Source of the DNA: Candidatus Peribacteria bacterium RIFCSPLOWO2_12_FULL_55_15
Lineage (GTDB): Bacteria > Patescibacteriota > Gracilibacteria > Peribacterales > Peribacteraceae
Assembly: GCA_001789045.1 (NCBI GenBank)
Contig: MFYG01000007.1
Coordinates: forward strand, 1-44,720
Direction of reading: 5' to 3'
Length of the DNA: 44,720 nt
Shown: piece after piece, positions 1 through 44,720 of the stretch
Layout: each line of letters opens with the position of its first letter
Numbering within the stretch: the first letter of the stretch is position 1
Made by a program: the position numbers and the translations under genes
The notes under the pieces: model-generated
Database searches by the model: none
What the model saw: the letters and a program-made list of their open reading frames with translations, nothing else
What the model was told of the DNA's origin: nothing

Positions 1-213
1 ACTCCTACTCCCACTCCTACTCCCACTCCTACTCCCACTCCCACTCCCACTCCCACTCCCACTCCTACTCCCACTCCTACTCCTACTCCTACTCCTACTC
101 CCACTCCTACTCCCACTCCTACTCCTACTCCTACTCCTACTCCCACTCCCACTCCTACTCCCACTCCTACTCCCACTCCCACTCCTACTCCTACTCCTAC
201 TCCTACTCCTACT
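1..213 (+). repeat. ACTCCN hexanucleotide microsatellite encoding Thr-Pro
   Basis: At least 35 consecutive copies of ACTCCT or ACTCCC start at the window edge. Both variants encode Thr-Pro, so synonymous drift has occurred while the protein repeat was kept. The tract may continue upstream of the window. Gain or loss of six-base units would change stalk length without a frameshift. Confidence 0.95.
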
Positions 214-1488
214 GATGAGGATGAGGATGAGGAGGATGATGATGAGGATGATGATGAGGAGGATGATGATGAGGATGATGATGAGGATGAGGATGAGGAT
301 GAGGATGAGGATTCCACTCCCACTCCTACTCCCACTGCTACTCCTACTCCCACTCCCACTCCAACTGATGAGGATGAGGATGAGGATTCCACTCCCACTC
401 CTCTCTACGCATGGAAATGTGCGTTTGCTGGTAAAAAAGATGAAAAACCTGTTTTCATCAAGTGCGATCCGTACAAGTCTTCTGGTTCCACTGCGCCATC
501 ACTGATACCCAAATGTGAAGGAGGCACCACCTTTTTTACCAAAGAAAACACACCGCCTGGTAAGCCATTCTCTGAAGCCTGTAAGAGTGCGAAGTGCGGC
601 GGTGGCAACTGTCTACAAGACGATACTGCGCAGTGTTGCAAGAACCTCTCCGATGGCAGTGTGTCTCCTGTTATCGAACCTCCATCAACGCTCGTTGGAA
701 AGATGTGGGCCGGGATCAAGGAAGTCGCCGAAACCGTCTTTAACTCCGTCTCACACACCCATGTAGAGTTAAATCCGTTGTGCAAGGACGGCGAGTTGGT
801 CAAAGACAACAAAATCTGCTTAGGTGGCGGGGACAATGGTCCATTAGCTGTAACATTATGCGGCTGTGGTGCCACGGACAATAGCACAAGGTTGAATGGA
901 AATATTCTTACGGCGGATATTTTGGATAGGAATCAGGCGGCAAATCAGGCACAAAAGTGTAAAGACGATCCGCCCTTGTTAGATTATAGATGCAGAATCT
1001 ATCGTGAAGGAAAACCAGGTCTTGCGCGATGGTTGATGTGCTGGCACCAGTTCAGTGTGAACGTGCCAGTATTTGATATAATATCAGCTTGTGGTTTGCT
1101 TTGGAACGCATGTCCTATTTCAGAAGATGGTAAAAAAGTTATTACAGATCAGTGCTCCCGGCCAGGTCATAATGGTCGTACCATGTCGATTGATGATACG
1201 CTGGAATGTGTTGTCCGCATGGTCCATAATGAGCTATGGACAATGAATCCCGACGGAACGAAGAAGTATCCTGACTCAAGTTGTAATCACGCCGCACATT
1301 GCTTTAAGCTAGTGTATGAAGCTATTCCGGGCAATTCACAGTATTACAATGTAAAAAAGATGGATCTTGTTGGAAATGGACATGCATGGAACACCATTCG
1401 CACAAGAACCCGGACCTCCCAAGGGGTCACCCGAGGGGCCTACCAAGCCGATGCCATCAATGACATATTGGTTTGGTGTCCGATATAA
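1..1488 (+). CDS. Surface protein with Thr-Pro and Asp/Glu tracts, 5'-truncated by the window edge
   Basis: Reading frame 1 is open from the first base to the stop at 1486-1488, so the start lies outside the window (495 residues visible). Residues 1-71 are an uninterrupted Thr-Pro alternation and residues 72-104 are almost pure Asp/Glu; then come a shorter Thr-Pro block, a second acidic block and Ser-Thr-Pro. From about residue 135 the composition becomes normal and Cys-rich (CGGGNC, CGCGAT), followed by a C-terminal domain. Thr-Pro stretches are typical extended stalks of bacterial surface proteins, and the acidic blocks could bind cations. In the C-terminal domain Cys428 (in [10 protein letters not shown]), His461 (in GHAWN) and an Asp in ADAIND occur in the order of a transglutaminase-like Cys-His-Asp triad; this is inference. 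No C-terminal membrane anchor is seen. Export and function are not shown. Confidence 0.8.
214..387 (+). repeat. GATGAG-type trinucleotide tracts encoding Asp/Glu
   Basis: Two GAT/GAG runs (214-312 and 367-387) are separated by a short Thr-Pro block. The same GATGAG/GATGAGGAA sequence type recurs at 44520-44660, where the opposite strand codes and gives poly-Ser. Confidence 0.9.
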
Positions 1489-1574
1489 CACATCTCATTT
1501 TTCAGAGAAAGCGATGAAGGGTGGGACTGATATAGGGACTGGGAACTAGGCTAGGAATAGGGCAGAATAATGGT

Positions 1575-2915
1575 ATGTCTCGCATTCCGACTGTCGCAAT
1601 CGTTGGGCGTCCCAATACGGGCAAATCGACACTGTTTAACCGACTCGTCGGGAAACGCCTGGCGATCGTGAGCGAAATCCCCGGGACAACCCGCGACTTG
1701 GTCGCGCGCACAGTGGAAACACCCGCTCTCGATTACCTCCTCCTCGATACCGGCGGCATTGGCGGCGGCTCCTCCGATCACGACCTCGAGGATGACGTCG
1801 CCGCACAGTCGCTCCTTGCCCTTGCCCATGCCGATCTCATCCTCTTCACCGTGGATGCCAAGGAAGAACTCACAGGAAGTGACTATGCGACCGTCGACAT
1901 TCTCCGAAAGAAGCGGCGGCGCCACGTCCCTGTCCTCCTCGTCCTCACGAAGTGTGACCGGCAGGATCTCGCAGATTCCCTCCTCCCATCGTGCTACGCA
2001 TTCGGCATCGCGGAAGAAATTTTCCCTCTCTCGGCCCTCCACAACCTCGGGATCGACAAGCTTCGGCATGCGATTATTGATAACCTCCGCAAGCTCCATT
2101 TTGAAAAAACTCCCCAAGGAGACACGTCCGCCGTGCCTCGCATCGCCATCATCGGGAAGCCGAATGTCGGGAAGAGTTCCCTGGTGAATGCCCTGATGTC
2201 TCCCGCAGATCGAAAAACTTCCCCACGTCTCATCTCTGAAGTTCCGGGCACCACCCGCGATGCATCGGATACCCTGGTACAGCGCGAAGGGAAAACCTAC
2301 ACCCTCGTCGATACCGCAGGCATTCGCCGTCGAGCGAATGACGATCGTGGCATCGAGTGGTACGCAAATCTTCGGAGTATTCAGGCTATTGCTGACGGCG
2401 ACGTAGCCGTCCTCGTGCTTGATGCCATAGAAGGCGTGACCCGCCAGGATAAACGGATCGCGCGGCTCGCACTCGATGAGGGAAAAGGACTCATCATCCT
2501 CATTAATAAGATCGACGCGGTCCCCTTTGGCGAACGCGATCCCTCTCTCCAACGCATTGCTGCGGAGCTTCCCTTCTGCGCCTTCTGCCCCTTCCTCGCC
2601 GTCTCGGCAAAAAATGGCACGGGGCTGAGCAAACTCTTCTCATGGATCGACGTCGTCGCCCGCAATTTGCGTTGCCGCATTCCCACGCGAGAACTCCACC
2701 GTTGGTATGAGAGCATCGCGCACGGCGACGTAGCCGCAAAGCTCTCTTCCGTGAAGCACCTCACTCAAGGAAAGGACATCCCACCGACCTTCATCCTCTT
2801 CACGCACACTCTCAAAAGCATTTCTCTCTCCGATCTTCGCTACCTGGAGAAACGCCTGCGCTCGACCTTCGCATTCGAGGGGACCCCCATTCGCTGGGTG
2901 ACGAAGGAGGGGTGA
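1575..2915 (+). CDS. der: Ribosome-assembly GTPase Der (EngA), double-Era GTPase
   Basis: A 446-residue protein with two tandem GTPase domains and a C-terminal KH-like domain, the architecture unique to Der, which assists 50S maturation. Domain 1 has G1 GRPNTGKST near residue 11, G3 DTGGI and G4 TKCD. Domain 2 has G1 GKPNVGKSS near residue 195, the switch segment PGTTRD, G3 DTAGI and G4 NKID. The last ~110 residues match the KH-like region. Length is normal for the family. The ATG at 1575 places the first P-loop at the usual distance from the N-terminus; no clear Shine-Dalgarno precedes it. The gene is convergent with the LOG-family gene, whose stop begins at the next base. Confidence 0.97.
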   Translation: MSRIPTVAIVGRPNTGKSTLFNRLVGKRLAIVSEIPGTTRDLVARTVETPALDYLLLDTGGIGGGSSDHDLEDDVAAQSLLALAHADLILFTVDAKEELTGSDYATVDILRKKRRRHVPVLLVLTKCDRQDLADSLLPSCYAFGIAEEIFPLSALHNLGIDKLRHAIIDNLRKLHFEKTPQGDTSAVPRIAIIGKPNVGKSSLVNALMSPADRKTSPRLISEVPGTTRDASDTLVQREGKTYTLVDTAGIRRRANDDRGIEWYANLRSIQAIADGDVAVLVLDAIEGVTRQDKRIARLALDEGKGLIILINKIDAVPFGERDPSLQRIAAELPFCAFCPFLAVSAKNGTGLSKLFSWIDVVARNLRCRIPTRELHRWYESIAHGDVAAKLSSVKHLTQGKDIPPTFILFTHTLKSISLSDLRYLEKRLRSTFAFEGTPIRWVTKEG

Positions 2916-3551
2916 TTAATCCCTCTCCCCATTCCTCTTGTCCCGCACGCGGCCATCCTCGTGGATGGGGAGCGGGAAGGTGCGGATCGAGGTCTCCAGT
3001 TTATCGAGGAGTTTCGCCGGATCGTCATCGAACACCATGTTCGGCGGCACCTTGCGCTTGCAGAGGTCCTCAATGACGTGCGGCACGGAGTTACTGATTC
3101 CACCCGTATTCGTAAGAATCCCGATGGGACGCCCCTCATCGTAGGCCACCGTGAATTCATTGAGCGTCCCGATGCCGCCGCCGATGATGACGATTCCATC
3201 GGACGAACGAATGTTGATGATGTCCCGTTGCATGAAACCCATTCCCGTGTAGACGATGAAGTCATTATCATGGGGGGATGCGTACTCGTGCACGTGCTCG
3301 TATTCGGAGAAGGCCGGGGAAATACCCACGGTGAACCCCTTCTCCTCCTTCGCCCCCAAGAGCGCCTCATACGGGAGACCGGGACACGCCCCATTGATGA
3401 GCACATGCCCGCGCTTCGCAATCTCCCGCCCGAGAGTCCTTGCCGATTCCCGCGCCTTCGGATCTTCGATCTGCGGACCGGTCGCCGAACCCATCACGCC
3501 GATCTTCAGACGATGGTAGTGGGAATCTCCTGTGGGGAGCGTTGTGAGCAT
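2916..3551 (-). CDS. LOG/SLOG-family Rossmann protein (putative nucleotide-binding, TIGR00725-like)
   Basis: About 211 residues from the ATG at 3551. The N-terminus has a Rossmann strand (LKIGVMGSATG), later NGACPGLPYEA, and the hallmark GGGIGTLNEF at the position of the family's PGGxGTxxE motif. LOG-like members hydrolyse nucleotide N-glycosidic bonds, for example in cytokinin activation, but many TIGR00725/SLOG proteins are uncharacterised nucleotide binders, so no substrate is assigned. The frame stays open upstream to 3743, but that extension has no family similarity and a TATAAT box lies at 3568-3573 on this strand, so the start at 3551 is preferred. It ends directly against der. Confidence 0.8.
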   Translation of the reverse strand: MLTTLPTGDSHYHRLKIGVMGSATGPQIEDPKARESARTLGREIAKRGHVLINGACPGLPYEALLGAKEEKGFTVGISPAFSEYEHVHEYASPHDNDFIVYTGMGFMQRDIINIRSSDGIVIIGGGIGTLNEFTVAYDEGRPIGILTNTGGISNSVPHVIEDLCKRKVPPNMVFDDDPAKLLDKLETSIRTFPLPIHEDGRVRDKRNGERD

Positions 3552-3567
3552 AGTGGTGTTTTTCTTT

Positions 3568-3573
3568 ATTATA
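3568..3573 (-). promoter_or_regulatory. -10 box for the LOG-family gene
   Basis: TATAAT on the minus strand, 16 nt upstream of the ATG at 3551, predicting a 5' leader of roughly 10 nt. No good -35 was recognised. Confidence 0.5.
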
Positions 3574-3623
3574 TCATGGAAAAGAGTCCAGAAAAACCCC
3601 TGTATTCCGATGCGGATTTGTGT

Positions 3624-3629
3624 TATAAT
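3624..3629 (+). promoter_or_regulatory. Extended -10 promoter facing a non-coding stretch
   Basis: TGTTATAAT (TGN plus a perfect -10) points into 3630-3779, which has no plus-strand gene. The following 100 nt can fold (GTTACC/GGTAAC and CAGCAAA/TTTGCTG arms), so a small RNA is possible. The rest of the 3552-3779 gap holds only this and a palindromic repeat. Confidence 0.35.
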
Positions 3630-3732
3630 GATGATGTTACCCGTTGATACTCGCATCAGTGCGGTAACAGCAAACACAAACCGTCCCCCGTGGGAAACTA
3701 TAGGTGGCGGTTTTGCTGTGGTTCCCTTGGAC

Positions 3733-3775
3733 GCCCTCTCCATTTGAAGGGAGAGGGCAGGGTGAGGGTTGAGGG
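3733..3775 (-). repeat. REP-like palindromic repeat A, copy 1
   Basis: GCCCTCTCC and GGAGAGGGC form a hairpin, followed by AGGGTGAGGGTTGAGGG. On the minus strand it begins a few bases after the mltG stop. Other copies are at 5422-5457 and 23107-23140, and a related copy lies inside the coding sequence at 34581-34664. Confidence 0.75.
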
Positions 3776-3779
3776 AATT

Positions 3780-4787
3780 TTACCGAAGATACCGTGCTTT
3801 ATTCGCATTATGTTCGTCATTTGTGACGGCATAGTGCACCTTTCCGTCTTTTCCGTGGAGGTAGTACCAGTAGTCCGATGGCTGCGGACGGAGTGCGGCG
3901 CGGATGCTTGCGACGCCGGGGTTCGCGATGGGGCCGGGCGGAAGGCCGCGGAACCTGCGGAGATTGTAGGAGGAATGCGTCGCGAGGTCCTCCGCCGTGA
4001 GAGTACCCGCGGGCTTTTCGAGGATGTACCGGACGGCGGCGTCGACGCCGAGTCCCGTAGAAGCATCGAAGCGCTTCCACAGGATGCCAGCGATCACCGG
4101 CCGCTCCTCATCGGTTTTCGCCTCCTCCTCGATGAGAGACGCCATCGTGACAACCTCGTGCAATGAACGTTCGGATTTTCTGAAATCATCCTTTAACCCC
4201 TCTGCCACCTTCTTCCGGAACTCTCCGAGCATCCGCTCCAGGAAGAACTTCGGGACGAAGTTCGCAGGCTCCGCATAGTACGTATCGGGAAAAAGATAGC
4301 CCTCGAGACGCCCACCACGGGGTGCCAACCCTTTTGGGGGAGGAAGGAACTCGAAGGAGGAAAAATCGCAGCGCCGCGCACAGTCGAGCATCGCCCCGGG
4401 TTCCATGAGGTCTTTCCCCGCAAGAAGCGCATCGATGTCTTTGATTGTGAAACCTTCGGGAATCGTTACGGCAATTTCCCGCGCCTTTCCTGTTCGGAGA
4501 ATCCAAACAACCTCTGCGGCACTCATGCCCGGACTCAGAACAAAATTCCCCGCTTGCAGGTTCTTACTCACACCGCGGAGACGCACGAAAAGATGGAAAG
4601 CCGTCGATGAGCGAACGATGCCTTTCTCCTCGAGGATATCCGCAATACCTCCTACCGACATTCCATCCGAAATTTTCACTGGCCGCTCAGCCGTGCTCAT
4701 GGAATCCACCGGACCCAGTGCATGGCGATACCAGAGGAACCCGCCGGCAATAATGCTGAGAAGAAGGAGAACGAAAAGACGGCGCAC
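3780..4787 (-). CDS. mltG: Endolytic murein transglycosylase MltG (YceG-like)
   Basis: About 335 residues from a GTG start at 4787. A single N-terminal membrane helix (RRLFVLLLLSIIAGGFLWY) is followed by a LysM-like segment (VKISDGMSVGGIADILEEKG) and the YceG catalytic domain. MASLIEEEA contains the family's catalytic Glu; GLPPGPIANPG and a C-terminal HYAVTNDEHN are hallmark motifs. MltG cuts nascent glycan strands at the outer face of the membrane and sets their length. The frame is open upstream to 4937, but that part is Arg/Ser-rich, overlaps the small gene at 4852-5040 and the terminator at 4801-4832, and lacks similarity, so GTG4787 is preferred. No Shine-Dalgarno is evident. A palindromic repeat follows the stop. 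Confidence 0.93.
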   Translation of the reverse strand: MRRLFVLLLLSIIAGGFLWYRHALGPVDSMSTAERPVKISDGMSVGGIADILEEKGIVRSSTAFHLFVRLRGVSKNLQAGNFVLSPGMSAAEVVWILRTGKAREIAVTIPEGFTIKDIDALLAGKDLMEPGAMLDCARRCDFSSFEFLPPPKGLAPRGGRLEGYLFPDTYYAEPANFVPKFFLERMLGEFRKKVAEGLKDDFRKSERSLHEVVTMASLIEEEAKTDEERPVIAGILWKRFDASTGLGVDAAVRYILEKPAGTLTAEDLATHSSYNLRRFRGLPPGPIANPGVASIRAALRPQPSDYWYYLHGKDGKVHYAVTNDEHNANKARYLR

Positions 4788-4800
4788 GAGGAGAGCATAG

Positions 4801-4832
4801 CAAAAGGGCGGCACATCCAAGGATGTGCCGCC
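4801..4832 (-). terminator. Rho-independent terminator after the small membrane protein gene
   Basis: Perfect 12-bp arms GGCGGCACATCC and GGATGTGCCGCC with an AA/TT loop, followed on the minus strand by CTTTTG. It lies 20 nt beyond the stop at 4852 and just upstream of the mltG start. It probably separates the two transcripts, which implies a separate mltG promoter or partial read-through. Confidence 0.75.
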
Positions 4833-4851
4833 AAGAGCACGACGAGTTCGC

Positions 4852-5040
4852 CTACTTGCCGGCCTGGTGGAACGCCCACCCGGCGACGGCCGCGACAGCG
4901 ACGCTCGCGGGGACGGCGACGACCGCCCACCCCGCATTCCAGTGCGTCAGAAGGTGATGAGCCAGGCTCACCACGCCAGCGAGGTAGCTGACGCACCCGG
5001 CAATCGTTGCCGCTTTCTTCAGCAGATCATGGCACACCAT
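4852..5040 (-). CDS. Small two-helix membrane protein, unknown function
   Basis: 62 residues: an N-terminal helix (IAGCVSYLAGVVSLAHHLL) and a second (WAVVAVPASVAVAAVAGWAF) joined by a short polar loop. The near-perfect Shine-Dalgarno AAAGGAGGT (5046-5054), rare in this window, and its own terminator support it as a real, probably well-translated gene. I do not recognise the family. It sits between ybaB and mltG with an individual transcription unit. Confidence 0.7.
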   Translation of the reverse strand: MVCHDLLKKAATIAGCVSYLAGVVSLAHHLLTHWNAGWAVVAVPASVAVAAVAGWAFHQAGK

Positions 5041-5045
5041 GTGCC

Positions 5046-5085
5046 ACCTCCTTTCGGGCTGCCCGCATGCTCGCGTTCCATGCGG
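5046..5085 (-). promoter_or_regulatory. Strong Shine-Dalgarno with an upstream leader hairpin
   Basis: AAAGGAGGT lies 5 nt before the ATG at 5040. Immediately upstream, CCGCATG and CATGCGG (5079-5085 and 5063-5069) form a 7-bp hairpin in the leader, a possible stabiliser or control element. Transcription start is not known. Confidence 0.6.
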
Positions 5086-5122
5086 ACATCTGCAATTGTT
5101 CTTTTTAAAAAATGTGTTGAAG

Positions 5123-5407
5123 TTAGCCAGGTAGTCCCATCTCCCCCATCACTCCCTTCATCTTCTCCGCCGCATAGACCTGCGCTTTCTTCATGCATCT
5201 ATTGACACAATCCTTGATATCCGCACAGAGATCAGCATCCGATGGCGACGGACGGAGCGCCTCGATTCTCACCACTTCCTGCTCTGCATTCGTGATGACT
5301 TTCACATACCTTCCCTCCGCTTCCACCTGCACACGTTGGAGTTCCTTCTTCACCTTCTTCGCCTCCCGCTGGAGGCGGTACATGTCGCGGAGCTTGCCGA
5401 AATCCAT
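5123..5407 (-). CDS. YbaB/EbfC-family nucleoid-associated protein
   Basis: 94 residues, close to the family norm. The N-terminus resembles YbaB (DFGKLRDMYRLQREAKKVKKEL, an amphipathic helix), then a beta segment with GRYVKVITNAEQEVVRIEA, then a C-terminal helix (AQVYAAEKMKGVMGEMGLPG). YbaB proteins are dimeric tweezer-shaped DNA binders found next to recR/dnaX in many bacteria; neither is nearby here. The internal CADIKDCVNRCMKK Cys cluster is unusual. The 5' flank is palindromic repeat A rather than an obvious promoter. Confidence 0.85.
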   Translation of the reverse strand: MDFGKLRDMYRLQREAKKVKKELQRVQVEAEGRYVKVITNAEQEVVRIEALRPSPSDADLCADIKDCVNRCMKKAQVYAAEKMKGVMGEMGLPG

Positions 5408-5421
5408 ACATCACCACTATA

Positions 5422-5457
5422 CCCCTCACCCTAACCCTCTCCCAATGGGAGAGGGGA
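5422..5457 (+). repeat. REP-like palindromic repeat A, copy 2
   Basis: CCCCTCACCCTAACCCTCTC plus a short loop and GGGAGAGGGGATG. It covers the last codons and the stop of the RlpA-like gene (5431) and the upstream flank of the YbaB gene, so the repeat has supplied the C-terminus SPLPLGEG of its neighbour. Confidence 0.8.
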
Positions 5458-6492
5458 TGTTCCCGAGCACCGTACCACCTCCATCCGCATATCCCGACTG
5501 CGACCGTACGGTGTCCCTATGCGGAAAATATAGGTTCCGACGATGGAAGGCCGGAAGGTGAAGCGTTCCTTCTCGAGCACCCAGTCCTCGATGCGCCAAA
5601 CCGTACCATCGGGATAGCGCACGCGCCGGACGACGAATGGGCGGTTCGCGGAGAGCACCAGAGATTCCCCCAGCGGCAACGCGTGCGGCACGCCGCGGTG
5701 GAACCGGATGTCCCGCGTAATGCGCTTCTGATATCTCTCGGGAAGTCCACACGGACCAATAACCACACTATCGCCCAGCCGCTCGAACAGAGCACGGATG
5801 ACTCCCTGTGACCGCGGCGCGATCGCCGTGAACGCCGCGAGACTGAGATCGAGATCGCGGCCGGGGATGTACGGCCCGCGATCGTTGATCCGGACGATCA
5901 CGCTCTTTCCATTATCCACGTTCGTCACGCGCAGGAGCGTGTTCTGCGGTAGCGTCCGGTGCGCAGCGGTGAAGGCGTGCATGTCGAAAATTTCCCCGAA
6001 CGCCGTGTGGTCGCCGTGGAAGTCCTCCGCGTAGAGGCTCACGCGATGCTCTTCCGCGGCAAGGAACGCATCGAGCTGCTGCGCGAGGCGCAGTATCTCT
6101 TCCCGGGCAACGGCGCGCGACAGATTCTCCTCCGGCGGCACAAGAGGATAGCGGCGGACGAGGAGAGGAAGGTCATCCGACCGCAACACCTCCGGATCCG
6201 CGACATTCCGCGTCCGAAAGAGCCAGAGGAGCGCATCATTCAGGGGTAGCGGCTCTTCCGGGTGAAATAAGTCCCCATCGAGCACACCCCGTGCTTTTGC
6301 AAACGTGATTTCCCCAAACCCCGCGCTTCCTTCCGGAACATCGGCGAAGGGCTCCTCTGCGACATCGGTGACTGCGCGGCTGATCCCGGCCCAGATCATC
6401 AAAAATCCTTCACGACGCGTCACCCCCTCCCCCTCCGCCCACACGAGTTGGGGGATACATGCAAGAAGTAGGACGATAGCATTCAAACGCAT
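5431..6492 (-). CDS. RlpA-like double-psi beta-barrel protein, exported
   Basis: 353 residues from the ATG at 6492, chosen because GGAGGTGA lies 2 nt upstream and the protein then begins with a signal peptide (MRLNAIVLLLACIPQLVWA). An SLH/transglutaminase-free N-terminal region of ~150 residues (FADVPEGSAGFGEITFAKARG looks SLH-like) precedes the RlpA double-psi barrel: ASLYAE-type start (VSLYAEDFHGDHTAFGE), LRVTNVDNGKSVIVRINDRG and GRDLDLSLAAF. RlpA members cleave naked glycan strands at septa; the catalytic Asp and His positions appear present (NDRG), but activity is inferred. The ~110 C-terminal residues are unassigned, and the final SPLPLGEG is encoded by palindromic repeat A. It neighbours another wall protein upstream. 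Confidence 0.85.
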   Translation of the reverse strand: MRLNAIVLLLACIPQLVWAEGEGVTRREGFLMIWAGISRAVTDVAEEPFADVPEGSAGFGEITFAKARGVLDGDLFHPEEPLPLNDALLWLFRTRNVADPEVLRSDDLPLLVRRYPLVPPEENLSRAVAREEILRLAQQLDAFLAAEEHRVSLYAEDFHGDHTAFGEIFDMHAFTAAHRTLPQNTLLRVTNVDNGKSVIVRINDRGPYIPGRDLDLSLAAFTAIAPRSQGVIRALFERLGDSVVIGPCGLPERYQKRITRDIRFHRGVPHALPLGESLVLSANRPFVVRRVRYPDGTVWRIEDWVLEKERFTFRPSIVGTYIFRIGTPYGRSRDMRMEVVRCSGTSPLPLGEG

Positions 6493-6508
6493 GTTCACCT
6501 CCATCCTA

Positions 6509-6550
6509 GTGTCACTCTGAGCTCGTGTCATCTACGCTCACCACGACACA
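6509..6550 (+). repeat. Palindromic repeat B, degenerate copy
   Basis: GTGTCACTCTGAGC ... CTACGCTCACCACGACAC resembles the TGTCA-core-GAGCGTAGTCGA family seen at 34132-34222 and elsewhere. It lies between the RlpA-like and 3D-domain genes. Confidence 0.55.
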
Positions 6551-6560
6551 TTGGCATTTT

Positions 6561-7919
6561 TCAGAGAACGCCCCACCCTTCCGCCCGCACCTTCGCGTAA
6601 AGTTCCCGGATTTTCCCGTCCTGCAGCCGCGCGAGCGTCCCCGGCCCCACGTAGCCTGCGGCGGGGTCCAAAGCGTTTCGCACCAGCCCCTCGGCCATCT
6701 GGAATACAAGCACCGCGGACTTCGTGAGAGGACCGAAGGCGCCATTGATCTTCTCCCGCGGGAAGAAGCCGCGCTCCGTGAGAAATTGCTGGAGGATACG
6801 CACATCCGACCCCGTGTCGCCCTCCGCGAGGAATCGGTCGATATTCTCCCCGCTCTCCCGCATGCGTTCCCGGATGCGGTGACGGAGGAGGAGATGTTCG
6901 GCGTCCTGCGCGACGAGGATCCGGAAGCGCTCGCGCTCGAGCGCCGCTTTCGTGAGAGGTCCGATGCGTCCGGCGCCGGGATCGTCCGCCGCGCCAACGA
7001 GATGCTCGCCCTGCTGGAACGCGAGGATCGCCCGGAACAGCGCGTCGTCGTATGTTCCGTGCGTCCTCCCGCGGTAGAAGCCGAGGAGGCGCAGCGCCTT
7101 CTGCGCCGCGCGCACGGCGCGCGGCGAGCTGCCGCTGTGGACCGTATGAATGACGTTCCTCGCGCCGTCTTTTCTCCTCGTCGCCGCAAGAAGGAACGCC
7201 GTGGCGCGCTCCGTGAGTTCGCCTGACGGGACATCGAGGCGCATGGCGGAGAGGAACGTCCGCAGCGCCGCCTCCGTCGCCGGACCGAAGAGGCCCGTTA
7301 CGGGATGCGTGAGATAGCCGAGTCCACGCAGGTACTGCTGGAGGAGCACGACGGAATATCCCTGCCCACCCGCGTGCGGACGCGCGCCGAGGAGCCCCTC
7401 CGCGCGCGCGTACGTCTTCAGCCGCGCAAACGGCGCCGGCAGCCGCACAATGTCCAGCGCAACCGGCGGCTGCGGCGCTCCCGCGGGATACACCGTTCCC
7501 CGGAAGCGCTGCACGCCGAATGCGAGTGCCCGCGCAAGGCCCTCCTCCCCGTGCCCCGCCCAGACATCAATCCGGTGGACGCCGCCGGGAAGCTCCACGA
7601 TCGCTCCGCCGCGGTCGTGCACCTCCATGACCCCCAGGCCGGGCACGGCGATGCGTGTTCCGAACGGGAACGCCGCCGGCGCCGCCGCCATTCCCGGATA
7701 GACGTCCGTCCCGTCCGCCGCGCGCACACCGACACCATTCACAACCCGATCCGCCGCAAGACCGCCCGTGACGTAGCAACACTGTCCCGGAACAGGAGAG
7801 TAGTATGCCGTGGCGACGAATTCCTGCTCGTACGGCGCTGCAGCAGTGTCACCGTATGCCGAATACGGAAGGATGAAGAGAATGCCTGCGAGAACCAAGA
7901 CAATCCGACGGAAAGGCAT
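6561..7919 (-). CDS. Exported 3D-domain protein with peptidoglycan-binding repeats
   Basis: 452 residues from the ATG at 7919. A signal peptide (MPFRRIVLVLAGILFILPYSAYG) is followed by a 3D-type double-psi barrel: FVATAYYSP, AAFPFGTRIAVPG, VHDRGGAI and HRIDVW (the D-R-G...D pattern). Then come three peptidoglycan-binding-1-like modules near residues 175-230 (LQQYLRGLGYLTHPVTGLFG), 265-330 (AQKALRLLGFYRG) and 380-450 (LQQFLTERGFFPREKINGAFG). This is the architecture of wall-cleaving or wall-remodelling enzymes. A TATAAT box 6 nt upstream of the ATG suggests a leaderless message. An in-frame ATG at 7940 exists but would include the -10 box. It follows the M24 peptidase gene by 24 nt. Confidence 0.88.
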   Translation of the reverse strand: MPFRRIVLVLAGILFILPYSAYGDTAAAPYEQEFVATAYYSPVPGQCCYVTGGLAADRVVNGVGVRAADGTDVYPGMAAAPAAFPFGTRIAVPGLGVMEVHDRGGAIVELPGGVHRIDVWAGHGEEGLARALAFGVQRFRGTVYPAGAPQPPVALDIVRLPAPFARLKTYARAEGLLGARPHAGGQGYSVVLLQQYLRGLGYLTHPVTGLFGPATEAALRTFLSAMRLDVPSGELTERATAFLLAATRRKDGARNVIHTVHSGSSPRAVRAAQKALRLLGFYRGRTHGTYDDALFRAILAFQQGEHLVGAADDPGAGRIGPLTKAALERERFRILVAQDAEHLLLRHRIRERMRESGENIDRFLAEGDTGSDVRILQQFLTERGFFPREKINGAFGPLTKSAVLVFQMAEGLVRNALDPAAGYVGPGTLARLQDGKIRELYAKVRAEGWGVL

Positions 7920-7925
7920 CTGGTC

Positions 7926-7931
7926 ATTATA
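7926..7931 (-). promoter_or_regulatory. Extended -10 for the 3D-domain gene, leaderless configuration
   Basis: TGCTATAAT ends 6 nt before the ATG at 7919, so transcription would start at or next to the start codon. There is no Shine-Dalgarno. Confidence 0.65.
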
Positions 7932-7943
7932 GCACAACATTCC

Positions 7944-8915
7944 TCATTCCACATACACCATCTCCTCGAACCGCATGCCGAACTGCCCCGGGAAGTAGAG
8001 TCCGGGTTCAATGGCGATGACTTCATTGTGCAAAAGCTTTGTCCGTGTGACTTTTCCTGAAAGAGTGACCCCTTCGTGCACCTCGAGACCAACGCCATGA
8101 CCAAGCGCATGACAGAATTCCTCGGTAAACCCATGGCTCTTCAGGATGCGCCGGGCAAGGCGATCGAGTGCGCGATTCTCTACACCCACCCGCACTGCGG
8201 CTTTCGCGCTTACGAGCGCATCCCGAACTGCCGCACTTGCTTTCCTCTGCAACGCCGTCGGTTCGCCAGTGAAATACACCATGCTGCGATCCGCGCAGTA
8301 CCCACGGAACCTGGCTCCGACATCAATCTGCACAAGATCGCCTTTTCGAAGACGTCGACTCGTCGGACTATGATGTGGCCGGCTCGTATTGGAGCCAAAT
8401 GCCACGATAGGATCGAAAGCGAGCGCATCAGCGCCGCAATCGTGCGCCCATACATGAAGTTTCCACGCGAGCTCCCGCTCGGTCATACCTCGCCGAAGAG
8501 CAGGAGACACACGACGCAGCATCTCCTCTGTCATACGCTCGGCACGCCGAAGAGCGCGTAGCTCTTCCGGTCGCTTCTGACGCCGCCTGCATTCGATGAC
8601 GTCATTACAGGGGACAAAGAGCGTCTGCGGGAATTTCTTTTTCCAGGCTTCGCGCCGGGCGACCGTGACATGCTCCGCCTCGAACCCGCACCGCCGGACG
8701 CGGCGCAGGACATCGGACAATTCACGAACATGCCGCACCGTCATCCCACTCCATGCGTCGTTCACGCATTCAATGTAGCGATCATCCACAAAAAGTGTTC
8801 CACCAGTATTCTTCAATAATATCAAACCAGAACTTATATCAATTCCAGTCAAGTATCGGACATTCGTCCGATCCGTTACAAGGAGCGCCGACACTCCCGC
8901 ACGGCGAAGCCACAT
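7944..8915 (-). CDS. M24-family metallopeptidase (Xaa-Pro aminopeptidase/PepQ-like)
   Basis: 323 residues with a creatinase-like N-terminal domain (VSALLVTDRTNVRYLTGID, FVDDRYIE) and the pita-bread catalytic domain. Metal ligands are visible in order: Asp in VQIDVGA, Asp in YCADRS, His in HALGHGVGLEVHE, Glu in IEPGLY and Glu in MRFEEMVYVE at the very C-terminus. HHSPTSRR contains the substrate His. It probably removes N-terminal residues before proline in cytosolic peptides. The ATG at 8915 is the first in frame; TAGTGT lies 6 nt upstream, again with no Shine-Dalgarno. It is divergent from the pilin gene. Confidence 0.93.
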   Translation of the reverse strand: MWLRRAGVSALLVTDRTNVRYLTGIDISSGLILLKNTGGTLFVDDRYIECVNDAWSGMTVRHVRELSDVLRRVRRCGFEAEHVTVARREAWKKKFPQTLFVPCNDVIECRRRQKRPEELRALRRAERMTEEMLRRVSPALRRGMTERELAWKLHVWAHDCGADALAFDPIVAFGSNTSRPHHSPTSRRLRKGDLVQIDVGARFRGYCADRSMVYFTGEPTALQRKASAAVRDALVSAKAAVRVGVENRALDRLARRILKSHGFTEEFCHALGHGVGLEVHEGVTLSGKVTRTKLLHNEVIAIEPGLYFPGQFGMRFEEMVYVE

Positions 8916-9007
8916 ATCCGCACACTATCCCCTTCCGTCCTTCTGATGCAAATTGGAGATTTCTGCGTTTTTCTGCTACAATGTTTCGTTATACGCACAT
9001 TGCATCT

Positions 9008-9361
9008 ATGTTCACCGCATTTCTCATTTACCCGACCCTCCTTACACTTCCCAATCGCATCCACGCACAAGTATTTCAAGGTGGAGGACTGCAGGAAGGA
9101 ATAGATGCAGCCCAAAATATTCAGGGAGTCTCACAAAGTGAATTGCAGCCTTTCATCCTCAATGCCATCAGCGCCGTCATGAACATCCTCGGCCTTCTTG
9201 CGGCTGTTTCCATCATCGCCTGCGGCGTTCTCCTCATCATCAGCATCGGTAACGAACAGATGGCCGGAAAAGCGAAGAAAGGAGTGCTGTACTCTATAGT
9301 CGGTCTCCTCCTCATCCTCTTTGCAAAGGCCATTATCGGATTAATCCAGCAACTCGGATAA
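9008..9361 (+). CDS. VirB2/TrbC-like pilin (T4SS-pilin type small membrane protein)
   Basis: About 117 residues if started at the ATG at 9008 (an alternative ATG at 8971 adds 12). A signal peptide (MFTAFLIYPTLLTLPNRIHAQ) is followed by a short mature segment and two hydrophobic helices (VMNILGLLAAVSIIACGVLLII and GVLYSIVGLLLILFAKAIIGLI) with a small basic loop GNEQMAGKAKKG. This is the VirB2/TrbC pilin layout, often found as an isolated gene in CPR genomes. The TGCTACAAT box at 8961-8971 overlaps the ATG at 8971, which favours the start at 9008. It is translationally close (3 nt) to the PKD gene, suggesting a shared job in a surface structure. Confidence 0.7.
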   Translation: MFTAFLIYPTLLTLPNRIHAQVFQGGGLQEGIDAAQNIQGVSQSELQPFILNAISAVMNILGLLAAVSIIACGVLLIISIGNEQMAGKAKKGVLYSIVGLLLILFAKAIIGLIQQLG

Positions 9362-9364
9362 ACG

Positions 9365-11116
9365 ATGCTCCTTCATCCTCATTGTCGCCGGCTATTCATA
9401 CTCACCCTCACTTTCGCAAGCCTCGGTTCGGCAATCGCTGCAGCGCAGCTCTTCAATGACGGAGTTGGGACCAAACCGAATGAAACCATCCAGATCCAAA
9501 CTGGAAATATCCTTGAAATCCTTCCCATCCATTCGTTCCCCTCCGCAACCTACAGCTGGATATTGACCCATGACCGCAACTTCCTCGAAGTCGGACGCAA
9601 TGCGTTCTACAGCACCCGCCTCATCAATCCGGGACGCTTTACCTTGAATGCAGAAGTTGGCGATCCTACTGGACAAACGGCGCTTCGGCGCGTCTTCATC
9701 ATCGATGTACAACCAAGACAAACCCAGCTCCAAACGGAGGCTCCTCCGCCGACAGAAGAGACTCCGCCTGACAATTCCCTGGTACGCACTACACCGGAGA
9801 AACGGGATGATGGCCTCATCATCCTCCCTCCGAACCAAGCGCTCCTCCTCCTCACTCCTCTGCGCGATGACCTGCCCCATCTGTCTATTGATCTTGACTC
9901 ACAGAATGACGCCAACAATGACGATATTCTCACCAACGACGTCGATAATGACGGAACATTCTTTCAGACTTCTAAAACGCCACTCTATCTCTGGTTCACT
10001 TCTCCTCTGGAACAACGGGACGTCACGGTACATGCCGACACACCAGATTTCACGCCACTTACCCAAACGCTTTCTGTCCTCACTGCAGAATATGCAAAAC
10101 AACGCGGCCTCTTCGTTAGTCGCGTGCAAATCTCTATAGAAGAACAAGGACCGAAGTCCATCCTCTTCTCCCCCAAATTCGAGGATTCTGGCACCCCAGC
10201 TATTCCTCTCATGTTCCGTTGGGATTTCGGCGACGGAGCCGAGAGTGTTGAGGAACAGCCCCTCCATGAGTACGAAGCGTATGGCACGTACAATGTTCAC
10301 CTTTCTATCCGGAACCTGGAGACAGGACAGGAGCTTGCTGCGCGCACGGTAGCAATTCCTCTTAAGGCTCCCCTGATCCAAGACCCAAATATAAGCCTTC
10401 CATCCCCTGCGCTTCCCACTGATCCCATTCCTCCTCCACATACATCCTTCTTGCGTACCGCCCTGATAATCCTCGGCGTTGCAGCAGGGCTCGCCGCTAT
10501 CGGCTTTATTGCTGCGTGGGCATCCAATACAGTGAAGAAGCGTCTGTGGAAAAGGAAAATTGCTGCTTCACCTCCTCCGGCAAAACCACAACCATCATCT
10601 CCTCCTCCTACTACTACTACTACTACTAATGCTACTCCGTCCTCCACCCAATTCCCTTCTCCTCCAACACCCACTACACCTCCCAAATCTACTTCCAGTA
10701 CACCGAACTGGATGAAGAAAAGCCCACCTGCCCTCCCTGTTACTCCTCCGGCTTCCCCTCCAGCAGCAGTCAAATCACCAACGCCAAATCCAGCTGATGC
10801 TCCCGCTTTAGTACCAACAGTACTCACTGTACCCACCTTTGTCCCCTCTCCCGCCCCCATCCCACCTCCTCTACAACAGGCACCAAAGACTCCAGAACCG
10901 TCTGCCCCCCAACCTCCTCCACCACTCAAACCATCTCCCAAACCCACTGCCCCATTGCCAACACCGACCCCTCCTGCACCACCGAAACCAATACCAGCAT
11001 CGCCCATGATCCAGCAGCCAGTTTCAAAAACGCCCATCGCTGCTCCCACCCCACCACCGCCTCCAGTTCCGACTAAGGAAAGCGCCATGCCACCGAGGAG
11101 CGGCGCCACTATGTGA
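9365..11116 (+). CDS. Membrane-anchored PKD-domain protein with a Pro-rich tail
   Basis: 583 residues. A signal peptide (RRLFILTLTFASLGSAIAAAQ) leads an extracytoplasmic region of ~330 residues containing an Ig-like segment (~residues 35-120), a possible Ca-binding Asp/Asn stretch (DSQNDANNDDILTNDVDNDG, residues ~178-197) and a PKD domain (MFRWDFGDGAES ... HEYEAYGTYNVHLSI, ~residues 285-330). A membrane helix near residues 362-385 (ALIILGVAAGLAAIGFIAAW) is followed by basic KKRLWKRK, so the last ~190 residues, extremely rich in Pro, Thr and Ser, should be cytoplasmic. That is unusual, since such tails are normally outside. The start overlaps the pilin gene's end region (TAA-acg-ATG). Function is unknown; adhesion or scaffolding is plausible. 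Confidence 0.75.
   Translation: MLLHPHCRRLFILTLTFASLGSAIAAAQLFNDGVGTKPNETIQIQTGNILEILPIHSFPSATYSWILTHDRNFLEVGRNAFYSTRLINPGRFTLNAEVGDPTGQTALRRVFIIDVQPRQTQLQTEAPPPTEETPPDNSLVRTTPEKRDDGLIILPPNQALLLLTPLRDDLPHLSIDLDSQNDANNDDILTNDVDNDGTFFQTSKTPLYLWFTSPLEQRDVTVHADTPDFTPLTQTLSVLTAEYAKQRGLFVSRVQISIEEQGPKSILFSPKFEDSGTPAIPLMFRWDFGDGAESVEEQPLHEYEAYGTYNVHLSIRNLETGQELAARTVAIPLKAPLIQDPNISLPSPALPTDPIPPPHTSFLRTALIILGVAAGLAAIGFIAAWASNTVKKRLWKRKIAASPPPAKPQPSSPPPTTTTTTNATPSSTQFPSPPTPTTPPKSTSSTPNWMKKSPPALPVTPPASPPAAVKSPTPNPADAPALVPTVLTVPTFVPSPAPIPPPLQQAPKTPEPSAPQPPPPLKPSPKPTAPLPTPTPPAPPKPIPASPMIQQPVSKTPIAAPTPPPPPVPTKESAMPPRSGATM
10602..10629 (+). repeat. ACT trinucleotide microsatellite (poly-Thr)
   Basis: CCTCCTCCTACTACTACTAC-type run within the Pro-rich tail of the PKD protein. 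Length changes would alter the Thr run without a frameshift. Confidence 0.7.
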
Positions 11117-11182
11117 TGCACCCGGCGCGAAATATCCACAATTTGATTGTTATGCTATATTTTTGCCATCATTTCCTCTCTC

Positions 11183-11896
11183 ATGTTCACCGCACCTGTC
11201 AACATATTCTTCAGTGTTCTCGCCGTCAGTCTCGCATCGCTCACGGGAGTCTTCCTCCTCTCTCTGCATCAATCTTTCCTTCGAAAGATTCTGCTCTCGC
11301 TCGTCAGTTTCGCCGCGGGCGCGCTCTTCGCGAACGTTTTCCTCCACATCCTTCCGGAAATTGGCGCCTCTTTTCGTCTCGTCTTGCTCGGCATTCTCCT
11401 GTCGTTCGTTGTCGAAAAATTCATCTATTGGCATCACTGTCACAATCTCGACTGCCGCCATCGAAGTCCCGTCGGCACCCTCATGCTCATGGGGGACGGC
11501 ATCCACAACATGACGGACGGAATGGCGATTGCGGCGGCGTACCTCATCTCTCCCGAACTCGGCCTCGCGACGACCGTCGCCGTCATCCTGCATGAAATTC
11601 CGCAGGAGATCGGCGATTTCGCCGTGCTCCTCCACAGCGGGTACAGCCGCGCCCGAGCGCTGGCTTGGAACTTTCTCTCTGCGCTGACGGCATTCCTCGG
11701 CGCCGCCGCCATTCTCCTCCTGCACGGGCGCGTGCAAGGAATCGAGACCATGCTCTTACCCCTCGCAGCAGGGAACTTCCTCTACATTGCCGGTTCCGAC
11801 CTCATCCCCGAACTGCACAAGGAACCAAAGGCCAAGAGCTCCCTGGTTCAACTTCTTGCAATGCTTGCGGGCATTGCACTCATGTGGAGTCTTTAG
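11183..11896 (+). CDS. ZIP-family divalent metal transporter
   Basis: About 237 residues with eight probable membrane helices. Helix IV carries HNMTDG (IHNMTDGMAIAAAYL) and helix V HEIPQE, the paired metal-site motifs of the ZIP family; a His-rich cytosolic loop (WHHCHNLDCRHRS) precedes them. ZIP proteins move Zn, Fe or Mn into the cytoplasm. The ATG at 11147 would add 12 residues, but TGCTATATT at 11152-11160 overlaps it, so 11183 is preferred. The neighbour downstream begins 14 nt after the stop. Confidence 0.9.
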   Translation: MFTAPVNIFFSVLAVSLASLTGVFLLSLHQSFLRKILLSLVSFAAGALFANVFLHILPEIGASFRLVLLGILLSFVVEKFIYWHHCHNLDCRHRSPVGTLMLMGDGIHNMTDGMAIAAAYLISPELGLATTVAVILHEIPQEIGDFAVLLHSGYSRARALAWNFLSALTAFLGAAAILLLHGRVQGIETMLLPLAAGNFLYIAGSDLIPELHKEPKAKSSLVQLLAMLAGIALMWSL

Positions 11897-11910
11897 TACT
11901 ATCCTCCCAC

Positions 11911-12177
11911 ATGCCAAAGGATGATCAAGCAGTGGCAACGAAGAAAGACTTACAGGCAATGGAGACAAGACTGGTACAGCACTTCAACGTCGTGGCGGAG
12001 AACCTCGTGCATGACTTCAAGGGCATTTTCAAAGACCGTCTCGAACAGCACGAAGATCGTATTGTCCGCCTGGAACAGCATGTTGGTCTTGCGGAACCAG
12101 TCGTGGTGCATGGCTGTGCCATGAACCGTACGCCGAATGGTGCTCGGCATAATTCTGCTGAACGACCGCAGGCGTGA
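11911..12177 (+). CDS. Small coiled-coil protein, unknown
   Basis: 88 residues. The N-terminus (AVATKKDLQAMETRL) and HEDRIVRLEQHVG fit a helical coiled coil; the last ~20 residues are polar and unstructured. It is distantly similar in layout to the protein at 15796-16134 (ATK-D...L at the start, HEHRITHLEN near the end), so the two look like paralogues. Small proteins of this ATKxD/DRxxxLE type are common hypotheticals in CPR genomes. It sits just upstream of tRNA-His on the other strand. Confidence 0.6.
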   Translation: MPKDDQAVATKKDLQAMETRLVQHFNVVAENLVHDFKGIFKDRLEQHEDRIVRLEQHVGLAEPVVVHGCAMNRTPNGARHNSAERPQA

Positions 12178-12197
12178 AGCCTTCGGCGTTCTGATTC

Positions 12198-12276
12198 ATG
12201 GGGCGAGAGATGGGAATTGAACCCACGACCTTCTGGACCACAGCCAGACGCTCTAACCAACTGAGCTACTCCCGCC
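12198..12276 (-). tRNA. tRNA-His (anticodon GTG)
   Basis: On the minus strand the cloverleaf folds fully: acceptor GCGGGAG/CTCTCGC, D-arm AGCTCAGTTGGTTAGAGC, anticodon stem TCTGG/CCAGA with loop CTGTGGT (GTG), and T-arm GTGGG-TTCAATT-CCCAT. An extra G at -1 (12276) opposite C73 is the His identity element, and CCA is encoded at 12198-12200. It lies 69 bp from hisS, divergently. Confidence 0.97.
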
Positions 12277-12331
12277 ACGATACCCATAGTAACGTCATAC
12301 CGATGGGATGTGAATGCTGAACATATCCCGC

Positions 12332-12337
12332 TATAGT
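12332..12337 (+). promoter_or_regulatory. -10 box for hisS
   Basis: TATAGT ends 8 nt before the hisS ATG, implying a nearly leaderless message; the intervening GAGAAGGA could act as a weak ribosome site only on a longer transcript. Confidence 0.45.
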
Positions 12338-12345
12338 GAGAAGGA

Positions 12346-13695
12346 ATGTCCCAGCCACTTTTTCGTACCCCCAAAGGTACCCACGATGTCCTCCCCGAGG
12401 ATCACCAGTACATGACGTACATCAAGAAGGCCGTGCGGCACCGGGCACGACAAGCGGGGTTTAAGCGGATCGATACTCCGATGTTTGAAGAGCGTGGCAT
12501 CTTTGAGCGCGGGATCGGCGCACATACGGATATCGTCGAGAAGGAGCTCTTTACCGTGAGCGGTAAACGCGATGAGGAAGGAAAAGAACGTGAGTATGCC
12601 CTGCGACCCGAGTTCACCGCTGGTATCTGCCGAGCCTACATCGAGCACGGAATGCAACAGCTCCCACAACCAGTGGAACTCTATGCCATAGGCCAGTGTT
12701 TCCGCTATGACCGTCCACAGAAAGGCCGCTATCGGCAATTCCATCAGTTCGATTTTGAAATTATTGGCCTCAAAGATCCCAGCCTTGATGCGCAACTTAT
12801 CCATATCCTTACGAAAGTGTTCAGCGATATCCGGATCCTCTCCCGCCTCACGCTCCAAATCAATAACATTGGCGCTGCGGAAAGCCGAAAAGCCTATGTC
12901 GCCGCTCTCCGTGATTTCTTCATCGGAAAGGAAAGCCGCTTTCCGGAGATTGATCGTATTCGACTTGAGTCAAATCCCCTCCGTCTCCTCGATTCGAAGG
13001 AGGAGGACACACGACTCATTCTCAAAAGCGCTCCCACGCTCTCGCAATTTTTGAGTGATGAAAGCAAGCAGTATCACGCAACTCTCCTTGAGTGCCTCAC
13101 GATCCTCAATATTCCCTATACGGAGAACACCCTGCTCGTTCGCGGTCTCGACTACTACACACAGACGGTTTTCGAGTTCTGGGACAGCTCTCTGGGAGCG
13201 CAAAATGCCGTTGGCGGAGGGGGAAGATACGACGGACTTTTGGAACTCTTCGGAGGTCAACCAACGCCCGGCGTCGGTTTTGCCGGAGGCGTAGAACGGA
13301 TGATCTGGCATATGAAAGAGGCCGGCGTCCGCGTACCCAATAAAGATCACATCGACGTCTTCGTCGCGCAACTTGGTCCCGATGCGAAGAAGCAGTGTCT
13401 CCTTCTCATTGCGGAGCTCCAGGAAAATGGGGTTCATACATTAGGCGCCCTCGGTGAGGCAAGCCTCAAAAGTCAGATGGGCCTCGCGGACAAGTTCGAG
13501 GCGCGCTATACATTGGTCCTCGGAAAATTGGAAGCGAAGAAAGGAACGATCATTCTCCGCGATATGAAAGCGGGAAAACAGAAAGAGATCCAATATGAAA
13601 CCGCCATCCCCGAAGTCCTACGTCTCATCGGCAAATCAAAGCTCGATACGTATGTCATCAAAGATCAGATGGGACCGGAATTTGATGAAGACTAA
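12346..13695 (+). CDS. hisS: Histidyl-tRNA synthetase
   Basis: 449 residues, class II aminoacyl-tRNA synthetase. The N-terminus PKGTHDVLPED is the HisRS motif; ALRPEFTAGICRAYIEH is motif 2 onset; LVRGLDYYTQTVFEF is HisRS-specific; and GGGGRYDGLLELFGG ... GFAGGVERM is motif 3. A C-terminal anticodon-binding domain follows (HIDVFVAQLG onward). The tail KSKLDTYVIKDQMGPEFDED is longer than usual. It lies beside tRNA-His, its substrate. The stop (13693-13695) overlaps the gyrB stop on the opposite strand. Confidence 0.97.
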   Translation: MSQPLFRTPKGTHDVLPEDHQYMTYIKKAVRHRARQAGFKRIDTPMFEERGIFERGIGAHTDIVEKELFTVSGKRDEEGKEREYALRPEFTAGICRAYIEHGMQQLPQPVELYAIGQCFRYDRPQKGRYRQFHQFDFEIIGLKDPSLDAQLIHILTKVFSDIRILSRLTLQINNIGAAESRKAYVAALRDFFIGKESRFPEIDRIRLESNPLRLLDSKEEDTRLILKSAPTLSQFLSDESKQYHATLLECLTILNIPYTENTLLVRGLDYYTQTVFEFWDSSLGAQNAVGGGGRYDGLLELFGGQPTPGVGFAGGVERMIWHMKEAGVRVPNKDHIDVFVAQLGPDAKKQCLLLIAELQENGVHTLGALGEASLKSQMGLADKFEARYTLVLGKLEAKKGTIILRDMKAGKQKEIQYETAIPEVLRLIGKSKLDTYVIKDQMGPEFDED

Positions 13696-15707
13696 ACATC
13701 CAGATTCTTCACCGTCTTTGCGTGGGTTTGGATGAACTTGCGGCGGGGAGCCACCTCGGCGCCCATGAGAGTTTGGAAGACGGCATTCGCTTTCTCGGCG
13801 TCTTCCATCGTGACCTGGAGCATAATGCGGTTTTCCGGATCCATCGTCGTCTCCCATAGTTGCACCGCATTCATCTCTCCCAAACCCTTGTAGCGCTGCA
13901 CCCGCACCCCCACCTTCCGTGGTGTCTCCTTTCCCTCTTTTCCTTCAATCTCCTCCCCTTCCCCCTCCTCTATTGCCTCCAACGCCCCTCGCCCTATCCC
14001 CCACTCCCTCAATACACCTCCCTTCTCCACATCACTGAACACATGGCGTACATCCTTCCCCCGTTGGAGACGATAGAGTGGCGGCTGAGCAATGAAGAGA
14101 TGCCCCTTATCGATCAGTTCCGGAAAGTATCGGAAGAAGAGCGTGAGGATGAGCGTGCGAATGTGCGCGCCATCGACGTCGGCGTCCGTCATGATCACGA
14201 CTCGGTGATACCGGAGCTTACTGAAATCCTTCACATCGCCAATTCCGACCCCGAGCGCAATGATGAGCGCCTTGATTTCTGTATTCGCGAGCATCTTATC
14301 GAGACGCGCCTGCTCGACGTTGAGAATCTTCCCCTTCAGCGGGAGGATCGCCTGGAATTTACGATTGCGGCCCTGCTTCGCCGTGCCTCCGGCGCTCTCT
14401 CCCTCGACGATGAAGATTTCGCACTCGGAGGGATCGCGACTTGAGCAATCCGCGAGCTTCCCCGGGAGCGTCATGCCCTCCAAGGCGCCCTTCCGGATCA
14501 CACTATCGCGGGCGGCGCGGGCGGCGAGACGGGCGCGCGACGCGAGGAGACATTTCGCGACGATCTGCTTTGCGTCCCCCGGATGCTCCTCCAAGTACCG
14601 ACCAAGCTCTAAATTCACCACCGTCTCCACGGCAGATTTCATCTCGGCGTTCCCCAGTTTGCTCTTCGTCTGACCTTCAAACTGCGGATCACGCATGCGC
14701 ACGGACACGACGGCCGTGAGACCTTCCCGCACGTCATCCGCCGTCAGATTTTCATCCTTCTCCTTGAGAAGCTGAAACTGCCGCGCATACGCATTGATCG
14801 TCCGCGTGAGCGCGGTCTTGAATCCCGTGAGATGGTGGCCGCCTTCCGCCGTGTGAATGTTGTTCGCAAAACTCCAGACGCACTCCTGGAAGGATTGGCT
14901 GTATTGCAGCGCGACTTCCACCACCCCTTCCGGCGTCTCCTTGAGAAAAGAAATCGCCTCCGAGAGAGCCTCTTGCTCTTCATTGAGATGCACCACATAC
15001 GCACGGATCCCCCCTTCGAATGCGAAACGGTACAGGCGGGGATACTTTTTATCCGCCTCCGGACGCTCCTTGCGGGCATCTATGACGCCGATCGCGACGC
15101 CCTTCGTGAGGTATGCCTGCTGGCGGAGACGCGTGAGGATAATGTCGAGACTCCACTCGATGGTCGCGAAAATCTTCGGATCGGGAGTGAACTCGATCGT
15201 CGTGCCGTGCTTCTCGGTTTTCCCCGTCGAACGAACATCGTGCGCAGGCTTCCCCTGACGGTACTCTTGCACGTATACCTTCCCCTCACGCCGTACTTCC
15301 GCCTTCATCCAACTACTGAGGGCATTCACCACCGATGCACCGACCCCGTGCAATCCGCCGGACACTTTGTAGCCGCTCTGGTCCCCGCCGAATTTCCCTC
15401 CCGCATGGAGCGTCGTGAGTACGACTTCCAGCGCCGGGCGCTTCGCCTGGGGGTGGATGTCCACGGGAATGCCCCGGCCGTTATCTTCCACATTCACCGA
15501 TCCGCCGTCCTGGAGAGTAACCGTAATCTGCGTGCAATACCCCGCCATCGCCTCGTCGATGGCATTGTCGACAATTTCGTAGACGAGATGATGGAGACCG
15601 CGCATGTCCGTCGAACCGATGTACATTCCCGGACGCTTCCGCACAGGCTCCAGGCCCTCGAGGACCTGAATGTGTTCCGCCGTGTATGCACCCTTTGCTG
15701 CAGGCAT
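13692..15707 (-). CDS. gyrB: DNA gyrase subunit B
   Basis: 671 residues from the ATG at 15707, which gives the usual GyrB beginning (AYTAEHIQVLEGLEPVRKRP). Visible motifs are GHKL ATPase (VDNAIDEAMAG, DNGRGIPVDIHP, GLHGVGASVVNALS), TOPRIM (VEGESAGGTAKQGRNRKFQA, MTDADVDGAHIR) and the C-terminal QRYKGLGEMNAVQLWETTMD with VKNLDV at the end. With GyrA it introduces negative supercoils. A Glu/Gly/Lys-rich insert (EEGEGEEIEGKEGKE) sits before the KGLGEMN motif and looks like a short low-complexity expansion. A frame-open extension to 15764 lacks homology. TAGACT lies 7 nt before the ATG, and there is no Shine-Dalgarno. It overlaps hisS tail to tail by four bases. Confidence 0.97.
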   Translation of the reverse strand: MPAAKGAYTAEHIQVLEGLEPVRKRPGMYIGSTDMRGLHHLVYEIVDNAIDEAMAGYCTQITVTLQDGGSVNVEDNGRGIPVDIHPQAKRPALEVVLTTLHAGGKFGGDQSGYKVSGGLHGVGASVVNALSSWMKAEVRREGKVYVQEYRQGKPAHDVRSTGKTEKHGTTIEFTPDPKIFATIEWSLDIILTRLRQQAYLTKGVAIGVIDARKERPEADKKYPRLYRFAFEGGIRAYVVHLNEEQEALSEAISFLKETPEGVVEVALQYSQSFQECVWSFANNIHTAEGGHHLTGFKTALTRTINAYARQFQLLKEKDENLTADDVREGLTAVVSVRMRDPQFEGQTKSKLGNAEMKSAVETVVNLELGRYLEEHPGDAKQIVAKCLLASRARLAARAARDSVIRKGALEGMTLPGKLADCSSRDPSECEIFIVEGESAGGTAKQGRNRKFQAILPLKGKILNVEQARLDKMLANTEIKALIIALGVGIGDVKDFSKLRYHRVVIMTDADVDGAHIRTLILTLFFRYFPELIDKGHLFIAQPPLYRLQRGKDVRHVFSDVEKGGVLREWGIGRGALEAIEEGEGEEIEGKEGKETPRKVGVRVQRYKGLGEMNAVQLWETTMDPENRIMLQVTMEDAEKANAVFQTLMGAEVAPRRKFIQTHAKTVKNLDV

Positions 15708-15795
15708 CCCGGACAGTCTAGTAGAACCGCATCCCCTAATCAAAGCAAATCTCGCACCTTGCATCCCTTACAATCAGCACTACACTGCCTTCGAT

Positions 15796-16134
15796 ATGGA
15801 CGATGCGCAGCAGCCGGCTACCAAGGCAGACATCAGAACACTCAAGGAATATTTTGAAAGAATGATGGATGAGTTCACGGGAAGGATGGATGAGTTCACG
15901 GGAAGGATGGATGAGTTCACGGGAAGGATGGATGAGTTCACGGGAAGGATGGATGAGTTCACGGGAAGGATGGATAGACTCGATCATAAATGGGAAAGAC
16001 TCTACGAAGCCGATGACCAGATTCTGGCAGTACTCACAAATATCGAGAAACGACTGACGCAGAAAGTGGACTCCCATGAGCACCGCATCACGCACCTCGA
16101 GAATCTCGCTGGCGTCGCCTCTCAAAACCTATAA
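15796..16134 (+). CDS. Small coiled-coil protein built on a 7-residue repeat
   Basis: 112 residues. After QPATKADIRTLKEYFERM come five exact copies of the heptad MDEFTGR (residues ~24-58), then MDRLDHKWERL and a second helical segment (EKRLTQKVDSHEHRITHLEN). Seven residues per unit equals two coiled-coil turns, so unit number sets helix length in register. Paralogous in layout to 11911-12177. Function unknown. It is 9 nt upstream of the S21-like gene, and no Shine-Dalgarno is visible. Confidence 0.7.
   Translation: MDDAQQPATKADIRTLKEYFERMMDEFTGRMDEFTGRMDEFTGRMDEFTGRMDEFTGRMDRLDHKWERLYEADDQILAVLTNIEKRLTQKVDSHEHRITHLENLAGVASQNL
15865..15969 (+). repeat. Five tandem 21-bp repeats
   Basis: Five identical copies of ATGGATGAGTTCACGGGAAG + G, in frame, each encoding MDEFTGR. 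The lack of any substitutions points to recent expansion or active homogenisation. Confidence 0.97.
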
Positions 16135-16143
16135 CCTACGCCC

Positions 16144-16359
16144 ATGGCCATCTACGCTATCAAGAAAACAACGGAAACGAACGACGCGCTGCAGCATCGC
16201 TTCAAGAAGCAGGTGCAGAAATCCGGTCTCATCAAGCTCCTCCGCACCCGTGCGGTCCTCCAGCGCCACCCGAACCGGCGCGCGCAGCGCCTTCGCGCCC
16301 TCCATCGGGAACGCCTCCGCGCGGAGAACAAGAAGAAGCAGTTCTATTCGGCGATGTAG
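16144..16359 (+). CDS. rpsU: Ribosomal protein bS21-like
   Basis: 71 residues, the length of bS21, with its layout: a short beta start (MAIYAIKKTTETNDALQ), a basic helix (HRFKKQVQKSGLIKLLRTRAV is the S21 RRFKR..EKAG..E.R region) and a strongly basic C-terminal helix (RRAQRLRALHRERLRAENKKK). bS21 helps the 30S subunit at initiation near the anti-Shine-Dalgarno site, which is interesting where Shine-Dalgarno sites are sparse. The sequence is divergent, so the assignment is good but not certain. The uridine phosphorylase gene starts one base after its stop. Confidence 0.8.
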   Translation: MAIYAIKKTTETNDALQHRFKKQVQKSGLIKLLRTRAVLQRHPNRRAQRLRALHRERLRAENKKKQFYSAM

Positions 16360-16360
16360 T

Positions 16361-17302
16361 GTGAGACTTCCTCTGTTTTCCCACGCCCTGCCCAACGGCA
16401 TCAATCCACGGCTCGCGCATCTCCAGAGCGATCCTCTGTACCACCTCGGCTTCGATAAGGACATGGATCTCGCCGGACTCTTCGGCGACGTGCGCATCGC
16501 CTGCATGGGAGGAAGCGCCGATCGCATGACGCATTTCGCAGAAAGAATTGCGACGGAGATCCCGGAACTTGGCGTCGAGCCTACAAAGCTTCATCCCATC
16601 GGAAAAACCGAGCGCTTCACTCTGCACAAAGTCGGCCCCGTCCTCTCCGTCTCGCACGGCATGGGCATCGGCTCTATCCGGATCCTGCTCCACGAGCTTA
16701 CGAAGCTCCTCTTCTACGCCGGCAACAGCACGCGGGACATCCTCGATCGCGTCGAGTACATCCGAATCGGCACGTCCGGCGGCATCGGCGCCAGGATCGG
16801 ACAGGTCGTCCTCTCCACCCGCGCCATTCATCCTCGCACACTGAAGCCCGTCGATGAAATTTACCGGATGGGACAAACGCACCAATTCCCAACGGAATTC
16901 GACGCCGCGCTCCGCGAACGCATCTACGCCGCGCGGGGCGACATCGAGGTGGTTGTCGGCGATACGCTGGCCGCCAATTGCTTCTACGAGGAGGAACCCA
17001 ACCTCTTCGGCGCCCTGGACGCGGGGTACGGGAAAGCGGAGCAGCGGGAATGGGCGGAAGAATTGAAGCGCCTCGGCATGAAGAATACGGAGATGGAAGC
17101 GACCGCGCTCGCAGGATTCTGCGGCCGGGCGGGAATCGCCGCCGCCGACGTCTGCGCCGTGCTCGACCGCATGGGAGGCCGCGTCACCGCCACCAGGGAG
17201 GAACTCGCCCTGTACTCCGATCGCGCGCAAACCGTCGTTCTTCGCTACCTACGAAGCCGGCTCAAGGATCTCGTGCCCACTACACACCAACCACACCCGT
17301 GA
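16361..17302 (+). CDS. Uridine phosphorylase, eukaryote-like (UPP) type
   Basis: 313 residues from a GTG at 16361, directly after the S21 stop; this start gives the UPP-like N-terminus (NPRLAHLQSDPLYHLGF). Family motifs: FGDVRIACMGGSADRM, KVGPVLSVSHGMGIGSI, LLHELTKLLFYAG, IRIGTSGGIGARIG (phosphate/ribose loop) and NTEMEATALAGF (the Glu-Met-Glu ribose site). These match animal UPP1/UPP2 better than the shorter E. coli Udp as I remember those sequences. It phosphorolyses uridine to uracil and ribose-1-phosphate for salvage. The final ~5 codons (from ~17275) appear to be derived from deoB, see the adjacent pseudogene. Confidence 0.9.
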   Translation: MRLPLFSHALPNGINPRLAHLQSDPLYHLGFDKDMDLAGLFGDVRIACMGGSADRMTHFAERIATEIPELGVEPTKLHPIGKTERFTLHKVGPVLSVSHGMGIGSIRILLHELTKLLFYAGNSTRDILDRVEYIRIGTSGGIGARIGQVVLSTRAIHPRTLKPVDEIYRMGQTHQFPTEFDAALRERIYAARGDIEVVVGDTLAANCFYEEEPNLFGALDAGYGKAEQREWAEELKRLGMKNTEMEATALAGFCGRAGIAAADVCAVLDRMGGRVTATREELALYSDRAQTVVLRYLRSRLKDLVPTTHQPHP

Positions 17303-17459
17303 GCGCGTCCCTCTCCTAGCGTTTCACCCCGGCATGCGTAGTCCCATCGCCCTCGGCATCCGAACGACGTATGCCGACGTTGCCGCAACGATTGCGAAGA
17401 ATTTTGGGATCGAAGAAAAGTTTGGAAATGGGAAGAGTTTTTTGGGGGAACTTTTATAA
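17275..17459 (+). pseudogene. deoB: 3' remnant of a phosphopentomutase gene (deoB)
   Basis: In the frame of 17283-17459 the sequence reads TNHTRERVPLLAFHPG then LGIRTTYADVAATIAKNFGI and GNGKSFLGELL with a stop at 17457-17459. This is the C-terminal end of phosphopentomutase, where HTREYxPLL and LGxRxTFADxGATxADNFG are conserved and FL-E-L is the usual end. The rest of the gene is missing; the uridine phosphorylase gene occupies the upstream DNA in another frame, and its last codons VPTT look like the DPTT of the same DeoB region. So a deletion fused the two genes and a small shift separated the frames. DeoB converts ribose-1-phosphate, the UPP product, to ribose-5-phosphate, so an ancestral upp-deoB operon is likely. 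Confidence 0.75.
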
Positions 17460-17504
17460 CCCGTCCTAGAACCCCCGGGATCGTCGTAATGGGTTTCCTC
17501 ACCA

Positions 17505-20500
17505 CTATTCTTCATCTGGATACCCCTGACTCATGCGTCTTTTAATGTCCCACATCTCCGCAGCAACTTTCTTTTGGAGCGCACTCGATTTTCCTTTTTC
17601 CAGAAAAGCATTAATGAGGCCATGCTCATCGGGATCCCAACCCGGATCTGTCTCGTATCCGCTCATATTCTTGTTTTCATCAGCGTAGAAAGCTTCTTTG
17701 GGCATCTTGTAATTATCAAGTGCCTTCTTCGTAACCACCTCTACTGTCGGTGGCAAACTACCTCCAAGATAGATCACCGTACAACCAATAGCATCAAGAT
17801 ACGCCCGCATGCTCTCATAGTACGAAGGATCTGCAGCGGCAAGATTTCCAATAACAGGTTTATCACCAACGCATATCATGCGATGATTGTGGAAATGAGA
17901 AAATAAAAGAAAATCTACGAGCGCCATTTGCATCGCCTGACTTGCAAGCAGATCCCTTCCCTGATTTGCCGGATTTCCACCGGAGCCTTTCCCAAAACGC
18001 TCGAGAAGATAGTGTCGCGCAAAAATATTATGTCCTGCCACCTTTTCCGTCATCATGCTCCCCTTATAAACAACACCTTTTCTTGCTCTACTGTATTCAT
18101 AATCATGATAATACGTCTCATAAGTCCCTTCGGACATAAGATCAAGAACAACTTCGAGAGGGTGTTGGTGTGATGTTCCGTACTGCATTAAGGCTTTGTT
18201 ATCTTCATGATTGCCATTCGTGATATGCCACGCTTTTACATTTCTCTTATTCTCTTTCGGCACACAAGAAAGAATATTTCGATTCGTACGTGTTATCCAT
18301 CGATTCTGATCACGAATCTGCGGCAGCCCAAATGGCTCTCCTTCTTGTCCGGCCATGATGTAATTATATCCATGATTCTCATCACCGTTCGCTAGTGCAT
18401 AAACTTCTGGATACTTCGCTGCGATGTCGTGCCAAAACATCGTGAGCATTTTAATGAGGTATTCCGTTCGCGCAGTTATTGAACCAACCTGCCAATCGGA
18501 CGTAAGAAAAATAGCTGCTCGATGCTTCGAGACCTCTGAGAGCGCCATGAGCGTCTCATTATAGATATCGTAACTAAACCGCCCGTCTTTCGAAAAACGC
18601 AGTGCCATCACTCCCGGCGTCACGGGATCTTTGCGATTGAAGAGCGCGCGCCAGAGATTATCGTCCTGAATTTTTGCGAATGAACTTAAGTCCATTCGCC
18701 CCCGACGCAAGGTTGGCGTGGAGTAGATAAGGCTCCCATGATCGCCTCCAACCATTTCTGCACTCAAAAGATTTTGGTCGAACGTTCCCCAAACGTCCGG
18801 CGGTTCATCGTCGATGCGCGATGTTTTACCCAAACGCTTGCGAATATTGCGCTTCGCATGCATGTGCCCCACACGATCACGAAGTGAATCGAGAGGATCT
18901 TTGGAAGCGCTGCTCTCTGTCCCGCGCACAGAACGACTCCCTCTTATTGTGATATCCTCCCCTCCTTTCCTTTTCAAAAGTGCCTGATAGTCATCTACAA
19001 TGATAATCTCTTCATCCTCAAGTCGCCTCCCCGGTAGGGGAATTTTTGTGACATCGATCACGCTCTTTATTTCGTCACTCGGTTCATTGCCTCCCACTAA
19101 ATCATCGTATGCCTTCTGGAGAGAAAGAAATTCATCAAACCCCAGTTCACGCCCCACCTTACAGGAATACGGATAGGCAACATCCCACCAAAATTCGTGC
19201 AAATAGGTATAGAGTGATGTCTGACGCACTTGATCAACTTGCTTATAGTTGATGATACCTGCTCCAGCTGCCTGACTAACAAGACTGGGACCGGTCGCAC
19301 TGGTCGCGCGACCACGCATGGCATCACGTTCGGCGCGTTCGCGCTGTCGTTCCAGTTCAAGGAGGCGAAGAGCAGTATCCATTGCGTAATGTTCGATGGA
19401 CAGCTCATCTTCGTGACTCATGTTGTAGACCACAGTAATGCCATACTCTTTCTTAAGCTTGAGACACAACCGAAAGAACTCATTCTCGGATTCATACTGA
19501 ACATCTATCGATGTTACAGCAAGGCGTTGCCGTTTCTTCCTTTGATATTTGTAATTTCCATGCTTCCCAGCGTGAATGACAATCATCGTCGGAATGTGCT
19601 TCTTCTCATTCTTTGAAAAGACGTTTTTTTGCAAGTACGCAAGGAAATCATCCATAAACTCTGGATCATAACACGCATGTCCTAGCTGCATATTCGTAAA
19701 ATGCATAACGAGCGGCTCACGTCCTTCTTCCGTCTCACTTGTAAATTGTTTGAGCACACGCTTTGCGTCGTATTTTCTATAATACTCCTTTAACTTCCTC
19801 ATGAACGCTTCCGGTGTCTCTTCGGAGAGAGAATCCACTTCGTCAACCAGTTTTTTCGCAAGCGAACTTTTTTCTTCCATCGCTCTCACGACAACATCCT
19901 TCACATGTTGCATGCGTGTAAGCATTGCAGAACTCGGAGCACGTCCTTGGCAGATTTTTTCATCAAGAGAATAGACAGCAGGTTTATCTCCTCCACCTTC
20001 CTTCTTCTTCACACATCCTGCCTTCTCATAGGAAAGCATCATCTGTTCAGCAATTTCAGAAGGAATACCAAGAATAGTGTCGTTGCCACGTAAGTACGCC
20101 ACACTCATCTTCTGATTGGGACTCGTCGCCACCCCCATAGAAACAAAATGCCCCAATTGATCATACAAACTGGCATCAAGGACGCTTTCCAATTCTTCAG
20201 GCGTGTACGTAAACACTGCAGGATCACGACACACCATCGCTTCTTCACCATGTTTACTTGATAAAAATGCAATTTTCTTTTGGCTACACAGAATACCGAG
20301 AGCCCATTCAAAGCGATCTCTTTCAATGTGTGCGCCGCACTGATGGCGTCGCTCGAAGAGTTCCTTTTCAAGATAAAACGGTTTCTTCTTCCCGCTACGC
20401 CCGAAGAGACCGAGAATTTTTTCAGGCAATTGCTGCTCCTGTTTGCTCCGGCATTCCATGTCAATTTCCGCATAGAAAGCATCCATAGTCACGACTGGAT

Positions 20501-21218
20501 CAAATGACTGTTCGTGCTTCTTCTGCATAATATCTCTCAGGGCAGCACTGACGTCCTTCCGTATTTGTAAAAGGGTACTCAGAGCTGTCGCCTGCTTCGA
20601 TACACGACCTTCGAGGGCTTCCTCTACTCTCTTCGGTTTTTCCATCTCGAGCGCCTGTAATTGCAAACCCAACTCAACATCACGCACAACGATCATGTGA
20701 CGCTGGTGTCCATCCTCTTCTTTAACAGAATGTATACTTCTGATAATCCGCTCAGGATCTTTGCCTTGCACACCCACCTCACGGACAAGAAGGACATGGT
20801 ACTGCTTCAGTTCAGCAATGCCGAGCGGCACATGTGTGTCGTCTACTTTCTTCTGCACGGTATCGAGAAACTTTGGTTCCAGCGTCTTCAGCTTTTCCGA
20901 ATCTTCCTTCTTCTGTAATGAGACAAGTAATGCTACGACCTCTTCCCTCAAAAAATCACGAACGCTCTCATATGATGCAATAAACTGTTCATCGGTCAGG
21001 GAAAGCTGCACAAACAATTGCCGACGTCTCTCACCAGTTTTCTGTTGTTCCTGCACTCCACTACCCGATTTATAAATCTTCATCAATCGTTCAACAAATT
21101 CCCCATCATACCTTCGTGGCTCATAATCCAATCCGCCACTGGCATTACCTTTCTCCGGGGCTACTGTGCCCCCCTCCTGTATTTCATCCTGTGATCCTTC
21201 AGGAGAATCCAGAGGCAT
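17505..21218 (-). CDS. Large protein with a duplicated metallophosphoesterase-like domain, unknown
   Basis: 1237 residues, no signal peptide or membrane helix. Residues 1-480 are helical and charged, with a possible winged-helix region (~300-430). Residues ~500-610 contain HFTNMQLGH, VIHAGKHGNYKY and VVYNMSHEDE; residues ~900-1130 contain LTSDWQVG, LANGDENHGYNY, HITNGNHEDN and FSHFHNHRM. The second set fits the calcineurin-like phosphoesterase order (D-x-H/Q, GD-x-x, GNHE, GHxH), while the first aligns to it spot for spot but has lost metal ligands (SD to TN, GD to AG), i.e. a degenerate duplicate. Substrate unknown; nuclease or nucleotide phosphodiesterase activity would be guesses. The DNA looks more A+T-rich than its neighbours, hinting at transfer. 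TACGAT lies 8 nt before the ATG. Confidence 0.75.
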   Translation of the reverse strand: MPLDSPEGSQDEIQEGGTVAPEKGNASGGLDYEPRRYDGEFVERLMKIYKSGSGVQEQQKTGERRRQLFVQLSLTDEQFIASYESVRDFLREEVVALLVSLQKKEDSEKLKTLEPKFLDTVQKKVDDTHVPLGIAELKQYHVLLVREVGVQGKDPERIIRSIHSVKEEDGHQRHMIVVRDVELGLQLQALEMEKPKRVEEALEGRVSKQATALSTLLQIRKDVSAALRDIMQKKHEQSFDPVVTMDAFYAEIDMECRSKQEQQLPEKILGLFGRSGKKKPFYLEKELFERRHQCGAHIERDRFEWALGILCSQKKIAFLSSKHGEEAMVCRDPAVFTYTPEELESVLDASLYDQLGHFVSMGVATSPNQKMSVAYLRGNDTILGIPSEIAEQMMLSYEKAGCVKKKEGGGDKPAVYSLDEKICQGRAPSSAMLTRMQHVKDVVVRAMEEKSSLAKKLVDEVDSLSEETPEAFMRKLKEYYRKYDAKRVLKQFTSETEEGREPLVMHFTNMQLGHACYDPEFMDDFLAYLQKNVFSKNEKKHIPTMIVIHAGKHGNYKYQRKKRQRLAVTSIDVQYESENEFFRLCLKLKKEYGITVVYNMSHEDELSIEHYAMDTALRLLELERQRERAERDAMRGRATSATGPSLVSQAAGAGIINYKQVDQVRQTSLYTYLHEFWWDVAYPYSCKVGRELGFDEFLSLQKAYDDLVGGNEPSDEIKSVIDVTKIPLPGRRLEDEEIIIVDDYQALLKRKGGEDITIRGSRSVRGTESSASKDPLDSLRDRVGHMHAKRNIRKRLGKTSRIDDEPPDVWGTFDQNLLSAEMVGGDHGSLIYSTPTLRRGRMDLSSFAKIQDDNLWRALFNRKDPVTPGVMALRFSKDGRFSYDIYNETLMALSEVSKHRAAIFLTSDWQVGSITARTEYLIKMLTMFWHDIAAKYPEVYALANGDENHGYNYIMAGQEGEPFGLPQIRDQNRWITRTNRNILSCVPKENKRNVKAWHITNGNHEDNKALMQYGTSHQHPLEVVLDLMSEGTYETYYHDYEYSRARKGVVYKGSMMTEKVAGHNIFARHYLLERFGKGSGGNPANQGRDLLASQAMQMALVDFLLFSHFHNHRMICVGDKPVIGNLAAADPSYYESMRAYLDAIGCTVIYLGGSLPPTVEVVTKKALDNYKMPKEAFYADENKNMSGYETDPGWDPDEHGLINAFLEKGKSSALQKKVAAEMWDIKRRMSQGYPDEE

Positions 21219-21383
21219 TGGGGGTGATCGTACGCATTGGGCGCTCTACTCTTCAATGAATAGCTATTGACGGCAAGCGAGTGGATACGAATGGTGTGCG
21301 ATCTCTCCGAGGTACATGAGGAAACTCCTCCGCGGAACAACAACAAAAAACCCTTGAAGAGATACGCGCAATATTTGTACTCG

Positions 21384-21409
21384 TGGTTCGACTCCGCTCA
21401 CCATGACAT
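21384..21409 (-). repeat. Palindromic repeat B, half copy
   Basis: On the minus strand GTCATGGTGAGCGGAGTCGA, a member of the GAGCGTAGTCGA family, directly follows the ctpA stop (21412). The rest of the 21219-21411 gap shows nothing I can assign. Confidence 0.7.
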
Positions 21410-21411
21410 CA

Positions 21412-23070
21412 CTATCGCCGGAGAAGATCGAGCGCGCGTAGCATCTGGTCATCCCGGTCACTCTGCCCCTCGACAAGAATATCAGGGATGATTCCCTTCC
21501 CCTCAATCTTGCCACCAGACGGCGTGAGCCACTCGGCAACTGTGAGCTTGAGACTCGACTGATCGGTGAAATCTATGAGCTGCTGCACCGTCCCCTTCCC
21601 AAATGTCGTCTCCCCAATAATTGTCGCTCGCTTTGCGTCCTGTAATGCGCCAGCGACGATCTCCGACGCGCTGGCAGAACCCTTATTCACAAGAACGACC
21701 ATGCGCGTCTCCGGATCAATGACCGGCGGATGACCGGTCACCTCATTGTACGTCCCATCCAGCGCCGCAATGGAAGCAACTGTGCTCCCCTCAGGGAGAA
21801 AACAGCTCAGAACCACACTCGCAGCATGCAGAAGTCCACCAGGATTATCACGCATATCCAGAATGATTCCCTGCGGATGACTATCCCGAACCTTCTCGAT
21901 GAGCGAACGGAACTCTTTCTCCGTGGTTTGGCCAAATTGCACGAGCTTTACGACCGCAATATCTTTCACATAGGAAAGTTCGATCTCCGGTACGCGGACG
22001 GTATCCCTCTCAACTGAAACTTCTAGTTCACTCCCATTGCGACTGATCTTTAACTTCGCCATAGAACCTTTTGGTCCTCGTACTTTCCCCACCGCATCGA
22101 GGAACCCTAATCCATTTAGCGTCTCTCCACCGACTTCGAGAATCTGATCGCCCGGCAATAACCCAGCCTTCTTCGCAGGGGATCCAGGGAGTGGGGCCAC
22201 AATGGTAAGAACACCATTGATGAACTCCACTTGCGCCCCGATCCCCGACACCTCGCCCTGAATTTGTGTCTGGAACTCCTGCGCGGGAGTGGGTCGCATG
22301 AATATCGTGTAGGGATCCTTGAGAGACTTCACGAGAGCATCAATCGCGCTGTAGACCGCTTCGTCCCCCTTCAGTTTTTCTTTTTTATAGAGGTAGAGCT
22401 GGTTGATGATGCGCCAGACACTCTTAAGCACGTCCTCTCTCGGCATCTCGGCAACAGGAACGGTTTCGAGACGGATATGGACGACCGGTACCTCTGACCT
22501 CTGGAACTTCTTCGAAATGGGTGCTTCCCCTTGCACACGCTGAAGAAGCAGCGTCGCTTCCTTTCCTGTGAGCGCCCTCTGGACACCAAAGATATTTTGG
22601 CGCAGAGGATCAAGCCAGCCCCTTTCCACTGCAATATGCACTGCCGCTTCCAGCTTCCCCCCTTTTGCAACATCACCAAAATGTGGGCCAGTCACCCGTG
22701 GCTTCAGATTGCGGAGCGCCACGACAACCTGCAGCGCTTCGCCACGCGTTATCCCCCGCGCATTTCTGAACTCCTCTCCAAATGCCTCGAGCGCTCCGTG
22801 CTTCAGAGCCACCTGAATGTAGGGGAGAAGATTCCGCGGGACCGGGCGGTTAAAGGGCAACCTAACGCGCTTTCCCTTCTCTACATCGAACCCGGAAAGA
22901 ATGACTGCGCTCCGCAAAAATTCTCCGCGTGAGACGACAGCGTTCTCCCCTACCTGGAGCACATCTTTTACTGCTATCGCCCCTACCCCCGCCGGTGATA
23001 AGAGCGTGATGCCAATGATGAAGACTCCCATCATGCGGGAGAATATTGTTTGCATAAGGAACCCGCACAT
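21412..23070 (-). CDS. C-terminal processing protease (CtpA/S41) with N-terminal SLH-like region
   Basis: 552 residues from the ATG at 23070 (GGAAGG 7 nt upstream); later ATGs at 23055 and 23037 are possible. A signal peptide (MMGVFIIGITLLSPAGVGA) is followed by ~150 residues with SLH-like repeats (SRGEFLRSAVIL, TRGEALQVVVAL, LTGKEATLLLQ), then a PDZ domain (GEVSGIGAQVEF, GLLPGDQILEVGG) and the S41 catalytic core. NKGSASASEIVAGAL holds the nucleophile Ser, and GETTFGKGTVQ the general-base Lys. Such proteases trim exported proteins at the wall side. It ends with the protein DRDDQMLRALDLLRR. An SLH anchor on a Ctp protease is also known elsewhere. Confidence 0.94.
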   Translation of the reverse strand: MCGFLMQTIFSRMMGVFIIGITLLSPAGVGAIAVKDVLQVGENAVVSRGEFLRSAVILSGFDVEKGKRVRLPFNRPVPRNLLPYIQVALKHGALEAFGEEFRNARGITRGEALQVVVALRNLKPRVTGPHFGDVAKGGKLEAAVHIAVERGWLDPLRQNIFGVQRALTGKEATLLLQRVQGEAPISKKFQRSEVPVVHIRLETVPVAEMPREDVLKSVWRIINQLYLYKKEKLKGDEAVYSAIDALVKSLKDPYTIFMRPTPAQEFQTQIQGEVSGIGAQVEFINGVLTIVAPLPGSPAKKAGLLPGDQILEVGGETLNGLGFLDAVGKVRGPKGSMAKLKISRNGSELEVSVERDTVRVPEIELSYVKDIAVVKLVQFGQTTEKEFRSLIEKVRDSHPQGIILDMRDNPGGLLHAASVVLSCFLPEGSTVASIAALDGTYNEVTGHPPVIDPETRMVVLVNKGSASASEIVAGALQDAKRATIIGETTFGKGTVQQLIDFTDQSSLKLTVAEWLTPSGGKIEGKGIIPDILVEGQSDRDDQMLRALDLLRR

Positions 23071-23106
23071 TCTACTGCCTTCCACTCGTTCAGCAAGCTC
23101 CCATAG

Positions 23107-23140
23107 CCCCTCACCCTAACCCGCTCCCGCAGGGAGAGGG
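23107..23140 (+). repeat. REP-like palindromic repeat A, copy 3
   Basis: CCCCTCACCCTAACCCGCTC ... GCAGGGAGAGGG in the ctpA-prsW spacer, same orientation as copy 2. Confidence 0.8.
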
Positions 23141-23155
23141 AATCTACGTTTCTCT

Positions 23156-24508
23156 CTATCCCCGCACGAACACCTCCGTGTGTACAGGATGACCGAATTC
23201 CTGTATGTTTTCGCGGCGGAGGAAAAGCCCAGTGAGAACCCAAAAACCACCGCAGACGTAGAAGAGTGACGGGAACAGGAGGAGCGCTATCCAATGGAAC
23301 GGAGACCCTGCGGGGGAACCGAAAATATCCCCAATTGTACGTGGGTTCCCAGGCAGGAGATCTGGGAGTGTCACAAGAAAATTGAAGACACTGTGGAGGA
23401 GGACTGCCGCGAGCAGTCCGCACGTGAGCGTCCCAAGCCGAAAGAGCGTCTCCTCCGGCAAGTGCAGTACCCGACTGCAGGAACGGAACAGAGGGAAACG
23501 CTGTCCGTGGCGCTGCCCGTCACGAATATAGGGACCGGCGAACATCGCAAGTCCCAGGAAATACCCAAGCACCCCGGTGGACACGATGTGCACCATGCTC
23601 GTAAGCACCGATCGGCCTGTGACATTACTGAGAAAACCGAGGATATCAGCGCCGCTGGGACGCAGGAGGTACTCGCGCACAAACCCCATGAAGTAATTGC
23701 TGTTGAGCACGTTCTCGGCAAAGGCAAAACCGATGGCAACGACAATGGCGAACTGGATGACATCGTCGATGCTTGTGGGAAACCCCTCACTGCTTTTCCG
23801 GAGCACCCAGTACTTGCTCACTTCCTCAATCACCGCAACGACGACGAATGAAAGGAATGTTGCGAGAATGGTCCCCTTAAGTCCCGGATTTCCGAGCAAT
23901 CCCCCAGAGACAAAAAGATCCGCAGAGCGATTGAAGCTCTCCGGTTTCAACGCAAACACGAAGAAGTTCAGCTCCGACCCCCGCCGGACGAGCGCATCGT
24001 AGAAAAGGATGGGGGCGGTTGCGAGCATCCCCGAAAAGAACATGAGTGCCACTAACCCGATACGCTCCTTGTGATACTTCAGAAAGAGCACACACCAGAG
24101 CATTGCAGGAATTAGCGCCACAATCGTAGCAATGAATCGTACCGACCGCTCGGCTGGCGCCATATCAGCGATGATGTGGAGAGAAATCCAAAAGAGGAAG
24201 ACGCCGAGAAGAATGCCTTTCGTCTGCACCTCCCACGGCCCAAAGAGCGAACGCCATAGAAGAGCAACCAGGAGGACAGCAAGACCGAGAATGTGCGGCT
24301 TTGGCGCTGACATCGCCCCAAGGAAAGATTGCGTTATGCCGAGGATCCCGAGCGATAGGATCGTCCCAAGGATACAGGCAAAAAGAGCATGGGACGGATG
24401 CCGATGCATACGACGGGAAATGTCATACGCGGCCAATGCAGCCACCGCCACGAGGACTGCAGCAGTTCTCGTAAGAGAGAAGTCGAGTGGGAACACCTCA
24501 GGAAGCAT
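23156..24508 (-). CDS. PrsW-type intramembrane protease
   Basis: 450 residues from the ATG at 24508, about ten membrane helices. Catalytic signature of the PrsW family: EEVSKYWVL (the EExxK glutamates), then GFAFAENVLN, then HIVSTGVLGYFLG with the metal/catalytic His, in the correct order. PrsW is a glutamic intramembrane protease that clips membrane-anchored regulators such as RsiW; the substrate here is unknown. The frame is open far upstream into the atpD region (to 25246), but there it only mirrors atpD. TATAAT ends 6 nt before the ATG. It is divergent from the ATP synthase locus and followed by ctpA, another envelope protease. Confidence 0.87.
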   Translation of the reverse strand: MLPEVFPLDFSLTRTAAVLVAVAALAAYDISRRMHRHPSHALFACILGTILSLGILGITQSFLGAMSAPKPHILGLAVLLVALLWRSLFGPWEVQTKGILLGVFLFWISLHIIADMAPAERSVRFIATIVALIPAMLWCVLFLKYHKERIGLVALMFFSGMLATAPILFYDALVRRGSELNFFVFALKPESFNRSADLFVSGGLLGNPGLKGTILATFLSFVVVAVIEEVSKYWVLRKSSEGFPTSIDDVIQFAIVVAIGFAFAENVLNSNYFMGFVREYLLRPSGADILGFLSNVTGRSVLTSMVHIVSTGVLGYFLGLAMFAGPYIRDGQRHGQRFPLFRSCSRVLHLPEETLFRLGTLTCGLLAAVLLHSVFNFLVTLPDLLPGNPRTIGDIFGSPAGSPFHWIALLLFPSLFYVCGGFWVLTGLFLRRENIQEFGHPVHTEVFVRG

Positions 24509-24514
24509 CTGGAT

Positions 24515-24520
24515 ATTATA
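24515..24520 (-). promoter_or_regulatory. Extended -10 for the PrsW gene, leaderless configuration
   Basis: TGGTATAAT ends 6 nt upstream of the ATG, the same geometry as at 7926-7931 (both are followed by N-N-CCAG-ATG). Confidence 0.65.
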
Positions 24521-24592
24521 CCATAGTTTTGTACTGATTTCCACACGCCATCTTCCCACAACACCCTTGGCAGGACTGGTACTGTCCCGTAG

Positions 24593-26005
<1,413 letters not shown>

Positions 26006-26011
26006 TCTCTC

Positions 26012-26452
26012 GTGCTCTCCCTCGAACTTATCACCCCAGACCGCGTCGTCTTCGAGGGCGACGTCGATGCCGTGTCCCTCCCCACTCCCCTAGGGGAAAT
26101 CACCATCCTCCCGCACCATATCCCTCTCCTCAGTATCCTCTCGCCGGGCTCCATTCTCCTCCGACAGAAGGAGGAAGAACACCTCTTCGCTGTCTCCCGC
26201 GGGGTGATCGAAGTAGACGGAACGCATGTCCGTGTCCTCGCGGACACGGCTGATCGCGCCACTGAGCTGGAGGAAGAGGCTGTCCGACAGGCGAAGGAGA
26301 AAGCGGAGCAGCTCCTGAAGGAAAAGCGAGCGGACGCGGAAGAATTTGCTGAGGCTGCCGCGATGCTCGATCGGGAACTCGCGCGGTTGAAGGTCGTGCG
26401 GAGGCACCGATCCTCTCGTGGTTCTCCAGGCAGCACTCGCTTGCCCGATTGA
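26012..26452 (+). CDS. atpC: ATP synthase F1 subunit epsilon
   Basis: 146 residues from a GTG start. The N-terminal beta sandwich is recognisable (LELITPDRVVFEGDVDAVSL, GEITILPHHIPLLSIL, GVIEVDGTHVRVLADTA) and the C-terminal alpha-helical hairpin is Glu/Lys-rich (EEEAVRQAKEKAEQLL). The last ~20 residues (RRHRSSRGSPGSTRLPD) are an unusual basic tail. Epsilon couples rotation and inhibits hydrolysis. It starts 22 nt after atpD. Confidence 0.95.
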   Translation: MLSLELITPDRVVFEGDVDAVSLPTPLGEITILPHHIPLLSILSPGSILLRQKEEEHLFAVSRGVIEVDGTHVRVLADTADRATELEEEAVRQAKEKAEQLLKEKRADAEEFAEAAAMLDRELARLKVVRRHRSSRGSPGSTRLPD

Positions 26453-26516
26453 ATCCGAACCGCATCGGGACTGCGCGCGCGCAGCCTGGCAGAACCACGT
26501 ACCATTACTGAGCACC

Positions 26517-26744
26517 ATGGTCCAGCGTTCCATTGCGGCTGATCTCCTCCTCGCAGTCCGCCTCGCGTGGAGCCTTGGCTATATCATTGCCCTTCCTGCA
26601 GTCCTCTTCGGCTTCGGTGGGGCCTACCTCGATCGGACGTTCGGCACTTCCCCGTGGTTCATCCTCCCCAGCCTCGCTCTCGCGATGGGAATTTCAGCGG
26701 TGGGGGTCTACCGGAAACTACGGGAAATCATTTCAGGTCTCTGA
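26517..26744 (+). CDS. AtpZ/AtpI-like ATP-synthase-associated membrane protein
   Basis: 75 residues, two membrane helices (LAWSLGYIIALPAVLFGFGGAYLD and WFILPSLALAMGISAVGVY) ending in KLREII. This is the AtpZ (F0F1-ATPase assembly/Mg-Ca) small-protein layout, usually found at the start of F-ATPase operons; here it begins the F0 part. The ATG at 26517 is preferred over the upstream in-frame ATG at 26418, which lies in the tail of atpC. A CTGCGCGCGCGCAG palindrome sits in the leader (26471-26484). Confidence 0.75.
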   Translation: MVQRSIAADLLLAVRLAWSLGYIIALPAVLFGFGGAYLDRTFGTSPWFILPSLALAMGISAVGVYRKLREIISGL

Positions 26745-26966
26745 ACCCGCACAAGGATAGGGCTGACATAGGACCTCTACCTTACTCCGAAGATTCAGAG
26801 TACCCAGGAGCTCTTCCACTCTTTTCTTTACCCTGCGTGATTGGACAAGAATCACGATGTTCCCTGAAGGAAAGGCCTTCACTCGTACCTTCCCCATTCC
26901 CCGTGTTGCCTGCACAATGCATTCTGCCTCGCGCTCGAGGATTGGATCGGGATGCATACTCTCCAT
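26733..26966 (-). CDS. Small antisense-strand protein inside the ATP synthase locus, unknown
   Basis: 77 residues from the ATG at 26966: MHPDPILEREAECIVQATRG then a basic-hydrophobic core (FPSGNIVILVQSRRVKKRV) and a short tail. A TATACT box 6 nt upstream supports transcription. It overlaps the AtpZ gene by 12 bp at its 3' end and faces away from atpB. I do not recognise a family. It could also be spurious, since atpZ and atpB flank it tightly, but the gap between them would otherwise be ~250 bases of non-coding DNA in a compact operon. Confidence 0.45.
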   Translation of the reverse strand: MESMHPDPILEREAECIVQATRGMGKVRVKAFPSGNIVILVQSRRVKKRVEELLGTLNLRSKVEVLCQPYPCAGSET

Positions 26967-26972
26967 AGCCCC

Positions 26973-26980
26973 AGTATACT
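26973..26980. promoter_or_regulatory. Palindromic -10 (AGTATACT) between divergent starts
   Basis: CAGTATACTG is a perfect palindrome, so TATACT is present on both strands: 6 nt before the minus-strand ATG at 26966 and 10 nt before the atpB ATG at 26991. It may act as a bidirectional promoter core. Confidence 0.45.
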
Positions 26981-26990
26981 GCTTCTCCCT

Positions 26991-28084
<1,094 letters not shown>

Positions 28085-28107
28085 GAAGCTCTGAGCTTTG
28101 AGTCGTT

Positions 28108-28164
28108 CATAGCTCATAGCTCATAGCTCATAGCTCATAGCTCATAGCTCATAGCTCATAGCTC
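28108..28164 (+). repeat. Heptamer tandem repeat AGCTCAT in the atpE-atpF spacer
   Basis: Seven exact AGCTCAT copies (28111-28159) plus partial flanks end 3 nt before the atpF ATG, filling the place where a ribosome site would be. AGCT is self-complementary. Copy number may vary. Confidence 0.97.
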
Positions 28165-28167
28165 CCT

Positions 28168-28674
28168 ATGGAACTTCTCACAAAACTCGGCGTGGACTGG
28201 AAGCTCCTCCTTGCGCAGATCGTGAACTTCACGATCCTCCTCGCAGTCCTCTCCCTCTTCGTGTACCGGCCGCTCCTCCGCGTCATTGACGAGCGGCGCG
28301 AGCGCATCCGCAAAGCCATGGAAGATGCCGACACTATCGCCCATGAGAAAGAGGAAATCGCCAAAGCCCGGCAGGAGGCCATGCGGAAGATCGACCAGGA
28401 ATGCGGGACATTCCTTGAGAAAGCGAAGAACGACGCGGAACGTCTCAAGGCAGAAATCCTTCTCGCTGCAGACATTGAAGCAAAAAACCTCCTGACAAAG
28501 AGCCGCGAACAACTCCGCTCTGAACGCGCACATGCCCTTCAGGACATGCAAAAATCCCTTGCGGCGGCCATCCTCCAGATGACGGAGAAGATTCTCGAAC
28601 GAGAATTCTCTCCTCGCGATCAGGAGCGTGTTCTCATCTCTATCGAGCGCTCCCTCCCATCTCTCCTTGTATGA
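28168..28674 (+). CDS. atpF: ATP synthase F0 subunit b
   Basis: 168 residues: an N-terminal membrane helix (LLAQIVNFTILLAVLSLFVYRPLL) then a long charged coiled coil (ERRERIRKAMEDADTIAHEKEE onward), the peripheral-stalk layout. Its stop overlaps the atpH start (ATGA), suggesting translational coupling. Confidence 0.94.
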   Translation: MELLTKLGVDWKLLLAQIVNFTILLAVLSLFVYRPLLRVIDERRERIRKAMEDADTIAHEKEEIAKARQEAMRKIDQECGTFLEKAKNDAERLKAEILLAADIEAKNLLTKSREQLRSERAHALQDMQKSLAAAILQMTEKILEREFSPRDQERVLISIERSLPSLLV

Positions 28675-29087
28675 GGACCCTCGATGCTCTCGCACAGGCC
28701 ACTATCGAGATAGGACGGACCATCCCAAAAAAAGATCTCCATGCTCTCGCAGACGCAGTTCTCCGCCTCCTCGACCAAAAAGGCCTCCCCCAAAAGAGAG
28801 CCATCTTCCTCCGTCTCCTCCGTCGCTCCCTTGTAAAGGACATTACGACGCTCTCCCTCACTCTCGTCACTCCATCCGGGAATGCAGGAAGGCATGCGGA
28901 ATCCATCGCCTCCTTCGTCCACCTCGCCCTCGGGAAACCTGTTGAATTGCAGGAATCTGCGGATAAAGGTCTCCTCGGCGGCGCGCTCCTTGCGTACAAC
29001 GATGAGCGTTTCGATGCCTCAATCCGTGGTTCCCTCGCTGTGCTCCACCGTCACCTCTCCTCCCCTCTCCCCTATGACACTGAGTGA
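28671..29087 (+). CDS. atpH: ATP synthase F1 subunit delta, short
   Basis: 138 residues, shorter than the usual ~175-180. The C-terminal [21 protein letters not shown] matches delta's conserved PxLIGGxxxxxxDxxxDGS end; the N-terminal helical domain ([36 protein letters not shown]) appears shortened. It links the b stalk to the alpha crown. Confidence 0.88.
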
Positions 29088-30606
29088 CTCGCTCCTCTCT
29101 GCGCTTGACGAACGCCTCAAAACCTTCCAGGCAGAAGTACAGCATGAACATGTGGGAAAGGTATTGGAAGTCGGCGATGGTATTGCAAAGCTCGACGGCC
29201 TTTCCAGGATCGGCGCCGGGGAGATGATCGATTTTGGCGAAGGAATTTTCGGCGTTGCCCTCAACCTCGAGGAGGACACAGTTGGGGCCATCATCCTCGG
29301 GGAATACTCGCATGTCCGAGAAGGGCAAACAGTGAAAGCCACTGGACAGATCCTCTCTGTCCCCGTTGGAGAAGCGCTCCTAGGCCGCGTCGTCTCCCCG
29401 CTCGGAGAGGTGAAGGATTCGGGCTCGCCACCACTCACGAAAACGCGGTATCCCATCGAGAAAATCGCCCCGCGCGTCATCGAGAGAAAGTCCGTGAGTG
29501 TCCCTCTCCAGACCGGCATTAAAGCCATTGACGCGATGATTCCCATTGGCCGCGGACAACGCGAGCTCATCATCGGCGATCGGCAAACAGGAAAGACCGC
29601 CGTAGCGCTGGATACGATCATCAACCAGAAGCAGACACAGACGACGGATCGCCCCGTGATCTGCATCTATGTTGCCATCGGTCAGAAGGAAGCGAAGGTG
29701 GCAAAAATCGTTGCAGAGCTAAATAAGCACGGAGCGATGGATTACACCATTGTGGTCAGTGCCGCAGCCGCAGAGTCTGCTTCCCTCTCCTTCCTCGCGC
29801 CTTTCGCTGGCTGTGCCATGGGTGAGTACTTCCTCGACCAGGGAAAGGACGTCCTCTGTGTCTACGACGATCTCAGTAAACACGCGTGGGCGTACCGACA
29901 GATCAGCCTTCTCCTCCGCCGCCCCCCCGGACGCGAGGCCTACCCCGGCGATGTGTTCTACCTCCACTCCCGCCTCCTCGAACGCGCGGTATGCCTCAGT
30001 GACGAGCGCGGTGGCGGTACTCTCACTGCCCTCCCCATCATCGAGACACAGGCAGGGGACGTCTCCGCCTACATCCCGACGAATGTCATCTCCATCACCG
30101 ACGGACAGATCTACCTCGAAGGCGACCTCTTCTACAAGGGCATCCGCCCCGCGGTGAACGTCGGCCTCTCCGTTTCCCGCGTCGGATCCGCCGCCCAGCG
30201 GAAGTCGATGAAGAAGGTTTCCGGGAAGCTGCGTCTCGACCTTGCGCAGTACCGGGAACTCGCCATCTTCGCGCAATTCGGCTCCGATCTCGACGACGCG
30301 ACGAAGAAACAGCTCGACCGCGGCGCGCGACTCACGGAAATCCTCAAGCAGGACCAGTACCAACCGGCCCCCGTCGGAGAGCAGGTGGCGATCCTCTATG
30401 CCGCTGTCAACGGCTTTCTCGACGATGTTCCGGTCCCCGACGTGAAGACGTTCGAAAAGGATTTCCTCGGCTTCCTGCGCGCGAAGCACTACGACCTCCT
30501 GGAAACTCTTTCCACGGATATTCCGAAAGAGGCTGAGGAAACTTTGAAACGACTCCTAGGCACTTTTAAGGAACAGTGGAAAGCCGGTACCTCCGAAAAG
30601 ATATGA
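29074..30606 (+). CDS. atpA: ATP synthase F1 subunit alpha
   Basis: 510 residues from the ATG at 29074, which overlaps atpH by 14 bp and gives the usual start ([20 protein letters not shown]). Walker [14 protein letters not shown] is near residue 170; [20 protein letters not shown] and [14 protein letters not shown] (arginine-finger loop) follow. Non-catalytic nucleotide subunit. Confidence 0.97.
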
Positions 30607-30633
30607 AAGACAATGTCACCATGACACAATGAT

Positions 30634-31569
30634 ATGGCCCGCGGACTCCGCGATCTCCGGCGCAAGATGAAAGCCATCCGTTCGACGCGGCAGGTGACGA
30701 AAGCCATGGAGCTCGTCGCCGCCTCCAAAATGCGCCGCGCGACGCAGAGCGCCGTCCAGCTGCGCCGCTACGCGCTCACGGCATGGCAGATCCTCGAAAC
30801 TCTGGCGGAAGCGAACCCCGGTCTCCACCCATTTCTCACAGAGAGGCCACCGCAACGCATTCTCGGCATCCTCTTCTCCCCCGATCGCGGCCTCTGCGGG
30901 AGCCTCTCTGCGCAGATGTTCCGGATGGTCATGCAGTACATCGCGAAACTCCAGGCCATTTCTGCCCCCCCAGAACTCTCCTTCGTCGCAGTAGGGAAAA
31001 AGGGGCAACAATTCCTCCTCCGCAACCGCCAAACGATCATTGCCGCTTTCCCCGCGTTCAGCGCTCACCCGCAGTTCCGCGATATCCTCCCGATCGTGCG
31101 GCTCGCAACAGACAGCTTCCTCGGCGGCCAGTGCGATTCCGTCGTCCTCCTCTACCCCGACTTCATTTCCGCCCTCCTCCAGGAACCCACTAGCAAAGTT
31201 CTCCTCCCCTTCTCCAAAACAAGCCTGAAGGAAATGCTCGATGACCTCCTCCCCCACAAGAAAGGCTCCCTAGAATCAGGAAGTAAGAATCAAGAATTAA
31301 GAGTCTCCGAATACCTCTTCGAGCCCTCCGCAGACGACATCCTCCGCCAAATCCTCCCACAACTCACGGAAGTGCAGATCTACCAAGCGCTCCTGGAAGC
31401 CGTCGCCTCCGAACATTCCGCGCGGATGGTCGCCATGCGCAACGCCACGGAGAACGCTTCGGATCTCCTCGATGATCTCACGCTCACCTATAACATTACC
31501 CGCCAGGCGGGCATCACCGCGGAACTCGCCGAACTCTCCGCGAGCAAGGCGGCATTAGGGGGGGACTGA
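30634..31569 (+). CDS. atpG: ATP synthase F1 subunit gamma
   Basis: 311 residues. The N-terminus KAIRSTRQVTKAMELVAASKM and C-terminus NATENASDLLDDLTLTYNITRQ are diagnostic; SPDRGLCGSL is the conserved central loop. A ~9-residue insertion (ESGSKNQELR, encoded 31276-31303) interrupts the region before EYLFEPSADDIL and is made of the same TAAGAATTAAG repeat seen downstream of atpD. It may lengthen a surface loop without harming the shaft. Confidence 0.96.
   Translation: MARGLRDLRRKMKAIRSTRQVTKAMELVAASKMRRATQSAVQLRRYALTAWQILETLAEANPGLHPFLTERPPQRILGILFSPDRGLCGSLSAQMFRMVMQYIAKLQAISAPPELSFVAVGKKGQQFLLRNRQTIIAAFPAFSAHPQFRDILPIVRLATDSFLGGQCDSVVLLYPDFISALLQEPTSKVLLPFSKTSLKEMLDDLLPHKKGSLESGSKNQELRVSEYLFEPSADDILRQILPQLTEVQIYQALLEAVASEHSARMVAMRNATENASDLLDDLTLTYNITRQAGITAELAELSASKAALGGD
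31276..31303 (+). repeat. TAAGAATCAAGAATTAAG insertion in atpG
   Basis: Resembles the intergenic repeat at 25984-26005 in reverse complement. In frame with atpG; see there. Confidence 0.5.
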
Positions 31570-31578
31570 AAAGGTGGA

Positions 31579-31644
31579 CATTGTCACCCTGATGGTTCCG
31601 CCCGTCACCATGACACGGGCGGATCGTCACGAAGGGCGACAATG
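31579..31644. terminator. Nested palindrome between convergent genes (repeat B family)
   Basis: Outer arms CATTGTCACCCT / AGGGCGACAATG and inner arms CCGCCCGT / ACGGGCGG form nested hairpins between atpG and the carbonic-anhydrase-like gene. It could terminate transcription from both sides; there is no strong T-run. Confidence 0.55.
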
Positions 31645-31646
31645 GC

Positions 31647-32570
31647 CTATGTAACTTCCACAAACGTGAGCTTGAGAAGCCCTTTCGTCTTGCGCAACTC
31701 TGGAGGGAAAGCCTCTCGTACCTCCGATGCGACCTCTTCCTTCGTGAAGGCGGGATCCTCGGGGTCGTACCAAATGACGAGTTCAAAAGGGATGTTTTTT
31801 TCGAGGAAGAGATTGTTGAAACCATGTTTATAGGCGATGTCTAACATCAGCCGAACGTTTTCCATGCGCGCTGCCCGGTCGGAAAGGCACCACTGGGAGG
31901 CATCGAAGTAACGCGGAGCACCCTCTGCAAATCGCAAATTCCTGACCTTCCGCGTATACCGAAGATTCGCCCCCAAAGCGACGTGATATGAAGGACGCTG
32001 GAGCTCTTCGACGTGGCCGAGATTGGCAACACCCAGTTCTGCTGCAAGTTCTCCGGCATGATTCCTGGCGACGGCGTCGTCCCCATTACATGCACCACAG
32101 TTTCGATGACTCGTAATACCCATGAGATGGTTCGTTGCGGAAACCATCCGGAGGTCCGCTGCAAATCCCGGGTACTTCACACCGGAACCGGGGACGGAAA
32201 TCACATCGAAATTTTTCGGAAGCACATGCCCCTGTCCCGGCAAGAACCGATCGAGGTCATCTCCTTCATCCACACACTCGACCGCATAGGTCGCCGGCCC
32301 CTGGATGAGGAGAGCTTCCCGGTGCCGCGCAAACCACCCCTTTGGATCCTCCCGGAAAGAAGCCGCTTGCTGAAGCATTTTGTCGAGCATTCTCTGCCGA
32401 TCCTCCGGAGACTCCTCGTGATCATGATGTTCCATACCGCCATTCTCCCGCCCACCCAGGAGGTAGGCAAGCCCACCGAGAGCCACTGCACCAATGCCAC
32501 CAATGGCAATTTTGAGCGCTTTTCGACGGTTCGGTTGCCCAATGTTTGGAGACTCTTCCGGAGCATGCAT
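31647..32570 (-). CDS. Exported (Tat-like) beta-carbonic-anhydrase-like protein
   Basis: 307 residues. An N-terminal Arg-Arg signal (NRRKALKIAIGGIGAVALGGLAYLLGG) suggests Tat export or anchoring. The domain carries Cys99-Val-Asp101 (AVECVDEGDD), and His155/Cys158 in TSHRNCGAC, the spacing of the beta-carbonic anhydrase zinc ligands (CxDxR ... HxxC). The Arg of CxDxR is Gly103, so the active-site Asp-Arg pair is broken and activity is uncertain. SHRNCGACNG and NFDVISVPGSGVKYPG also fit. A His/Glu segment (MEHHDHEES) near residue 46-53 may bind metal. It could be an extracytoplasmic CO2/bicarbonate enzyme or a zinc-binding relative. TATAAT lies 8 nt before the ATG; it is divergent from the GT39 gene. 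Confidence 0.6.
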   Translation of the reverse strand: MHAPEESPNIGQPNRRKALKIAIGGIGAVALGGLAYLLGGRENGGMEHHDHEESPEDRQRMLDKMLQQAASFREDPKGWFARHREALLIQGPATYAVECVDEGDDLDRFLPGQGHVLPKNFDVISVPGSGVKYPGFAADLRMVSATNHLMGITSHRNCGACNGDDAVARNHAGELAAELGVANLGHVEELQRPSYHVALGANLRYTRKVRNLRFAEGAPRYFDASQWCLSDRAARMENVRLMLDIAYKHGFNNLFLEKNIPFELVIWYDPEDPAFTKEEVASEVREAFPPELRKTKGLLKLTFVEVT

Positions 32571-32578
32571 AAGGGATT

Positions 32579-32594
32579 ATTATACTGCTACACT
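32579..32594. promoter_or_regulatory. Divergent promoter core between carbonic-anhydrase-like and GT39 genes
   Basis: Minus-strand TATAAT (32579-32584) is 8 nt from the ATG at 32570; plus-strand TACACT (32589-32594, preceded by TGC) is 7 nt from the ATG at 32602. Both genes share ~31 bp with no room for separate leaders. Confidence 0.6.
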
Positions 32595-32601
32595 CTCCCC
32601 C

Positions 32602-34128
32602 ATGCCAGCGGCCCCCGCCTCCCCCCGCCGCGAGACGCTCTTCTGTCTCGCCCTCGTCACCCTCCTCAGCTTCCTCGCGTACGTCCCGCAATTCTGGACC
32701 CCGCAGGCATTCTTCTGGGACGAAAACTACCACATCGCCTCCGCCCAGAAATACCTCAACCGCACCTTCTTCATGGAGCCGCATCCGCCGCTGGGAAAGC
32801 TCGTGATCGCCGCCGGAGAAGCCCTCCTCAACCTCAACGAGCGCGATGACCAGTTCATCGGCACGGATTATGCAAAGGCCCCGCCCCCCGGCTTCAATTT
32901 CGCCGGATACCGGCTCTTCCCCGTGCTCCTTGCCTGGCTCACCGCCCCAATCCTCTTCCTCGCCCTTGCCATCGCCCTCAGGAGTCCCATTATCGCACTC
33001 CTCACGAGCTTCCTCTACATCTTCGATACGGCGCTCATTGTGCACCTGCGCGGTGCGATGCTCGAGTCGCCCTATCTCTTCGGGAGCGCGCTCACGCTTC
33101 TCGCCTTCCTGATGCTTCGGGCACGGCAGGAAAAGCCACTATGTCACCTTGAGCCTGTCGAAAGGCGACACTTCTTCTTCGCCTCTTTCCTCTTTGGTCT
33201 CGGCTTTGCGATGATCATGCTCACGAAAGTCCTCGGACTCGTCCTCATTCTCCTCCCCCTCGTCCTCCTCTTTGAGTGGCGCAAGGATTTTCCGCGCATC
33301 TTCCGCTTCGTGGCGGCTTCCGGAAGCACGTTCCTCCTCCTCTATGTCGCGGTATGGCAGGCACACTTCGCACTCGGAACCCGCATCAACCCCATCCTCC
33401 CAGATCAAGGTTTCTATCAGGCATCGGCGGAGTACAAAGATATTCTCCAGAGGAATGCCGTCCGGTCTCCCCGTTCCTTCCCGATCATGCTCAGAGACTC
33501 GTTGCGGTTCGTCGGACACTACTCCCGCGGCGTCCCGCGGCTCGATCTGTGTAAGGCCGACGAAAACGGAAGTCCCGCTTTCCTCTGGCCTTTCGGTGGT
33601 CGTTCCATCAATTACCGCTGGGAAACGCCGGACGGCGTCGCGTACAAGTACCTCTACCTTCAGGCCAACCCCGTCGTGTGGTGGGGCGGACTTCTCGGCG
33701 TCCTCCTCGCCATGAGCCTCCTCCTCGCATCCTGGACGCTGCCATTGAAGGAGAAACTAAAAAATCCAACACTGCTCTTCACCTTCCTCATCCTCCACTG
33801 CGGCTTCATGGGGGGGGTCTTCCTCCTCGACCGCGTCCTGTACACGTACCACTACTTCTTCCCGCTCATCGTGAGCTTCTTCCTCCTCGGCCTCTCCCTC
33901 CTGGAGCTACGGCACATTCTCCAGTGGCGCCTCACGGAGAGTAGGCAGATCACAATCTTCCTCGGACTTGGAGTAACAGTCTTCCTCGGTTTCCTCTTCT
34001 TCAAGCCACTCGCCTACTACGAGCCCATCACGGACGACGCCTTCAAGAGACGCTCATTCTTCCCCCTCTGGGAACTCCACTGCGTGCACTGCCCACGGGA
34101 AAGCATGTTTGTGCAGGGAGTACGGTAA
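32602..34128 (+). CDS. Protein O-mannosyltransferase-like GT39 (PMT family)
   Basis: About 508 residues, polytopic. The first loop has FFWDENYHIASAQKYL and FMEPHPPLGKLVIA, the PMT signature (Asp-Glu and HPPLGK) for dolichyl- or polyprenyl-phosphate-mannose donors; the C-terminal half holds RVLYTYHYFFPL. Glycosylation would occur on the outer face of the membrane, e.g. of the Thr/Ser-rich surface proteins in this window, which is inference. CHLEPVERRHF (residues ~180-190) is encoded by a palindromic repeat in frame. Upstream frame extension to 32494 overlaps the divergent gene and is rejected. Confidence 0.88.
   Translation: MPAAPASPRRETLFCLALVTLLSFLAYVPQFWTPQAFFWDENYHIASAQKYLNRTFFMEPHPPLGKLVIAAGEALLNLNERDDQFIGTDYAKAPPPGFNFAGYRLFPVLLAWLTAPILFLALAIALRSPIIALLTSFLYIFDTALIVHLRGAMLESPYLFGSALTLLAFLMLRARQEKPLCHLEPVERRHFFFASFLFGLGFAMIMLTKVLGLVLILLPLVLLFEWRKDFPRIFRFVAASGSTFLLLYVAVWQAHFALGTRINPILPDQGFYQASAEYKDILQRNAVRSPRSFPIMLRDSLRFVGHYSRGVPRLDLCKADENGSPAFLWPFGGRSINYRWETPDGVAYKYLYLQANPVVWWGGLLGVLLAMSLLLASWTLPLKEKLKNPTLLFTFLILHCGFMGGVFLLDRVLYTYHYFFPLIVSFFLLGLSLLELRHILQWRLTESRQITIFLGLGVTVFLGFLFFKPLAYYEPITDDAFKRRSFFPLWELHCVHCPRESMFVQGVR
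33142..33171 (+). repeat. Palindromic repeat B inside the GT39 coding sequence
   Basis: TGTCACCTT-GAGCCTGTCG-AAAGGCGACA: inverted arms around a GAGCNNGTCG core, the same family as 34132-34172. It lies in a loop between membrane helices and is in frame. Confidence 0.8.
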
Positions 34129-34131
34129 TTG

Positions 34132-34222
34132 TGTGTCACCCTGAGCGTAGTCGAGGGACAAAGGGCGACACAATGACTTGTCGATGTGATGGTTCGACTA
34201 CGCTCACCATGACACATCGACA
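34132..34222. repeat. Two adjacent palindromic repeat B elements in opposite orientation
   Basis: 34132-34172 has arms TGTGTCACCCT / AGGGCGACACA around GAGCGTAGTCGA; 34179-34222 has arms TGTCGATGTG-ATGGT / ACCAT-GA-CACATCGACA around TCGACTACGCTC. They sit in the spacer between the convergent GT39 and MT-GT2 genes and are the best preserved copies here. Confidence 0.9.
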
Positions 34223-34226
34223 TTGT

Positions 34227-36002
34227 TCATTGGTGCCTAATTCGTAATTCCCAAAGCTCCCGCAATGTCCGCAAAATCACCCGCATGTTCGCTCCGGTCT
34301 GCTTTCCCGAACGGCGCGGGTAATGCGCAACATCCACTTGATGCCAACGAATACCGGCCCGCTTTAGATTATAAAAAAACTCCGCATTGAAGAGCGCCCC
34401 TGTTGCCACTGTCGGACAGCAGCGTTGCCAGACATCCCGCCGGAACACTTTCATCGCGCAATTCACATCACGCACCCAAATACCGAGGAAAACCCATGAG
34501 AGCAATCCGAAGAACTTTGCGTTGCATTTGCGAAGAAATGGATCTGCCCGCTTGCGCCTGCGGCCGACAACGACGTCGTACCCCCTCTCCCCCCGCCCGA
34601 TCCGAACGGGATCGTTCGGGCGGGTAACCCTTCCCCCGGGGGGGAGGGAATATCCCATCTGCCCTCCATCCTTAAGAAACGGCAATAACCTCTCAAAATC
34701 TCTCGGATCGAATTGCCCATCACTATCCATAAAGGCAATCAGATCGGTCGTTGCGGCATCACATCCCGATCGGACTGCTGCACCGTAGCCGAGGTTCTGC
34801 GGATGGGTGATGGTACGGAGATGTACTGTGTCATTCCGAGCGTAGTCGAGGAACGACACGCCTTCTGTCATTGTTCGACTACGCTCACCATGACACGCCT
34901 GCATTTTTTCGAGAATCTCCCCCGTCCCATCCCTCGATCCATCATCAACCACAATAATCTCCCCCTCTACCCCTCTCTCTCCCATCCATGCCCGCACCGC
35001 GCCCACGGTTTGGGCAATGTTTCCCTCCTCGTTGAGGCAGGGAAGGACAATGGACACAGTCTCCGTCATGCCGAGCGGAGATGGAGGAGAATCCGTGACA
35101 GCTTTGGAAGCGATGAGTCCGATATTCCCCGCACGAAATGGCAGAATCCACTGCTCCCCACGCAGCAGCCGAAGGAAACCACCGATGTATGCCTTGCATC
35201 GCCGCGGCAATGGGCACAGATGCAACCAGTACTCGATGGGATAGTCATTCCGGACGCCGAAGACGTCGATATCATTAAACCCCGCCCGCCGGAACAGCGC
35301 CCGCATGGTCCCCTGTGTATGCAGGTACGTGTGTTCAATATCAATCATGGGGCAGCGTTCACCAAGCAAGCGCGCAGTCCAGGATGCAATGTTATGGTTG
35401 ATGAAGAGCGCCACCCCCCCAGGGCGCAGGAGCGCAAAGCAATCCCGGACACATTGCACCGGATCCTGGAGATGATCGATTGTCTGGAAGCAGGTGATGA
35501 CATCGAACCGCTCACGGGAAAAAAGCGACGTCGCGAAAAGACCATGGCGTATCCCCGGTCGCACGGATGCAGGCGCAGACTCTACGGCATGGAGACTGGG
35601 CTCAACACCTTTCACAGGGGAGCAGCCCAGCGACCGGGCCTCGAGGAGCATAAAACCGTTGCCACACCCAATATCGAGGTACGACCAGGATGTGGGCTGC
35701 CCATGCAGACGCCGGAGAGCTTGCTGAAGGTACCTCCGGTACGTCCTCCGAATGGCGCCTTCCTGTTCCGCATAGGTATACCTGCTCGCAGCGTACAGCG
35801 CTGCGAGACGCAGAGGATCGACAAGGGTTTTTGGGTACACGAGGCCACATCGCCCACATCGGAGCATGCTCTCGTGCAGACGATCGGGGGAACGCCGTGC
35901 GGAAAAGACCTCCGGATTGAGATCCTCGGGCGCAAAATTCCGCGGGTACAACTCTCGCGCAAAGTCATTCGTACCGCAGAGAATGCAGACAGTGTCTGGC
36001 AT
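34227..36002 (-). CDS. Fusion of a SAM methyltransferase and a GT2 glycosyltransferase
   Basis: 591 residues from the ATG at 36002. N-terminal zinc-binding-like Cys pairs (CILCGTND, CGRCGLVY) precede a class I methyltransferase (LDIGCGNGFMLLEA, ITCFQTIDHLQD, LRPGGVALF). After a linker comes a dolichol-phosphate-mannose-synthase-like GT2: VSIVLPCLNEEGN, IIVVDDGSRDGTG, AFMDSDGQFDP, DVVVGRRRKRADPF and FLGIWVRDVNCAMKVFRRD. The linker (35064-35100) and two internal sites (34581-34664 and 34828-34899) are made of palindromic repeats in frame. Starts and stops of the three minus-strand genes are 4 nt apart (36003-36006), so it is in an operon with the split transketolase. Likely role: envelope glycan methylation plus polyprenyl-phosphate sugar synthesis. 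Confidence 0.85.
   Translation of the reverse strand: MPDTVCILCGTNDFARELYPRNFAPEDLNPEVFSARRSPDRLHESMLRCGRCGLVYPKTLVDPLRLAALYAASRYTYAEQEGAIRRTYRRYLQQALRRLHGQPTSWSYLDIGCGNGFMLLEARSLGCSPVKGVEPSLHAVESAPASVRPGIRHGLFATSLFSRERFDVITCFQTIDHLQDPVQCVRDCFALLRPGGVALFINHNIASWTARLLGERCPMIDIEHTYLHTQGTMRALFRRAGFNDIDVFGVRNDYPIEYWLHLCPLPRRCKAYIGGFLRLLRGEQWILPFRAGNIGLIASKAVTDSPPSPLGMTETVSIVLPCLNEEGNIAQTVGAVRAWMGERGVEGEIIVVDDGSRDGTGEILEKMQACHGERSRTMTEGVSFLDYARNDTVHLRTITHPQNLGYGAAVRSGCDAATTDLIAFMDSDGQFDPRDFERLLPFLKDGGQMGYSLPPGGRVTRPNDPVRIGRGERGYDVVVGRRRKRADPFLRKCNAKFFGLLSWVFLGIWVRDVNCAMKVFRRDVWQRCCPTVATGALFNAEFFYNLKRAGIRWHQVDVAHYPRRSGKQTGANMRVILRTLRELWELRIRHQ
34581..34664 (-). repeat. REP-like repeat A relative inserted in the GT2 domain
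   Basis: 84 bp with CCCGCCCGATCC / GGATCGTTCGGGCGGG arms and TAACCC-TTCCCCCGGGGGGGAGGGAA similar to copy 3. It splits the conserved FLKDG/YDVVVGRR junction with 28 residues (GGQMGYSLPPGGRVTRPNDP...). Confidence 0.8.
34828..34899 (-). repeat. Double palindromic repeat B inserted in the GT2 domain
   Basis: TGTCATTCC-GAGCGTAGTCGA-GGAACGACA followed by TGTCATTGT-TCGACTACGCTC-ACCATGACA. Encodes CHGERSRTMTEGVSFLDYAR + NDT between GEILEKMQ and the conserved HPQNLGYGAAVRSG. Confidence 0.88.
35064..35100 (-). repeat. Palindromic repeat B fragment in the domain linker
   Basis: GTCATGCCGAGCGGAGATGG plus GGAG encodes SPPSPLGMTE in the linker between the methyltransferase and GT2. Confidence 0.6.
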
Positions 36003-36006
36003 GGCA

Positions 36007-36933
36007 TTACGCGGGAACCCTGCACACTTCCTCAATGCGTTTGCAGATGGATGGAACCGTGAGCCCTGCACAGGCACGCAGGTATTCCTGTGACCCTGCA
36101 TACGTTGCAAAACCATCGGGTGCGGCACAAAGGAGATGCCGGACCGCCAACCCCTCCAAGGAGAGCGCCTCGGCCACGGCGCTTCCGAGCCCTCCGATCC
36201 GGCTGTGCTCCTCCAACGTGACGAGCAGAGGGGTCGCCGCCGCCGCCTTCCGCACCGCCTCCACATCAAGCGGCTTCACGGTATGCATACTGAGGACGGA
36301 AGCACGCACGAAACCTCCCTGCAGACGATCCGCAATCTCCAGAGCTCTCTCCAGCATCGTGCCGGAAGCGATGAGCGTGAGATCTTGCCCTGATCGCATC
36401 TCGATCGCCCGCCCGATCGTGAGCGAGAGAGGTTCCATGTGCAACGTCGGCTCCCCCGCCTTGCCAAGGCGCAGGTAGCAAGGACCATCCTGTTCCACGA
36501 TTGCATGGACAAGCGCTTCGGTCTCGAGCGGATCGCCGGGGCAGAGCACCTTCATGTTCGGCAAGCTCCTCATGACTGCAATGTCTTCCAGCGCATGATG
36601 CGTCGAACCCATGTGACCATAGCTGTATCCCCCGCCGACCCCAACGATACAGACCGGCAGGTTGTGGTAACAGACGTCATTGCGGATGTGCTCGAAACAA
36701 CGGAACGTCACAAAAGGGACGATGGAGTACACAAAGACCCTCCTGCCGCTGAGAGCAAGGCCCGCGGCGACCCCGACCATATTCTGTTCAGCGACTCCCG
36801 CGTTGAGATACTGGCGTCCAAGAGTGTCCCTGAACTCTTCAAAAACAGTGAAACCGAGATCGCCCGTGAGGAGCATGATGCGCGGGTCGCGCTTCGCGAT
36901 GGCCAGCAGTGTCTTCACGAATGTGGTTCGCAT
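36007..36933 (-). CDS. Transketolase, C-terminal (pyrimidine-binding plus C) subunit
   Basis: 308 residues, no N-terminal TPP-diphosphate domain. The catalytic Glu is in NAGVAEQNMVGVAAGLAL; the C-terminal domain has LLVTLEEHSRIGGLG. This is the second half of a split transketolase whose first half is the next gene (4 nt apart). Split pairs are common in archaea and in gene clusters for unusual sugars, alongside the SDR and GT genes here. Two-carbon transfer for a surface sugar or pentose metabolism are both possible. Confidence 0.9.
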   Translation of the reverse strand: MRTTFVKTLLAIAKRDPRIMLLTGDLGFTVFEEFRDTLGRQYLNAGVAEQNMVGVAAGLALSGRRVFVYSIVPFVTFRCFEHIRNDVCYHNLPVCIVGVGGGYSYGHMGSTHHALEDIAVMRSLPNMKVLCPGDPLETEALVHAIVEQDGPCYLRLGKAGEPTLHMEPLSLTIGRAIEMRSGQDLTLIASGTMLERALEIADRLQGGFVRASVLSMHTVKPLDVEAVRKAAAATPLLVTLEEHSRIGGLGSAVAEALSLEGLAVRHLLCAAPDGFATYAGSQEYLRACAGLTVPSICKRIEEVCRVPA

Positions 36934-36937
36934 GGGT

Positions 36938-37774
36938 TCAGCAAGAACGGAGTTCCGCCATCGCCTGCTTGTAATGCTCCTCCTGAGGAGTCCAGTAGTG
37001 CCAGCCGACGGCGTCTTCCATGAAGGAAACTCCTTTGCCTTTCACCGTGTGGGCAATGATCGCGTGAGGCCGGCTCCCCGCCAAAGACGTCGCCGCGAGA
37101 GAAGCCAGAATCTGCTCGTGATCGTGTCCGTCAATCTCCTGCACGTGCCACCCAAACGCCCGCCACTTGTCTGCGAACGGCTCAAGCTCCATGATCTCGC
37201 TCACCCGGCCGAAACTTTGGATCTTATTGTAATCGATGATGCAGGTGAGTCCGCCGAGCTTCCAATGACTGGCCGCCAGCATCGCTTCCCATGTCGACCC
37301 CTCGTCGCACTCCCCATCACTCACCATGACCACCGTCCGCGATGGACGCTCATCGAGCTTTGCGGCCAATGCCATGCCAACCCCGACGCCAAGCCCATGT
37401 CCAAGCGAGCCCGTGGACGCCTCGACGCCAGGGGTAAGCGTGGAACTGGGGTGTCCGGGAAAGCGGTTCCCGTCCTTTGTGCATGTCGCCAGGTCATCCT
37501 TCGGGAAGAATCCGCGCTCCGCAAGAACGGCGTAGAGCGCGGAGCAGCCATGGCCTTTGCTGAGAATGAACCGGTCTCTATCGGGATCATCCGGCTTCTC
37601 CGGCTTCAGGCGCAGGTGGTGGAAGTAGAGACAGACGAGGAGATCGATGACGGAAAACGCGGATCCGAGGTGTCCGCTCTTCGCACGATATGCGATGGTG
37701 AAGACGTCCTCACGCATCTGCCGACTCAGTGCGCGAAGCCCTTCCACTGCCTGTGCTGCAGGTATTCCTGCCAT
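36938..37774 (-). CDS. Transketolase, N-terminal (TPP-diphosphate-binding) subunit
   Basis: 278 residues with KSGHLGSAFSVIDLLVCLYF, SKGHGCSALYAVLAERG, GSLGHGLGVGVGMALAA and the TPP motif SDGECDEGSTWEAM ... IDYNKIQSFG. It forms an alpha2beta2 enzyme with the following gene. TACACT lies 8 nt before the ATG; the gene is divergent from the SDR gene. Confidence 0.93.
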   Translation of the reverse strand: MAGIPAAQAVEGLRALSRQMREDVFTIAYRAKSGHLGSAFSVIDLLVCLYFHHLRLKPEKPDDPDRDRFILSKGHGCSALYAVLAERGFFPKDDLATCTKDGNRFPGHPSSTLTPGVEASTGSLGHGLGVGVGMALAAKLDERPSRTVVMVSDGECDEGSTWEAMLAASHWKLGGLTCIIDYNKIQSFGRVSEIMELEPFADKWRAFGWHVQEIDGHDHEQILASLAATSLAGSRPHAIIAHTVKGKGVSFMEDAVGWHYWTPQEEHYKQAMAELRSC

Positions 37775-37782
37775 ACGAACCT

Positions 37783-37797
37783 AGTGTAGGATAAAAT
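37783..37797. promoter_or_regulatory. Divergent promoter core between transketolase and SDR genes
   Basis: Minus TACACT at 37783-37788 (8 nt before ATG 37774) and plus TAAAAT at 37792-37797 (7 nt before ATG 37805). The two start codons are only 30 bp apart, so both messages would be leaderless or nearly so. Confidence 0.55.
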
Positions 37798-37804
37798 CCC
37801 ACCC

Positions 37805-38542
37805 ATGAATATCTGCATTACGGGGGCATCGAAGGGCATTGGGAAAGCACTCTCGGAGCAGCTCATTGCACGAGGGCACACGGTCTGGGGGGTATCGCGC
37901 AGCGAGGATATCCTCCGGGGAATGTCCCAGACACTGCCGGCAACGCTGTGGAGGGCATCGGTTGTGGATGTGCTCGACGCCTCCGCCATCGCGCGCTGGG
38001 CTGACGACGTGGATCATACGAACTTTCAGCCCGATTGCATCGTCCTCAATGCCTCAGTTCAGCAGAATGATATCCTGGATACGTACGATCATCATGCCGG
38101 CGACGAGAATCTGCGCGTCAACCTTGGAGGGGCCCTCGCGTGCGTCGGGGCGTTCCAGCCGCTGTTCCACAAACGCGGCATTGGCCGGTTCGTCGCGATT
38201 GCCTCGACAGTGGCCCTCCGGCCATCCATGCGGTCCGCATCGTATGCCGCAAGCAAGGCAGGCATCGTCATGGCTTTTCGCACGCTCCGCCTGCGGTACG
38301 CCCCTGAGGGCATTCGTTTCTCGCTCGCGATCCTCGGACCCATCGCGACAGAGATGTGGGAAGGGAAGACGCACTGGCTGGTGCCGGCGCCAAAGAAGGC
38401 GGCGACGGCGCTCGCTTCCTTCATCACCTCGGGTGGGGAGACGCTCTACTACCCCTTCCTCTCCACGGCGATGCTGCGCTGCAGCCGCCGGCTCTCCGAT
38501 GGACTTTTCGCAGCCATCAGTGCAAAGATACTGAAGTCATGA
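37805..38542 (+). CDS. Short-chain dehydrogenase/reductase
   Basis: 245 residues. NAD(P)-binding TGASKGIG near residue 6-13, VLNASV at the NAG position, the Ser in VAIASTVAL, and YAASK (Tyr/Lys of the catalytic tetrad). The C-terminal part (ETLYYPFLSTAMLRCSRRLSD) may contact membranes. Substrate unknown; a nucleotide sugar or a lipid intermediate is plausible given the cluster. Overlaps the following GT2 by ATGA. Confidence 0.88.
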   Translation: MNICITGASKGIGKALSEQLIARGHTVWGVSRSEDILRGMSQTLPATLWRASVVDVLDASAIARWADDVDHTNFQPDCIVLNASVQQNDILDTYDHHAGDENLRVNLGGALACVGAFQPLFHKRGIGRFVAIASTVALRPSMRSASYAASKAGIVMAFRTLRLRYAPEGIRFSLAILGPIATEMWEGKTHWLVPAPKKAATALASFITSGGETLYYPFLSTAMLRCSRRLSDGLFAAISAKILKS

Positions 38543-39492
38543 TCCACCTCACGCAGAAGACGCTGTCGGCTGTCGTGGCGTGCTACCGGGACGAGGGGAA
38601 CATCCAGGCTCTCTACCGGCGCCTGACACAGACCCTTCAGTCCCTTACGCCGCACTACGAAATCATCTATGTGAACGATGCAAGTCCCGACGGCTCCGAG
38701 GGCATTCTCCGGGCCATCGCCGCAGCCGACCCCCGGCTCACCGTCATGAACCAGTCCAGGAACTTTGGCGCACAGGCCGCATTCACCGCCGGCATGGTGC
38801 AGGCCATGGGCGATGCGGTCATTCTCCTCGATGGCGACCTGCAGGATCCGCCCGAACTCATCGCCGCCTTCGTTAAAAAGTGGCAGGAGGGATACGACGT
38901 CGTCTACGGAATCCGACGGCGGCGTGAGCGCAGCATGGGGAAATGCAATATGTGGCTCTACCACCAGTTCTACCGTCTGTTCCATCGCCTCTCGTACGTG
39001 TCCATGCCCCTGGACGCCGGAGAATTCTCCCTCATGGACCGCAGAGTCGTGGAGCGGATCAACGCATTGCCGGAACGGGACCGCCTCCTTCGCGGCCTCC
39101 GTGCCTGGGTGGGATTCCGGCAGACAGGCGTCGAGTACGTTCGGCCCGAACGGTACGCGGGCCCCTCGACGAACAGCTTTTTCCGGAACCTGCAATGGGC
39201 CAAAAAGGCTATTTTCTCCTTTTCCTACGTTCCACTGGAATGGGTCTCGCTCCTTGCCGGATGCTCTGTGCTCCTCTCCTGCATCGGCATACTCTTCTAC
39301 TTCATCACCTTCTTCTACTATCCGGATGTGCCCCGCGGCCTCACCACCATTTTTATTCTCGCGCTCTTCCTCGGCAGCATACAACTTTTCTGCATGAGCA
39401 TTATCGCCGAATACGTGGGACGCATCTTCGAGGAGACGAAGCAGCGCCCACGGTACATCACCCGGGAAATCCTGAATGATCACCGCGCATGA
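38539..39492 (+). CDS. GT2 polyprenyl-phosphate glycosyltransferase (GtrB/DPM-like) with two membrane helices
   Basis: 317 residues. VVACYRDEGNIQALY, IIYVNDASPDGSE, LDGDLQDPPELI (DxD), then YVRPERYAGPSTN and two C-terminal helices (EWVSLLAGCSVLLSCIGILFY and TIFILALFLGSIQLFCMSII). This is the layout of GtrB/ArnC-type enzymes that load a sugar on undecaprenyl phosphate for flipping and use by GT-C transferases such as the two in this cluster. The ATG overlaps the SDR stop (translational coupling). Confidence 0.93.
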   Translation: MIHLTQKTLSAVVACYRDEGNIQALYRRLTQTLQSLTPHYEIIYVNDASPDGSEGILRAIAAADPRLTVMNQSRNFGAQAAFTAGMVQAMGDAVILLDGDLQDPPELIAAFVKKWQEGYDVVYGIRRRRERSMGKCNMWLYHQFYRLFHRLSYVSMPLDAGEFSLMDRRVVERINALPERDRLLRGLRAWVGFRQTGVEYVRPERYAGPSTNSFFRNLQWAKKAIFSFSYVPLEWVSLLAGCSVLLSCIGILFYFITFFYYPDVPRGLTTIFILALFLGSIQLFCMSIIAEYVGRIFEETKQRPRYITREILNDHRA

Positions 39493-39506
39493 GAGGCTGA
39501 TTTCTT

Positions 39507-41336
39507 CTACACTCCTTGGAAGAACAGCACGGTGAGAAAGACGCCACTCAGGAGGACGAAGACTCCGAGGCAGGCAAGGCCATACTTTCGTAGGGAGAAT
39601 GGGAGGCCGTCGATGCCCCGCACAATGTAGTAACTCATGGGCACCGTGAGCACGGTCGCGTAGCGGAAGTCTTGGAGAGGCGAGAATGAAATCACTGCGC
39701 GCAGGCCAAGTTGTGCTCCTAACAGCAGACTAATTGTCAGGGAAAGTGGTATCATTGTGTACAGTCGTTTATACATGTCCTGCAGCAGCCCCCAGAATAA
39801 GCAGAGGAGCATGCCTTCCGCAAAGAGAACGATGAGCGAGGTAAGCGGCCGCAAGGTCTGGCCAAAATTAAATTCTCCGAAGAGCGATGAGCGGAAAAAG
39901 TAATCCCAGAAAAATTGCCGGCCGGCTGCGTCTTCCCAGGGGCTATTGAACGGAATTTGCAGATTCCGGATAGGATGGAAGGCAATGAAATTCAGCGGCT
40001 GGTTCTGCAAGAGGAGCCCTGAATGGGTACCCGCCACATTGCCGATGATGGATGCCGAGTGATTGGTTTCGAGAGCGCGCACCACGATGTACCACCCCAC
40101 CATGCCGACGAGGATGAGGCAGGACAACGCCGATAACCGTATTTTCGCTTTCCATGGAACTTTCCGCTTCAGAAACATGCAGCCATACGCAATGGGCAGG
40201 AAGAGATAGGCATTGTTTTTCGTGAGGAGAGCAAGACCCATAATCACCGTCAGGACGTACCAATCTTGCAGGCGACCCCTGCGCCACCACCGGATGAGGA
40301 TGGCGAGGAAGAGGTAGGAAAGAAATTGCATCAACGGATCGTTGCTGATGCGGGCAGCGGTATAGATGAGGCCGGGATAGACGGCAAGAATGCCACCCGC
40401 CATGAGTACCTTTCCCTCATCTTCCGGATGCCGGAAGAGCATCGCGAAAATCCAGAGCCCGATACCGAATGACGCGGTGGAGAACAACAGCGACCACTGC
40501 TGGACACTGAACATGAGCTCATCGAACGTCCATCCGAGAATACCGTTGAGCTTGACCCAGAACGCCATGAAAAAGTAGTAGAGCGGCGGCTGGTAGTATT
40601 CCCACCCCGTGATCGCGGGCGGAATGCTCAGGTGATCAACCACATAGCGGATGTAATCGATGTGCGCATCCGTATCATGGCCGCGGAGAATATAGGGAGT
40701 TGTGAAGACATAGAGCATCCGCAGCACTGTCCCGCCGTAGCACACGAGACCCAGCCGTGTATAGGGCCGCAGGAGAGGTACGAAGCGGAAGACAGAACGA
40801 AGGAAAAATCCGAGAGACAGTACGAGAGCAAGAATGCTGCTGAGATAGAGAGGATCCGTCCGCGACGGAGCCATAATCAGGCCGCCGAATCCTCCATGAT
40901 CCTCGATGACAACGCGGATATCGTTGCGTCCGGAATGGAGCAAGGATCCCAGAGGAACCTTCTTTGCAGGATTATGAAAACATGCGCCAAGTTCGGAGCT
41001 TTTGACTATCTGCCCGTTCACACTCACTTCCTTCAAGCAATCGTCTGGCTTGAGAAAGTAGGTTTTTGGGAAAATCGCGAGGACGTCCATCTGGAAATCC
41101 ATCGTGATGTTTGATCCCTCTGACTTCACAAGGAGCGGCAGCGTGTGAGCAGTGTGCAATTCCTTTCCCTCAAATTGGTACCGAACATTGCCGATCACAG
41201 GCATGATCAGGACGTGAAAACCGAATGCCAACAGCACACTCGCTCCCCACGCAAGCACTGTGAGCCAATCATTCCACTCCCATACACAGAGAGCGCGTCC
41301 AGCAACCGCGTCGGTCGCCCTGTGTTTGTCGTGCAT
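39507..41336 (-). CDS. GT-C family membrane glycosyltransferase (ArnT/PMT_2-like)
   Basis: 609 residues, about 11-12 membrane helices. The first large loop (residues ~45-160) is extracytoplasmic and uncharacteristic, with a jelly-roll-like look (GKELHTAHTLPLLVKSEGSN). HDTDAHIDYIRYV (~residue 219) is the GT-C Asp motif, followed by EYYQPPLYYFFMAFWV. Acceptor unknown. It is convergent with the GT2 gene (14 nt) and divergent from glyS; TACTCT lies 7 nt before the ATG. Confidence 0.82.
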   Translation of the reverse strand: MHDKHRATDAVAGRALCVWEWNDWLTVLAWGASVLLAFGFHVLIMPVIGNVRYQFEGKELHTAHTLPLLVKSEGSNITMDFQMDVLAIFPKTYFLKPDDCLKEVSVNGQIVKSSELGACFHNPAKKVPLGSLLHSGRNDIRVVIEDHGGFGGLIMAPSRTDPLYLSSILALVLSLGFFLRSVFRFVPLLRPYTRLGLVCYGGTVLRMLYVFTTPYILRGHDTDAHIDYIRYVVDHLSIPPAITGWEYYQPPLYYFFMAFWVKLNGILGWTFDELMFSVQQWSLLFSTASFGIGLWIFAMLFRHPEDEGKVLMAGGILAVYPGLIYTAARISNDPLMQFLSYLFLAILIRWWRRGRLQDWYVLTVIMGLALLTKNNAYLFLPIAYGCMFLKRKVPWKAKIRLSALSCLILVGMVGWYIVVRALETNHSASIIGNVAGTHSGLLLQNQPLNFIAFHPIRNLQIPFNSPWEDAAGRQFFWDYFFRSSLFGEFNFGQTLRPLTSLIVLFAEGMLLCLFWGLLQDMYKRLYTMIPLSLTISLLLGAQLGLRAVISFSPLQDFRYATVLTVPMSYYIVRGIDGLPFSLRKYGLACLGVFVLLSGVFLTVLFFQGV

Positions 41337-41398
41337 GGGAGCCAGAGTAACGTTTGTGGGTTCGTTCTCGCAAGAAGGTATGGTACGTTTATCGAGCC

Positions 41399-42799
41399 AT
41401 GCCCGCCTCCTCCCTCGACCAACTCGTTTCCCTCTGCAAACGCCGGGGGTTCATCTTCCCCGGAAGCGACATCTACGGCGGTCTCGCGAACACGTGGGAC
41501 TACGGCCCACTGGGGGTGGAGCTCAAGAACCGCCTCAAGCGCCACTGGTGGGACACGTTCGTTCGGAGGCGCGAGAACATGTGGGGACTTGATGCATCGA
41601 TTCTCATGAATCGGAAGGTCTGGGAGGCCAGCGGTCATGTGACGAGCTTCGCCGATCCGCTCGTTGAGTGTAAGTCCTGCCACCAACGCTTCCGCGGAGA
41701 TCACCTCCTCGAAGAAAAAATCGGTGCAGAGGCTGCGGCTGTGCTCACAATCGACCAACTCCAACCGATGTTGATCGCAGAGAAGATCCCCTGTCCCGCT
41801 TGCGGGAAACTCCAGTGGGTGGAGGCGAAGAAGTTCAATATGATGTTCAAAACCCATCAGGGCGTGATTGAGGAAGAGGGATCGCTCGTGTACCTCCGCC
41901 CAGAGACCGCCCAGGGCATCTTCGTAAACTTCAAGAATGTTCTCAATACGATGCGGCCGCGGCTCCCCTTCGGGATCGCGCAGATCGGGAAAGCATTCCG
42001 CAACGAAATCACGCCGGGGAACTTCACGTTCCGGACGCGGGAATTCGAGCAGATGGAAATTGAGTATTTTTGCGAAGAAAATGGATGGGAGAAAGCATTT
42101 ACGCTATGGCAAGATCTCATTTGGCAGTGGTACATAGACCTTGGGATTGCGAAGGAACGTCTGCGCGTCCGCGAGCATTCGCAAGACGAACTCAGCCACT
42201 ACAGTCGACGCACGATTGACATTGAGTACAAATTCCCGTGGGGTTGGGGGGAGCTCTTCGGTCTCGCGTACCGGACGGATTTCGATCTCCAACAACATCA
42301 GAAATTCAGCGGTGAAGAGCTCCTTTTCACCGACCCCGATGATCCGAAAAAGAAATTTATTCCGCACGTTATCGAACCCTCTTTTGGCTGCGACCGAACG
42401 GTGCTCACGCTGCTCCTCGAAGCCTACACGGAAGATATGGTTGCGGACGCCACGCGCACCGTCCTCCGTCTCCCCCAAATCCTCGCGCCGATTGACGTCG
42501 CTGTACTCCCATTAAGCAAGAAGGAAAACCTCATTGCAAAGGCAAAAGAACTGTATAAAAAAATTGTTCAAGAAACGAACCTCACGGTCGACTTCGATGT
42601 GACTGGAAGCATCGGAAAACGTTACCGGCGCCAGGATGAAATCGGCACCCCGCAATGCATCACGGTCGATTTCGGTACACTCGGTGAGGACGCCACGCAG
42701 GGAGGGAAGGATACGGTGACAATGCGCGATAGAGACTCACTAAAGCAAAAACGTCTACCGATAAACCAGACCATCGAAGCACTGTCATTCCGAGCGTAA
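41399..42799 (+). CDS. glyS: Glycyl-tRNA synthetase (single-chain alpha2 type)
   Basis: 466 residues. LVSLCKRRGFIFPGSDIYGG and NTWDYGPLGVELKNRLKRHWW are the diagnostic start; CKSCHQRF and CPACGKLQWV form a Cys4 zinc site; YLRPETAQGIFVNFKNVL is motif 2, and EPSFGCDRTVLTLLLEAY motif 3. An anticodon-binding domain follows (IDVAVLPLSKKENL). The stop lies in a palindromic repeat B remnant (SFRA-stop), and the last 15 bp overlap the convergent surface-protein gene. The upstream in-frame extension to 41354 has no homology. Confidence 0.97.
   Translation: MPASSLDQLVSLCKRRGFIFPGSDIYGGLANTWDYGPLGVELKNRLKRHWWDTFVRRRENMWGLDASILMNRKVWEASGHVTSFADPLVECKSCHQRFRGDHLLEEKIGAEAAAVLTIDQLQPMLIAEKIPCPACGKLQWVEAKKFNMMFKTHQGVIEEEGSLVYLRPETAQGIFVNFKNVLNTMRPRLPFGIAQIGKAFRNEITPGNFTFRTREFEQMEIEYFCEENGWEKAFTLWQDLIWQWYIDLGIAKERLRVREHSQDELSHYSRRTIDIEYKFPWGWGELFGLAYRTDFDLQQHQKFSGEELLFTDPDDPKKKFIPHVIEPSFGCDRTVLTLLLEAYTEDMVADATRTVLRLPQILAPIDVAVLPLSKKENLIAKAKELYKKIVQETNLTVDFDVTGSIGKRYRRQDEIGTPQCITVDFGTLGEDATQGGKDTVTMRDRDSLKQKRLPINQTIEALSFRA
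42783..42796 (+). repeat. Palindromic repeat B remnant at a convergent gene junction
   Basis: TGTCATTCCGAGCG matches the left arm and core of repeat B. It encodes SFRA-stop of glyS on one strand and RSE-stop of the surface protein on the other. Confidence 0.75.
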
Positions 42800-44720
42800 A
42801 AGTTTTTTTCGTCGCATCCACGCCAATCCTCCTGCTGCTCCGGCAGCCATGATGACGATGATCTCGGGGCCGGTTGGTTGATTCGATGGAAGAGCTTTCA
42901 GTGAGTGGAGCTGCGCGAGCGTTGGTTTGGCAGAAGAAGATGGGGCAGATGATGGGGGCAGGAAAGCGTAGGGAATGGATAATGTGGGCAAGGTTGGTAA
43001 TGAGAGTACTGGAGCTGCTGCGTCTTCCGTGTTGCAGAATCGGTCGCAGCCGTCGCCGCCAACGCGGTTCCCATCATCGCAGAGTTCCCAGGAATCTTTG
43101 ATGCCATCCGAGCAGCGTTGAAAGTGGCAATTTACTCTACATGCTGCATTGGGAGCATCGCTATTCCTCGGCCCCTGGTCGCACTCCTCTCCGACGTCAA
43201 CCTTCCCATCTCCGCAGAAACGAGAGAGTACCTTGCATTCCTTACACGAGAAAGGCGCCTCAGGATCAAAGGAAGTGATATCACACTCCTCTCCCAGAAG
43301 TGTCTGCACGATCCCATCGCCACAGATCCCAATCTCAAGGAGGCAGTCATTCGTGCAGCTGTAGAAATCCATCCTGTTTCCATCGCCTGCTCGTCCGAAG
43401 TTCTGCATGAGCGAAGGCGGGTCGCACTCTTCTCCGTCATCGATGATCCCATTCCCACACAAGGCCGCCCGTCCATCGCGCTCATCATCGTCACTGGGAT
43501 CATAGCTCGCTGGATTTCCAGCATCCCAATCGCTGTGACAACCAGGATCGGAGCCATCGGTGGCTGTATCCAAATCATTATCGATGGCATCGGCACACTG
43601 CGGAAGATTGGGGGCACGTGAAGAGAGAGATTGATTTGGATTGTAGGACGAAGCGGATGAGGAAAATCTCTGCGATGATCTGCTGCTCTGCCGCACGCAA
43701 TTCGCATCCGATACGCACTCGACAATGCCTATGCCCGCTGCCTCCTCGCAGCGGTTGAGACGGCAGACCGCGTGGGTAAAGATACAATCGCGGTCCACCG
43801 CACACAGATTCGCTCCGGCTCCGGAGACCTCCTTGCATCCTCGCGCGACGCAGGAAAAGTGCATTTGCCTCGTACAGTCGCTGTCTGTGGAACACTGATT
43901 GCTGCCACTGCCCGCTTCCAGTACGCAACGGTCCCCCATGCACACCGCGCGCCCCGTCAGGCAGTCATCGTCGTTCGCGCAGAGGTCGCGTCCCGGACCG
44001 TCATAGGATTTACAGGCATTCATGAAGCACTCGAGATGCTGCTCCCTCCTACAATCACTATCCGTCCCGCATTGATTCGTCCCTGGACCCATGCGAACCT
44101 TGCACGCCTTATCAAGGTTGCAGTAAGTGTTTGTGACCGGGGAAGAGGAGGAAGAAGACCTACTGCAGGATGCCGTACATTCTCCCATAGAGTCATATTC
44201 AATCTCAAAAAAAGAGCAACCGCTGCGCAAATTACACGCCCCTGTCATTGGATTACAGCAGGCAAATGAGATTGTACCTATTCCACTACTCACACTGCCA
44301 ACGCTCGATATGCTCGAGACTGCGCTGCTCCCAGCGCTCGAAATGGAGGATCTCTGCTCCCATCCGCAGATCGCGGAGCAGCCATCGCCACTCATGGTGT
44401 TCCCATCATCGCATTCTTCGCTGCCAACCGAAATCCAATCGCCGCAGATCGTTTCGCAGACATCCCCAGAAAGGGAGGAGACGGAAGAGGAGGAAGACCT
44501 AACGCTCGAGACTGAAAAGGAAGAAGATGAGGAAAAGGAAAAGAAAGAGGATGAGGAATAAGATGAGGAAGAAGATGAGGAAGAAGATGAGGAAGAAGAT
44601 GAGGAAGAGGATGAGGATGAGGAAGAGGATGAGGAAGAGGAAGAGGAAGAGGAGATGCAAGAGAACACCTTAACCGTCACGGGACCGATCGGATTGGGAG
44701 CGTTCGCGTTATCGAGAGCA
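42785..44720 (-). CDS. Ser-rich, Cys-rich surface protein with C-terminal membrane anchor, 5'-truncated
   Basis: 645 residues visible; the frame runs off the right edge (upstream of the GTG at 44680 it continues with ALDNANAPNPIGP), so the start is probably outside. Order from the N-terminus: a run of about 30 Ser, more Ser-rich DNA, a DUF4215-type module (CGDWISVGSEECDDGN), then five short Cys repeats with the pattern G-x-x-x-C-x-x-D-x-D/N-C, a Ca-binding-like Asp stretch (AIDNDLDTATDGSDPGC), and four more DUF4215-type modules (CGNGIIDDGEECD, CGDGIVQTLLGEECD, CGDGKVDVGEECD, CSDGIKDSWELCDDGN). A C-terminal helix (EIIVIMAAGAAGGLAWM) and RRKKLLRSE anchor it. Likely a cell-surface stalk and adhesin; the ligand is unknown. 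Confidence 0.85.
   Translation of the reverse strand, partial: ALDNANAPNPIGPVTVKVFSCISSSSSSSSSSSSSSSSSSSSSSSSSSSSSSSYSSSSFFSFSSSSSFSVSSVRSSSSSVSSLSGDVCETICGDWISVGSEECDDGNTMSGDGCSAICGWEQRSSISSAGSSAVSSISSVGSVSSGIGTISFACCNPMTGACNLRSGCSFFEIEYDSMGECTASCSRSSSSSSPVTNTYCNLDKACKVRMGPGTNQCGTDSDCRREQHLECFMNACKSYDGPGRDLCANDDDCLTGRAVCMGDRCVLEAGSGSNQCSTDSDCTRQMHFSCVARGCKEVSGAGANLCAVDRDCIFTHAVCRLNRCEEAAGIGIVECVSDANCVRQSSRSSQRFSSSASSYNPNQSLSSRAPNLPQCADAIDNDLDTATDGSDPGCHSDWDAGNPASYDPSDDDERDGRAALCGNGIIDDGEECDPPSLMQNFGRAGDGNRMDFYSCTNDCLLEIGICGDGIVQTLLGEECDITSFDPEAPFSCKECKVLSRFCGDGKVDVGEECDQGPRNSDAPNAACRVNCHFQRCSDGIKDSWELCDDGNRVGGDGCDRFCNTEDAAAPVLSLPTLPTLSIPYAFLPPSSAPSSSAKPTLAQLHSLKALPSNQPTGPEIIVIMAAGAAGGLAWMRRKKLLRSE
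44512..44662 (-). repeat. TCN microsatellite encoding poly-Ser
   Basis: Runs of GATGAGGAA/GAGGAAGAA on the plus strand, read as TCT/TCC/TCA Ser codons on the coding strand. It is the complement of the acidic-tract DNA at 214-387. Confidence 0.9.

Follow-up and report, generated by a model that had tools for sequence, protein, structure and literature searches.

A Peribacteria protein with an intact and a degenerate metallophosphoesterase domain in tandem: a candidate nuclease of the PolD-DP1/Mre11 branch

The best-known case in replication of a metallophosphoesterase (MPE) nuclease turned scaffold is that of the small subunits of DNA polymerases: DP1 is active in archaea and the B-subunits are dead in eukaryotes. 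Mre11, in turn, functions as a pair of MPE domains. The metal centre of DP1, the small subunit of the archaeal polymerase PolD, is built from the ligands D360, H362, D404, N450, H497, H560 and H562, with H451 as the catalytic residue (PMC10721889).

The window analysed here is a stretch of 44,720 nucleotides of contig MFYG01000007.1, from Candidatus Peribacteria bacterium RIFCSPLOWO2_12_FULL_55_15, and it contains a gene encoding a protein in which this domain is found twice. The initial annotation had recognised the open reading frame of 1237 residues and quoted its motifs, all of which are present; the strand is minus. The gene and its two neighbours are:

17505-21218, minus strand: whole gene of the tandem pseudo-MPE and MPE protein, 1237 amino acids, with homologues of the same extent in L002 and L005
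21412-23085, minus strand: flanking gene encoding an S41 protease, context outside the system
16400-17302, plus strand: flanking convergent gene encoding a uridine phosphorylase, its start approximate (TIGR01719 matches from residue 110 of the open reading frame 16076-17302)

The GC content of the gene is 46.3%, versus 56.8% in the rest of the window and essentially the lowest among stretches of equal length, in agreement with the A+T-rich DNA described before. The window protein shows no match above cut-off in Pfam, NCBIfam or PADLOC. It has neither a signal peptide nor a membrane segment, and none is consistent across the family; a secreted UshA-like nucleotidase was dropped for want of the signal peptide. 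The reading preferred here, with a probability of roughly 55%, is that the protein belongs to the PolD-DP1/Mre11 branch of MPEs and works as a cytoplasmic nuclease, its catalytic domain occurring twice in tandem with one copy dead. The fold and the architecture are well supported, and the substrate and the role are inferred.

The intact copy occupies the C-terminal end of the protein:

17508-18548, minus strand: intact MPE domain, residues 891-1237 (VIA-align Z 16.7 to PolD DP1, 6hmf_A; the orthologue L003 passes the Pfam Metallophos gathering score)
18480-18500, minus strand: motif I, SDWQVGS (907-913), with D908 and Q910; D-x-Q invariant in 15 homologues
18360-18389, minus strand: motif II, NGDENHGYNY (944-953), with D946
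18198-18218, minus strand: motif III, NGNHEDN (1001-1007), with the ligand N1003 and the catalytic H1004
18012-18014, minus strand: motif IV, H1069, invariant in 15 homologues
17883-17900, minus strand: motif V, SHFHNH (1107-1112), with H1108 and H1110

These motifs are invariant across the 15 homologues, which belong to at least three distant bacterial groups: six of the seven metal ligands and the catalytic His are found in 15/15, and the position of the seventh ligand is a Gln in all of them. The domain combines the MPE fold with a metal centre formed by the GD, GNH, H and GHxH motifs. Pfam PF00149, with a cut-off of 21.5, leaves the window protein itself unmatched and gives 22.8 bits to L003, nearly the whole profile being covered. 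Conservation and predicted fold both support the calcineurin-like phosphoesterase assignment of this motif set. When aligned to DP1, whose sequence was located in the PDB with a DP1 stretch as query, the seven DP1 ligands correspond in order to D908, Q910, D946, N1003, H1069, H1108 and H1110, and the catalytic H451 corresponds to H1004. The textbook D-x-H of motif I, which is usual but not universal in the superfamily, is absent from every homologue. The D-x-Q flagged earlier as unusual is indeed so against the textbook form, yet it is constant throughout the family and shared with the exonuclease of Streptomyces phage R4. That all homologues carry Gln in place of the first His ligand could mean that activity is lost, both MPE copies being non-catalytic and the protein purely a scaffold or nucleic-acid binder. 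This is very unlikely: the other ligands and the catalytic His stay invariant among homologues with only about 20-30% identity, the phage protein with the same D-x-Q is annotated as an exonuclease, and Dbr1, in which another ligand of motif I is altered, is an active MPE (PMC4176325).

The degenerate copy precedes the intact one, and together they form a core of about 750 residues common to all homologues, with the degenerate MPE domain as its first half and the intact one as its second:

18549-19751, minus strand: degenerate MPE domain (pseudo-enzyme), residues 490-890, ligands lost (VIA-align Z 12.6 to PolD DP1, 8ppt_A, and Z 12.2 to the B-subunit of DNA polymerase delta, 3e0j_E)
19677-19703, minus strand: degenerate motif I, HFTNMQLGH (506-514)
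19551-19583, minus strand: degenerate motif II, IVIHAGKHGNY (546-556)
19407-19427, minus strand: degenerate motif III, YNMSHED (598-604)

Of the 14 homologues that extend over this domain, none has a metal ligand at columns 509, 511, 551 or 601, save two with Asp at 509. The dead copy has invariant residues of its own (Q574, D604, G689, E696, L700 and D743) and is therefore under selection. The initial annotation had described motif blocks recurring in the same order and spacing. The motifs, their order and a similar spacing stand (about 42 versus 38 residues from motif I to II, and about 50 versus 57 from II to III), but relatives have Q, D or N in place of the His in the central NMSHEDE, so that part of this resemblance is peculiar to the window protein. 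In a profile-profile comparison of the two halves, motif I falls on motif I and motif II on motif II (E 0.003). AlphaFold models, built template-free, give an MPE-like fold for each half. Both match the DP1 structure 5ihe_A separately, the C-terminal half with Z 16.6 over 234 residues and the central half with Z 12.1 over 231 residues. The top matches of the central domain, obtained by running VIA-align on Foldseek candidates, are MPE folds (Z 12.6 over 231 residues), and Foldseek with the 900-residue model shows no match significant by E-value. The proposed pair of an active-looking and a degenerate MPE domain is thus upheld by conservation and by both predicted folds. The pTM of 0.84 for the model of the two-domain core suggests that the relative placement of the two domains is defined.

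Archaeal PolD DP1 (5ihe, 6hmf, 8ppt), a 3'-5' proofreading exonuclease resembling Mre11, is the closest fold for both halves, and polymerase B-subunits and Mre11 also match. The catalytic half shares with DP1 the motif order and similar stretches following motif II and motif V. It differs in overall sequence, with about 19% identity, and in the Gln that takes the place of H362; moreover, the window protein is bacterial and has two MPE domains per chain, with no evident OB domain and no DP2 partner. The best member of the family scores 18.9 bits with the NCBIfam DP1 model (E 6e-4), below the cut-off of 445. Since neither half has a better structural match than DP1, the protein was also considered as the small subunit of a bacterial DNA polymerase resembling the D family, proofreading in replication with a polymerase partner. 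It is extremely unlikely: DP2 (TIGR00354) is found in none of nine carrier genomes in a search that is positive in three archaeal controls, the secondary structure of the models shows no five-stranded barrel before motif I, and near relatives do without the gene. A PolD small subunit proper was dropped on the missing DP2, the missing OB domain and the score far below the NCBIfam cut-off.

Mre11/SbcD (2q8u, 4tug, 6s85) resembles the window protein in fold, in metal centre and in profile, the Thermotoga maritima SbcD/Mre11 profile matching at E 0.001. Mre11 is a homodimer of two active copies working with Rad50/SbcC, whereas the window protein has one dead and one live copy in a single chain. 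An SbcD orthologue was also dropped. A separate SbcD (TIGR00619) is present in the two Melainabacteria genomes searched; none of the seven Patescibacteria carriers gave a match, so the family gene itself is not recognised by TIGR00619 either. No SbcC-like gene was recognised among the neighbours scanned at the loci. The B-subunits of eukaryotic DNA polymerases delta, epsilon, alpha and zeta are like the central half in having a ligand-less MPE fold, but they are separate dead subunits with an OB domain, and the window protein joins its dead copy to a live one. The best sequence-profile match is that to the Mre11-like phage exonucleases of PHROG 284 (phrog_284; Streptomyces phage R4 gp45), which covers the MPE domain with E 5e-12 in L003 and 0.0016 in the window protein and includes the same D-x-Q in motif I. 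These phage-encoded proteins are of about 400 amino acids, about 20% identical, with a single MPE domain and no tandem architecture. A phage calcineurin-like MPE aligns at E 7.5e-6, and several of the viral fold neighbours are annotated as DNA polymerase II small subunit. The suggestion of nucleic acid or nucleotide processing holds insofar as nucleases (DP1, Mre11/SbcD and phage Mre11-like exonucleases) are the closest matches by fold and by profile.

The front part of the window protein contains two further stretches:

20412-21116, minus strand: helical front part, residues 35-269, found only in Peribacteria members (AlphaFold secondary structure; alignment)
19959-20411, minus strand: two winged-helix-like modules, residues 270-420 (H-H-H-E-E pattern in the model; equivalent stretch in L013)

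The helical front part of about 480 residues predicted earlier agrees with the model, and it is absent from Melainabacteria and Saccharibacteria members. The winged-helix assignment is of modest confidence: the model behind it has a pTM of 0.45, and the Foldseek matches to tandem winged-helix proteins and MarR-type regulators are weak and insignificant (E 0.014 and worse).

With DP1, the proofreading nuclease of archaeal PolD, as its closest structural relative, the protein is probably an enzyme that trims DNA ends and has a new layout. Like DP1 and Mre11, the C-terminal copy would use two metals to hydrolyse phosphodiester bonds at the 3' ends of nucleic acids, and Gln910 may alter the preference at the metal site that it touches. 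By analogy with a dead subunit of an Mre11-type dimer or with the B-subunits of eukaryotic polymerases, the dead copy would be a built-in partner, a scaffold or clamp that keeps the chain together and positions the DNA, while the winged helices would recruit duplex DNA. In the cell, the protein would process or repair DNA ends in streamlined genomes. Several points count against the nuclease reading. MPE folds act on a wide range of substrates, and similarity to nucleases in fold is no proof of activity as one. With the first His ligand gone from every homologue, activity could be reduced or altered. The front part is limited to Peribacteria members, and no DNA-repair or replication gene is a conserved neighbour in the neighbourhoods scanned. 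A further and doubtful possibility is an undescribed bacterial family in which a DP1/Mre11-type nuclease and its own dead duplicate form a single-chain pseudo-dimer with a Gln metal centre; in some Patescibacteria this would be the principal nuclease for 3' ends. If so, it would be a bacterial counterpart of the eukaryotic step that turned the DP1 nuclease into dead polymerase B-subunits. The live and dead MPE states are together in one bacterial chain, in very small genomes, and SbcD is missing from the Patescibacteria carriers tested. Two questions could be addressed in this compact system: how a dead MPE copy serves a live one, and whether the choice of metal or substrate shifts with D-x-Q at the metal centre. 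No description of the family was found in the literature, mostly non-subscription journals, under Patescibacteria MPEs, tandem dead/live MPEs or CPR DP1.

Homologues are found in 4/353 Peribacteria class genomes, 4/295 of Saccharibacteria, 6/240 of Melainabacteria and one unclassified bin. The uridine phosphorylase gene adjoins the gene in the window and is also near it in G013, with a phosphopentomutase gene in between; four Saccharibacteria loci show an adjoining, divergently transcribed HTH-NUDIX gene; and the weaker fold matches include E. coli 5'-nucleotidase. These observations would fit a role in nucleoside salvage, as a cytoplasmic nucleotidase or a phosphodiesterase of small molecules, with the MPE domain releasing nucleosides for uridine phosphorylase and phosphopentomutase to turn into ribose 5-phosphate. 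This role is unlikely: the salvage genes lie tail-to-tail with the MPE gene and form no operon with it, none of them was recognised near the gene in other lineages, nucleotidases fit less well than DP1 and Mre11, and it is not obvious what use a nucleotidase would make of a dead twin and winged helices.

The distribution is very patchy (1-3% of genomes in three distant groups). Together with the A+T-richness of the gene, the exchange of its catalytic half described below and the phage exonucleases among its relatives, this would suit a mobile or defence-type nuclease, passed among lineages and acting on foreign DNA. Such a function is quite improbable: PADLOC gives only a weak partial REase_II match (E 0.005) in one of ten members, no adjoining defence or mobility genes are recognised, the S41-adjoining locus is the same in two genera, and the family has no full match in 50,697 phage and 72,556 plasmid records and no relative in IMG/VR viral contigs queried with the protein and two alignments. 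The initial annotation had taken the DNA as acquired. In the second Peribacteria genus the gene is likewise flanked by the S41 protease and uridine phosphorylase genes and is not especially A+T-rich, so it does not look newly arrived at this locus; what stands of that claim is the patchiness of the family and the recent swap of the catalytic half between two genera, which is seen in one segment:

17619-18941, minus strand: recently exchanged segment, residues about 760-1200, shared with the G005 lineage

This segment shows 94% amino acid identity and 61% identity at fourfold sites, versus 58% and about 30%, respectively, in the remaining gene.

The MPE gene shows an open reading frame encoding a protein of 1237 residues:

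17505-21218, minus strand, gene of the metallophosphoesterase (MPE) pair

Every motif quoted in the initial annotation for both halves is present in this protein, which shows no match over the cut-off in Pfam and NCBIfam and, at residues 1001-1125, has only a weak PHROGs match to an exonuclease family (E 0.0016). The DNA is more A+T-rich than its neighbours, as had been claimed: the gene shows 46.3% GC versus 56.8% in the remaining window. Since stretches of 3714 bases over the whole window have a mean GC of 56.2% (standard deviation 3.2%), this AT-richness is real.

In the C-terminal half, D908, Q910, G945-D946, N1003-H1004-E1005, H1069, H1108 and H1110 are invariant across 15 homologues, a set including members only ~20-30% identical. 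In the central half, the columns equivalent to ligands contain N/E/D (509), L/Q/R (511), small or hydrophobic non-ligands (551), S/G (601) and D/H/N/Q (602). From these residues, metal binding by this half has been lost family-wide; the central motif NMSHEDE is present in the window protein, but its His is not conserved in the homologues. Other positions of the central half, namely Q574, D604, G689, E696, L700 and D743, do not vary, so this half is maintained for some function. In a profile-profile comparison, motifs I and II of both halves align with an E of 0.003, which, taken alone, is suggestive.

DP1, the small, Mre11-like proofreading subunit of archaeal PolD, contains the ligands D360, H362, D404, N450, H497, H560 and H562, and the catalytic H451 (PMC10721889). 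D360, H362, D404 and N450 align with D908, Q910, D946 and N1003, and H497, H560, H562 and H451 align with H1069, H1108, H1110 and H1004. With respect to DP1, the C-terminal half shows a single ligand change: H362 is Gln in every homologue. Dbr1 is a precedent of an active MPE with a different altered motif I ligand (PMC4176325). The gp45 of Streptomyces phage R4 (L099, 1988-3193), annotated as an exonuclease (PHROG 284), shows D-x-Q in motif I, not D-x-H; a related Bastillevirinae phage protein shows D-x-H, unlike gp45 and the MPE family.

The AlphaFold model of the core (residues 480-1237, no templates) shows a mean pLDDT of 80 and a pTM of 0.84, and among solved structures Foldseek places PolD DP1 chains first (E 2e-8). 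With VIA-align, the C-terminal half matches DP1 with Z 16.7 (3.3 A over 235 residues), followed by an archaeal phosphodiesterase (Z 15.5), the Pol delta B-subunit (14.9), Vps29 (Z ~14) and Mre11 (Z ~13). Residues 1-900, modelled separately (pLDDT 72, pTM 0.45), gave no significant E-value in Foldseek; in VIA-align, the 488-891 fragment of this second model reaches Z 12.6 against DP1 (231 residues), Z 12.2 against the Pol delta B-subunit and Z 8-11 against further MPE folds. Both halves of the predicted protein thus map to the same DP1 chains, and neither departs from the MPE fold initially annotated. The front part is modelled as helices up to ~269, followed by two modules (284-330 and 349-418), each formed by helices and then two strands, a layout typical of winged-helix-like domains. 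Its best fold matches, at E 0.014 or higher, are tandem winged-helix proteins, namely an RNA polymerase III subunit and ESCRT-II, together with MarR-type regulators; this part likely binds DNA.

The gene is found in four of the 353 genomes of the host's class (the host genome has 0.9 Mb) and, with wider sampling, in 4/295 genomes of the Saccharibacteria class and 6/240 of the Melainabacteria class. Named matches belong to Candidatus Peribacteria, Peregrinibacteria, Saccharibacteria, Melainabacteria and one uncultured bin; with the sensitivity applied, searches of phage and plasmid records and of IMG/VR did not find the gene. In the alignment, homologues share approximately residues 490-1237. 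Only the Peribacteria members carry the ~480-residue front part; the uncultured bin has a counterpart of residues 255-480. The central and C-terminal halves fall into matching broad groups in their trees, which makes the live-plus-dead arrangement older than its spread over these lineages. Compared with its counterpart in G005, a relative's genome, the window protein shows 58% identity over its first 760 residues, where fourfold sites are close to random (25-34%); the S41 proteases encoded alongside give similar values (54%, fourfold 33%). Residues 760-1200 are 94% identical (fourfold 61%). G005 and G193 belong to the same genus, yet their catalytic halves are only ~54% identical; therefore, the catalytic half was exchanged between genera much later than their split. 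Against the homologue locus L002, the recently exchanged segment is window 17619-18941, with a breakpoint near residue 760.

In the window, the MPE gene is flanked by an S41 protease gene, transcribed in the same direction, and by a uridine phosphorylase gene convergent with it, after which come bS21 and gyrB:

16144-16359, plus strand, ribosomal protein bS21, 71-aa open reading frame, identified by eye

G013, from another genus, shows S41, MPE and uridine phosphorylase genes in the same order, plus a phosphopentomutase gene, and its MPE protein is only ~30% identical to that of the window. S41 and the bS21 stretch are close together in many relatives without the MPE gene. From this shared order and these gene-free relatives, the MPE gene may have occupied the site since before both genera parted, although each genus could also have gained it there separately. 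All four Saccharibacteria loci have, next to the MPE gene, a conserved HTH-NUDIX gene (~42% identical) that is transcribed divergently and is possibly a nucleotide-sensing regulator:

L015 4102-4773, HTH-NUDIX gene
L035 11189-11869, HTH-NUDIX gene
L036 7145-7861, HTH-NUDIX gene
L037 7325-7978, HTH-NUDIX gene

The three Melainabacteria loci each have a 2OG-Fe(II) oxygenase gene near the MPE gene:

L012 7376-9539, neighbour stretch
L014 12209-14524, neighbour stretch
L011 8356-9633, neighbour stretch

Two of these three loci contain a 330-342-aa gene without Pfam match, and L011 and L012 also show an ABC transporter, then a LeuA-type synthase. No neighbour is common to all lineages in the neighbourhoods compared. 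DP2, the PolD polymerase subunit, is absent from the nine carrier genomes searched; of these, the seven Patescibacteria show no SbcD and both Melainabacteria have a separate one.

The architecture, conservation, predicted folds and exchange of the catalytic half are the established part of this picture. The C-terminal copy would hydrolyse nucleic-acid 3' ends with two metals, the front part would recruit DNA, and the dead copy could be a scaffold or DNA-positioning element, as the parallel with Mre11 dimers and polymerase B-subunits suggests; the latter are thought to have turned into scaffolds once catalytic residues were lost (PMC4996933). The whole protein would act in DNA-end processing. 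The adjoining uridine phosphorylase and phosphopentomutase genes suggest, as the main alternative, a nucleotidase tied to nucleoside salvage, but they are not co-transcribed with the MPE gene and were not recognised near it in other lineages. The family is described nowhere in the literature searched, which covered few subscription journals. Its component parts are already known; to our knowledge, what is new is their combination, a single bacterial chain that joins a dead and a live DP1/Mre11-like copy and has a fixed D-x-Q and a winged-helix-like front.

The 408-aa open reading frame at 16076-17302 is over-long: its first part overlaps the bS21-like frame, and the true start of uridine phosphorylase is probably near 16400. 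Apparent protein matches of relatives to this first part often carry stops and reflect DNA-level conservation of the bS21 gene. Between gyrB and bS21, a small coiled-coil-like open reading frame (15670-16134, plus strand) contains 21-base tandem repeats at 15860-15975, encoding (MDEFTGR)n.

Follow-up and report, generated by a model that had tools for sequence, protein, structure and literature searches.

The glycosyltransferase genes at this locus raise the question of why palindromic repeats are read as protein inside enzymes, and how the repeats came to be there. We analysed a window of 44,720 nucleotides, the whole stretch of DNA under study, from the genome (G000) of a Candidatus Peribacteria bacterium (0.9 Mb, thus below 1 Mb; assembly 96% complete). 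The sequence-only reading had proposed that hairpin repeats lie in frame within two glycosyltransferase genes, recur between genes, and represent a mobile element tolerated in surface loops. Two families of repeats, A and B, were distinguished, and family A units were located with a covariance model whose E values are genome-wide. The features of the window are as follows.

5435..5455, no strand assigned: perfect palindrome of family B, at the 3' end of a 357-codon ORF (SPLPLGEG-stop)
6509..6549, minus strand: weak family A-like unit (17.4 bits, genome E 0.29)
21378..21409, minus strand: extragenic single unit of family A (27.1 bits, genome E 6.6e-4), with no spanning ORF
31587-31616, strand not given: weak, extragenic family A-like copy, from the covariance model
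32602..34128, plus strand: gene for a GT39 / PMT-like protein O-mannosyltransferase (Pfam PMT 6e-25, PMT_4TMC 3e-15), with one single-unit insert
33141..33171, plus strand: single unit of family A, read as LCHLEPVERRH (model R1 36.3 bits, genome E 2e-6)
34133..34215, no strand assigned: family A dimer, lying between the convergent genes for GT39 and GT2 (41.6 and 49.2 bits; fold z -4.7)
34227..36008, minus strand: methyltransferase (MT)-GT2 fusion gene (Pfam Methyltransf_23, Glycos_transf_2), with two internal palindrome inserts
34581..34664, no strand assigned: nested palindrome of family B (CCCTCTCCC type), read as GQMGYSLPPGGRVTRPNDPVRIGRGERG, a 29-aa gap in homologues
34828..34896, no strand assigned: family A dimer (units 34828-34859 plus, 34865-34896 minus; 48.5 and 46.5 bits), read as ACHGERSRTMTEGVSFLDYARNDT
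35064..35100, no strand assigned: possible degenerate or half unit VTDSPPSPLGMT at the MT/GT2 junction, containing GTCATGCCGAGC

Alignment with homologues showed that gaps coincide with the repeats in both genes, as had been predicted, and in other genes of the genome too. The GT39 gene has matches in 34 of the 59 relatives, with orthologue identity of up to 59%, and its insert residues PLCHLEPVERR stand opposite a 9-aa gap in almost all of the 19 homologues aligned; L063 is the one clear exception, with another insert at this site. In the GT2 protein, the 24 residues of the dimer at 34828-34896 (E ∼1e-9 for each unit) face a 21-aa gap in 20 of 20 homologues, and the dimer folds far more strongly than shuffled sequence (z -7.2). 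The same 20 homologues lack the residues of 34581-34664, with L035 alone retaining three of the gap columns. This segment includes an arm of the CCCTCTCCC type, and its inner 17-mer recurs within another gene of the genome (L150/L425); its fold is no stronger than that of equally GC-rich shuffles (z -0.8).

An AlphaFold model of the GT2 protein reached a pTM of 0.83, and the only segments with pLDDT below 50 sit inside the two inserts, which are modelled as low-confidence loops within a confident fold. For GT2 this assignment combines AlphaFold confidence with secondary structure, and for other genes it follows from alignment position. The proposal of a mobile-type element tolerated in loops agrees with this model. 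One of the repeats claimed to lie in frame did not hold up as a hairpin: 35064-35100 gave no match to the covariance model and folds no better than shuffles (z -0.2), and would be no more than a degenerate or half unit. It marks the exact MT/GT2 junction, where MT homologues stop and GT2 homologues start. In relatives, each half forms an ORF of its own; no adjoining GT2 was seen in the two relatives that have close MT homologues, in one of which (G026) it lies on another contig. The fusion could possibly be a product of a palindrome, the repeat at the junction being weak.

Between genes, the dimer at 34133-34215 is a strong copy and 21378-21409 a good one, and the claimed copies at 6509-6549 and 31587-31616 are weak. 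Recurrence beyond the window was abundant. The covariance model found 76 family A units at 55 places in the 0.9 Mb genome, and GAGCGTAGTCGA, at no more than one mismatch, gave 53 matches as against one for the reversed control, so its recurrence is not due to chance. Family B, the second palindrome family (CCCTCTCCC-n-GGGAGAGGG), has at least 41 copies in the genome, 14 of them inside genes. The family A consensus is GTGTCA-nnnY-GAGCGTAGTCGA-Rnnn-YGACAC, and units occur singly, mostly as 32 bp, or as head-to-head dimers of ∼66-83 bp, with two units per place at 12 of 21 extragenic and 9 of 34 in-gene places. TGTC does not vary among 28 copies; for most of the outer pairs, only some one-half to two-thirds of these copies form the pair. 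The inner stem has 4 bp with strong covariation among copies, followed by GAGC-GTAG-TCGA, and its pairing amounts to 95% in genes and 98% outside them; to bring the stem to 8 bp, the mismatches G.A, A.G and C.T have to be included. The exact palindrome did not turn up in viral contigs and nothing similar was found in plasmids; a literature search on the core sequence returned only seemingly chance matches to primers or unrelated sequence.

Most places lie within open genes (34 of 55, 62%), a share that rests partly on ORF calls, from which rare broken genes could escape notice; Pfam supports all but one of these genes. When genes were called by codon usage, with these genes as the training set, 31 places came out inside, 7 overlapping and 17 between genes. 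The hosts include Ser-, Lys- and Ile-type tRNA synthetases, SufB, 6PGD and CarA. Of 43 in-gene units, 39 are read in the four open frames (9, 11, 10 and 9). The two closed frames hold the other 4, and the stop-free frames of either orientation are used about equally. Because this argument is partly circular, broken ORFs escaping gene calls, we checked the flanks of all 55 places, and saw no gene clearly broken by a repeat where coding sequence lies on both sides of one strand; two dimers (C17:11280 and C23:20526) were ambiguous.

These frames bear on two other accounts of the inserts. The palindromic byp elements of yeast mitochondria are an analogue of inserts that escape translation through ribosomal bypassing or RNA removal. 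The strong hairpins formed by the dimers would suit such a process, but in-gene copies hold the frame and avoid frames containing stops, with no clear frame-breaker in coding context, and since a bypassed element would not need an open frame, we regard it as very improbable here. Alternatively, the extra residues could be old functional parts of the enzymes that merely resemble the repeat. Shared sites are in keeping with this, the SerRS site being common to G000 and, in degenerate form, G005, and the TrxR loop site to several genera. However, the residues are missing from most relatives, identical 32-bp DNA is read in four frames in unrelated proteins, and the repeat does recur at other places of the genome, leaving this account hardly credible.

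We very probably see two families of palindromic repeats, short and non-autonomous, that belong to a Peribacteria lineage and survive in genes as translated loops. The repeats would land in either orientation and any phase, and a copy that interrupts a gene would survive only if it alters the length by a net multiple of three, leaves a frame free of stops and sits at a loop. The resulting protein, with extra residues or a replaced stretch of equal length, would remain functional, and the insert-bearing proteins are probably active. The elements themselves appear to be selfish and near-neutral rather than useful.

In the measured cases an insert adds ∼4 to 29 residues. Relative to uninserted orthologues, LysRS gained 11 to 13 aa, GT4 9, 6PGD 7 (a gap also against solved structures), PurF 6, PrmC 6 and IleRS ∼9. 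The pseudouridine synthase was left out of the homologue query on account of its length, and the ACS query had zero matches in five relatives. The P-type ATPase differs: there the repeat takes the place of residues. Its length in G000 and G028, both of which carry the repeat, is unchanged against homologues that align across the site, and the SufB of both genomes, which stand apart in the SufB tree, gained 4 aa for an 11-aa repeat. These alignments do not look like plain insertion, and the repeats in HMGR, PMM and TKT coincide with little if any clear net gain. Simple insertion leaves the P-type ATPase, HMGR, PMM and TKT copies unexplained.

The repeats in genes could also have arisen by short-tract conversion or template switching, in which a palindrome copy overwrites an existing loop or partly similar sequence. 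Consistent with this, the P-type ATPases of G000 and G028 do not form a clade (tree test, p-AU 0.006), their stems differ by compensating bases (ACGCT/AGCG vs ACCCT/AGGG), and the orthologue in G002 has CTGAGC....GCGAAGGG at the site. The near full-length net gains in LysRS, GT39, GT4 and GT2 argue against it, and an insertion whose flanking loop codons were later trimmed would give the same pattern, the ATPase excepted; we consider conversion possible but rather unlikely. At the same loops other genera also have inserts, of which some seem to have been acquired independently. A more speculative proposal is that palindromes enter genes by templated replacement of short tracts, with no transposase involved and the same codons being independently overwritten in different genera; its direct support comes from the unchanged length of the P-type ATPase and the 4 aa gained by SufB. 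The relative G028 behaves like this genome, with 23 of 47 in genes, and G011 does not, with 3 of 35; the latter belongs to the same family as this bacterium and has nearly all its copies outside genes.

A linked REP-type transposase, which the sequence-only reading had raised, was not found: no RAYT (REP-associated tyrosine transposase) was linked to the repeats in the 59 relatives and the own genome. Mobilisation by a RAYT as classical REP/REPIN elements would fit the equal size, palindromy and head-to-head dimers, and the relatives G024, G006 and G033 do have RAYT genes (L086, L084, L090). Yet the only Y1 transposase of this genome is a truncated IS200 TnpA fragment, no cognate RAYT was found (at 96% completeness a missing gene is not fully excluded), G028 and G011, each with ∼60 units, have no PF01797 match, a search around 20 Y1 loci gave only a single weak model match, and the terminal GTAG tag is absent, which makes this account quite improbable. 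Because no mobilising enzyme was found, we infer the mobility of the translated-loop repeats from their distribution only; they may move as single-stranded hairpins, by way of repair or replication in the host or of a transposase that acts in trans.

The kind of element is already known from in-frame CGTC/GTAG palindromes and the Rickettsia RPEs. As with the Rickettsia-type palindromes, the repeats match homologue gaps in frame, are read in solvent-exposed regions of enzymes (tRNA synthetases, helicase, epimerase, O-antigen ligase), and different families occupy one site in different species. Unlike those, they belong to another phylum, have another core (GAGCGTAGTCGA), consist of units of mostly 32 bp where the Rickettsia inserts span 68-192 bp, and have a tree test in support of their independent acquisition at one site.

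The CGTC superfamily, as described in PMC3733652, includes RPE-4 and RPE-6 and has an 8-9 bp stem, a 4-5 nt loop, mostly head-to-head dimers and an unpaired terminal CGTC (or TGTC/CCTC). By that description, our repeats resemble many of its members in starting with TGTC, in alternative complementary stem residues and head-to-head dimers, and in lacking a dedicated transposase and having some copies inside ORFs; here, too, no transposase is flanked by repeats. The REP copies described there are mostly intergenic, in contrast to the in-gene majority here. Kinship with the Rickettsia elements is conceivable, since both begin with [C/T]GTC, pair head to head and have no transposase of their own. 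GTAG REPs and REPINs with RAYT, as described in PMC3733652 and PMC3116915, are alike in size, palindromy, dimers and in-gene copies (in Opitutus terrae and others), but GTAG lies in the loop here and is no terminal tag, relatives having GCAG, GGAG or GAAG at that position. The Wolbachia palindromic elements (as cited in PMC3767692) are, by description, likewise palindromes that lie within genes, in a genome that is reduced.

Peptides encoded by the inserts, CHPERSRRVT, FDYAQGDT and SVVEG among them, will turn up repeatedly among predicted proteins, where they may mislead annotation and alignments. So far, reports of in-frame palindromes have come chiefly from Rickettsia and Wolbachia, and among REPs the habit is that of a minority. 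In the candidate-phylum bacterium studied here, most palindromes lie in housekeeping genes, in many unrelated enzymes at once. What is new is the lineage, the family, the in-gene majority and the parallel acquisitions at the same site, one of them without net length change; such acquisitions across genera are a natural experiment on movement without a dedicated transposase and on how proteins gain new loops.

The sequence-only reading had proposed four hairpin repeats inserted in frame in two glycosyltransferase genes. We aligned orthologues from relatives (19-20) to the GT39 protein, whose closest named relatives are in Candidatus Peribacteria and Peregrinibacteria metagenome-assembled genomes, and to the GT2 part of the methyltransferase-GT2 fusion.

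32602..34128, forward strand: GT39 gene, PMT-like
33141-33171: GT39 insert, a 9-residue gap in nearly all aligned relatives
34227..36008, reverse strand: methyltransferase-GT2 fusion gene
34581-34664: GT2 insert, a 29-residue gap in aligned relatives
34828-34896: GT2 insert of 24 residues, a 21-residue gap in 20 of 20 relatives
35064-35100: boundary where methyltransferase homologues stop and GT2 homologues start

Three inserts thus coincided with gaps in homologues, while 35064-35100 is at most a possible member of the repeats, because its fold was no better than shuffles and the covariance model of the main palindromic repeat (family A) gave no match. A relative (L063 of G013) carries a different insert, TPPLHPPPKGG, in the same GT39 loop. 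In the AlphaFold model of the GT2 domain (pTM 0.83, mean pLDDT 84), both inserts (residues 58-81 and 135-163 in model numbering) were modelled as loops joining regular elements, and pLDDT fell below 50 only at residues 64-74 and 146-156, within them.

Across the genome (895,810 bases, 96% complete), of whose 24 contigs the window is number 7, GAGCGTAGTCGA with at most one mismatch gave 53 matches, compared to 1 for the reversed control word. Analysis of 28 copies of family A gave the consensus GTGTCA-nnnY-GAGCGTAGTCGA-Rnnn-YGACAC, with compensating variation in the inner four base pairs (both sides changed in 42/112 cells) and a whole-stem covariation score of 0.43, against 0.20 ± 0.02 for shuffles and ≤0.15 for slid controls. 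A related word, TGAGCGNAGTCGAA, was present in 34 of 59 relatives, where control matches were nearly absent, and several of their genomes prefer another base at N. At C1:26036-26081 (L392), the half unit GTGTCATCCCGAGCTCC lies in tandem, adjoining a full unit, which suggests growth by slippage.

The covariance model (E up to 0.04) detected 76 units at 55 places. Of these places, 34 fall within long ORFs, and for 33 of the 34 the ORF had Pfam support. When genes were called by codon usage, with these same genes as the training set, 31 places lay inside genes, 7 across a gene edge and 17 outside. Carriers included Ser-, Lys- and Ile-type tRNA synthetases, SufB, 6-phosphogluconate dehydrogenase (6PGD), transketolase, HMG-CoA reductase, CarA, a PurF-like protein, PrmC, two UvrD helicases, two P-type ATPases and phosphomannomutase, with two copies. 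Single units occupied 25/34 in-gene places and dimers 12/21 extragenic places. The in-gene share was 23/47 in the relative G028 and only 3/35 in G011, and tolerance or activity therefore differs between lineages. Separately, residues 534-715 of a class I (Ile/Val-type) tRNA synthetase (L158:975-4199) form an internal histidine phosphatase domain (PF00300), and a copper-type P-ATPase (L153:546-3860) is followed in the same reading frame by a multicopper oxidase domain at about residues 823-941.

The 32-bp unit can be read in six ways. Two stops fall in one of these frames and usually a single stop in another; these two held 1 and 3 in-gene units, compared to 9, 11, 10 and 9 in the remaining four. 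Since a broken gene escapes gene calling, both flanks of every place were checked for coding potential, and none of the 55 with same-strand coding flanks lacked a spanning ORF, two dimers being ambiguous. Inner-stem cells were paired in 95% of cases in genes and 98% outside, and the copies in genes therefore show no visible decay. Net gain over orthologues from five relatives ranged from zero to almost a whole repeat (LysRS +11 to +13, GT4 +9, 6PGD +7, PurF +6, PrmC +6); 6PGD gave a similar gain against solved structures. IleRS gained about +9 over orthologues lacking the insert and SufB +4, and the copper-type P-ATPase carries the repeat with zero length change.

A second palindrome, family B (CCCTCTCCC-n-GGGAGAGGG), gave 43 matches per strand, compared to 1 in the control; of 41 distinct copies examined, 20 were intergenic, 14 lay within genes and 7 sat at a gene end. 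ORFs often take their final codons from CCCTCTCCC palindromes (SPLPAGEG-stop; 7/41 copies, e.g. L431, L443, L137:6601).

In four proteins, repeats occupy the same loop here and in G028: SufB, the copper-type P-ATPase, one resembling thioredoxin reductase and one that has the methyltransferase-like motif SAAPGSKTTQI. For the last of these, one genome carries family B and the other family A. IleRS, phosphomannomutase and epimerase loops with family A here have family B-like inserts, assigned by peptide pattern rather than DNA model, in G013 and G005. The P-ATPase tree groups our genome with repeat-free G022, G013 and G005 and rejects a clade with G028 (p-AU 0.006), and the stems of the two copies differ by compensating bases. 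In the SufB tree, G028 groups with G002 and not with this genome (96/86). The P-ATPase and SufB repeats are best read as independent acquisitions, very short local transfer being a less likely explanation. A degenerate form of the SerRS insert is also present in G005, the sister genome in the GT39 tree, so some inserts are older. SufB orthologues L284 (G048) and L285 (G044) read through 7-10 TGA codons and may reflect TGA recoding.

A linked REP-type transposase, which the sequence-only reading had proposed to look for, was not found: the only PF01797 match in this genome, and sole Y1 gene, is a truncated IS200 TnpA. PF01797 searches of G028 (68 model hits) and G011 (59) gave no match, and family A units near 20 Y1 loci amounted to a single weak model match. 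RAYTs are present in G024, G006 and G033. One RAYT-like transposase (L084:787-1968, G006) appears, from NCBIfam matches, to form an in-frame fusion with an RdgB/HAM1 nucleotide pyrophosphatase.

The best supported mechanism is that near-neutral palindromes, selfish or by-product, would land in random phase and orientation and be retained only at sites whose reading frame remains open and whose loop can take the extra residues. Insertion followed by trimming would fit most genes, and templated replacement would better fit the ATPase. Among open-licence papers, we found no description of family A or of its presence in the candidate phyla radiation (CPR), of an in-gene majority combined with transposase absence, or of independent same-site acquisition with zero net length change. 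The kind itself is not new: Rickettsia (RPEs; PMC3767692) and the CGTC/GTAG repeats of several phyla (PMC3733652) both provide known cases of palindromes read in frame. Those also include different families at one site and exposed positions (PMC3767692, PMC3733652), and the negative transposase search here agrees with the reported lack of a dedicated transposase for CGTC repeats (PMC3733652).
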